Below are positions 1 to 36,195 of a DNA stretch of 36,195 bases, piece by piece (the stretch's first letter is position 1; every line of letters starts with the position of its first letter). Source of the stretch: a virus. The position numbers and the translations under genes were made by a program. The stretch is taken from the IMG/VR virus record IMGVR_UViG_3300025127_000006, positions 1 through 36,195 of that record. One strand, given 5' to 3'. The notes beneath the pieces were generated by a model. The model did no database searches and was not told the origin of the DNA. It worked only from the letters and a program-made list of their open reading frames with translations.

Positions 1-127
1 AAAAATATAATTACAATTAATTATGAACAAGCAAAACAAACAAAACCAGATTATCAAAGGAAAGAAAGAACTTATGGTTTTGAAAATGAAGATCAAGAAA
101 AATACTTTTTAAGAGGTATTGAAGCAG
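1..127. repeat. 127-bp end repeat, left copy (circular overlap)
   Basis: Bases 1-127 are identical to 36069-36195. An exact overlap at the two ends of a contig is the usual sign of a circular assembly graph, and 127 is a common assembler k-mer length. It is most likely an assembly overlap, not a biological terminal repeat. The reading frame passes intact through the join, which supports this. Confidence 0.95.
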
Positions 128-174
128 TTAGTTTTGTTTATAATTTTAATTATAAATTAACAAAACACGATTAA
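1..174 (+). CDS. C-terminal part of junction-spanning small protein
   Basis: Frame 1 is open from base 1 to a TAA at 172-174, but the window holds no start on this side. The same frame begins at 35934 near the other end. Joining the ends across the 127-bp overlap gives one uninterrupted protein of about 102 residues. It is rich in Lys, Glu, Tyr and Asn with no recognised domain, and closes the rightward small-gene cluster. Its stop overlaps the stop of the converging terminase-small-subunit-like gene by 4 bases, so the two transcription units meet tail to tail with no spacer and no visible terminator. Function unknown. Confidence 0.8.
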   Translation, partial: KNIITINYEQAKQTKPDYQRKERTYGFENEDQEKYFLRGIEAVSFVYNFNYKLTKHD

Positions 175-644
175 TCTTTATTATCAGAGGGTATATCAAC
201 TATATCCTCTGATACATCAATCATATCACTTTGATTATCTTCCCATGAAATCTTAATAGATTGATCTGTTTTAACTTGTTGAACCTTATTATCAGAGTAC
301 AGATCAGTTAATTTGTTAGCCAAGAACGTAATAAATTTTGTCTTCTCTCTTATCCATAATATCTGGTTAGGATTTTCAACCTCTTGATACTGAAAGATTT
401 GCAACAACTTATCAATTAAAGTTTGTACACCATTCTTTCTAGCCTCTGTTATTCTTTCATTCAATTCTGGATTTTTTTTTAAGTGAGCATAGAACTTCAT
501 CAAGCTGAACTCGTACTGTTTTTCCTCTAAGATTTCTGTAAGTGTTAGACCTCTCGTTAGTTTTTCGCAAATTATATCTGCTTGGTTGGTTGTTATCAAT
601 TCTGACTTTGACTTGGGTGTAGTAATATTCTTTGAGTTGCTCAT
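171..644 (-). CDS. Putative terminase small subunit
   Basis: 157 residues. Small terminases bind the phage packaging site and regulate the large ATPase/nuclease subunit. Residues about 20-120 follow a pattern familiar from phage small-subunit-like proteins: an N-terminal HTH-like segment (ADIICEKLTRG), then Y-HLKKNPELNERITEAR, then a helical stretch ending in WIREKTKFITFLANKL. The C-terminus is acidic. The ATG at 642-644 has AGGAAA about 8 bases upstream. The first 188 bases lie inside the 3' part of the next gene upstream, in another frame. It is unusual that this gene is not next to the large subunit (31098-32369) and sits in the regulatory leftward unit. Recognition is by sequence pattern only; a generic DNA-binding protein is the alternative. 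Confidence 0.6.
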   Translation of the reverse strand: MSNSKNITTPKSKSELITTNQADIICEKLTRGLTLTEILEEKQYEFSLMKFYAHLKKNPELNERITEARKNGVQTLIDKLLQIFQYQEVENPNQILWIREKTKFITFLANKLTDLYSDNKVQQVKTDQSIKISWEDNQSDMIDVSEDIVDIPSDNKD

Positions 645-873
645 CTGTATATTTCCTAAATTGTTGTAGTTTGCTTAATTGTTTTATTCTAGTTTCATCT
701 GTGTAATTAGATTTTCTAAACCCTTTAACATTTTGGTACCCATGATACTTACAATAAAAGGTCCCATTTGCCAACTGATAACCTTTCATTCTACAAGGTA
801 TCAATTTACCCTCACGTCTACCGGCTCTGGTAAAGCCTTGACAGAATACCTTTCTCATGGCTCTTCCCGGCAT
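457..873 (-). CDS. Small basic zinc-finger-like protein (HGG-type)
   Basis: 138 residues, basic. The N-terminal half has C11, C27, C41 and H44 in a layout (C-x15-C-x13-C-x2-H, then G-x4-KG) like the small HGG-motif proteins of phages, which are thought to bind zinc. Here the HGG is HGY. The C-terminal half is Arg/Lys/Tyr/Asn-rich with no domain seen. The start overlaps the stop of the winged-helix gene (873) by one base. The last third (457-644) overlaps the terminase-like gene in a different frame. Probably nucleic-acid-binding; exact function unknown. Confidence 0.65.
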   Translation of the reverse strand: MPGRAMRKVFCQGFTRAGRREGKLIPCRMKGYQLANGTFYCKYHGYQNVKGFRKSNYTDETRIKQLSKLQQFRKYTDEQLKEYYYTQVKVRIDNNQPSRYNLRKTNERSNTYRNLRGKTVRVQLDEVLCSLKKKSRIE

Positions 874-1565
874 TATTTTTTAGGTCTACCTTTCCAATCT
901 AAATTATTACGTTTATTATATTCAACTTTCTCTCTATATCTTGGATTGCTATTCTTACTTATCTTAGAAAGTTCAGTTAATATTTTTTGAGGGTGTACAT
1001 AATTAGATTTACTTTCCCGGTCCAGTTCAGCCTTTCTTTCTTTAGCAAGTTTAATATAGTATGGATTTTTATTATCTGAATTAAGCTCTGCAAGGGGGAG
1101 CTTCGCTAAATTGTCTACTATAGCTTGTTGATTACCTCTATTATCTCTAATTATATTTTCTATAGTATATACTTCTAATGTATCTACTAATGTAGCTCTT
1201 ATTTGCGCATTAGGTAGTTCAGATTTAGACATTGAGTTGTGTAGATTTGAGCTACCTTGAAATAAACCCTCATTTTTAATGAATAATTGATTGATAGAGT
1301 AGGTTTTACCACTGCGACCTTTGATAGAATAAACTACATTCATCTTCTCTAAAGTTTCAAGTGATCTCTTAACAGTAGACCTAGATAAGTTAGTATCTTT
1401 AGCTAAAGTCATGTGGCGAAGTCCGGCAGAATAGTTATTCTTTTTCCAACAGTGTTTCATGAGCGCCATGAATACATTTAGACAGTTAGATTTCTTTTGA
1501 CCGGACAATCTGTTAAGATGGAAGTACAATTTGTACGTTATATGTATAAAACCTCTAGTCTGCAC
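873..1565 (-). CDS. Winged-helix DNA-binding protein, replication- or regulator-like
   Basis: 230 residues from a GTG at 1563-1565. Residues about 27-95 look like a winged helix: a helical stretch, a recognition helix in SRSTVKRSLETLEKMNVV, then a two-strand wing with GRSGKTYSIN. This resembles the N-terminal domain of plasmid/phage replication initiators and helix_36-type regulators. The remaining C-terminal part is polar and basic, ending NLDWKGRPKK, with no ATPase or helicase motif. The GTG lies inside the stop region of the preceding gene (11-base overlap), suggesting translational coupling; a Shine-Dalgarno is not clear. With no helicase or polymerase in the genome, a role in origin recognition is possible, but a transcription factor is equally likely. 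Confidence 0.65.
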   Translation of the reverse strand: MQTRGFIHITYKLYFHLNRLSGQKKSNCLNVFMALMKHCWKKNNYSAGLRHMTLAKDTNLSRSTVKRSLETLEKMNVVYSIKGRSGKTYSINQLFIKNEGLFQGSSNLHNSMSKSELPNAQIRATLVDTLEVYTIENIIRDNRGNQQAIVDNLAKLPLAELNSDNKNPYYIKLAKERKAELDRESKSNYVHPQKILTELSKISKNSNPRYREKVEYNKRNNLDWKGRPKK

Positions 1566-1926
1566 AATATTTTCTGTGATTTTGTTGTAGGTCTAGCAAG
1601 ATGGACAACCATTGGTCCTCATTCATCAGCTCAAACTCTGTCGGAGAGCTTGTTATTCGCTTAACTCTAAAGGTTAGGGTAGTTGGGGTCAGATTTCTAT
1701 AGAAAACTAAAAAGCAGGGTATATTTAAGCGACTAGCGAGGGTCTTTACAAGGTTTGTAGCCTTATATTTCTGTCCTTTATCATAACAAGTTTCAAGTAT
1801 AGCAAGTGGCTCGTAGCAACGAGGACAAACCTCAATACTATCTACATCAATCATAGCTATACCCTCATATTTCCTATGCCAATCGTTATAATTGCCATTA
1901 GAAAAAGCATAAGTCCAACGTGCCAT
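1555..1926 (-). CDS. Hypothetical protein with CxxC knuckle, nuclease-like feel
   Basis: 123 residues. An aromatic N-terminus (MARWTYAFSNGNY) is followed by acidic residues D27 and D29, a C34-P-R-C37 knuckle, E45, and then GQKYKAT and a hydrophobic strand IPCFLVFY near residues 69-76. The order acidic/CxxC/Glu/Lys/strand recalls small phage endonuclease-like proteins, but no complete catalytic motif can be assigned. The start overlaps the stop of the 30-residue membrane peptide gene by one base, and its end overlaps the winged-helix gene. It is part of a tightly overlapping leftward operon. Function unknown. Confidence 0.65.
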   Translation of the reverse strand: MARWTYAFSNGNYNDWHRKYEGIAMIDVDSIEVCPRCYEPLAILETCYDKGQKYKATNLVKTLASRLNIPCFLVFYRNLTPTTLTFRVKRITSSPTEFELMNEDQWLSILLDLQQNHRKYCAD

Positions 1927-2018
1927 TATCTTTTAAAAATACCCCAAACTAATACAAGTAATAGAGATGATAGCAACACCTGTAATTCTATGGGTGCGCC
2001 TAAAAATACATCAATCAT
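1926..2018 (-). CDS. 30-residue single-pass membrane peptide
   Basis: ATG at 2016-2018 with GGGAAAA directly upstream; stop at 1926-1928 overlapping the next start. The predicted peptide has a short polar N-terminus (MIDVFLGAP), about 17 hydrophobic residues (Leu/Val-rich, ending VLVWGIF) and a KR tail, a typical single transmembrane segment with positive-inside charge. It overlaps the neighbouring genes by a few bases on both sides, which supports it being real. Location in the regulatory leftward unit argues against a lysis holin. A membrane anchor or host-membrane effector is possible. Confidence 0.55.
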   Translation of the reverse strand: MIDVFLGAPIELQVLLSSLLLVLVWGIFKR

Positions 2019-2175
2019 TTTTCCCTTTCTGTTTTATCATTAGTATTTCGTTTTCTTTCTCTTCTAGTTTTTTTTCAAGTGCCAGTATAATATCGGATTG
2101 TTTCTTGATATATTTCTTAGCTCGTTTCAATTCAAACTTACAATCAACCTCATCAAACATACCCTCGTATGTCAT
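2011..2175 (-). CDS. Small coiled-coil hypothetical protein
   Basis: 54 residues. The start ATG (2173-2175) overlaps the stop of the preceding gene in an ATGA arrangement, and the end overlaps the next start by 8 bases. The second half is a charged helix rich in Lys/Glu (LALEKKLEEKENEILMIKQK) with heptad-like hydrophobic spacing, so a short coiled coil is likely. No family recognised. Position within a chain of overlapping genes is the main support. Confidence 0.6.
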   Translation of the reverse strand: MTYEGMFDEVDCKFELKRAKKYIKKQSDIILALEKKLEEKENEILMIKQKGKND

Positions 2176-2435
2176 TTTAAAACCTCAATCTTTTTAACAA
2201 CCGATCTTGGATATACTGTGGTGTTACCAACTGTAAGTGAACCATCATCATCAAAGCTATGCGAAGCAAAGATGATAACTTTCTTTGGGTCCTTGTGTAA
2301 TAAGTAGCCGGTGTCCTCGCACCAACTGTACATTTGCTCTTTAGCTTTTTCAAGAGTGGTCCAATCAGATGAAGATACAATATCTTGCCAAATAATTTTT
2401 ACTCTTTTGTATTTAAACTTTTTCGTACCAAGCAC
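2172..2435 (-). CDS. Small hypothetical phage protein
   Basis: 87 residues from a GTG at 2433-2435, with AGAGGA about 9 bases upstream. The start lies 23 bases inside the end of the Cro-like gene. The sequence looks like a compact alpha/beta fold: a strand VKIIWQDIV, a helix with WTTLEKAKEQMYSW, then strands KVIIFASH and SLTVGNTTVYPRSVVKKIEVL. It resembles small conserved phage proteins of unknown role. No catalytic motif is visible. Confidence 0.6.
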   Translation of the reverse strand: MLGTKKFKYKRVKIIWQDIVSSSDWTTLEKAKEQMYSWCEDTGYLLHKDPKKVIIFASHSFDDDGSLTVGNTTVYPRSVVKKIEVLK

Positions 2436-2640
2436 TGTACAGATCCTCTAGTGTTACTTCATTGTTGGTTACTTCCAAGATTTTCTTTACCATATCTGGG
2501 TCCGGAAATCTTTTTACTTTAGCAGTTAAACACCACCTTTGAACTGACGTGCCGGGATTTTGTACACCTACAATGCCAAGCTCAAGTCCAAAATTATAGT
2601 AGGATAACCCTTTCTTTTTGCGATATTCTTCAAGTGTCAT
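2413..2640 (-). CDS. Cro/CI-type helix-turn-helix regulator
   Basis: 75 residues. The N-terminus MTLEEYRKKKGLSYYNFGLE and the following TSVQRWC match the opening helices of lambda-repressor/Cro-like HTH domains. The C-terminal part (PDPDMVKKILEVTNNEVTLEDLY) is the usual closing section in which a residue pattern chooses a response to context. There is no dimerisation or cleavage domain, so it is Cro-sized, not a full CI repressor. A clear AAGGA lies upstream of the ATG at 2638-2640. It is divergent from the exonuclease/ERF unit across a short AT-rich gap and probably regulates one or both promoters there. No integrase is present, so it is not evidence of lysogeny. Confidence 0.75.
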   Translation of the reverse strand: MTLEEYRKKKGLSYYNFGLELGIVGVQNPGTSVQRWCLTAKVKRFPDPDMVKKILEVTNNEVTLEDLYSAWYEKV

Positions 2641-2738
2641 AAGTCCTTTCTTTATCTAATTCGTATCTATATATATTATATTATTTTCTTTACAACAAAA
2701 AAAATATGTGTATAGATGGTGGAAAACTAAAGGAACTT
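2641..2738. promoter_or_regulatory. Divergent promoter region between HTH gene and exonuclease gene
   Basis: An AT-rich spacer with runs such as TATATATATTATATTATT lies between the leftward HTH gene and the rightward exonuclease gene. On the minus strand TTGTAA followed about 16 bases later by TATATA is a passable sigma70-like promoter; several TATAAT-like hexamers exist on the plus strand. No clear palindromic operator is visible. The exonuclease frame is open from an ATG at 2706, but only the ATG at 2739 has a ribosome-binding site, so bases to 2738 are treated as leader. Confidence 0.45.
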
Positions 2739-3674
2739 ATGAAACTCAGAGAAAAAACAAAAGAACAATTAATAGAAGAAGCATTTGCAATATTCAATGG
2801 TGGAAATGGATTAGATCATTGGTCCTATACCTCAACCTCTACACCTTTTGCAAAAAATTTAATTCAATATACTTTCCCGGAAAAAATTAGAAGGTCTTGG
2901 TTATGGAGATACAAACCTAACTTTGGAAATCTTGTAAACAATACAGTGCAAAGATTGATTGCAGATGTTTTATATAAAACAAAAACTTCTGTCGCTGCAG
3001 AATGGGACCGGGATTATAATGTAAGTTTCAACAAAGAGCTAGAAGAAATAAATAAAAAAGATCCGGTAGATAAAAAGGATGAGTACGCAAGAAAAGAAAT
3101 GATAAGTTATGCACACGATTGTATAGGTATTACAAAAAAAGTAGTGAAAGATTTAGTAGGAACTGATAAATTAGTTTGCGAAAAATATGTTGATCACAAA
3201 GAATTTACCATGATCAAACCGATAACTGGTAGAGTAGATTATCTGACAGAAAAATTATTTATAGAATTAAAAACAAAACCACCGAATGTTAGAAAGGTTA
3301 AGAACAAGAATGAGTGGAGTATGAGTACACAAGAGCTACCCACTGAACCAGCAATGGATAACCTAACACAGACTTCATTTTATTATATGACTACCAAGAA
3401 GGTACCATATTTAATTTATGTAAATGACAAAGATCACATCATCTTTGATCAATCGCATGAGCTAATGAAGAAAGAACATCTGGAGCATTTATACTTTAAG
3501 ATGGTTGAAAAGATTATACTTTGGGAACGTATGATTATGTTTTGCAAGGGTAATCTGTCTGAACTTGCATTGATGTGTGAGCCACCAGACATGAACCATT
3601 TTTTTTATTATAAAGATTTAGCACCGGAACAATTACAACTAATAACTAACCTATGGGGAATAAAACATGACTAA
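2739..3674 (+). CDS. PD-(D/E)XK exonuclease, RecB/lambda-Exo-like
   Basis: 311 residues from the ATG at 2739, chosen over an upstream in-frame ATG at 2706 because AAAGGAACTT sits just before it. The nuclease core is visible: E149 in VCEKYV, D167 in GRVDYL and E176-L-K178 in FIELKTK, the D...ExK arrangement of PD-(D/E)XK nucleases of the RecB/Cas4/lambda Exo group. An upstream conserved block near residues 51-72 (RRSWLWRYKPNFGN) may bind DNA. The next gene encodes an ERF annealing protein and overlaps by 8 bases, so the pair is a typical phage exonuclease/annealase recombination module: 5' ends are resected and the ssDNA annealed. Confidence in the fold is high; polarity of digestion cannot be read from sequence. 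Confidence 0.8.
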   Translation: MKLREKTKEQLIEEAFAIFNGGNGLDHWSYTSTSTPFAKNLIQYTFPEKIRRSWLWRYKPNFGNLVNNTVQRLIADVLYKTKTSVAAEWDRDYNVSFNKELEEINKKDPVDKKDEYARKEMISYAHDCIGITKKVVKDLVGTDKLVCEKYVDHKEFTMIKPITGRVDYLTEKLFIELKTKPPNVRKVKNKNEWSMSTQELPTEPAMDNLTQTSFYYMTTKKVPYLIYVNDKDHIIFDQSHELMKKEHLEHLYFKMVEKIILWERMIMFCKGNLSELALMCEPPDMNHFFYYKDLAPEQLQLITNLWGIKHD

Positions 3675-4314
3675 AAAAAATATATATCAAAAACTTCATG
3701 CTGCCTGTCTAAGTGCAAGTGCAGTTAAGAAAGCTGCAAAAGCTAATGGGATGCACTTTAACCCACTTTTGCACGACAAAGTTCAAGAGGTAGCAACACA
3801 AGCATTGCTTGATAATGGTTTGTATGCGACCTGTAATTATCTTACAGAGATAGTACCAAACATTAAACAAGTCATGGTCGTATGTACTATGAAAGTTTAT
3901 GATGTAGATGATCCAACACAACATATACTTGTTGATGGCTGCTCTGCATTTGGGAACCTTGATAAGTTTGGAACCGGAAATGCTATGTCATACTCAAGAA
4001 AGTATGCGTTTTTAAATTTATTAAATCTTAAAACAGGTATCAAAGATGAGGATGGTTACGATCCAAAACCATTTGAAGAAGATTCTCCGGAACAATCCGA
4101 AGAAGAACCTACATACTTAGATGAAACTATAGATGTAGAAGAAATGAAACGTGCCTTAAAATCAACTAACTCTTTAGATGAATTTAATGAGGTTAAGGAT
4201 TTAATAAGAAAGGATGTTGATTTTCTATTAAGAAACAACTTACGAGCATATAGACAAGTAACAGATGTTGCTGAAACTCGTGAGACACAACTAACAAATG
4301 ATCAGCAAAGCTGA
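3667..4314 (+). CDS. erf: ERF-family single-strand annealing protein
   Basis: 215 residues. ERF proteins (as in P22) coat and anneal complementary single strands in phage recombination and genome circularisation. The family hallmark is at residues 101-131: FGTGNAMSYSRKYAFLNLLN followed by an acidic DEDGYD. The N-terminal 100 residues (helical start, then strands VMVVCTMKVYDV) fit the annealing core. The C-terminal tail from about 136 is acidic (EEDSPEQSEEE), as in proteins that contact SSB or exonuclease partners. It overlaps the exonuclease gene by 8 bases and the next frame by 1. Confidence 0.85.
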   Translation: MTKKNIYQKLHAACLSASAVKKAAKANGMHFNPLLHDKVQEVATQALLDNGLYATCNYLTEIVPNIKQVMVVCTMKVYDVDDPTQHILVDGCSAFGNLDKFGTGNAMSYSRKYAFLNLLNLKTGIKDEDGYDPKPFEEDSPEQSEEEPTYLDETIDVEEMKRALKSTNSLDEFNEVKDLIRKDVDFLLRNNLRAYRQVTDVAETRETQLTNDQQS

Positions 4315-4334
4315 TGATAACAAAGGAGAAAACA

Positions 4335-4643
4335 ATGAGTGAAGATGTAGTATGGTGTAATCTTGTAAGAAACCATAACAAGAATGAAGCGAAGCAACCG
4401 GATTGGGTTGCACCACCAAACGAAAATGCACCAGAGGGAAAGAAATGGACCAAAGGTGTGAAGATGGCAGATGGTAGTTGGTGGAACCAGTGCGCTTGGG
4501 ATGAACAGGATGGAGAAGGGAATGTTGTTGGTATAACTGTCAAGATTTCACCACCTACTTCCAATAACGATAAATCTGCAACTCCAAATAAAGGGTTTCA
4601 AAGCAAACCTAATTATGGTAATAAACAATCATATAAGTTTTAA
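4335..4643 (+). CDS. Hypothetical ssDNA-module protein
   Basis: 102 residues from the ATG at 4335, preceded by AAAGGAGAAAAC. The frame is open further upstream to 4314, but that ATG lacks a ribosome-binding site. The central part is rich in Trp and Gly (KKWTKGVKMADGSWWNQCAW), suggesting a small beta-rich or nucleic-acid-binding domain, and the C-terminus is a flexible Asn/Lys/Gly/Tyr tail. Placed directly after the annealing protein, it could be a single-strand-binding accessory. This is inference from position; no SSB motif can be assigned. Confidence 0.65.
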   Translation: MSEDVVWCNLVRNHNKNEAKQPDWVAPPNENAPEGKKWTKGVKMADGSWWNQCAWDEQDGEGNVVGITVKISPPTSNNDKSATPNKGFQSKPNYGNKQSYKF

Positions 4644-4657
4644 TTAACTTATATCTA

Positions 4658-4713
4658 GTCTTGGGGGAGTTTTTTCTTTCTAGTTCCCTTTCGGTAGTTT
4701 TCTTCCCCAAGAC
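4658..4713 (+). other. Long-loop hairpin upstream of DUF6378-like gene
   Basis: GTCTTGGGG at 4658-4666 pairs perfectly with CCCCAAGAC at 4705-4713, leaving a 38-base, mostly T-rich interior. The GC-rich stem stands out in this AT-rich genome. There is no U-tract after the stem, so it does not look like an intrinsic terminator in the direction of transcription. The following gene at 4726 has no Shine-Dalgarno, so the structure may control translation or mRNA processing. Confidence 0.5.
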
Positions 4714-4725
4714 ACCTCTCTCAAT

Positions 4726-5028
4726 ATGGACAAGAAAATAACAGATATAGATCAAGAAATTGAAAAAAAAGTTATTGATGATCGTCAAAAAGATTATGGT
4801 AACTATCAAGAAAACTTTGTTTTATTAGCAGAAATGTTTACAATTATATTGTTTGATAATTTAAAAAAAAGAATAAAACCACACCAAGTGGGTCAATTAA
4901 TGATGGGATTAAAACTATATAGATCAACAAAAAATTTTAAAGCAGATAACTATTTGGACCTTAGTGTTTACAATAAAATGACCAGAGAGATACACAAAAA
5001 AGAGGTTGCCAAAAAGGATAAAGTATGA
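4726..5028 (+). CDS. DUF6378-like protein
   Basis: 100 residues. The pattern DDRQKDYGNYQENF, then a helix, then KPHQVGQLMMGLKLYRST and KADNYLDLSVY, matches the phage-encoded DUF6378 family, whose function is not established. Such proteins are small, helical and often found in phage nucleotide or replication regions. The ATG lacks a purine-rich ribosome-binding site, and a strong hairpin lies 12 bases upstream. The stop overlaps the next start (ATGA). Confidence 0.7.
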   Translation: MDKKITDIDQEIEKKVIDDRQKDYGNYQENFVLLAEMFTIILFDNLKKRIKPHQVGQLMMGLKLYRSTKNFKADNYLDLSVYNKMTREIHKKEVAKKDKV

Positions 5029-5246
5029 AAAAATACCGAAGAATTATCAATGGAGAATGTTCATTCGAGATGATTGAACTATTTGATGATGTAAAGAAGG
5101 CTGCAAACAACTCCAATAATGGAGAGCTTGTAGAATGTAAGATCAAGAATTTGAAGATTGATTTTACAACAGTAAAAAAGGAGCATGATGGAACAGATCA
5201 GATTGCGTCTGCAGAAGCTAAAGGATCTTCAAGCGAAAAAACATGA
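5025..5246 (+). CDS. Small hypothetical protein
   Basis: 73 residues. The start is coupled to the previous gene by an ATGA overlap. It begins with a basic MKKYRRIINGE and has a helix around ECSFEMIELFDDVKKAANN, followed by a strand-like segment and a Ser/Ala/Glu/Lys tail. Its last 62 bases overlap the next small gene in another frame. No family recognised. Possibly a small regulator of the replication unit. Confidence 0.55.
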   Translation: MKKYRRIINGECSFEMIELFDDVKKAANNSNNGELVECKIKNLKIDFTTVKKEHDGTDQIASAEAKGSSSEKT

Positions 5247-5349
5247 GGAATATTTAGCTGCTAAGAGAGAGGTTGAGCAAAAGCAAAGAGATTCTTTTGA
5301 TTTAATCTGGCAAATTGAGCAGACAAAAGAAGAATTAATGAGAACATAA
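5185..5349 (+). CDS. Small coiled-coil protein
   Basis: 54 residues starting MMEQIRLRLQKLKDLQAKKH at 5185, with AAAAGGAGC immediately before the ATG. Nearly all of it is a charged helix (Lys/Glu/Gln with regularly spaced Leu/Ile/Val), so a coiled coil is likely. It overlaps the previous gene by 62 bases. The strong ribosome-binding site and full-length open frame support it. Function unknown. Confidence 0.6.
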   Translation: MMEQIRLRLQKLKDLQAKKHEEYLAAKREVEQKQRDSFDLIWQIEQTKEELMRT

Positions 5350-5399
5350 ACTTATTAATTTAATTATTAAAAAAAACTGAAGGAAAACGTAGGGGATCT

Positions 5400-5933
5400 A
5401 TGACCAAAAATATAAATCAAGTGTACGATAATCATATTAAATACTTAAATCAAAATGAATTTATCTATGAAGTTAAAGCATCATACGATTTGTTAAGCGA
5501 AGAGAAGAAGAAAATTTATAGACTTGGCTTTATCAATGGCTGTAAAGAAATGCAGGATAGAAAAAGACCGGTTCAAGTTGCGCCACCAAATAAAAAGATT
5601 GTAGGGTTTACTTTTAAAACACCAAAGCCATCTGATGTACAATCAGTTATCAATAAGGTTTGTATTCACTTTGAGGTACACAAAGAAACACTGATGGGTA
5701 AGTCAAGAACATCAAGCATAGTCAGAGCTAGAAATGTTATTCATAATTTATTATTTGAAAAATATAATATGGGTCTAACAGATATTGGTAGATACTTTGG
5801 ACAAGATCACACTACAGTTTTACATTCAATAGAGATGAAACGAGATCAAAGAAGATTTTGGTCCCCGGAAAAAACTTTGTGGCAAGAATACGAAAAGATA
5901 AAAGATACTGTAGCAGAAACTATTAGAGAATAG
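5400..5933 (+). CDS. DnaA domain IV protein (replication initiator DNA-binding domain)
   Basis: 177 residues, with AGGGG upstream of the ATG. Residues about 78-155 match the DNA-binding domain IV of bacterial DnaA: KSRTSSIVRARNVIHNLL, then DIGRYFGQDHTTVLHS, which contains the D-H-T-T-V signature that reads the DnaA box. The ATPase domain III is absent: there is no Walker A or B motif and the length leaves no room. Residues 1-77 are a helical N-terminus with a Pro/Lys linker and no clear similarity to DnaA domain I. It closes the exonuclease/ERF unit. The protein should bind DnaA-box-like sites, perhaps to mark the phage origin for host replication proteins or to compete with host DnaA. The domain call is firm; the role is inference. 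Confidence 0.85.
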   Translation: MTKNINQVYDNHIKYLNQNEFIYEVKASYDLLSEEKKKIYRLGFINGCKEMQDRKRPVQVAPPNKKIVGFTFKTPKPSDVQSVINKVCIHFEVHKETLMGKSRTSSIVRARNVIHNLLFEKYNMGLTDIGRYFGQDHTTVLHSIEMKRDQRRFWSPEKTLWQEYEKIKDTVAETIRE

Positions 5934-5965
5934 TATCTGGGAAGAGTTTGAGGAATTAAAAAAAA

Positions 5966-6127
5966 TTACTTTTTAAATCCAGACTTCATATTTCTATAAG
6001 CCTTTGAACTAATTGTAGATTTCTTTTTTGATCTTGATGTACCAGCTTTTTTACGTTTGTTAATATTGTAGTACAAACCTTTACGAGCTGTCTTACCAGA
6101 TTTAGTTTTGTGATAACCTTTTTTCAT
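5966..6127 (-). CDS. Lysine-rich small protein
   Basis: 53 residues, MKKGYHKTKSGKTARKGLYY at the start and MKSGFKK at the end; about a third of the residues are Lys or Arg. It is the last gene of the long leftward late unit and converges on the DnaA-domain gene 33 bases away. Pattern is familiar from small conserved proteins of marine phages, but no function is known. The charge suggests nucleic-acid binding, for example with packaged DNA. Confidence 0.65.
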   Translation of the reverse strand: MKKGYHKTKSGKTARKGLYYNINKRKKAGTSRSKKKSTISSKAYRNMKSGFKK

Positions 6128-6234
6128 TATTTCTTCTTTTTAGATTTAGATTTCATTATTTTTTTTTGCAAACTTCTTGGCAAAGTTTTTTGTTTTGCTG
6201 TTAGTTTACTTTTACCTTTTGACTTACCATACAT
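6127..6234 (-). CDS. Lysine-rich micro-protein
   Basis: 35 residues beginning MYGKSKGKSKLTAKQKTLPR and ending in a run of Lys. AAAGGAGAA lies just upstream of the ATG at 6232-6234, a strong site. The stop overlaps the next start by one base and the start overlaps the previous gene by 11 bases. LTAKQKTLPxxLQKKI is a familiar motif of very small phage proteins of unknown function. Strongly basic. Confidence 0.6.
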   Translation of the reverse strand: MYGKSKGKSKLTAKQKTLPRSLQKKIMKSKSKKKK

Positions 6235-6445
6235 AATTATTCTCCTTTTGTTTCTTTAGTTGTAGCACACAATAGTTGTCAAAACAACTACCATCTTTAC
6301 CATCATGGCAAAAATATTGTTTATTAGCTGTGATAATCCAGCCACCTTCATTACTCAATAGTTCTTTATTACATTCTTCGCAATAACCACAAAGTCTAAC
6401 TGTTTCTCTTTTTTTCCAAGTTTTCTTTTTTATCGGCACTTCCAC
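6224..6445 (-). CDS. Small zinc-ribbon-like protein
   Basis: 73 residues. Cysteines at 19, 22, 25, 46, 54 and 59 plus H47 can form one or two zinc knuckles: C-x2-C-x2-C in the first half and a second cluster around YFCHDGKDGSC. The basic N-terminus KKKTWKKRE suggests nucleic-acid contact. The start lies 16 bases inside the DUF6321-like gene. No named family can be given with confidence. Confidence 0.6.
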   Translation of the reverse strand: MEVPIKKKTWKKRETVRLCGYCEECNKELLSNEGGWIITANKQYFCHDGKDGSCFDNYCVLQLKKQKENNYVW

Positions 6446-6708
6446 CTACGTCTTGCTTGTCGCAACCTAGAGTTTGGATTTTTTGCAGCTTTAGGAAACT
6501 TTTTCATTTGTCCGGCAGACCTTGCACAGTAGCTCTTTCTACGTTTAGCAGCTTTAGATCCCTTCTTAACTTTACCTGTTACAGCAGTTTTTAATTTAGA
6601 TCCGGGATTGTCTCTTCTATATTTTTTAACACCAGCTCTTGTCATACCCGCACCAGACTTTGTAGACCTGTAATACTTTTTAGTTCTTGGTGGTTGTTTG
6701 TCAGCCAT
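6430..6708 (-). CDS. DUF6321-like basic protein
   Basis: 92 residues, extremely basic. It carries the motif series of the DUF6321 family seen in many aquatic phages: KYYRSTKSGAGMTRAGV, NPGSKLKTAVTGKVKKGSKA, AKRRKSYCARSAGQMKKF and a C-terminal SRLRQARRRWKC. Function of the family is not known; the charge and its place among other Lys/Arg-rich proteins suggest DNA binding or a structural role with packaged DNA. Start and stop overlap neighbouring genes by 1 and 16 bases. Confidence 0.75.
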   Translation of the reverse strand: MADKQPPRTKKYYRSTKSGAGMTRAGVKKYRRDNPGSKLKTAVTGKVKKGSKAAKRRKSYCARSAGQMKKFPKAAKNPNSRLRQARRRWKCR

Positions 6709-6932
6709 TATTTTAGTATAAGTTTTTTAATAGATTTTTGACCCATGTATATTTCTGTTTCAGCCATTGATTTTATGCATTGATACTCAATATTATTACT
6801 TGTATTAGTACGCATAGCAATTCTTTTACCTTTTAAACATTGAGACATAGATTCTTGTATTCTATGTTCTTTAATCTCTCCATTTACAATCATTAATAAT
6901 GCTACTACTAACTCAACCATGACCATTACCAT
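6708..6932 (-). CDS. Small exported or membrane-anchored protein
   Basis: 74 residues with a hydrophobic N-terminus (MVMVMVELVVALLMIVNGE) that looks like a signal peptide or membrane anchor. The rest contains two cysteines in SQCLKGKR and YQCIKSMAE that could form a disulphide in the periplasm. The start is uncertain: ATGs at 6932, 6926 and 6920 are in frame and all lie inside the end of the preceding gene. Located next to a membrane/coiled-coil protein, so a lysis or envelope role such as a spanin subunit is possible but unproven. Confidence 0.55.
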   Translation of the reverse strand: MVMVMVELVVALLMIVNGEIKEHRIQESMSQCLKGKRIAMRTNTSNNIEYQCIKSMAETEIYMGQKSIKKLILK

Positions 6933-7278
6933 TTGCTCTTACTTTATCTTTTAACTGTTCTACATCTTTTAAAAGTTTTTCAACTTGGTTTTGTAAAAAT
7001 TGTATATTAACTTTATTGTGCATCATATCTTCTATTCTAGTTTCAATTTTTTCTACTGTTTTATATAAATCTTCAAGCAACATAAATTGCTCTTGGTCCA
7101 CAGGTAATTGATGACTTTTTTTAAGTAAGTCAGCTTCAAATAATTCTCTTGATGTTTCTAATGATGTTAGTCTAGCAGTAACTTCGGTGTATGCAAAAAT
7201 ACCCATAGCAACCGCAACAATTATACCAACCATATTTTTAATTGGCATACTTACTGATGTATTTTCACTTACTTTCAT
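6913..7278 (-). CDS. Membrane-anchored coiled-coil protein
   Basis: 121 residues. A single transmembrane segment (about 15-31, MVGIIVAVAMGIFAYTE) is followed by a long charged helix with heptad spacing from about residue 33 to 115, and a Gly/Asn/His tail. This is the layout of an inner-membrane spanin, an XhlA-like protein or a ring-forming membrane scaffold. The start overlaps the preceding micro-gene by 4 bases and the 3' end overlaps the signal-peptide gene by 20. Role in lysis is suggested by the neighbours but not shown. Confidence 0.65.
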   Translation of the reverse strand: MKVSENTSVSMPIKNMVGIIVAVAMGIFAYTEVTARLTSLETSRELFEADLLKKSHQLPVDQEQFMLLEDLYKTVEKIETRIEDMMHNKVNIQFLQNQVEKLLKDVEQLKDKVRANGNGHG

Positions 7279-7382
7279 TTCTTCTTCTTTTTACATTTAC
7301 AACGTGGTGCAAATAGTTTGTCTATCCAACTTGAAAGTATATCTAATTTTCCAAAAAAAGAATATATAAATTTATCAATCAT
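7275..7382 (-). CDS. 35-residue micro-protein with cationic tail
   Basis: The ATG at 7380-7382 has GGAGGACC upstream. The peptide begins MIDKFIYSFFGKLDILSSWI, an amphipathic helix with aromatic residues, and ends CKCKKKKK, with two cysteines. Such a peptide could lie on the membrane surface. It overlaps neighbours on both sides by 4 bases (ATGA). Function unknown. Confidence 0.5.
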   Translation of the reverse strand: MIDKFIYSFFGKLDILSSWIDKLFAPRCKCKKKKK

Positions 7383-7468
7383 ATAGCTGGTCCTCCACAA
7401 AAAGCCAGAAGGACCATCATAACTATTAAGACACCTGTGAAATAATAGTTCATCCTGTCTATCTCCAT
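7379..7468 (-). CDS. 29-residue membrane peptide
   Basis: The ATG at 7466-7468 follows AAAGGACAACC. It encodes MEIDRMNYYF followed by a hydrophobic stretch of about 16 residues (GVLIVMMVLLAF) and CGGPAI. The cysteine after the hydrophobic stretch recalls a lipobox, but the Phe at -1 is not typical. Alternatives are a small holin-like or spanin-like peptide. Coupled to the next gene by ATGA. Confidence 0.5.
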   Translation of the reverse strand: MEIDRMNYYFTGVLIVMMVLLAFCGGPAI

Positions 7469-7486
7469 AGGTTGTCCTTTGTTTAG

Positions 7487-7627
7487 CTATGTTAAGATAG
7501 CGATAACTAATACAACTGCTACTACGATAACCATTTCTCTATGGTCTGTCCAATAGTGCATAGCTTTATTTTTAATTTTTTGTATCATATTTAAGTTTTG
7601 TTCATGTGTAGGTATATCATCATTCAT
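7487..7627 (-). CDS. 46-residue C-terminally anchored membrane peptide
   Basis: The ATG at 7625-7627 has GGAGGATATAA upstream. A polar N-terminus (MNDDIPTHEQNLNMIQKIKN) is followed by HYWTDHREM and a C-terminal hydrophobic segment of about 14 residues (VIVVAVVLVIAILT). A tail-anchored layout is common among small phage membrane proteins. Together with the next peptide it could form part of the lysis machinery. Function unknown. Confidence 0.55.
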   Translation of the reverse strand: MNDDIPTHEQNLNMIQKIKNKAMHYWTDHREMVIVVAVVLVIAILT

Positions 7628-7659
7628 ATTTATATCCTCCGACCTCTTATTATAAAATA

Positions 7660-7809
7660 TTACTTGCCTTGTCCACGATTTTTTGACTTACCTTTTTGTC
7701 TCTTTCTATGCTTATTCATAGAAGATAATTTAGGTCGTCTACCTATACTTGTTTTTTTTGGTATTCTTACGTGTTCTAGTTTTTCTAGATTGAACTTTTT
7801 TTTTGCCAT
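7660..7809 (-). CDS. Basic small protein with PKKTSIGRR motif
   Basis: 49 residues. The central motif IPKKTSIGRRPKLSSMNKH and the C-terminal NRGQGK match small conserved phage proteins commonly annotated as hypothetical in marine phages. Very basic. It overlaps the preceding gene by 71 bases in another frame; AAGGAT lies just before the ATG. The recognisable motif makes this frame the more certain of the two. Confidence 0.65.
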   Translation of the reverse strand: MAKKKFNLEKLEHVRIPKKTSIGRRPKLSSMNKHRKRQKGKSKNRGQGK

Positions 7810-7867
7810 ATCCTTGTTGTGATAAGTGTGTTACCTTTTTACTATATTGTTGTGCATACAATTTCAT
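7739..7867 (-). CDS. Basic small protein overlapping its neighbour
   Basis: 42 residues beginning MKLYAQQYSKKVTHLSQQGY, with a Lys/Arg/Thr-rich tail. The ATG overlaps the stop of the cupin gene (ATGA), and the second half is read in a different frame from the PKKTSIGRR gene. The N-terminal half is unique sequence, whereas the basic tail may simply reflect the overlapping frame. It may serve mainly to couple translation to the next gene. Confidence 0.45.
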   Translation of the reverse strand: MKLYAQQYSKKVTHLSQQGYGKKKVQSRKTRTRKNTKKNKYR

Positions 7868-8361
7868 TTTGTGTTTGCTTGTTTTAAATGTTCTTTACCC
7901 ATATAATTTCCATCCCAATTAGAACTTACATGAGTAGGTTCTACATCATTTAACCAGTGTTGAATAGATATAAAAGCACCTCCCTTATCAGATGCTGTTC
8001 CGCCATGAGGATCATTTGGTCTTACTCTTATAGTTTGATAAAGATTAATTGGAAAACCATTCTCTTCTTTAAATGCTTCTTCGTGATCAATTATAGTTTC
8101 ACCAGAGTGAGTGAATTTCATTCCATATAAAAAACATTCATAACTATCTACATCTGGATGTGTGTGTTGTGGTATTACACAGTTAGGCTGACATATAAAT
8201 AGTTCTACTTGAAAAGATTTTACTCTATATAAAACTATACCACTAACACCTTCTATAAATACTAAACCATTTTTCATAGGTGTATATACTTTATCTACTT
8301 CACCAGAGGTTAGATACCAGTGCGCAAAATGAGATAGTTTGTCTTGATTGGGATCAATCAT
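7864..8361 (-). CDS. Cupin-fold protein
   Basis: 165 residues. The metal-binding cupin motifs are visible: H66-x-H68 in PQHTHPDVDSYE with E75, and H119 in RPNDPHGG. Between them is the usual glycine-containing turn. A strand-rich core from about 30 to 140 fits a single cupin barrel. Similar proteins occur in marine phages without assigned function; enzymatic (dioxygenase or isomerase) and structural virion roles are both possible. It lies in the late unit between basic micro-proteins and the holin-like gene. Confidence 0.7.
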   Translation of the reverse strand: MIDPNQDKLSHFAHWYLTSGEVDKVYTPMKNGLVFIEGVSGIVLYRVKSFQVELFICQPNCVIPQHTHPDVDSYECFLYGMKFTHSGETIIDHEEAFKEENGFPINLYQTIRVRPNDPHGGTASDKGGAFISIQHWLNDVEPTHVSSNWDGNYMGKEHLKQANTK

Positions 8362-8789
8362 TTTTTAACTAAAGAACCACCAAAGTATAGTCCTATAATA
8401 GCTGACACTAAGTTAGTATCTAGTGGTGTAATAACTAAACTGTTAGATGATAATGTAATCCATTTCATTATTTCTTTTTCTGGAAGAAATAAAAATCCCG
8501 GTTTAAATTCTAAATAACCTACAATCACACTTACATCTGGCTGTAATATTGGCATTAGTTTTGGCAACAAGACTATTGCAAATACAGCAGTGAGTGCAAT
8601 TATTCTTCGGGTCCATTGAAAACCTTTGTTATCATATTCTCTTGCTTCTTTAAAACCTTTCATCTGAACATCTGCTCTTTGAATAAGTAGTTTTTGTTCT
8701 TCTCGTTTTGCTTTAATACTTTGGGACCAAATACTCATTACTCCACCTAGCACAGTAGAGCCTAGCATTGTTATCATTTCAAATGGCAT
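8358..8789 (-). CDS. Putative holin (3TM-like membrane protein)
   Basis: 143 residues. Hydrophobic segments at about 5-20, 63-82 and 126-141, with a basic/charged helix between the first two (KAKREEQKLL), resemble the three-segment holins of alphaproteobacterial phages and gene transfer agents. A holin would permeabilise the inner membrane at lysis. It overlaps the cupin gene by 4 bases and the coiled-coil gene by 11. No endolysin gene is adjacent, which is the usual confirming context, so this remains a membrane-topology-based call. Confidence 0.55.
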   Translation of the reverse strand: MPFEMITMLGSTVLGGVMSIWSQSIKAKREEQKLLIQRADVQMKGFKEAREYDNKGFQWTRRIIALTAVFAIVLLPKLMPILQPDVSVIVGYLEFKPGFLFLPEKEIMKWITLSSNSLVITPLDTNLVSAIIGLYFGGSLVKK

Positions 8790-8991
8790 TATCTAATTTC
8801 TCCTCTAATTCTTTGATTTTCTTTTGAGCATCATCTAAATCTTTAGTACAAAACTCTAGTTTTTGCAAACATCTTTTATTAGCTGCATCTTTAGATTTAC
8901 CAGCATCTTCAAGCTCTGCAATTTGTCCTTTTAATATTCTTACTTGGTCTTTATACTCATTAATAATATCTAACGAATTATCACTTTGCAT
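8779..8991 (-). CDS. Soluble coiled-coil protein
   Basis: 70 residues, almost entirely a charged helix with heptad spacing (INEYKDQVRILKGQIAELED, then LEFCTKDLDDAQKKIKELEE). There is no transmembrane segment, so it is not a classic Rz spanin, although the position next to the holin-like gene suggests a lysis accessory. The start overlaps the nuclease-like gene by 11 bases. Confidence 0.6.
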   Translation of the reverse strand: MQSDNSLDIINEYKDQVRILKGQIAELEDAGKSKDAANKRCLQKLEFCTKDLDDAQKKIKELEEKLDNAI

Positions 8992-9286
8992 ATATTATTT
9001 TCACCTTTAGTTTCTTTTGTTCTTTAGTAGCACCTCTTGATATAAAAGTTCCTTTAAGATTTCTTTTGTATCCATCTGGTGCAATATAATTATCTTTCTT
9101 TCTATAGTTTTTTGACTTAACATCATATCCAGTATACTCACCTGTAGACATATTTAAAGTAACAATGTCTACTGGACCAAGACCGCCAAGTGGTGTAAAT
9201 ACTAACAAATTTGGATCTTCTGCAAGTTCTATCTGCACTTTCATTTCGCTAACTAAACCAGTAATTGCTTTTTTTCTTCTAGCCAT
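8981..9286 (-). CDS. Small PD-(D/E)XK endonuclease-like protein
   Basis: 101 residues. Residues E14 (LVSEMKVQIELA), D40 (GPVDIVTL) and D55-x-K57 (YDVKSKNY) fit the E...D...(D/E)xK active site of Holliday-junction-resolvase-like and group-I-intron-type PD-(D/E)XK enzymes. The loop TPLGGLGPVDI is typical of those families. A resolvase could trim branched DNA before packaging, which suits its place in the late unit. Activity is inferred from motif order only. Confidence 0.65.
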   Translation of the reverse strand: MARRKKAITGLVSEMKVQIELAEDPNLLVFTPLGGLGPVDIVTLNMSTGEYTGYDVKSKNYRKKDNYIAPDGYKRNLKGTFISRGATKEQKKLKVKIIYAK

Positions 9287-9300
9287 AGCAGCCTTAAAGT

Positions 9301-9495
9301 TTAAAGTTTCTGAAATAATATAACTATAATTGTGAACATACCACCTATGAGAGCAGACATAGCATAGTACATGTGTCTTTTAATATCTTTGATTTCTGTT
9401 TCGATATTGTGAATTTTTTGATGAGTTTGTTTTTGCATTATTCTGCAAAGTTTTTCGTGTGATTCTATTCTTTCAAGAGCAGAGTTCTTAGGCAT
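9301..9495 (-). CDS. XhlA-like membrane protein
   Basis: 64 residues. A charged N-terminal helix (RIESHEKLCRIMQKQTHQKI, then IETEIKDIKRH) is followed by one transmembrane segment (about 43-61). This is the layout of haemolysin XhlA-type proteins, which assist host-cell lysis. GGAGGGTATTA precedes the ATG. A second holin-type component is plausible. It overlaps the signal-peptide gene by 8 bases. Confidence 0.6.
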   Translation of the reverse strand: MPKNSALERIESHEKLCRIMQKQTHQKIHNIETEIKDIKRHMYYAMSALIGGMFTIIVILFQKL

Positions 9496-9712
9496 TAATA
9501 CCCTCCGCTTCTATTTGTTTGCAAAAAAATTTTATAAATATTTTATGTTCGTTAATATCTATCTGTCCTATTTCTTTTGTTTTTATAATTGATTCTGCGT
9601 AACCACCTTGCAAACAACTATATAAATCATCATATTGATTTGGCATTGGATAAGGATCTAAACAAGTGCCACTGACACTACTACAAAGTATCATGCTTAA
9701 AACAAATTTCAT
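9488..9712 (-). CDS. Small secreted cysteine-containing protein
   Basis: 74 residues with a short signal-like N-terminus (MKFVLSMILCSSVSG) followed by CLDPYPMPNQYDDLYSC, where paired cysteines could form a disulphide in the periplasm. The Cys10 may alternatively be a lipoprotein site, although the lipobox is imperfect. Position among membrane proteins suggests an envelope or lysis accessory (o-spanin-like). Family not recognised. Confidence 0.55.
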   Translation of the reverse strand: MKFVLSMILCSSVSGTCLDPYPMPNQYDDLYSCLQGGYAESIIKTKEIGQIDINEHKIFIKFFCKQIEAEGINA

Positions 9713-9999
9713 TATAACACTATTGTGTTAGCTTCTTCTTCAGTTAGCGGTTCACCAGCTATTAGTTTAGCTTTAGCACTAGCTTTTAAATTTTCTCTTG
9801 CAGTAGCTTCTTCTTCTTTAGCAATTTTTTCTTCTTCTTCAGTAGGTAACTCTGCTATTTTAGCTTCTATGTCAGCTTTAGGAATAGGTGTTGTATCTTC
9901 ACTCCAATTAATATTATCTAAATCTTCTCCAAAAAAATTAAACTTAGCATTTGGATTTATTATTCTTATTGCTTTAACTATTTTATCTGAATTATTCAT
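9712..9999 (-). CDS. Tail-fibre chaperone-like protein (copy 3)
   Basis: 95 residues. The N-terminal part KAIRIINPNAKFNFFGEDLD followed by INW and PIPKADIEAKIAEL resembles XkdW-like/tail-assembly proteins that accompany fibre genes, and the rest is an acidic Ala/Glu helix ending LTEEEANTIVL. It lies immediately after a fibre-type gene, overlapping by one base. It is the third fibre-plus-chaperone pair in a row. A role in fibre folding is inferred from context. Confidence 0.55.
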   Translation of the reverse strand: MNNSDKIVKAIRIINPNAKFNFFGEDLDNINWSEDTTPIPKADIEAKIAELPTEEEEKIAKEEEATARENLKASAKAKLIAGEPLTEEEANTIVL

Positions 10000-10505
10000 T
10001 ATGCTGCTACCTCATAAGCTACAATACTTCCAGCTACATTATTCCAAAAAGCCTGTACATCACTTCCAACAAAAGAACCACTTTGAACTTTGTATGTAAT
10101 AGCTGAAGTTGTTGATGGAGAATCTAGTTTTTGTATATTGCATCTAGTAGCATTATTGTGGTAATTCCAACTTACTGAATTTATACTAGCCTCAACAGTA
10201 AAATCTTGAGCAGTAGAACCAGACCTATTAACTATTATTGTGCTATCTCTTAATAAAACAAATTGACCACTAGCATAGTATTCAGTTTCATGTAATCTGT
10301 ATGGAAAACTTGCTACGACTAAAACTTTATTTGATGAAGATGATGGAGTAATAGCTACTGAAAGACCAATATCAGCTAATCCACCAGTATTATTATGTTG
10401 TGTTGATGATGTTCCTTCAACAACTTGCAAAACCTTACCACCTACACCTGCTGGTAAAGCAGTTATCGCAGATAATGTATTATTGTTTGGTTTAATTATT
10501 GCCAT
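9999..10505 (-). CDS. Fibre-tip or receptor-binding protein
   Basis: 168 residues, rich in Ser/Thr/Asn/Val with short beta-strand patterns (KVLVVASFPYRL, GQFVLLRDSTIIVNRSGS, ITYKVQSGSF) and few charges, as in small jelly-roll or C1q-like head domains at phage fibre tips. No N-terminal virion-attachment domain is obvious. It is followed directly by a chaperone-like gene. Likely part of the adsorption apparatus. Confidence 0.55.
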   Translation of the reverse strand: MAIIKPNNNTLSAITALPAGVGGKVLQVVEGTSSTQHNNTGGLADIGLSVAITPSSSSNKVLVVASFPYRLHETEYYASGQFVLLRDSTIIVNRSGSTAQDFTVEASINSVSWNYHNNATRCNIQKLDSPSTTSAITYKVQSGSFVGSDVQAFWNNVAGSIVAYEVAA

Positions 10506-10802
10506 CTATACTCCTATTAATGCTTTCACTTCTTCTTCGGTTAAACCTAAGTCTAAAAGTTTTTGTTTGCCAGATGCTTTTTTGTTAGCTGCTGTTGTTT
10601 CTGCATCTTTTAATTCTTGTATCTTTGCATTTACTTCTGCTTCAGTTGGCATAGTTGCACCATCTTTAATAATCTTAATGTATTGGTATTGCATACGATC
10701 AGAGTTAGGAATTACATTTCCATTGTCATCTTCTTTTTTCCAACCATACCAATTGCTATCATTAAATGTGTGTAATGCGTCTTGTAAATAATCTTTACTC
10801 AT
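10506..10802 (-). CDS. Tail-fibre chaperone-like protein (copy 2)
   Basis: 98 residues. The middle TMPTEAEVNAKIQELKDAE and the end KQKLLDLGLTEEEVKALIG are motifs seen in tail-assembly chaperone-like proteins that follow fibre genes; the N-terminal WYGWKKEDDNGNVIPNSD may contact the fibre. It shares the PT-x-E-hydrophobic and LTEEE elements with 9712-9999. Located between two fibre-type genes with 1-base gaps. Confidence 0.55.
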   Translation of the reverse strand: MSKDYLQDALHTFNDSNWYGWKKEDDNGNVIPNSDRMQYQYIKIIKDGATMPTEAEVNAKIQELKDAETTAANKKASGKQKLLDLGLTEEEVKALIGV

Positions 10803-10803
10803 T

Positions 10804-11712
10804 CTATGTGTCTCCTAATCTTATAAAATTAAAATATGTATAATTATAGGATGTATTTCCTTTTAAAGTAATTGATTGAGCTGCTGCTATTTGAAATCTT
10901 ACTTTTACATTTGAAGTATCAGTTACATCAACTAAACTACTATTTCTAATTGATTGTGATGTATTTGCACTTGCAACATGAGAAATAGAACCCTCTCCAT
11001 CTGCTACTTTAGTATAAGATGAATTGTTTGTGGTAACATCTAAAGTAGTTTGAATCCATTGGCTACTACCATTTTTTACACACTGAAATACTCCTTCAAC
11101 CAAATAAATTCCTGTTGATGGAAATGTATAAATACCAGATGATTCTGTTATAGCTGATCCTATCGAACCTTGACCACTTGTGTCTGTTACTTCTAAATTA
11201 CTTGATATAGTAGATAATGAAGAACTAGTAACTGATAAATCACTTGTCATTCTAAAAGTATTTGCAACTGTAATTCCACCACCTTTAATTAATGAGTAAT
11301 CAATTCTTTTTAATGTACCAGCATCTGATACTAAAAATTCGTCTGTGTCTGCTGGTTCACTAGCAAGTGCTGTTTGACCAGAGATAATATCATCATTTAA
11401 TTTAGCTGCTGTAACTGTACCATCTGTAGGTGTTCCTGCAGATAAGGAATTACCAAATACAATTATAAAATCTATGACATCTCCTGTAGATAAGTTAGAT
11501 GCGAATGTAAGTGTAGATCCACTTACTGTAAATGAACTTCCTGGTGATTGAATAGTACCATTTAAGCTAACCATGAATTGATTAACTGTAGAATAATCTG
11601 CAAAGTTTACACTACCATTTTGCATAGTGTACGCAGCTTGACCATTAACAGCAGTTATTGCGTCTAGCTTTACAAAATTTCCAATAGCAGGTTGTCTACC
11701 CAAATATGCCAT
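10804..11712 (-). CDS. Tail fibre protein with C1q-like tip
   Basis: 302 residues. The N-terminus MAYLGRQPA and the following beta-rich domain (FMVSLNGTIQSPGSSFTVSG) is shared in layout with 12594-13451. A linker with SGQTALASEPADTDEFLVSD leads into a C-terminal domain from about 150 (ESSGIYTFPSTGIYLVEGVF) that looks like a C1q/TNF-type trimeric jelly roll. Such proteins build the receptor-contacting ends of phage fibres. Good support from the repeated architecture; receptor unknown. Confidence 0.65.
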   Translation of the reverse strand: MAYLGRQPAIGNFVKLDAITAVNGQAAYTMQNGSVNFADYSTVNQFMVSLNGTIQSPGSSFTVSGSTLTFASNLSTGDVIDFIIVFGNSLSAGTPTDGTVTAAKLNDDIISGQTALASEPADTDEFLVSDAGTLKRIDYSLIKGGGITVANTFRMTSDLSVTSSSLSTISSNLEVTDTSGQGSIGSAITESSGIYTFPSTGIYLVEGVFQCVKNGSSQWIQTTLDVTTNNSSYTKVADGEGSISHVASANTSQSIRNSSLVDVTDTSNVKVRFQIAAAQSITLKGNTSYNYTYFNFIRLGDT

Positions 11713-11715
11713 AAA

Positions 11716-12045
11716 TTATTCCTTAGGATTATTATCTTTTACACCTTGTATTCTTGTTTTCCAAGCTTCTATGTCATGGAATATTTCATCTAATTGATCG
11801 TTCCAAGAACCATAGGCTTGTCGTCTTGTTGCATCTACTTGAGCATTACTCTCAGCAGTATTTGCAGCAGTTTCATAAGATGCTAATTGCTCATCAGTTG
11901 GTTGTGGAATTGATAATCCCCAATGTTCAATATGAACACCAGTACCATCTAAATGATCAACAAGTCTTACATCTGTTGTAAAATCTACTTCTGAAACACC
12001 ATTAGCTTTGCAGTATTCTCTTATTTTGTTACTTAGTTGTGCCAT
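11716..12045 (-). CDS. Tail-fibre chaperone-like protein (copy 1)
   Basis: 109 residues. The segment IEHWGLSIPQPTDEQLASYE and the C-terminal YGSWNDQLDEIFHDIEAWK...IQGVKDNNPK match common small phage proteins downstream of tail fibre genes (tail assembly/XkdW-like), proposed to chaperone fibres or to be virion components. It follows the C1q-like gene 12064-12585 with an 18-base gap. Confidence 0.6.
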   Translation of the reverse strand: MAQLSNKIREYCKANGVSEVDFTTDVRLVDHLDGTGVHIEHWGLSIPQPTDEQLASYETAANTAESNAQVDATRRQAYGSWNDQLDEIFHDIEAWKTRIQGVKDNNPKE

Positions 12046-12063
12046 AGTTTTACCTCCTTAATT

Positions 12064-12585
12064 TTATGTGGATATTAAATATCCTCCAAATTGTGTATGT
12101 TGTGTATTTGCTAAAATAGCACCAGTGTAATCCATTCTTGCATAAGCTTCAAAATAATCTGATGAACCATTTGCTTCAACTACAGCTGAAACTTCAAAAT
12201 GTAAATTACTTGAAAAATTATCTAATTCTTCATTAATTAAAAATATATTTTTTTCAGCAACATTTGAACCATTTTTATAAATCATAACTCTCATTTGTCT
12301 GTGGTTAAAATCACTTTGATAACCACATTTAAAATATAAAAAATATTTACCAGCTTTTGTAGGAGTAAATCTGTAATTAGTAGAACTATCAAAACAATTA
12401 TCAGTATCAAAAATTTCAGTTCCCCATTGTAATTTAGTATCTGTATCAGCATTTGTACCTTGAGCAGAACTAAGTTTAACAGCAAAAGCTGGTTTATTAG
12501 CTTCTCCAGCACCAGTTACAGTTCCTGTAAATGCGTAAGTGTCTGCTAGGTTAAGACTTTCAGATTGTATTTTTGTTATTGCCAT
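12064..12585 (-). CDS. C1q-like fibre-tip protein
   Basis: 173 residues. After a short N-terminal attachment segment (MAITKIQSESLNLADTYAF) the rest is a C1q-like domain: FAVKLSSAQ, EIFDTDNCFDSSTNYRFTP, AGKYFLYFKC and a C-terminal FGGYLI. The block FDTD-x-x-(Y/F)D-x-SSNYRFTP-x-x-AGKY is shared with the neighbouring 12594-13451 protein, indicating a duplication or domain exchange. It probably trimerises as a receptor-binding tip. Confidence 0.7.
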   Translation of the reverse strand: MAITKIQSESLNLADTYAFTGTVTGAGEANKPAFAVKLSSAQGTNADTDTKLQWGTEIFDTDNCFDSSTNYRFTPTKAGKYFLYFKCGYQSDFNHRQMRVMIYKNGSNVAEKNIFLINEELDNFSSNLHFEVSAVVEANGSSDYFEAYARMDYTGAILANTQHTQFGGYLIST

Positions 12586-12593
12586 AATTTATC

Positions 12594-13451
12594 CTATATT
12601 ATAATTCTGTATGCACCCCAAGTTCCAGCATCTTGTTCTGGAAATGAGCTGTTTCCATTAATTGTTGAGTTACCACCAGAATTTTGATACGCATAAATTT
12701 CTAAATAATCAGAAGCACTTAGTGTAACTGTTTGACCTAATTTTATTGTAGTAGGGTGGGTTGAAAATTCTGTTGTTTTACTAATAAGAGAACCATTTTT
12801 ATAAAAACCCATTTGAGCATCAGTTATATCTGCATTATCATCATATCTAAATTTTCCCCAAACCCAATACTTTCCAGCTACTCCTGGTGTAAACCTATAA
12901 TTACTTGAATGATCGTATGTTCCATCAGTATCAAAAACTTCTGCATCCATTGGTAGTTTTGTCCAAGTAGTGTTAGCAATTGTTAAACCACCGTCCATGT
13001 GTGCTTGAAAAGCTGGTGTATTAGTTCCACCAACACCAGATACAAAATTTGCTCTAGTCATTTTTCTTAATGCTCCAGCAGATGTATCATGGATTAATAC
13101 AGTATCGTCTGTAGCAATAGAAGTTTCAGCAGTTTGACCAGTAATTATAGATGCTGCTACTTGTGAGCTTCCAACAGAACCACTTGGAGGATTTACTGTT
13201 TGAACAGCTTTACCCAGATAAACACAATACATATCATCTGAACTAGCAGTTGCAGATGTTAATGTTAGTGTAGTACCACTAGCAGTGTAAGCTGCTGTAG
13301 GTTCTTGCCTAACGAAATTAATAAAAAGTGCAATTTCATTTTGATTGGCAACAGGATGATCTAAAGTGTACGAAGTAGTTGCACTTGTAGAAAAGTCTTG
13401 TTTCTGAAAAGCACTGTATGCTTCTGCTGGTCTGTTACCTAAATAAGCCAA
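12594..13451 (-). CDS. Tail fibre protein with C1q-like tip
   Basis: 285 residues. The N-terminal domain (MAYLGNRPAEAYSAFQKQDF, then YTLDHPVANQNEIALFINF) is of the type that docks accessory fibres to podovirus tails. A linker SVGSSQVAASIITGQ is followed from about residue 145 by a C1q-like domain with EVFDTDGTYDHSSNYRFTP, AGKYWVWGKF, a KNGS hairpin, and GAYRI at the end. It shares this tip with 12064-12585 and its N-terminus with 10804-11712. Function in host recognition is inferred. Confidence 0.7.
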   Translation of the reverse strand: MAYLGNRPAEAYSAFQKQDFSTSATTSYTLDHPVANQNEIALFINFVRQEPTAAYTASGTTLTLTSATASSDDMYCVYLGKAVQTVNPPSGSVGSSQVAASIITGQTAETSIATDDTVLIHDTSAGALRKMTRANFVSGVGGTNTPAFQAHMDGGLTIANTTWTKLPMDAEVFDTDGTYDHSSNYRFTPGVAGKYWVWGKFRYDDNADITDAQMGFYKNGSLISKTTEFSTHPTTIKLGQTVTLSASDYLEIYAYQNSGGNSTINGNSSFPEQDAGTWGAYRIII

Positions 13452-13461
13452 ATGTATTCTC

Positions 13462-13791
13462 CTATGTACTTATGGAATCAACAACAGAAAGTATTACATC
13501 AACTGCACTACCTGTTGAAGCTAATGCTTCTACAGAATCACCAGATTGTAAAACTACTTTTGATCCTCCATCAATTAATTCTAATGATCCACCAGCAGGT
13601 ATTGGTGCGTCTTTAATTAAATAGTAACTTGTACTACTATTTTTTACTGTAGCATCTACAGTTACAGATGATGTAGATTTGTTTGCAAATCTCATACCAA
13701 TAATTGCATCATCACTATTTGCTGCAGCTCTTATTTCTGTAGCTGATGTACCTATGCTAGTCTTTAATACTCTTTCAAAATCTTGTGCCAT
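13462..13791 (-). CDS. Small virion-associated beta protein
   Basis: 109 residues with strand patterns AIIGMRFANKSTSSVTVDAT, LIKDAPIPAGGSLELIDGG and KVVLQSGDSVEALASTGSAV, typical of a small immunoglobulin-like or beta-sandwich domain found in marine podovirus virions between the tail fibre and accessory fibre genes. The pattern IPAGGSLELIDG...L.SGD.I is common to phage structural beta proteins. Exact role unknown. Confidence 0.6.
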   Translation of the reverse strand: MAQDFERVLKTSIGTSATEIRAAANSDDAIIGMRFANKSTSSVTVDATVKNSSTSYYLIKDAPIPAGGSLELIDGGSKVVLQSGDSVEALASTGSAVDVILSVVDSIST

Positions 13792-13803
13792 ATATCTCCT
13801 TTA

Positions 13804-15186
13804 CTATAATGCTATTGCCATTGCAACCGCAAATCCATTAGTTGCTAAACCTGTTGTACTTACCGCAGCATCTTGCCAAGATGATCCATTATAGACACGA
13901 AGTACATTGCTCGTTGTGTTAAAATATAAATCTCCGGCAGTTAGTGCATCTCCATCATTATCTACTGTTGGATCACTAGACTTAGCTCCTAAATAAGTAT
14001 CATCAAAATTATCTGCTGCGGCTTCGGCAGCGGCTTGAGCTGCTTGAGCAGCAGTTTTAGCAGTGTCAGAAGCAGTAGCACTTGTTGCAGCATTAGTCGC
14101 TGAAGTGGCTGCTTCGGATGCTTTCGTTGTAGCAGTTGTTGCGCTAGATGCGGCACTGGTAGCTGATGAAGCGGCTTCTGATGCTTTTGTTGTAGCTGTC
14201 GTTGCAGAACTTGCAGCAGCTGTAGCTGAAGAAGCGGCATTAGTTGCAGACGTACTTGCTTCACTAGCCTTTGTAGTCGCTGTTGTAGCTGAACTCGCAG
14301 CACTCGTTGCTGATGATGCAGCATTTGTTTCTGAAGTCGAAGCATTAGATGCTGACGTTGATGCTTCACTCGCTTTTGTAGTTGCGGTTGTTGCAGATGA
14401 AGCGGCTGAAGTTGCAGAGTTGGCTGCGTTAGTTGCTGATGATGCGGCTGCAGTTGCACTACTAGCTGCGGCTGTAGCACTTGAAGCAGCAGCGGAAGCA
14501 GATGATGTTGCAGAACCTGCGTCTACTATTAAATCCCATTTAGCTGAATCTGTATTACTTGTTAATGGTTGTGAACCAGAAGAAGTATGAGCTGTGTTAG
14601 CCATAAAGATATTGTTAGTAGAAGTATCTTTAACTAAATCTCTAACTTGATACGCAGTTGATGCGGACCAGTTACCTCTGAAAGTTCCTAATTCTTGTGT
14701 TACTGAAAGTTCTCCAGATGAATCAAAAGATAAAACTTTATTAGCTCTATCTGTTGCACCTACAGTAAACTCTGTAGATGTCATAGTATTTGTTCTTGAT
14801 AGTTTTATGGATCTGTCTGTTGCTTCCGATACTTGTTGAGCAATCATAGTGTTACGATCCAGACCCTCTTCATGGGTCTCCGCAGGGAATGGATCATTAG
14901 CGATATAATCAATCACTTGAGTTTGCGGGACATTCCTTCTTATAACAACTGTCTCACCCGAAGCTGGTACATTACCAGTAGTAAAAACAACAGTTCCTCC
15001 AGAAGCAGATCCTGCTCCTGTAACTGTATAATGAGTGGTTAATGTTTTAGTTGTCTCAGTTCCTGTAGATGATCTAATAATTACTACTAAGTCGCTGTCC
15101 GCAAAAATTTTGAAACTGTAAGCAAAGGTAGTTGTACTACCATTTCCATTGTGGGAGTTCTTAATAATTGTAGTTGATACTGTCAT
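13804..15186 (-). CDS. T7 gp17-type tail fibre
   Basis: 460 residues. The first ~150 match the virion-attachment domain of T7-type tail fibres: GNGSTTTFAYSFKIFADSDL, VVIRRNVPQTQVIDYIAND and FPAETHEEGLDRNTMIAQQV. A shaft of near-perfect Ala/Ser/Thr repeats (about residues 225-395) follows, then a short C-terminal domain with DNDGDALTAGDLYFNTTSN and VYNGSSWQDA. The repeats predict a triple coiled coil. There is no large receptor-binding tip, so the accessory fibre genes just downstream may supply that function. Strong call for the N-terminus. Confidence 0.85.
   Translation of the reverse strand: MTVSTTIIKNSHNGNGSTTTFAYSFKIFADSDLVVIIRSSTGTETTKTLTTHYTVTGAGSASGGTVVFTTGNVPASGETVVIRRNVPQTQVIDYIANDPFPAETHEEGLDRNTMIAQQVSEATDRSIKLSRTNTMTSTEFTVGATDRANKVLSFDSSGELSVTQELGTFRGNWSASTAYQVRDLVKDTSTNNIFMANTAHTSSGSQPLTSNTDSAKWDLIVDAGSATSSASAAASSATAAASSATAAASSATNAANSATSAASSATTATTKASEASTSASNASTSETNAASSATSAASSATTATTKASEASTSATNAASSATAAASSATTATTKASEAASSATSAASSATTATTKASEAATSATNAATSATASDTAKTAAQAAQAAAEAAADNFDDTYLGAKSSDPTVDNDGDALTAGDLYFNTTSNVLRVYNGSSWQDAAVSTTGLATNGFAVAMAIAL
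14030..14510 (-). repeat. Ala/Ser/Thr codon-repeat tract in tail fibre shaft
   Basis: About 480 bases encode imperfect repeats of SAASSATTATTKASEAS type. Codon choice varies between repeats, so the DNA is less repetitive than the protein, which suggests selection on the protein. The tract also keeps frames open on the opposite strand and in another frame, producing false long ORFs. Repeat number is likely to vary between related phages. Confidence 0.75.
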
Positions 15187-15189
15187 AAC

Positions 15190-17760
15190 TTAAAAACCTT
15201 TAAACTTTTGTGATGGTTTTGTAAATAGATATTCTTGATTATAGTCATCTTTCATTCTTTTTTCTACCCTTTTTAATACACCGGGATTCATTGTTTCCAA
15301 AATTTGAAAACCTATCATATAGTCAAATGCTGCCTTAATATAAAACAAATTTAAAAAAGGTATATTAGAACTTATAGCTCTGTAAGCAGCTTTACCTGCT
15401 TTACCACCTTCTAAACCTAAAGCATATTTAAAAGCTAAACCAAGATCAATAACAGTTGTTGGAAATGGTCCTGCTATTGTGGCTAAAACAGATCCAGCAT
15501 CTCTTTGTTCTTTAAATAAAACATCACCATATATACCAAGTCCACCACCTTGTAAAAATGCAGCCATAATAGTTTTTGGCATGTTTGGATCACGAGGTTC
15601 TTTGCCTTTTAATAAATCTTTTAAACTCATTGACATATAACCAAACATTCCAGAAGTTATCATAAGTGCAATAATACCTCTTATTCCTCTACCTATATCT
15701 TGGTTTTTTCCTTTTCTTAAAAAAGCAACTTCTCTTCCTAAAACTTTAGTTACAACAGCTATTGGAAATGCTTTGAATTGACCTACAAATCTAATAGCTT
15801 CACCCATACCAGTTCCCGCAAGAGTTCCTTGTGTCATAGTTCCTTTAGTTCTAGCATCTGGCTCAATTACTGCATAAATTGATCTATCTAACAACATACC
15901 CGATACTGAATACTTAAATTTTTCTTTTTCCAGTTGTAATTCTGATTTACTTAAATCATCCATACCTGTAATTTTTTTTATATCAGCATCAGACATATTA
16001 CTTAATTCAGATATATTAATAAACTCTGTTCCATCATCTGCTTTTGACATTGCAGTTTTTCTAATGACATTCCATTTAGTAGAATCAATATTATATAATT
16101 TAAAAAAATCTCGTAATGGTTTGTTTAGTTGATCAAAACTTAAATTTTTTTGTTTAGCATAATAGTTAGCCATACCTAACATTGAGTTTTCTTTTAAAGT
16201 GTTGGTCCACCAAGAAAGTAAATTGTATTTAAAAAATGTTCTTTGTATTTTTGTCCAACCTTTGTTTAAATTATCACCAACTTGAAACCTTCCAGAAATA
16301 TCATAAATAGTACCATCTTTTATAAAACCTAATCCTTTTACTATATCTTGTTTTTGTTCTGTATTTTTAATTCTTCTTATTGCGTTCATTGCTTCAAACA
16401 TTCCACCTAAAAATGATCTTCCTTGGTATCTCATTTCTGAAGCATAAATACCTATATCAGCTGCAGCAGAAATAACCGCACCTCCTAATTTTGCAACATT
16501 ACCGATTGCTCTTGCTATTGCAGAATATTTTGCTACTGCAAATCCATTTTTACCACCATCAAAAGTATATACAGTTCCATCAACTACATTCATAAATTTT
16601 TCAAATTGTTTATAACTTGATAAACTTTCTGTACTTCTTCTTTGATCTATCATTCTATTTGCAACAGCAACTCTAATTTTTTCAAAATTTTCTTTTGGTT
16701 TAGTTCCTAGTGTATCTAGCATACCTATGTTTCTTCCGGCTGTCATTAAACCACTATAATAAGTTTCTTTTAATGATCCTGTTCCAAATTTTTCATTATA
16801 TGCGTTCCAATGTTTTGCAGATTTAAAATGTAATACTCTTTTATTATCAATTCCTTTTGCAATATTTCTGCTTCCGAATACTCCTGCAGCTCCATCTGCT
16901 ACTTGTATTTTATTACCAACCAAAGAATTATATGAGTTCACTAAAAAATCATCAATATTATCTGTGTCAGCAAATGTTCTATCTCCATCTAAATACTGCA
17001 TAATAAAATCTTTCCAAGCGGTGTAATTTTTATTATAATTTATATCTGTACCTTTTAAGTTAGGATCAGCTTTTATTTCATTTAAATCTTTACCTAATCT
17101 ATTTGCAGCAGCTCTTACATTAAATTGATCGTGAGATTGTTTAACAACATAACCCCACATTTTAGCAATATTTGCTCCTCTCTCATTTAGTGCTTGTCTA
17201 GTTAGTTCAGAATGTTTTTCCATTATTTCAGCTAACTTTTTTACATCTTTATTTTTTGTTGTTGTTTCTTTTCCTAAAGAAATTTCTTCCATTGTTATAG
17301 CAAGTTCTTCTTGAAGTCTTGCATCAGCTTTATCAAACATAACATCTAAACCAGCAGCAGTAACTTCAGCATCAAATGCAGCTATTAATTGACCTTGTGC
17401 AGCATTTTGTGCAACACCAACAGATGTTCTTGATCCGGTTGTTAATCTGTTTGAGCCAACTAATAAAGCTATTAAACCTTCTTGCTCATCACCTTCAAAA
17501 TTTTCTAAAAGTTCTTCTACTTTTTTTCTTACTAATATTTCATCATTAATAGCATTAATTTTATTAATTCTTTTTTGTGCTTTTATTTGTTCTGTAACAT
17601 CTTTACTAATTCTATCTATATCAACTCTATCTAAATTAGTTTTTTTACTATCAGCTATAGCAATTTTAATTTTATTAATTAACTCCTGTTTATCAACAGA
17701 TGTAATTCTGGATTTATTTATTGAATTTACTACTCTTGTTACGCAACTATTTTTAGCCAT
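15190..17760 (-). CDS. Large internal virion/ejection protein
   Basis: 856 residues from the ATG at 17758-17760, which has AAGGAAATTA upstream and overlaps the previous stop as TAATG; an in-frame upstream ATG at 17778 lacks support. Helical and charged at the N-terminus, with hydrophobic segments around VAKLGGAVISAAADIGIYAS and IIALMITSGMFGYMSMS that could insert in the membrane. The C-terminal block NIPFLNLFYIKAAFDYMIG followed by PGVLKRVEKRMK is shared by internal core proteins of many podoviruses. Expected to be packaged in the head and ejected to form the DNA-translocating channel. No peptidase or hydrolase motif seen. Confidence 0.7.
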   Translation of the reverse strand: MAKNSCVTRVVNSINKSRITSVDKQELINKIKIAIADSKKTNLDRVDIDRISKDVTEQIKAQKRINKINAINDEILVRKKVEELLENFEGDEQEGLIALLVGSNRLTTGSRTSVGVAQNAAQGQLIAAFDAEVTAAGLDVMFDKADARLQEELAITMEEISLGKETTTKNKDVKKLAEIMEKHSELTRQALNERGANIAKMWGYVVKQSHDQFNVRAAANRLGKDLNEIKADPNLKGTDINYNKNYTAWKDFIMQYLDGDRTFADTDNIDDFLVNSYNSLVGNKIQVADGAAGVFGSRNIAKGIDNKRVLHFKSAKHWNAYNEKFGTGSLKETYYSGLMTAGRNIGMLDTLGTKPKENFEKIRVAVANRMIDQRRSTESLSSYKQFEKFMNVVDGTVYTFDGGKNGFAVAKYSAIARAIGNVAKLGGAVISAAADIGIYASEMRYQGRSFLGGMFEAMNAIRRIKNTEQKQDIVKGLGFIKDGTIYDISGRFQVGDNLNKGWTKIQRTFFKYNLLSWWTNTLKENSMLGMANYYAKQKNLSFDQLNKPLRDFFKLYNIDSTKWNVIRKTAMSKADDGTEFINISELSNMSDADIKKITGMDDLSKSELQLEKEKFKYSVSGMLLDRSIYAVIEPDARTKGTMTQGTLAGTGMGEAIRFVGQFKAFPIAVVTKVLGREVAFLRKGKNQDIGRGIRGIIALMITSGMFGYMSMSLKDLLKGKEPRDPNMPKTIMAAFLQGGGLGIYGDVLFKEQRDAGSVLATIAGPFPTTVIDLGLAFKYALGLEGGKAGKAAYRAISSNIPFLNLFYIKAAFDYMIGFQILETMNPGVLKRVEKRMKDDYNQEYLFTKPSQKFKGF

Positions 17761-19232
17761 TAATTTCCTTGGGTACAATTAATATAATCTGTTATTGAAT
17801 TTTCTAAATCTTCAGTTTTAGCATTAACTTCATCTAATTCTTCTGCAGCTTTTTTTAATGTTTCATCTTTTTTACCTGTACTTTTATTGGTAAATTCTAA
17901 AGGTAGTCCAGCATCATTTTGTTTTTGTCTTAATTTAATTAATCTTTCATTGACACGATTTAATTCAGAATCTTGTTGAGCAGGTTCTAAATCAGAAACA
18001 CTTTTTTTTGTAGATTCAACTTGAATTTGTTTAGATGCTTTTGTACGATTAATTATTGGATCAGTAACTACAGGATCAGTTTTAGTAGTTTTTTCTAATT
18101 TTTTTCTTTCAGCAAGTAAATCATTATATTTTTTTATAGCATTTTTTAAATGCGCTTTATTTACTTTACCACCTTCTTTAATAATTATTTGTGTATCTCT
18201 TTTAATTATTTCAATATTTTTTCTTGCTTTATTAATAAGAAGATCAAGTTGTTTAGTTGATGTGCCATTTAATGTAGGATCAGCATTTGCTATATCCATA
18301 ACATTTACAGGTTCGTCTAATTGTTGATCACCAATAGCCTTTGCTAATAATTTATTTCTAGTTTCTACATCCATTTGATCTAGTTGCATCATTTTATCTA
18401 CTACTTCTTTAGGATAATATTCTGCATATAAATCTACCTCTGGATCACCTCCTTCTGGTTTACTTAAATTTTCTCTATTTGCTAAAACTCTTGCGTTAAA
18501 TTTTCTAGCGGTATTTATATCTCTTAATTTACCAGCACCTACATGAAGTCCACCACCAATTACTGTTCCAAATGCAACATTTAAAAAACTATCATATAAA
18601 TCATAATCTGCTTGTACTTTTTGAGCTACACCATAAACAAGTGGCTCTATAAGAGCAGCACCAACAGCACCTTCTACTACACCTCTTTTTAATCTTGTAT
18701 TTCTAAATGCTTTTGAACTTTTGACACCCATAGATTTTGCTTTAGCGATAGCTCTAGCAAAACGAAGTTGTCCATAAACAGGAATAAAAGAAACTCCAAT
18801 ATTTATTGGATCAAGAAAACTTGTACCAATACCTACTGCAAGTTTTGCAGCACCAACATAAAATCCACCAGAAAAAGGATTCCAAGAACCTGCGGGTCCT
18901 CTTTGTATAATACTTTGTCTTTCTAATTCTTTCTTTTTTTTTTCTACCATTATATCAACAACTGATTGATATTCATTTCTTTCAAAATACAATCCTAAAT
19001 CTTTATATTCTTCGTTTAATTCTTTTCTATTTCTAGGAATTTCATTTAATGCTCTTGATTCTGCTCTTGTAGATTGAATGTCTTTAAATGTTAAAATAGA
19101 CATTACAGGATTAAAATTCCAGTTGTCTGCAGCTACAGCTCCTAATGATTCAAACAAACTTGTTTGATATTGATCATAACCAGTTTCTTGTGCTGTTTCG
19201 TTTATATTTAATCCAAATCCAAATTGTGCCAT
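17760..19232 (-). CDS. Internal virion/ejection protein
   Basis: 490 residues. The first half contains glycine-rich, hydrophobic stretches (AAKLAVGIGTSFLDPINIGV, GAVGAALIEPLVYGVAQK, FGTVIGGGLHVGAGKL) like the membrane-interacting parts of podovirus ejection proteins. The second half is a highly charged helical tail. It lies between two other ejection-type genes and is likely co-packaged. Family named by context and composition only. Confidence 0.65.
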   Translation of the reverse strand: MAQFGFGLNINETAQETGYDQYQTSLFESLGAVAADNWNFNPVMSILTFKDIQSTRAESRALNEIPRNRKELNEEYKDLGLYFERNEYQSVVDIMVEKKKKELERQSIIQRGPAGSWNPFSGGFYVGAAKLAVGIGTSFLDPINIGVSFIPVYGQLRFARAIAKAKSMGVKSSKAFRNTRLKRGVVEGAVGAALIEPLVYGVAQKVQADYDLYDSFLNVAFGTVIGGGLHVGAGKLRDINTARKFNARVLANRENLSKPEGGDPEVDLYAEYYPKEVVDKMMQLDQMDVETRNKLLAKAIGDQQLDEPVNVMDIANADPTLNGTSTKQLDLLINKARKNIEIIKRDTQIIIKEGGKVNKAHLKNAIKKYNDLLAERKKLEKTTKTDPVVTDPIINRTKASKQIQVESTKKSVSDLEPAQQDSELNRVNERLIKLRQKQNDAGLPLEFTNKSTGKKDETLKKAAEELDEVNAKTEDLENSITDYINCTQGN

Positions 19233-19240
19233 AATATTTA

Positions 19241-22171
19241 TTATTTATATGCTTTTTTAAATTTTTGTTTTACAATTTTATCATTTACAACATTTTTTTT
19301 AGTGTGATGAAATTTTGCATATAATTCCATTGCTTTTTTCATATCACCATTTAACATTGCTTTAATCAAAGCATCACTTCCTAATTGTCCATAAATATTC
19401 ATTAAAAATAATTCTTCTTGTTGATCATAAGTTAATTCTTCAAGAATAAATTTTGTAGGATTTTTAGTTTCTTTTGCTTTTTTAACCCAATCTGGAATAT
19501 CTACATTAAATCTTTTATATTGAGTTTCTAATCTTGATAATGCTGTTTCAAATGAAGATTTTAAAGGTATACCATTTTTATCTAATTTAACTTTTCCATT
19601 TTTATCTAAATGGTCTTTAGTTTTAAATTGAAAAAATCCAGTAGCTGAAGATTTATTTAATAAAAAATCTTTATCTCCACTATTGCTTTCAACGTCATAA
19701 ACAGCAGCTATAAATTTTTGTAAATTATCTTGAGATTCTTCATTATATATATTGCCACCAACTTTATCTAATATAATTCTTTTTGATGAAGTTAGATTCA
19801 TTTCTGATCCATAAGCAGGTGTAATTATAGCATCACCTATTGTTTTAAGAATAGATTTATTATTAGATGATTGATCGTCTATCGAAATTTCAGAGTTTTT
19901 TTTTCCATCATCAAAAGTAATACCTTCAATGTTTGGTTTTTGTACTTTTTCAAGAGCTTTTTCATAACTAATATTTTCTTCATAAGCAATTTTAGATGCT
20001 TTTTCATAAACACTAATCATTGATTCAACAGTGCTTTCAACTGGAACATCAAAATTTAAAGTAAAGTCTATTGGAATATTTGTTCCCGGCACAAGTTCAG
20101 AAGTATCATTGATATTTAAAATTAAATTTTCTCCATTAGCATTTACAATAGGCGCAAATTCATTACTACCAGAAAGAACAATACCAAATATTAAATTTTC
20201 TCCATCTGGCATATTTCTCCATTCTCCATTAGTAAGCATTTGAGAATACATTTTTGATGATAATTTTACTGGATCTGTTTCAAAATTTGATTTAAAAGCT
20301 ACAGCACCAAAGTCATCTAAATAATATTTTTGTAAAATATCTGCTGTTTCAATAATTTTATTTATTTGTCCATCTCCAACATTTTTTCCATCAATTTTTT
20401 TTGGAAGATAATAAGTATCTTCTATTACAAAATTATCATTGAATGTTTGTGCGGCAGATATTGCAGCTTCACTTGCGGTTAAATCTGAGTTAGCATACAT
20501 TCTACTTGATGCTACAAAACTTAAATATTCTACTAAATTATCCATTTCTGTTAATGTGCCACTACTATTAAGTGGTACATTTCTTCTTAAAATAGATTCA
20601 AAATCTGTAAGATTTTCTCTTATTTCTGCTCTAATATCATCTTTGTTTACATCATTATCTTTTAAAAAATTTTTAATTTTATCTTTTTCTTCTTTAGTAT
20701 CAAAAGAAAGACTTTCTTGTGCAAGTTCTCCATCTCCAAAAATATAAGAAACTTTTGCACCATAAGGTAAACCAGCTTCTAATAGTTGTCTTAATGCTAT
20801 TCCATCATTATCACCATAATTAATATTTAAAGTTTGCATCATGTCATTCATTGTAGCTATGTCGTTTTTATTTCCAGCTTCAGTGTATAATGTAATAAAA
20901 CTTTGAGCTGCATCATTAGTCATAACTTTAATATTTTTAATATTTAAATCTTTTTGTTTTTGTATAATTGTTTCTGTAAATTCTAATTTAGCTTGTGCTA
21001 TAGCACTTGTGTCGTAAATATTAGGTGCTGAAAATTCAGCTGTCATATTATCAATTTCTATTGACATATTTTTAATATTGTCATCTACAGTAAATAAATA
21101 TGCAATAGGATCATTTTCTCTATTAGATTTTATATCTTCAACCACTTTTTTTAAAAAAGTTTCTTTTCCTTTAGCAACATTAATAGGATATGTTTTATAA
21201 ACATCTTCTAAAATCTTTGTTAGATTAAAATCTAAATCTTGATTTGGTAAATTGTGTAAAAATTTAATATCATCAACAGTATCTTCCGCAAAAGTTTTAG
21301 AAACTATCATATTTTCATATACAGTTTCTGTCATTACTTCTTTTGCAAGTTCAAAATCAAATATAGGTGGATCTTTACCTTCTTCTATATATGTCATATA
21401 ATTTTTAAATTCTTTTTCTATTTGAGGTCTTAAATAAATTTTTGCTTTATCTTCTAAATCTAATCTTTGCTCAACAGATAAATTTGGTAAATAATTTTTA
21501 TTTTTTAAAAGTTGAAATGTTTTTTTAGGTGAATTACTTACATCTTCTAATCCATCAAACAAATCAATTTCTACAGGAATATTATCTAAAAGTGTTTGTA
21601 GTTCTGGAGGAGATAATTGTTCACCATAAGTATCTATTGCTAATTTCGTTAAGTCTGTAGTCAAAGTTTCTTTAGCAAGACCACCATCCATATAAGCTGT
21701 TAAAAGTAAATTTTTTTTAGCTTTTGCATAACTATTATTTAATGAAGAAAGAATTTGATTTGATACAAGTGTATCTACTTTAAAAATTGTTTTTTGTGTT
21801 TCAGCTAAAGCATAATTAGAAAATTTATCTTGAACATTTCCATTACTTGCTAAAGCTCTATATTTTTTTATTAAAGCATCTGATTGTTCTTTTAAATAAA
21901 TGTTTGCAGCATCTTTGTTTGTTGCATATTTAGAATCAGTTTTAATTGTTTGAGTAACTGATTGCATATCAGTAATAAAATCGTTTTCTAGCTTCAATGC
22001 TTCTGCTTGATTTTGTAAAGCATTTTCTTTTACTTTTTGTTCAATAACAGTTTTAGTAATAGGTGCTAATGCACTAGCAAGGTTTTGATTTAAACCCATT
22101 TTAAGATTAGTAGTTGTACCTTCTAATTGAGTAATAGAACCTTCTGCTTCAAATGTAGGTATTTTAGGCAT
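19241..22171 (-). CDS. Ejection protein with C-terminal lytic-transglycosylase-like domain
   Basis: 976 residues. The first ~800 are largely helical and Lys/Glu/Asn-rich, as in internal core proteins. Residues about 815-976 resemble an SLT-type lysozyme-like domain: the putative catalytic Glu is E828 in YDVESNSG, followed by SSATGFFQFKT, a classical GxxQF element, and later helices ending LYAKFHHTKK. In T7, gp16 carries such a domain at its N-terminus to open peptidoglycan during entry; here it is C-terminal. It is also the only peptidoglycan-hydrolase signature seen in the genome. The start overlaps the preceding stop by one base. Confidence 0.75.
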   Translation of the reverse strand: MPKIPTFEAEGSITQLEGTTTNLKMGLNQNLASALAPITKTVIEQKVKENALQNQAEALKLENDFITDMQSVTQTIKTDSKYATNKDAANIYLKEQSDALIKKYRALASNGNVQDKFSNYALAETQKTIFKVDTLVSNQILSSLNNSYAKAKKNLLLTAYMDGGLAKETLTTDLTKLAIDTYGEQLSPPELQTLLDNIPVEIDLFDGLEDVSNSPKKTFQLLKNKNYLPNLSVEQRLDLEDKAKIYLRPQIEKEFKNYMTYIEEGKDPPIFDFELAKEVMTETVYENMIVSKTFAEDTVDDIKFLHNLPNQDLDFNLTKILEDVYKTYPINVAKGKETFLKKVVEDIKSNRENDPIAYLFTVDDNIKNMSIEIDNMTAEFSAPNIYDTSAIAQAKLEFTETIIQKQKDLNIKNIKVMTNDAAQSFITLYTEAGNKNDIATMNDMMQTLNINYGDNDGIALRQLLEAGLPYGAKVSYIFGDGELAQESLSFDTKEEKDKIKNFLKDNDVNKDDIRAEIRENLTDFESILRRNVPLNSSGTLTEMDNLVEYLSFVASSRMYANSDLTASEAAISAAQTFNDNFVIEDTYYLPKKIDGKNVGDGQINKIIETADILQKYYLDDFGAVAFKSNFETDPVKLSSKMYSQMLTNGEWRNMPDGENLIFGIVLSGSNEFAPIVNANGENLILNINDTSELVPGTNIPIDFTLNFDVPVESTVESMISVYEKASKIAYEENISYEKALEKVQKPNIEGITFDDGKKNSEISIDDQSSNNKSILKTIGDAIITPAYGSEMNLTSSKRIILDKVGGNIYNEESQDNLQKFIAAVYDVESNSGDKDFLLNKSSATGFFQFKTKDHLDKNGKVKLDKNGIPLKSSFETALSRLETQYKRFNVDIPDWVKKAKETKNPTKFILEELTYDQQEELFLMNIYGQLGSDALIKAMLNGDMKKAMELYAKFHHTKKNVVNDKIVKQKFKKAYK

Positions 22172-22641
22172 TATGCTACTCCTTTAGGTTTATTCATCAT
22201 TGAATATAGATTTGCTCCAGTTGTTGCAACTGTTTGTATTTGTGCAAGTTTAGCTTCATTTCTAGCCATTTGAGCAGATATTCTTGCAAAATTTGCTTGT
22301 TCTATTTTGTTTGCTGCTGCAACTTGAGAATTATATTTAATTAAATTTTTTTGTAATTGTGCTTCATAAGCATTTGATAACATAATATTATAAGCACTAC
22401 CACTATCCATAACAACACCAGATTTAGCAAGTGCTACTTTAGTTTCTCCTTCTATTTTTTCAAAATTTTTTTCAAATCGAGCTATATCAAACTCTGCTTT
22501 TTGCTCTAATTGATCAGCTTGACCCTCAAGAACTAATGCGTTTCTATTGTTTATTCTTTCATTAATTTTACCAATTTCTCCTTGAGCTTGATATTGTGCA
22601 ACTCCCATTGCTACTGTAAATGCTGGTGCAGCTGCTCCCAT
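22171..22641 (-). CDS. Internal virion protein B (T7 gp14-like)
   Basis: 156 residues. Starts with a small-residue hydrophobic stretch (MGAAAPAFTVAMGVAQYQAQ) followed by a long Ala/Gln/Asn/Glu-rich helix with ALAKSGVVMDSGSAYNIML, a motif seen in gp14-type core proteins of podoviruses. Those proteins form part of the ejectosome in the outer membrane. Gene order (gp13-like, gp14-like, larger ejection proteins) agrees. Overlaps neighbours by single bases. Confidence 0.75.
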   Translation of the reverse strand: MGAAAPAFTVAMGVAQYQAQGEIGKINERINNRNALVLEGQADQLEQKAEFDIARFEKNFEKIEGETKVALAKSGVVMDSGSAYNIMLSNAYEAQLQKNLIKYNSQVAAANKIEQANFARISAQMARNEAKLAQIQTVATTGANLYSMMNKPKGVA

Positions 22642-23105
22642 TAGAATATCCTCGCATATCTGTACTGATCTGTACCATCAAAACCAAATTTTTTCATTAA
22701 TCCTTCGTTCTCCAAACCTAACCACTCTGCAAATCTTTGACCTTGTTTAAAATCTTTTCTAATTGCAGTTTGTACTCTTTCTATATTGTGTTCTCTTGCA
22801 ACTCTAGCAAAATCTTTTCTAATTGCTTTTGCAACACTTAATGGATAATTCCAAACATCTTGAGTTGCTATAACCCAACCTTCTGCTACTCGACCCCAAA
22901 CCATTTTCATTCCGGCAGCAAAAATAGGTTTTGATCTAACCATTCCTGTAAATGCTAAATCATTTTGTTCTAAATTTTTAGCATCACCCTCTATATTAAT
23001 GTAGTGTCTATCTGCTTCTAAAACCTTATGGTTCATTTGACAGGATAATATAAACTGTCCATGTTCTTTTGTATAAGGTATTATATGTAAATGTTTATCC
23101 ATCAT
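22641..23105 (-). CDS. Internal virion protein A (T7 gp13-like, acetyltransferase fold)
   Basis: 154 residues. The fold pattern of DUF2833/gp13-like proteins is visible: FTGMVRSKPIFAAGMKMVWG, AEGWVIATQDVWNYPLSVAK, then RVQTAIRKDFKQGQRFAEWL and GLENEGLMKKFGFDG, where the last block is the GNAT-like C-terminal hairpin. It is a virion assembly protein, not a proven acetyltransferase. Its start lies 11 bases inside the end of the tail tubular B gene. Confidence 0.75.
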   Translation of the reverse strand: MMDKHLHIIPYTKEHGQFILSCQMNHKVLEADRHYINIEGDAKNLEQNDLAFTGMVRSKPIFAAGMKMVWGRVAEGWVIATQDVWNYPLSVAKAIRKDFARVAREHNIERVQTAIRKDFKQGQRFAEWLGLENEGLMKKFGFDGTDQYRYARIF

Positions 23106-25101
23106 TTGTTACTAACCTTGGGTATAATGATAAGATTGTCAGAGGTAAAGGTTGTGTTTGTCTAACAATCATAAATCCATCTGTATCATAATTTCCTCTA
23201 AACTCTACCTCTTTATCTCCTGTGAATGGTGGAATACCTTGGTCCATAGGATCACTTGATGTTCTAAAGGGAACTCTCTCCATATTACTTAGGTCGGGTC
23301 CTATTTCAACACCAACACTTTCATATAATCTTGCAGTAACTTCGTATATTCTTTTTGTTTTAGCTTGTGATGTACCATTCTGCGCACCAGCATCTATTCT
23401 CATTGTTTTTAATAATGATGTATATCCTAATCCTACTTTAACTTTAGTTGCGGATCGGTCTAATGTTATTGAACCCGAACTGACAGTTTTGTTTGGATGT
23501 GTTGCGCCATCTGCTAATATAGAAACTGATTGTCCTTCAAGATGTGATAATCCAGAAATAGTTGTTGCTGCTGATCCACTGTAAGATAATTGTGAATCTA
23601 AAAAATTAAATGATGTGTTATCGCTTTCATCAAAATCAAATGTATTTAAATATTCTACATATCGTTTAGTTGCGCCATTGATTGTTCTTTTAATAATCAT
23701 GTATAATTCATACTCGCTATCTTCAGTTGGTATTACTGCAACAGATTCACAAACTGCATTACCACTTCCAAAGGCTCCGCCAAAAACGTGCCTATGCCAA
23801 GCAACTACTTCTTGTTCTCTTTGATATGTTAGTGCAACTAACTCACCATCATTTCTTACACACCAAATAATTGCTAGTGGTTCTTCTTGGTATGCCATCT
23901 CTACAATACCTCCATCAGTAACGTGTTCGGCAAGGATAGTTAGATCCGGAGCTACATAACCATCTACATCAAAGTTGTAAGCAAGTTCTCTAATTTTTCT
24001 TTTAGCTCTTTGTACAAACAAAGTAGCATTAGCAACTGCAACAGCATCTATGTTTGCTGCACCATGATTAGATTGTTTTTTAATTAAAATATTTGTTGGT
24101 GTTACAGCATCATTATCTCCACCACCACTAACTGTAAACTCACCACCTGCAGTACCAATAATTAAAGTTCTACCGGCTGCCATAAATCTTATTGCATTAA
24201 CTTGGTTAGATGCGATTGTATAAATGATTGCATCATCATCTGCTACAGTACCACCAATGTTTGCATCCATGTTTTCGTAATCACCAGATTTAGAAAAGAA
24301 TACTGTTTGTGGTTGTGATAAGGTTGCAGCAAAAACCAATCGTTGTTCAAAAAATGATACACAAGATGGATGACCTGTAGTATCTGAAAATGCACCTAAT
24401 GACCAATCAGTTGATGCACTAGCTGATCCTGTATCTACTAATATTTCAACAGTTACAACTGTAGCACTTGTAAATCCTGTTACCTTTGCATGACCATCTC
24501 TAAATCTAATTAATCTATCAACATCTGTTGAAGCAAATGTACTAGCACTAGCAGTAAAAGTTCTACCAGTTCCTACTGTTTGTGCTGAAGCTGTAATTGT
24601 TGTAGTTGATGTGTTGGTATCTAGGTATGGACCATTAGTAAAATCTACCTCTGTTAATGTCCAAGAGGTATGACCTGTTCTTGATAGTTTTCTCGTTGCA
24701 TGATTTGGATGTGTAATGTACATAACGTCAGCAGATTGTGCGAACTTAATATCAAAAAGTTCTGCAGTAAGATAAGGTGTAGATATTTCATAAGGAGATC
24801 CACTAGATAATATTTGACCATTATCTCTATAGAATCTCATATACTGATTACCTAATTCTAAAATATAAGTTTGTGTTGTAGAAAATTCAAAAGATATTAA
24901 TCTTGTTTTAGCACTACTTGTTTTTACTTCAGCAATAAAAGTTGTGCCGGGTCTACGAGCTGCAGCACCATGTGGATAGATAACCATGTTCTCTACAGTT
25001 GCGCAACCAGCAGAATATTTTGCTAAATCATTTCTACCATCTAATCTTGGTGATAATTCACCCGCTGTAAAATTTGAAAGTTGTGCAGCTACTCTAGCCA
25101 T
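23095..25101 (-). CDS. Tail tubular protein B (T7 gp12-like nozzle)
   Basis: 668 residues. The N-terminus ARVAAQLSNFTAGELSPRLD and YSAGCATVENMVIYPHGAAA with RRPGT is typical of podovirus tail tubular protein B, which forms the nozzle of the short tail. The rest is beta-rich with Gly/Thr/Asn loops. It follows tail tubular A with a 3-base gap. High confidence from motif and gene order. Confidence 0.85.
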   Translation of the reverse strand: MARVAAQLSNFTAGELSPRLDGRNDLAKYSAGCATVENMVIYPHGAAARRPGTTFIAEVKTSSAKTRLISFEFSTTQTYILELGNQYMRFYRDNGQILSSGSPYEISTPYLTAELFDIKFAQSADVMYITHPNHATRKLSRTGHTSWTLTEVDFTNGPYLDTNTSTTTITASAQTVGTGRTFTASASTFASTDVDRLIRFRDGHAKVTGFTSATVVTVEILVDTGSASASTDWSLGAFSDTTGHPSCVSFFEQRLVFAATLSQPQTVFFSKSGDYENMDANIGGTVADDDAIIYTIASNQVNAIRFMAAGRTLIIGTAGGEFTVSGGGDNDAVTPTNILIKKQSNHGAANIDAVAVANATLFVQRAKRKIRELAYNFDVDGYVAPDLTILAEHVTDGGIVEMAYQEEPLAIIWCVRNDGELVALTYQREQEVVAWHRHVFGGAFGSGNAVCESVAVIPTEDSEYELYMIIKRTINGATKRYVEYLNTFDFDESDNTSFNFLDSQLSYSGSAATTISGLSHLEGQSVSILADGATHPNKTVSSGSITLDRSATKVKVGLGYTSLLKTMRIDAGAQNGTSQAKTKRIYEVTARLYESVGVEIGPDLSNMERVPFRTSSDPMDQGIPPFTGDKEVEFRGNYDTDGFMIVRQTQPLPLTILSLYPRLVTNDG

Positions 25102-25104
25102 GTA

Positions 25105-25686
25105 TTAGAACCTTGAGTTAATAAATGTACCAGCATCTATAACATCTGCCATTCCATCTTCTTGTGTGGTATTATATCCTTCAGTTGAATCAACAAATCT
25201 AGCATCTCTTAATTTTTCTTGATAAAGAGCTAACATGTTTTGTTGTGTGGTATTGTTAGATGTAATAGCATAAGCTATATCTGCAGCTAGTGCTGCTGAT
25301 AATGTTTCTCTTAAATTTTCATCATATTGATTTGGATCTGTAACTCTTGAGATGTATAATATTTTCATTGAAGAGTTGTTAGATAATATTGATCTACCTT
25401 CTACTTTGTGATCTGAATCATAATCTAGTATTCTAAGTAATCTTAAACAATCACCGGGTAGATCATATTTAAAACTGTAACCCCATGCAGGAGTTGTAGT
25501 TGATTGTGCTAGTTCTAATCTTTCTTGTAAACAGTTCCAAGGATGTGATCTGAATACTGCATCTCTTACTTGAGTATATCTTGAGTTACAAAGTCTAGCA
25601 TTTTTTGAATCTTCTGTTAATGAAAGTATGGTTGTAGCACCAAGTTGATTTAATGCTCCATTACAAATGTCTACTGTTGATGCCAT
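25105..25686 (-). CDS. Tail tubular protein A (T7 gp11-like gatekeeper)
   Basis: 193 residues. ICNGALNQLGATTILSL, then RDAVFRSHPWNCLQERLELA, GYSFKYDLPGDCLRLLRI and the later LAADIAYAITSNN are hallmark elements of gp11-type tail tubular proteins that form the adaptor ring beneath the portal. Length is close to the family norm. Adjacent to the nozzle gene. Confidence 0.85.
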   Translation of the reverse strand: MASTVDICNGALNQLGATTILSLTEDSKNARLCNSRYTQVRDAVFRSHPWNCLQERLELAQSTTTPAWGYSFKYDLPGDCLRLLRILDYDSDHKVEGRSILSNNSSMKILYISRVTDPNQYDENLRETLSAALAADIAYAITSNNTTQQNMLALYQEKLRDARFVDSTEGYNTTQEDGMADVIDAGTFINSRF

Positions 25687-25687
25687 A

Positions 25688-25888
25688 CTACTTCCTTATA
25701 ATATACTTGCGTCTTATTTGTCTATCTTTTTCTAACGCAAATATTTCTTTCTCTGTTCTCTCTTCTTTTAGATCAAATCCATAATGATACTTGGGACCAT
25801 GTTTGAACCTGTCTACCAAAACATACCTATATACATAATTATCTTTTTTGAAATGTAATACAGGTTTTAAATCTTTTATTTTCTTCAT
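25688..25888 (-). CDS. Small basic hypothetical protein
   Basis: 66 residues, rich in Lys, Arg, Tyr and Phe (KKDNYVYRYVLVDRFKHGPK), with no recognised family. The ATG (25886-25888) has no Shine-Dalgarno; instead the arm of a strong hairpin (25893-25928) ends 4 bases upstream, so translation may depend on that structure. Located between the decoration and tail tubular A genes. Confidence 0.55.
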   Translation of the reverse strand: MKKIKDLKPVLHFKKDNYVYRYVLVDRFKHGPKYHYGFDLKEERTEKEIFALEKDRQIRRKYIIRK

Positions 25889-25892
25889 GCAC

Positions 25893-25928
25893 TTTAGGCG
25901 GGTTCCACTCTCGCTTTCCCCGCCTAAA
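25893..25928. terminator. Strong GC-rich hairpin after capsid/decoration genes
   Basis: TTTAGGCGGG (25893-25902) pairs perfectly with CCCGCCTAAA (25919-25928) across a 16-base loop. On the plus strand it is followed by ATTCTTTTTATT, so as an intrinsic terminator it would act on rightward transcripts, although genes on both sides run leftward. In the leftward direction it lacks a U-tract and could attenuate, stabilise or delimit the mRNA between capsid and tail genes, the place where T7 has its T-phi terminator. Confidence 0.6.
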
Positions 25929-25938
25929 ATTCTTTTTA

Positions 25939-26403
25939 TTAATCTACAACGTAAAACATTGTAAGTTGAATCGTATTAGTACCAGCGGCACCACCCATAG
26001 TTACTGTAACAGGAAGTCCATCCTTGTCAGCATCTACAACTGAGTTTTCGCCTAATGCAATAGTGTTAGCAACATTTGCAGCACCTGCTGAAGCAGAAGA
26101 TGCAGCCGCTTTGTAAGCAGCAGCACTTGCACTTACAGCAGTACCCGCAGCATTATTGTGCGCTGCGTAACCTACTGATAGAGTAGTTGAACTACCTAAT
26201 GCGTCATGTGCTAATCTACCAGATACAATTCTTGCACCATTTGGTAAATTAAACATTTCGATCACATCACCAGAAGCTAGAGAAGCTGCTTCATATTCTG
26301 CATGAGCAACTCTTATTCTACCTGCTAGTTCAGTAGTATCAATTTTCTCGGAAGGAACATTCTGATTCCATTTAGTCTTTTGAACTGAATAAACTGTAGC
26401 CAT
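25939..26403 (-). CDS. Putative capsid decoration protein
   Basis: 154 residues immediately after the major capsid gene (12-base gap). It is Ala/Gly/Ser/Val-rich with beta patterns: IDTTELAGRIRVAHAEYEA, SGDVIEMFNLPNGARIVSG and a C-terminal NTIQLTMFYVVD. The position and the SGD-x-I-x-x-x-x-LPxGA-x-I motif are typical of small virion proteins that decorate or stabilise capsids of marine podoviruses. Possible alternatives are head-completion proteins. Confidence 0.65.
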   Translation of the reverse strand: MATVYSVQKTKWNQNVPSEKIDTTELAGRIRVAHAEYEAASLASGDVIEMFNLPNGARIVSGRLAHDALGSSTTLSVGYAAHNNAAGTAVSASAAAYKAAASSASAGAANVANTIALGENSVVDADKDGLPVTVTMGGAAGTNTIQLTMFYVVD

Positions 26404-26415
26404 ATTTTCCTCCTA

Positions 26416-27279
26416 TTATGCTTCGTGAGCTTGAACTTCTACTACTTTTTCTTCTTCCATTCTTGTAGCACCAATGCTCATGCAGTAGTACACTTGAGTA
26501 GCATAAGATTTATCAGCTCTTTCGTCTATTCTAGCTGAAACATCTTTACCAACTGCTAATGTAATACCATCTTGCGCAAATGCGATACATTTTCTTTTAG
26601 AAGATGCAATAGATAGTCTGTTTGATACAATAAAGTTAAAACCAAGGAACGAGTTGATTTCACCATTTGCTAATGCTTTAACAGTGTTGAAATCTGAACT
26701 TGTTACTTCAGTAGTACCTAATAGATCAGTGATCTGTCTAGGTGATACCACAATGTATCTAGCGATTGAAGGATCTACACTTGCTAAGTCGAACTTTTCT
26801 TTTGTAGTTCTTAACTTTGCAATAGTTAAACCAGCTGTACCAGATTCAGTAATTTTCTGAGCTGAAGGTAATACAGTTGATGTTGATCCAGTTTCGCCAG
26901 TAAATGCAGTTCCTAAAGCGGCACTGATTACCACGTCATCCATAGCTCTACCCATAGCCATAGCTGCAGCTTGAGCATAAGATGAAGTCGGGTCTATTAA
27001 AAGACGTACTTTGTCCTGTTGGTCTATTAAATCCGCAAATTCGTAATCCGCAAGAGATACTCTTCTTCTTGCATGTGGAGTGTCAATTTGTGGAGTATCA
27101 GAATGTCTGCTAGTTTTTTCAACAGCAGTTACACTTCCTACTTGATCGAAGAAAGCATTTTTTCCGACAACAGATTCCAGACGTACTTTGTCTCTTAATA
27201 ACGATCCCATTTGTTGAGACAACATTTGAATGTTAGCAGAATATTGCTGTACAAATGCTGTAGTTATTTGTGATGACAT
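26416..27279 (-). CDS. Major capsid protein (HK97-like fold)
   Basis: 287 residues. The N-terminus SSQITTAFVQQYSANIQMLS and LLRDKVRLESVVGKNAFFDQ is typical of podovirus coat proteins. Further recognisable parts are RRVSLADYEFADLIDQQDKV, RYIVVSPRQITDLLGT, GFNFIVSNRL and a C-terminal YCMSIGATRMEEEKVVEV, matching the E-loop/P-domain order of this coat family. It lies after the scaffold and before the decoration gene. GGGAGAC precedes the ATG. Confidence 0.85.
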   Translation of the reverse strand: MSSQITTAFVQQYSANIQMLSQQMGSLLRDKVRLESVVGKNAFFDQVGSVTAVEKTSRHSDTPQIDTPHARRRVSLADYEFADLIDQQDKVRLLIDPTSSYAQAAAMAMGRAMDDVVISAALGTAFTGETGSTSTVLPSAQKITESGTAGLTIAKLRTTKEKFDLASVDPSIARYIVVSPRQITDLLGTTEVTSSDFNTVKALANGEINSFLGFNFIVSNRLSIASSKRKCIAFAQDGITLAVGKDVSARIDERADKSYATQVYYCMSIGATRMEEEKVVEVQAHEA

Positions 27280-27280
27280 A

Positions 27281-27374
27281 TTAGTCTCCCATTGTTATGA
27301 TTTATGTTAAACAACAGAGAAGTTATCCACCTGCGTAGGCATCTCTTGGATTTAAAGTCTTTTAGACTAGAAGT
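27281..27374 (-). promoter_or_regulatory. Untranslated leader of the major capsid gene
   Basis: A 94-base gap in an otherwise compact late unit. It contains inverted arms AGAGA (27316-27320) and TCTCT (27342-27346) with an inner CCT/AGG pair, and a small hairpin TAGACT-AGA-AGTCTA (27363-27377) at the stop of the 57-residue gene. TTATCCACC (27323-27331) is one base from a DnaA box. The gap likely sets capsid mRNA start, processing or stability, since capsid protein must be made in excess. No convincing -35/-10 pair is seen. Confidence 0.45.
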
Positions 27375-27548
27375 CTATTCCTTCTTGCCAGTAAGGTTCT
27401 TTTTAAGAATTGTCTTACTTTTAATCCATTTATAATAATTTTCGCAGATTGGCAAGGGATCATTTTTTTGGAACTCTGTTCCATTTTCTTTTACGATCCT
27501 TAGTATCTCCAGTTTAATCTCTTCGTTATTTAAATGATCATTTTCCAT
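27375..27548 (-). CDS. Small hypothetical protein after scaffold
   Basis: 57 residues from the ATG at 27546-27548, overlapping the scaffold stop by 11 bases. Acidic helical N-terminus (MENDHLNNEEIKLEILRIVK) and basic C-terminus (YYKWIKSKTILKKNLTGKKE). Not recognised, but similar short proteins sit between scaffold and capsid genes in related phages. Its stop is within a small hairpin. Confidence 0.6.
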   Translation of the reverse strand: MENDHLNNEEIKLEILRIVKENGTEFQKNDPLPICENYYKWIKSKTILKKNLTGKKE

Positions 27549-28407
27549 CATTCAACATTTCTCTCAAAGTATAAACTTGTTGAACAACTTTGTCATGATC
27601 TGGATGAGATTTGTTCCAATATGGACCATTAATATCATTGGTAATGCTTGATATTTCTGATTCAATATCTGCGTTTGAATTAACATTCTCGCTTTCAGTT
27701 GAAACCATCTTATCTTCTGACATCATACTTGCTATCTTTGCAAAGCCTTTTATTATTTCTGGATGATCACCAAGTCTGGTCCCATTTGATAAAGTCATAT
27801 CTAAAACTTCTGGATTGATATTTGCTTTAGCAATCGCACCAGCTTGTTTTACTTTTGCATCAAACTCTCTACCCCATTCTTGTCTTAACACTTGTTCAGA
27901 TTGAGCTTGTGCAGTTTCAGTATCTATCTTTGATTGTTGTGCAATGCCTTCCATGTTATCTTTATAAAAGTTTAAGATACCTTCAGCTTGTTTACTATTT
28001 AAACCTAATTTGTGAGATTGTTCGGCAAAAGATTTAATTGCGTTGTCATCCATCTTCACAACATCAGATTGAACTTTTAAATTATATTGATCTGGTGTTT
28101 CTGGTCTACCAAGTTTTGTATAGGCTTCTTCCCAAACTTCTTCTGTAGAATTTTTGTTTGGTATTACAATCTTATCTTGACCAATCATTTTAGTTGCGTT
28201 GATGTAACTTTTTGCTAACGCATCTATCTCTGTAAATTTTTCTATACTAGGATCATTTCTATATGCTTCGCTAATAGATTCTTTCCAAGATGATTGCGGT
28301 GCAGGTGTGTCTGCGGTAGCAACTGTTGTTTGTGTTGCTTGTGGTTGTGTTTCTGTAGTCGCTTGATCTACAGGCACAGTTTCCTGTGTTATCTGTTCAT
28401 TTGACAT
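27538..28407 (-). CDS. Capsid scaffolding protein
   Basis: 289 residues. Low-complexity Gln/Thr/Ala/Pro N-terminus, then WKESISEAYRNDPSIEKFTE, DALAKSYINATKMIGQDKIV and ELGRPETPDQYNL-type motif (KLGRPETPDQYNLKVQSDVV), then a long acidic helix, ending in a helical segment HPDHDKVVQQVYTLREMLND. These are classic elements of podovirus scaffold proteins that guide procapsid assembly and then leave. Located between portal and capsid genes. Confidence 0.85.
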   Translation of the reverse strand: MSNEQITQETVPVDQATTETQPQATQTTVATADTPAPQSSWKESISEAYRNDPSIEKFTEIDALAKSYINATKMIGQDKIVIPNKNSTEEVWEEAYTKLGRPETPDQYNLKVQSDVVKMDDNAIKSFAEQSHKLGLNSKQAEGILNFYKDNMEGIAQQSKIDTETAQAQSEQVLRQEWGREFDAKVKQAGAIAKANINPEVLDMTLSNGTRLGDHPEIIKGFAKIASMMSEDKMVSTESENVNSNADIESEISSITNDINGPYWNKSHPDHDKVVQQVYTLREMLNDGK

Positions 28408-28409
28408 TT

Positions 28410-28634
28410 TTATTTTTCCTTGTTTTGCAGCATTGATTTAATAAATAGAAGAACACTGCGTTGTCCTTCCATGTATGCACTCTCATGGCTATCACCTTTT
28501 ACATTAGTGGTAGAATGATAATGACATCTTTTTTCAAGATCAGCTAAGACTTTCTTGCCTTCTTCTGTATTGAATATGAATTTATAATTTGTTTGTAGTT
28601 CTTTTATTACTTTCTCTAGTTGTTTTGTTTCCAT
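28410..28634 (-). CDS. Bbp19-like small phage protein
   Basis: 74 residues. FNTEEGKKVLADLEKRCHYH, then a loop and SAYMEGQRSVLLFIKSML, follows the Bbp19-like pattern (F-x-T/S-x-x-G-x-x-V-L...; E-G-x-R-x-x-L-x-x-I). Such proteins are encoded beside portal/scaffold genes in many podoviruses, but their function is unknown. Confidence 0.7.
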   Translation of the reverse strand: METKQLEKVIKELQTNYKFIFNTEEGKKVLADLEKRCHYHSTTNVKGDSHESAYMEGQRSVLLFIKSMLQNKEK

Positions 28635-28635
28635 A

Positions 28636-30264
28636 TTATTCCACTACAGCATTTGCTACAGCTCTTGCTTCTTCTGGCAATGCTTTCGCTAGTGGTGCTA
28701 CATCTCCTCCGGCTTTTGCAACTTGTTGCATCTGAGCCATTTGTTGTTGTTGTGCAGCTTCGGCTGCTTGTGCTTCTCTTTCTGCATTAACTTGTGATTG
28801 TAGTTTTAAAACTTTTTGCGGAACTCCTACAAGATCAGCAACATGTTTAACTAGCGCATCAAAGTTAATGTAATCAAATACTGGAGCTACATTAGCAAGT
28901 GATCCTAATATTTCTATACCTCTAGTAATTGATGAAAGCTCTGAAGATTTTTGTGCTTTAGCTAAAGGAGAAACATATTCTATTTCTATGTCTTGACCAG
29001 ATAAAAATTCTGGTGCAGGAGCAAACTGTTCTCTTCTTAATAAAATATTAAAACATCTATCTATTAATGGTTTTAATAATTCTGATTGTAATCTACCTAA
29101 CACTGGTCCAAGTAATCTCATCTTCTCTTCGTTTCTTTGGATAACTTCTGTTGCTGTCATCTGTGGTCCTTGTTGCAACATTAATTGATCTACATAGAAT
29201 ACATTTCTAATAGCAGTTCTTCTTTGCTCTTCCATATTTAAACCTAGTGGATTGTTTGCGCCAATGTTTAATGGTTCAATTCTATCTCTTGTACCACTTC
29301 TGTAAAAATTTAATCCACCCGGTACAGTTCTAACTGGTAATAAGAAACCATCATCCGGAACTAATAGTGGTGGGTCCACTTGTTTCTGCGCAGCTTTGAT
29401 TGTAGTTTTTGACATCTCGTTTAGCATCTTTACGTCTGGCAAGGCTGTCATAGCTGGTGATCTTCCATAGATTTCGTGTGATGCTTTTAAGTATCTAGGA
29501 ACCACAAAAGGAAACTCTTGGAAACCCGATACTGATAATTCATTACCATTTTTCATTTCAATATAAACAGATTCAAATGGCATGTTAGCTGTATCTTTTA
29601 ATTTAGGATTGTAATCTGATCTTGGGTATACAACATGTAATATCTCTACTTCATTGTATGGATCTTTTGCTGATTGCATTTTAATATCACTTGAAACTTT
29701 ATCACCGAACTGTTGTATTGCAGCTCTTACTGATAATTTAAATTTTCTGTAAACAGTATCTATTTTACCTTTGTCATCTTCAGCAATAAAGATTTCATTA
29801 ATATGTCTTGTAGAAAATTTTAATATATCTTCATTATCTTCTTGTATGTGCATTGCTGCTGTACCAAAAGTAATTAAGTCATGGTACAGTTCAAATATTT
29901 CTTGTTGAAAGTTTGATCTACTAAATGCTGTGTACATAACTTCAGTTGCGTTCTCTAACCAAAGTTTAGCTTCATCTTCCATTTCTAATTGTGAATCTTT
30001 AAATCTTAATGAGAACCAAGGTGTTGATGGATTAGTTAGCATCCCATGTAATGATGCTGCTAATAATTCTACTGCTTGTATTGGAGATGAATCAAAAATC
30101 AATTCTGTTCTCTTATCACCTTTTGATCTTGTCTTGGTAACATCAGCTTTTCTTGGTTGCATGTAATCTGCAACTTCTTGCCAATGTGTTTCCCAATTTT
30201 GTCTTTGCGCTTTTAATCTATCAAATCTTGATAATAAAGATTTAGTTAAATCTGTTTTTGCCAT
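28636..30264 (-). CDS. Portal protein (head-tail connector)
   Basis: 542 residues. The N-terminal W-x-x-VADYMQPRKAD (about 29-41) and LLAASLHGMLTNPSTPWFSL (68-87) match the head-to-tail connector family of T7-like phages. Further on are YGRSPAMTALPDVKMLNEMS and a Gln/Ala-rich C-terminus (AAEAAQQQQMAQMQQ). It forms the dodecameric channel through which DNA enters and leaves the head. Length is in the family range. Confidence 0.9.
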   Translation of the reverse strand: MAKTDLTKSLLSRFDRLKAQRQNWETHWQEVADYMQPRKADVTKTRSKGDKRTELIFDSSPIQAVELLAASLHGMLTNPSTPWFSLRFKDSQLEMEDEAKLWLENATEVMYTAFSRSNFQQEIFELYHDLITFGTAAMHIQEDNEDILKFSTRHINEIFIAEDDKGKIDTVYRKFKLSVRAAIQQFGDKVSSDIKMQSAKDPYNEVEILHVVYPRSDYNPKLKDTANMPFESVYIEMKNGNELSVSGFQEFPFVVPRYLKASHEIYGRSPAMTALPDVKMLNEMSKTTIKAAQKQVDPPLLVPDDGFLLPVRTVPGGLNFYRSGTRDRIEPLNIGANNPLGLNMEEQRRTAIRNVFYVDQLMLQQGPQMTATEVIQRNEEKMRLLGPVLGRLQSELLKPLIDRCFNILLRREQFAPAPEFLSGQDIEIEYVSPLAKAQKSSELSSITRGIEILGSLANVAPVFDYINFDALVKHVADLVGVPQKVLKLQSQVNAEREAQAAEAAQQQQMAQMQQVAKAGGDVAPLAKALPEEARAVANAVVE

Positions 30265-30866
30265 TATACTGTTCCTAATAAACTTTTCTTACCTAATGAG
30301 TAATCATCTGAAACTTGTGTTACACCTTTTGATGAAGTTAATGTATATTGTTTTCTTCCTTTCTTTTTAACTTTTCTAACATCATACTCATCATCTTTAG
30401 CTTTATCTTCTGCTAGTTTTTCTTCAGTAGTTTGTACTTCTGATCCGCCAATATTTTTTTTAACAATTGTTTCTTGAGGTGGAGGTGGTTGATTATTATC
30501 ATTACCATTATCATTATTTGGTTTTGGACCTTCTAAAGTTTTTTGATAACCTTTTTCATCCAATTTAGATTTAAAGTCTTTAGATAAAATTTCTTCTGTG
30601 CTTAAACCTTGAAGATTAATTCCTTGTTCATTAGCAAATTTCATTCTTCTATTAAGGTTATGTCTATCTTTAAGATTTGTAACACCTTGTAGAAGTGGAT
30701 TTGTATCTACATATCGTTCAAAAGGATTTTTTTTAACTGTATAGCCAAACTTATTTTTTTTAAATTTTGATTTTCTTGCTTGTTCTTTTTTTAATTGATC
30801 TGCGTAAGTATCAACTTTTTTTTCGTCTGATTGATCAGATCCTCCTGCTCCTGCTGCTGCACCCAT
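30264..30866 (-). CDS. Head-associated hypothetical protein
   Basis: 200 residues, highly charged and flexible. Starts GAAAGAGGSDQSDEKK, with a Pro/Asn linker in the middle (NDNGNDNNQPPPPQ) and a C-terminus RKQYTLTSSKG...KKSLLGTV that resembles the end of the next protein upstream (TILTGPLG...ETLLGKKD). Lies between terminase and portal genes. A possible head-completion or packaging accessory; no domain can be named. Confidence 0.55.
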   Translation of the reverse strand: MGAAAGAGGSDQSDEKKVDTYADQLKKEQARKSKFKKNKFGYTVKKNPFERYVDTNPLLQGVTNLKDRHNLNRRMKFANEQGINLQGLSTEEILSKDFKSKLDEKGYQKTLEGPKPNNDNGNDNNQPPPPQETIVKKNIGGSEVQTTEEKLAEDKAKDDEYDVRKVKKKGRKQYTLTSSKGVTQVSDDYSLGKKSLLGTV

Positions 30867-30867
30867 A

Positions 30868-31095
30868 TTAATCCTTCTTTCCTAATAATGTTTCTAATGC
30901 TTCTTCTTCTGTTTCTTGTATACCAAGAGGTCCAGTAAGAATAGTATCTTTTCTACCTTTTCTTCTTCTTCTAATAGCATCTTGTTCTTTTTTGATTGCT
31001 TCCTTTTCTTCTGCTGATAACTCTTCACTCGGTGGTTCCGGTGGCGGAGCAACTGGTGGTAAAGGTGGCATCTTTGGTTTAAATATTGAACCCAT
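30868..31095 (-). CDS. Small Pro-rich phage protein with TILTGPLG motif
   Basis: 75 residues. Pro-rich start (PKMPPLPPVAPPPEPPSEE), Lys/Glu helix, then RRRRKGRKDTILTGPLGI and a C-terminal ETLLGKKD. The (K/R)-x-T-x-LTGP-x-G motif near the end is common in small proteins encoded between terminase and portal genes of podoviruses. Function is unknown. Confidence 0.65.
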   Translation of the reverse strand: MGSIFKPKMPPLPPVAPPPEPPSEELSAEEKEAIKKEQDAIRRRRKGRKDTILTGPLGIQETEEEALETLLGKKD

Positions 31096-31097
31096 AA

Positions 31098-32369
31098 TTA
31101 TATAATCCTATAATCATTATCTGCTACAACTTGTGGAGCAGTTTGTCTAGTATTAATTTCTTGGAGACCAACAGCGAGATACCTCATAGCATCACACGCA
31201 TGGCTGCTCCAATCATGGACAGGCTTTGATCTAAACATTCTGTTTTTATCAATATACTTCCTGTGATAATGTCTTAACGCATCTATCAAACTTTTGCAAT
31301 GGTCTACATCAATCCAACATCTAGGTAACATCATTGTTGTTGCATGGATACCATCTTCTAATGGAATTTTTGGTACGACTTTAAACCTTAATCCTAATTG
31401 CAGTGCGACCTCTCTCCGGGTTTTGCCATTTCCAAATTCGGTAACTTCAATGTCATGCGGAGCAAAATGATCTTTGTAGATATATTCTTTTTCATTAATC
31501 ATCTTAATGTAATAAGGTAGACCTTGACCTTTCTCTTCGTGGTAATCAATAATGTTTATGGATCTGCCAAGCTGCTGATAAAATATTATAGAACTGTGAT
31601 CTGATACTCCAAGGTCCCACGCTGTTGATACTGGTAGTGCAGGATCGTAAGGCACTCTGGTAAGTTGCCTGTCATCATCTAGTTTTGCAATCACATCTCC
31701 ATATACTGCACCTTCTATGTTGGCAATCCAATCGCACTCAAACTCTTGCTGATACTTTTTCTCTCCCATGACTTCTTTTGCCTTATCTAATTCATCTTGA
31801 TCAACTATCTTTGTTTGACTAGCTTTAGCTTTGTAGTGAAACCAATCCTCCGCACCTTGTGCGTGTTGGTACAACTCATAAAAATTATTCTGCATACCCA
31901 TTGGTGTACCTATAAATACGCAGTAACCCTTTCTGTCAGATAGTGCTGGTCTAATTATTTCTGGAAACAACTTACTGTTTACATTTGCGTACTCATCAAT
32001 AACGCAGCCATCTAAGTATATACCTCTTAATCCATCTGGGGATTCGGAGCCTAGCAAGGTGATTCTAGCACCATTAGGTAGGTCTACACGCAGCTCTGTC
32101 TCATTAAACTTTGTGTGGGGTATCTTGGCGGTAAACTGTTTCATGTAATCCCATGCAATAGACTTTGCTTGTTTGAAGGTAGGTGCAATATAGGCATACC
32201 TAGGGTTCTTATTTTGGGACAGCAATGCTGACCTAATTAGGTGGTTTATCATACATACTGTTTTGCCGAACCTTCTGTGGCATACCAGTACATTCCATCT
32301 GTGATTGTCTATTTGTCTGTGTAAGTAGGCTTGATGCTTCCTTGGTGTGTAGGGTATTTTAATATCCAT
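31098..32369 (-). CDS. terL: Terminase large subunit (packaging ATPase/nuclease)
   Basis: 423 residues. ATPase motifs: Walker A HRRFGKT (31-37) and Walker B with catalytic Glu CVIDE (122-126), and the coupling motif IGTPMG (153-158). Nuclease domain: D252 and D257 in AWDLGVSDHSS, and D393 in SHACDAMRY. It cuts concatemeric DNA and pumps it into the head through the portal. At 423 residues it is compact, but all motifs are present. The small subunit candidate lies far away (171-644). Confidence 0.95.
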   Translation of the reverse strand: MDIKIPYTPRKHQAYLHRQIDNHRWNVLVCHRRFGKTVCMINHLIRSALLSQNKNPRYAYIAPTFKQAKSIAWDYMKQFTAKIPHTKFNETELRVDLPNGARITLLGSESPDGLRGIYLDGCVIDEYANVNSKLFPEIIRPALSDRKGYCVFIGTPMGMQNNFYELYQHAQGAEDWFHYKAKASQTKIVDQDELDKAKEVMGEKKYQQEFECDWIANIEGAVYGDVIAKLDDDRQLTRVPYDPALPVSTAWDLGVSDHSSIIFYQQLGRSINIIDYHEEKGQGLPYYIKMINEKEYIYKDHFAPHDIEVTEFGNGKTRREVALQLGLRFKVVPKIPLEDGIHATTMMLPRCWIDVDHCKSLIDALRHYHRKYIDKNRMFRSKPVHDWSSHACDAMRYLAVGLQEINTRQTAPQVVADNDYRII

Positions 32370-32371
32370 AT

Positions 32372-32560
32372 TTAGTGTATTCTGTCAGACTTCATACTAC
32401 TAATAGGTTGATAGTCAAAACCCATACTAAGCATAGCATAAGTAATAAATAAATCAGAAGTTGTCTTATTGGGAAAGCCATAAAACTTAATTATTACGTT
32501 GTTTGTGCCTTCTTCAATGTAAGCAACTGAATCTAAATCGTCTGCAGTAAAGTAATCCAT
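32372..32560 (-). CDS. Small hypothetical protein, first gene of late unit
   Basis: 62 residues, acidic N-terminus (MDYFTADDLDSVAYIEEGTN) and a strand VIIKFYGFPN followed by a helix; a compact alpha/beta protein. It starts the long leftward late unit, 2 bases before terL. No Shine-Dalgarno is evident upstream of the ATG at 32558-32560. Function unknown. Confidence 0.6.
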   Translation of the reverse strand: MDYFTADDLDSVAYIEEGTNNVIIKFYGFPNKTTSDLFITYAMLSMGFDYQPISSMKSDRIH

Positions 32561-32607
32561 ATACTATATCTAGTGCATTTGAAAAAAAATAAAACTAAAA
32601 AAGTGTT

Positions 32608-32616
32608 TGTGTATAA
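32608..32616 (-). promoter_or_regulatory. Consensus DnaA box
   Basis: TGTGTATAA on the plus strand reads TTATACACA on the minus strand, a full match to the DnaA box consensus TTATNCACA. About one such match is expected by chance in a genome this size, but this one lies in the largest intergenic region of a phage that encodes a DnaA domain IV protein. No second consensus box was seen nearby. Confidence 0.4.
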
Positions 32617-32744
32617 AAGGGTGGCTGGATCTAAGGGTGTCCTCAAGTCCGGTCTATATATAGAAAGAAAGTTGCGGGTGAAATATGGGGTATGTTGCAA
32701 ATTAGAATCATTAAAAACTAGATTATAGCAGGGAATATATATCT

Positions 32745-32789
32745 TAATTAGATTAGTGATAATAAAAGATTATCAAACGTAATTAGATT
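32745..32789. repeat. Palindrome flanked by direct repeats
   Basis: TAATTAGATT occurs at 32745-32754 and again at 32780-32789. Between them lies TGATAAT (32757-32763), loop AAAAG, ATTATCA (32769-32775), a perfect 7-base inverted repeat. The symmetrical arrangement suggests a binding site for a dimeric regulator or an origin iteron cluster. In such AT-rich DNA part of this could be chance. Confidence 0.5.
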
Positions 32790-33047
32790 TAATTAATAAT
32801 TCTTAATAGATAGGTCAATAATACTGTCGTTTGTTTTATCGCATAAAAAAATCGCACCTCGCTTTATGTATGGATACCAAATTATCAACCTACATTAATA
32901 AACATTAGAACAATTCTAAACTGTAATTATACAACACCTGTTGCAAATATATCACACAAAATAATTTTATATTTTTTTCTATACTGCCTTATTCTTAACA
33001 TAATTATTATATATGCTTTGTATATGTTAAAAAAAAGAAAGGAAACA

Positions 33048-33425
33048 ATGAACACTATAGAAATAAATAATCACAAAATGAATAATGAAGTTTATCAATT
33101 AAGAAGAAGAGTAATTGATATTTTATATCAAGCAAAAGATTTTGAAATTAATTTACCTAGAATTAATGTTAGAATTGGAAACCCAACTGAAAAATATAAA
33201 AATGTTTTAGGGGTTGGGGGAAATAAAAACATATGGATAACAGAAAAAGCAATTAACAAAGGTTATCAATATTTACTTCACGTTGTATTACATGAATTAT
33301 GTCACGCAGTTTATAATTTGCCACATAATGAAAAATGTAAATTAATGTCCTCAAAATTAGGTGAACCTTGTGGAATTACTCAAGCGTGGAAAATCTTTAA
33401 AAAATATTCACAAAAAAACAATTAA
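33048..33425 (+). CDS. HEXXH metalloprotease-like protein (SprT-like)
   Basis: 125 residues from the ATG at 33048, which follows AAGAAAGGAAACA; an in-frame ATG at 33018 lacks such a site. The zinc-protease motif H82-E-L-C-H86 sits in LLHVVLHELCHAVYNLPH, with H93 as possible third ligand. Before it is a beta stretch (INLPRINVRIGN) and NIWITEKAI, matching the layout of small SprT/WLM-like phage metalloproteins. It is the first gene of the rightward cluster and so probably expressed early. Substrate unknown; a role in DNA-protein processing or host takeover is possible. Confidence 0.65.
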   Translation: MNTIEINNHKMNNEVYQLRRRVIDILYQAKDFEINLPRINVRIGNPTEKYKNVLGVGGNKNIWITEKAINKGYQYLLHVVLHELCHAVYNLPHNEKCKLMSSKLGEPCGITQAWKIFKKYSQKNN

Positions 33426-33436
33426 GAAAGGAAACA

Positions 33437-33595
33437 ATGACAAATCAAGAACTAAAAAAGAAAGTTATATTATTAATGAAAAAAGATGATGAATTAAAAA
33501 AATATATAAAAGATATGCAAGATTTATCAAATGATAGTTTTGATATTTTAGTCAAGATTATAGACAAAGCATATTTAAAAGTAAAAAACAAATAA
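33437..33595 (+). CDS. Small charged helical protein
   Basis: 52 residues (MTNQELKKKVILLMKKDDEL at the start), preceded by AAGAAAGGAAACA. Mostly helical, Lys/Asp-rich, with LVKIIDKAYLKVK at the end. No family recognised. Second gene of the small-gene cluster. Confidence 0.6.
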   Translation: MTNQELKKKVILLMKKDDELKKYIKDMQDLSNDSFDILVKIIDKAYLKVKNK

Positions 33596-33606
33596 GAAAG
33601 GAAACT

Positions 33607-33747
33607 ATGAAAATAATAACACAAGCTAAAGCAATTAAAATAATAACTCTTCATGGAAATATAGATGAATTTTATTATTTTATAAAAGAACTAGGAAACA
33701 AAAAAGAATACAAATTAAAAGACGTTAAATCATGGCTAGGTTATTAA
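33607..33747 (+). CDS. Small hypothetical protein
   Basis: 46 residues beginning MKIITQAKAIKIITLHGNID with AAGAAAGGAAACT upstream. It ends YKLKDVKSWLGY, a layout of strand, helix and C-terminal helix. The stop TAA overlaps the ATG of a 14-codon frame in the leader repeat that follows. Not recognised. Confidence 0.6.
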   Translation: MKIITQAKAIKIITLHGNIDEFYYFIKELGNKKEYKLKDVKSWLGY

Positions 33748-33808
33748 TGCCTAATTATAGCCATAATAATTTATTAAATTTAAACAACTAACAAAAGGAA
33801 ACAACAAA
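33747..33808 (+). repeat. Duplicated leader, copy 1
   Basis: This stretch upstream of the 95-residue gene is closely similar to 34099-34157, with a few substitutions and a short deletion. Both read ATGCCTAATT-x-TAGCCATA and then TTTAAACAACT before the AAGGAAACAAC ribosome-binding site. Each copy holds a 14-codon frame (here MPNYSHNNLLNLNN). Could be a leader peptide, an operator/promoter, or a simple duplication. In this copy ATGGCTA upstream pairs with TAGCCAT. Confidence 0.7.
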
Positions 33809-34096
33809 ATGAAAGATACAATTACACAATCTAATTTTACAGATGAAATGACAAAACATGGTTTTAGTTATGAGGGTTCAAATGCTTTATTTGAGTATCT
33901 AACGCAATATGAGGAAGATTGCGATCATGAGCTTGAATTTGACCCAATAGCTTTTAGATGTGATTTTGATGAGTATGAAAACTTAAAAGAAATACAAAAC
34001 AATTATACAGATATAAAAAGTCTTGATGATTTAAGAAATCATACAACAGTAATTGAAATACCAAATACTAAAAGATTAATAATACAAGCATATTAA
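33809..34096 (+). CDS. Acidic hypothetical protein
   Basis: 95 residues, acidic. The core YEGSNALFEYLTQYEEDCDH and LEFDPIAFRCDFDEYENLKE resembles a small phage protein seen in many unrelated phages with an ELDPIAI-x-C-x-(F/D)-x-EY motif; function unknown. The strong negative charge fits a DNA-mimic or host-enzyme inhibitor, but this is speculative. It lies between the two leader copies. Confidence 0.65.
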   Translation: MKDTITQSNFTDEMTKHGFSYEGSNALFEYLTQYEEDCDHELEFDPIAFRCDFDEYENLKEIQNNYTDIKSLDDLRNHTTVIEIPNTKRLIIQAY

Positions 34097-34098
34097 TT

Positions 34099-34157
34099 AT
34101 GCCTAATTCTAGCCATATTTATTTATTAACTTTAAACAACTGAAAGGAAACAACACA
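34099..34157 (+). repeat. Duplicated leader, copy 2
   Basis: Second copy of the leader at 33747-33808, here encoding MPNSSHIYLLTLNN in the same 14-codon length, just after the stop of the 95-residue gene. Differences fall in codons 4, 7, 8 and 11 and change the residue each time, while frame and length are kept. It precedes the 49-residue gene. Confidence 0.7.
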
Positions 34158-34307
34158 ATGATTATAGACAAAAACAATGAAGGCGCTTGGCGAATATCCG
34201 ACACAATCAATGGGTACTTGGAAACAAAAGTATATTATTTTTATACTAAGCAACAAGCAATAAAACTATTTAGAGAATATAAAAAACAACTAAAGAAAGG
34301 AAACTAA
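34158..34307 (+). CDS. Small hypothetical protein
   Basis: 49 residues. MIIDKNNEGAWRISDTINGY then strand-like LETKVYYFYT and a helix with KQQAIKLFREYKKQL; pattern of a strand-strand-helix mini-domain seen in small phage proteins. GAAAGGAAACAACACA precedes the ATG. No family name assigned. Confidence 0.6.
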   Translation: MIIDKNNEGAWRISDTINGYLETKVYYFYTKQQAIKLFREYKKQLKKGN

Positions 34308-34310
34308 ACA

Positions 34311-34583
34311 ATGAAAGTAGAAAACATAGAAAGCAGCAAAGGAAATAAAATAGCAAATCAATTTATAATTACTGATGATAATGGTAATGAGTTTTTTCAA
34401 TCTTATAATTCAATAATTGTAAAAAAAGATAGCTCCGCAGACACCATTTATCTTGATAAAAAATATTGGAATTATAGCAACACAACCGGCAAATATAGAA
34501 ATATATTTCTAGATGAAAATATAACAGAGACAAAAAATAAAATTAAATCTGGTGAGTATATCTTAACAGACTTAAACAAATAA
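34311..34583 (+). CDS. Small phage protein, DUF8033-like
   Basis: 90 residues. NQFIITDDNGNEFFQSYNSI, IYLDKKYWNYSNTTGKYRNI and FLDENITETKNKIKSGEY are motifs of a widespread small phage family (FQSYNSxI, W-x-YS-x-TT-x-KYR-x-x-FL), annotated as a domain of unknown function; the DUF number is recalled and less certain than the family match. Preceded by AAGAAAGGAAACTAAACA. Confidence 0.65.
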   Translation: MKVENIESSKGNKIANQFIITDDNGNEFFQSYNSIIVKKDSSADTIYLDKKYWNYSNTTGKYRNIFLDENITETKNKIKSGEYILTDLNK

Positions 34584-34594
34584 GAAAGGAACCA

Positions 34595-34939
34595 ATGATA
34601 AAAGAAATAAATGAAAAAATGGAAGATGCAATTTGTAATGATGACTTTAATACTATTGAGAGTATAGCACTAAATCCAAAATATGCTTATGTTAAATGCT
34701 CTCAATTTAATATGTACACTGGTGATATTACATGGACTAAAAGATGGGTTGATATATCAAATGTTGGTGAAGATTATTTTGAAGACTTGTCTAGTGATTG
34801 TCAAGAATATGTGATGTCATTAGATAAATATAAAGATATGGACTATGATACAATGGTTGATGAATATAACAAACCTATTGAAGAAGAAGACAATAGAAGA
34901 TTGGAAGAATTTAAAAAACAAATAGAAAGGAACCAATGA
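34595..34939 (+). CDS. Acidic hypothetical protein
   Basis: 114 residues, acidic. A central part with YAYVKCSQFNMYTGDITWTK and WVDISNVGEDYFEDL is followed by a long acidic helix (YDTMVDEYNKPIEEEDNRRL). No family recognised. AAGAAAGGAACCA precedes the ATG; the stop overlaps the next start (ATGA). Confidence 0.6.
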   Translation: MIKEINEKMEDAICNDDFNTIESIALNPKYAYVKCSQFNMYTGDITWTKRWVDISNVGEDYFEDLSSDCQEYVMSLDKYKDMDYDTMVDEYNKPIEEEDNRRLEEFKKQIERNQ

Positions 34940-35100
34940 ATAAAAAAGATTATATAAAAATGCAAATGGAAAGTGCAGATAATGATTTTGTAAATGAATT
35001 ATTATACGAATATTACAACAATGAAGTTAAAAATATGAGTGATGAAGATTTTAAAAATCATTTAATCAATATAGGTATAAAAACAGAAAGTGAGGAATAA
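34936..35100 (+). CDS. Small acidic helical protein
   Basis: 54 residues beginning MNKKDYIKMQMESADNDFVN, with AGAAAGGAACCA upstream. Helical and acidic, ending IKTESEE. The gene abuts the next start directly. Unknown function. Confidence 0.6.
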   Translation: MNKKDYIKMQMESADNDFVNELLYEYYNNEVKNMSDEDFKNHLINIGIKTESEE

Positions 35101-35292
35101 ATGAAATATAAAGATCAATACAATGATTGGCTAAATGAACTTCAACCACTGACAGGGATAGCTTGTAATTCTTTTTCTGTTTTATTGGAAGCAGGAGACC
35201 CTATTGCTTATAATTGTGGCTATGATGATTATCTAAATGCAAACGATTTAAATGAAGATGAAGAAGATGAAGAAAGCGAGGAAAATGAATAA
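35101..35292 (+). CDS. Small protein with acidic tail
   Basis: 63 residues. N-terminal helix KDQYNDWLNELQPLTGIACN, then YNCGYDDYLNANDL and a very acidic tail of Glu/Asp. Starts directly after the previous stop; GTGAGGA in the end of that gene is a good ribosome-binding site. It may mimic DNA charge; not recognised. Confidence 0.6.
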   Translation: MKYKDQYNDWLNELQPLTGIACNSFSVLLEAGDPIAYNCGYDDYLNANDLNEDEEDEESEENE

Positions 35293-35458
35293 AAAAGTAG
35301 ATAAATTAGGTAAAATGATTGATGATTGGAACAACTACCTAGATAAATTAAAGCAAGAAGAAGAACAAAGTCTTGCCATATTTTATGATTACGATTTGGA
35401 ACCGCTGCCAAATGATTTAGTTGATATGGTAAATGAAAAAAACAAAAGGGAAAAATAA
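35285..35458 (+). CDS. Small coiled-coil hypothetical protein
   Basis: 57 residues from the ATG at 35285, preceded by GCGAGGAAA; upstream in-frame ATGs from 35252 fall in the acidic repeat of the previous gene and lack support. Helical, Lys/Glu/Asp-rich with DYDLEPLPNDLVDMVNEK at the end. Overlaps the previous gene by 8 bases. Confidence 0.6.
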   Translation: MNKKVDKLGKMIDDWNNYLDKLKQEEEQSLAIFYDYDLEPLPNDLVDMVNEKNKREK

Positions 35459-35459
35459 T

Positions 35460-35711
35460 ATGTTTATAAATAATCTAAGACTTGAAGTAATTGCTACATA
35501 CGAAACAAATGAACAAGAATTTTTTACTTGTGGTGTTTGGGAAAGCGCAATTAAATCAGAAAAAAAACTTATTAATTACATAAAAGAACAATTAAACCAC
35601 AAAGATTTAATTAAATTATCTTTGTGTTGGATATGTTCAAAAAATGTAGTTGATAAATATAAAACAATACAAAAAAGTATTTCTAAAAATGGAAAGTATT
35701 TTTTTAATTAA
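35460..35711 (+). CDS. Small hypothetical protein
   Basis: 83 residues from the ATG at 35460, with AAAAGGGAAAAATA upstream; the in-frame ATG at 35433 lies inside the previous gene. Start MFINNLRLEVIATYETNEQE, a CGVWESAIKSEKKL segment and LSLCWICSKNVVDKY with two close cysteines. Not recognised. Confidence 0.6.
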   Translation: MFINNLRLEVIATYETNEQEFFTCGVWESAIKSEKKLINYIKEQLNHKDLIKLSLCWICSKNVVDKYKTIQKSISKNGKYFFN

Positions 35712-35736
35712 ACAAATAAACAAAAGGGAAAAATAA

Positions 35737-35937
35737 ATGAAACACTTAAAAATTAAAATAAAAGATGTTAAAAGATATATTAAATATTATGAAGATTGGT
35801 ACAATACATTTGATAAAGATGGATATAAATATGTCATTGAACAATTAGATTTTGATGACAAATATTATAATGATTTACTTTCATCACTTCATAATTTTGT
35901 AAAAGGTGGAGAATTTTATCCAATAAAAATAAAATGA
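35737..35937 (+). CDS. Small helical hypothetical protein
   Basis: 66 residues, aromatic and charged: KIKDVKRYIKYYEDWYNTFD, then DDKYYNDLLSSLHNFVKGGE. AAAAGGGAAAAATAA precedes the ATG and the stop overlaps the next start (ATGA). Function unknown. Confidence 0.6.
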   Translation: MKHLKIKIKDVKRYIKYYEDWYNTFDKDGYKYVIEQLDFDDKYYNDLLSSLHNFVKGGEFYPIKIK

Positions 35938-36195
35938 ATAAACAACTAACACAGGGACGAAATTTTGATGAGGTAGAATTTATAAGCGGTTATGTAATGC
36001 GACTTATAAAACTTACTGAACAAAATATAAAACTAGCAAAACAAGAAAGGGAAAAAATGTTAAATTATAAAAATATAATTACAATTAATTATGAACAAGC
36101 AAAACAAACAAAACCAGATTATCAAAGGAAAGAAAGAACTTATGGTTTTGAAAATGAAGATCAAGAAAAATACTTTTTAAGAGGTATTGAAGCAG
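35934..36195 (+). CDS. N-terminal part of junction-spanning small protein
   Basis: Starts with an ATG (35934-35936) overlapping the previous stop as ATGA, and stays open to the contig end. An internal in-frame ATG at 36057 follows AGAAAGGGAAAAA and could be an alternative start giving about 61 residues. Joined to bases 1-174 it yields about 102 residues: MNKQLTQGRNFDEVEFISGY, then a helix, then a Lys/Glu/Tyr-rich second half. No domain seen. The clean read-through supports circularity. Confidence 0.7.
   Translation, partial: MNKQLTQGRNFDEVEFISGYVMRLIKLTEQNIKLAKQEREKMLNYKNIITINYEQAKQTKPDYQRKERTYGFENEDQEKYFLRGIEA
36069..36195. repeat. 127-bp end repeat, right copy (circular overlap)
   Basis: Identical to bases 1-127. 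It lies entirely inside the junction-spanning gene, which is another reason to see it as assembly overlap and not as a true phage terminal repeat. The unique genome length is therefore about 36,068 bp. Confidence 0.95.

Follow-up and report, generated by a model that had tools for sequence, protein, structure and literature searches.

Full-length bacterial DnaA and the stand-alone DnaA C-terminal proteins of phages are the closest described relatives of the locus analysed here. Full-length DnaA is a known transcription activator and repressor, and a contact with the β subunit of RNA polymerase has been proposed for it at phage lambda (PMC8203912). In the account of Szalewska-Palasz et al. given in PMC8203912, DNA-bound DnaA can activate phage transcription; the lambda case concerns the full-length host protein at lambda pR/ori, whereas the proposal here concerns a domain-IV protein encoded by the phage and acting at a late operon. 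DNA recognition by domain IV has been described in detail: R399 reads TTA in the minor groove, the helix 434–451 reads TnCACA in the major groove, and T435 has a base-contact role (PMC5742627). Among phages, the uncultured Caudovirales proteins annotated as "DnaA C-terminal" in BFVD (mostly 90–205 aa) and the "DnaA" of Sulfitobacter phage phiGT1 are also stand-alone domain IV proteins, although their N-termini differ from that of the pelagiphage protein. A total of 59 BFVD structures matched our protein at E ≤ 0.001, and the named ones among the matches listed are called "DnaA C-terminal". Since proteins consisting of the DnaA C-terminus are thus common in environmental phages, the architecture itself is not new.

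SAR11 bacteria are the most abundant bacteria of the ocean. The window, that is the whole 36,195-nt stretch of viral DNA that was analysed (IMG/VR record IMGVR_UViG_3300025127_000006), is the genome of an HTVC010P-type pelagiphage, a virus of SAR11. It shows the full HTVC010P-type gene order, and its closest isolated relative is Pelagibacter phage HTVC203P, with 96.6% identity in the DnaA-domain-IV (DnaA-IV) protein. An exact 127-bp terminal repeat was found in the window; because assemblers often use k-mers of this length, the repeat may reflect circular closure alone. Phages of this type are reported to rank second in abundance among the known pelagiphage groups (PMC12753301), and Chen et al. 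(2019, PMC6811365) listed DnaA among the proteins shared by all HTVC010P-related genomes. Consistently, the DnaA-IV gene was found in all 10 HTVC010P-type isolates scanned and in 6/6 HTVC010P-type contigs of at least 29 kb. The window gene is the same gene, in the same order, as HTVC203P gp22, the "DnaA-like" gene of Skadi and the gene for the Bac_DnaA_C protein of Greip. The papers found on the "DnaA" or replication initiation genes of HTVC010P-type phages mention neither the missing AAA+ domain nor a box in the late leader.

The original prediction, made from the window sequence, described a phage lacking its own polymerase, primase and helicase. None of these was found among the window ORFs scanned, and published work agrees that HTVC010P-type phages encode no RNA polymerase or DNA polymerase but ascribes a lambda-like helicase loader to such a phage (PMC10504331). 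One candidate for a true initiator or helicase loader is the winged-helix protein encoded near the left end of the window. This protein weakly matches phrog_270 (E = 2e-5) and is labelled "transcriptional regulator" in relatives, and a fold search returned generic winged helices only. Iterons of the lambda O type were also considered and rejected: there is no array in the DnaA-IV gene, and the repeats in the winged-helix gene are not conserved. Elsewhere in the window, a leftward ORF (7864–8361) encodes a cupin-like protein that weakly matches the PCO_ADO thiol dioxygenases (E = 2.8e-4, below the cut-off). The coordinates of the main features are collected in Table 1.

Table 1. Features of the window that bear on the DnaA-IV protein and its proposed site
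Feature	Position	Strand	Remarks
Winged-helix protein, alternative initiator candidate	873..1565	-	Weakly matches phage replication initiators/lambda O
Putative nuclease	2706..3674	+	Name from relatives' annotation; no significant Pfam match
ERF single-strand annealing protein	3667..4314	+	PF04404 E = 1.3e-9; phrog_155 E = 1e-14
Conserved 12-bp GC-rich hairpin	4658..4713 (arms 4658-4669 / 4702-4713)	+	Arms covary between relatives
DnaA-domain-IV protein gene, 177 aa	5400..5933	+	Final gene of the rightward nuclease/ERF transcription unit
Phage-specific N-terminal region and linker, residues 1-77	5400..5630	+	Three predicted helices at low confidence
DnaA domain IV, residues 81-145	5640..5834	+	Pfam match, invariant contact residues, fold
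Terminase large subunit, second late gene	31098..32369	-	
First late gene, 62 aa, anchor for box position	32372..32560	-	
Noncoding region separating the leftward late genes from the rightward early genes	32561..33017	.	Box, C-rich stretch, T-rich stretch, GATAA/TTATC dyads
Conserved DnaA box TTATACACA, proposed target of the DnaA-IV protein	32608..32616	-	Lies some 55 nt before the first late gene

The DnaA-IV ORF starts with ATG, with AGGGGAT immediately 5' of the start codon. In every isolate read, its homologue ends the rightward nuclease/ERF unit. The placement of the gene in an exonuclease/ERF unit, as first proposed, holds for the ERF protein, which is a genuine PF04404 match; the nuclease is so named from its relatives and gave no significant Pfam match.

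The identity of the C-terminal half was evaluated by profile and structure comparison. Pfam search placed PF08299 (Bac_DnaA_C) on residues 81–145 with an E value of 2.1e-17 and a score of 63.3 bits, against a cut-off of 31.5, and the DIGRYFGQDHTTVLHS signature occupies residues 128–143 of the 177-aa protein. The top PDB sequence matches were 1j1v (E. coli DnaA domain IV on DNA) and 3pvp (M. tuberculosis DnaA-DBD). An AlphaFold2 model had pLDDT of about 83–92 across most of residues 81–170, and Foldseek matched its C-terminal half to 1j1v and 3pvp (TM to target 0.80–0.85, rmsd 2.0–2.4, E 3e-4 to 6e-4). These results confirmed, by both the HMM search and the structure prediction that had been proposed as checks, the original prediction of a DnaA domain IV in the C-terminal half. 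Full-length DnaA models aligned only through their C-terminal end, as with positions 340–415 of 437 in TIGR00362 (NCBIfam). Since the DnaA models were matched only over the last 70–75 positions before their end, and the protein is 177 aa long, it has no AAA+ ATPase domain III, again as predicted.

The N-terminal part was correctly judged to be unlike DnaA: residues 1–75 had no family match in Pfam, PHROG or NCBIfam, and in phage records their matches were confined to the same pelagiphage family. AlphaFold2 gave this region three helices at low confidence, and Y40, F44 and G47 are invariant in the family alignment. In the cellular genome collection, the whole protein had one match, in a phage contig inside an archaeal MAG. 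This contig, PBPJ01000001.1, is filed in a Woesearchaeota MAG, carries the DnaA-IV gene and, at 17456 bases, is exactly as long as a pelagiphage contig in IMG/VR; its assignment is probably a binning error. Conversely, CAKLQH020000026.1, named "Acinetobacter phage MD-2021a", contains a host dnaA-dnaN-recF-gyrB region, indicating that part of the phage-collection matches to DnaA is host DNA.

The read-out surface was assessed in an alignment of 46 non-identical family members. Residues corresponding to K397, R399, R407, D433, H434, T435 and T436 (E. coli numbering) were invariant in 46/46 members. We take D433 and H434 to be base contacts in 1j1v. The protein thus shares with bacterial DnaA domain IV (PF08299; 1j1v, 3pvp) the family, the fold and the invariant R399, D433, H434 and T435 equivalents, whereas P423, R432 and K415 of E. 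coli DnaA domain IV are replaced. Residues 81–145 are a DnaA domain IV by sequence, residues and fold, and the invariant read-out residues suggest that the 177-aa protein should still bind TTATNCACA. In contrast to bacterial DnaA, the phage protein has no domains I–III and hence no ATPase, strand opening or DnaA oligomerisation.

A box matching this consensus had been recognised by eye at the equivalent place before the late genes of other isolates. Its conservation was then quantified in the leaders of 78 relatives of the first late gene, from which 60 leaders with less than 93% mutual identity, isolates included, were retained. In 60/60 leaders, TTATNCACA with at most one mismatch lay 54–67 nt upstream of the first late start codon, in one orientation; in shuffled leaders, a match of this quality fell in the slot in 6.2%. 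Fifty of the 60 carried an exact box (TTATACACA in 42, TTATCCACA in 6 and TTATGCACA in 2). The fifth position varies between A, C and G and is the base left free in the DnaA-box consensus. The eight fixed positions hold 1.5–2.0 bits of information and the N position 1.23. Furthermore, the box forms an island of conservation and was retained by 9/9 clusters with identities of 60% or below, and the density of exact boxes was 2.53/kb in the 330-nt leaders versus 0.027/kb in the next 226 kb, a difference of about 95-fold. No cluster of DnaA boxes was found in the window or in the isolates (at most three one-mismatch matches per 200 bp), and the two exact boxes in the window compare with 2.85 expected by chance. 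No co-variation of box variants (for example CAAA, in Skadi) with the recognition helix was seen by eye, Skadi and the window both having DHTTVLHS.

Two further interpretations of the box sequence were examined. Genome-wide avoidance of DnaA boxes was rejected: a depletion appeared relative to first-order shuffles, but TTATNCACA ranked 95/400 among permuted motifs (TNCACA ranked 2/30 in this comparison). The box is also unlikely to be a −10 element, since CACA is conserved whereas the fifth base is variable. A consensus scan for a sigma70 promoter in register with the box performed no better than on shuffles. Dyads of the form GATAA-N6-TTATC lie at about 32740–32780 and nearby, and CTAACGATAA...TTATCAATAG occurs in several isolates; these dyads are possibly the operator of another phage regulator.

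The relation between gene and site was examined across other phages. HTVC028P-type phages share the late module with the window (TerL 60% and capsid 75% identical) and have the equivalent first late gene; HTVC028P itself was isolated on HTCC1062, like several of the box-bearing phages, and has an integrase and a different early region. No protein over the PF08299 cut-off was found in the HTVC028P isolate, nor in any of 18 HTVC028P-type IMG/VR records, seven of them of at least 30 kb, in which a single 25-position match stayed below the threshold. In the 38 non-redundant HTVC028P-type leaders, the slot never contained a box, even when one mismatch was allowed, and no exact box occurred anywhere in the 330 nt. 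A sister clade with neither gene nor box indicates that the two go together. Because they differ between two clades, the co-occurrence is essentially one evolutionary contrast.

The more distant HTVC106P, which has no DnaA-IV gene, carries an inverted box pair about 200–230 nt upstream of the late gene. Exact boxes in phages without the gene stand at 35447 and 35481 in HTVC106P and at 52, 365, 1758, 1790 and 38614 in Venkman. The inverted or paired boxes of these two phages look like origins that use host DnaA. Among unrelated phages with DnaA-IV-only proteins, Sulfitobacter phage phiGT1 and Bradyrhizobium phage ppBeUSDA76-2 have no comparable box, so the role proposed below need not be common to all such proteins.

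Other conserved elements were found in the rightward transcription unit. The GC-rich hairpin, placed between the 109-aa ORF and the DUF6378 ORF, has a conserved CCCTTTC loop; its arms change yet stay complementary in most of the HTVC010P-type relatives examined. Eleven distinct stems were seen, with up to four Watson–Crick types per pair and all 12 pairs kept. The presence of G–T pairs on the coding strand points to a structure formed in RNA, and the hairpin, for which no Rfam match was found, is probably an RNA element. Directly 5' of it, an AT-rich perfect hairpin (4631–4654, +) lies over the stop codon of the 109-aa ORF, and a hairpin is also present at this position in relatives. The gap upstream of the DnaA-IV gene was considered as a conserved noncoding element and discarded, as it encodes a conserved 54-aa ORF instead (5185–5349, +; RLQKLKDLQAKKHEEYLAAKREV...). 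This ORF aligns in frame across most relatives, is largely unannotated in isolates and is probably a real small coiled-coil protein.

Taken together, a single box locked 54–67 nt before the late operon points to late-gene control. The box stands at a promoter-like distance from that operon, and HTVC010P-type phages, which encode no RNA polymerase, must time their late genes with the host enzyme (PMC10504331). We therefore propose that a replication initiator reduced to its DNA-reading domain acts as an early-to-late switch, with a single dedicated DnaA box as operator, and put the probability of this reading at roughly 0.45. In this model, expression of the early unit, in which the DnaA-IV gene is last, would yield the DnaA-IV protein; its stand-alone domain IV, joined to a short pelagiphage-specific helical N-terminus, would read one TTATNCACA box; and its presence at the late-leader box would let host RNA polymerase transcribe the terminase/virion operon. 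The chances are about even that the protein regulates late-operon transcription at the box, activation being more probable than repression. The box would presumably be occupied by the phage protein rather than by host DnaA, with a transcriptional outcome. Since the promoter scan placed no start site, we infer the direction and geometry of the regulation.

The original prediction had suggested that the protein may mark the phage origin, and the conserved box in phage DNA agrees with part of this suggestion, whereas the lack of a box cluster and the position of the single site before the late operon do not. The 460-bp noncoding region with its single box could be the origin, with the DnaA-IV protein either marking it for the host replisome or assisting the lambda-O-like protein; we regard this as a rather unlikely alternative, although several observations are consistent with it. 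The region is noncoding, AT-rich and furnished with dyads, the gene sits in a recombination/replication unit, phage annotators label it "DNA replication initiation", the intergenic box pairs of HTVC106P and Venkman resemble origins, and plasmid origins in which a single DnaA box adjoins AT-rich DNA provide a precedent. The region also lies close to the cumulative GC skew minimum, but the skew tracks gene direction, so the minimum is not independent evidence for an origin. Against an origin, there is one box only, without a cluster or an iteron array, and its fixed distance and orientation relative to the late start codon would be an unusual constraint. Moreover, the protein has no AAA+ domain to melt DNA, and the winged-helix protein is another candidate initiator. 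Because the ATPase domain and a box cluster are both absent, the 177-aa protein is not a DnaA initiator.

Host DnaA might instead read the late-leader box and thereby set the timing of late transcription or of origin use, with the DnaA-IV protein of the phage acting there as an antagonist or modulator. Host DnaA should recognise TTATNCACA, it activates lambda transcription (PMC8203912, PMC3985674), and the boxes of HTVC106P, a phage without the gene, keep this explanation as a candidate. It is nonetheless improbable, as both box and gene are missing from HTVC028P, which was isolated on the same host species and has a related late operon, and from the relatives of HTVC028P. Least likely is a takeover in which the protein occupies host boxes (oriC, dnaA promoter) and stops initiation, the phage box being incidental or autoregulatory: the protein has the read-out residues of cellular DnaA, and a domain IV without AAA+ would be a natural dominant competitor, but nothing in the phage data requires blocking, and both the positionally conserved late-leader box in every relative and its absence from the gene-less sister clade are left unexplained. 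That all relatives have one matching site before the virion genes makes late-gene control, and not a block of host replication, the probable role.

The DnaA-IV protein is thus an already known but uncharacterised phage core gene product; what is new is the single, positionally conserved late-leader box and its coupling to the gene. We found no published description of a phage DnaA-IV protein at a late promoter in the open-access literature searched. The question is testable, as the protein is named, the site is 9 bp long and the sister group serves as a clean control. The result further suggests that function may be misjudged where phage domain-IV proteins are labelled "DnaA", and it bears on gene timing and the start of replication in abundant phages without polymerases of their own.
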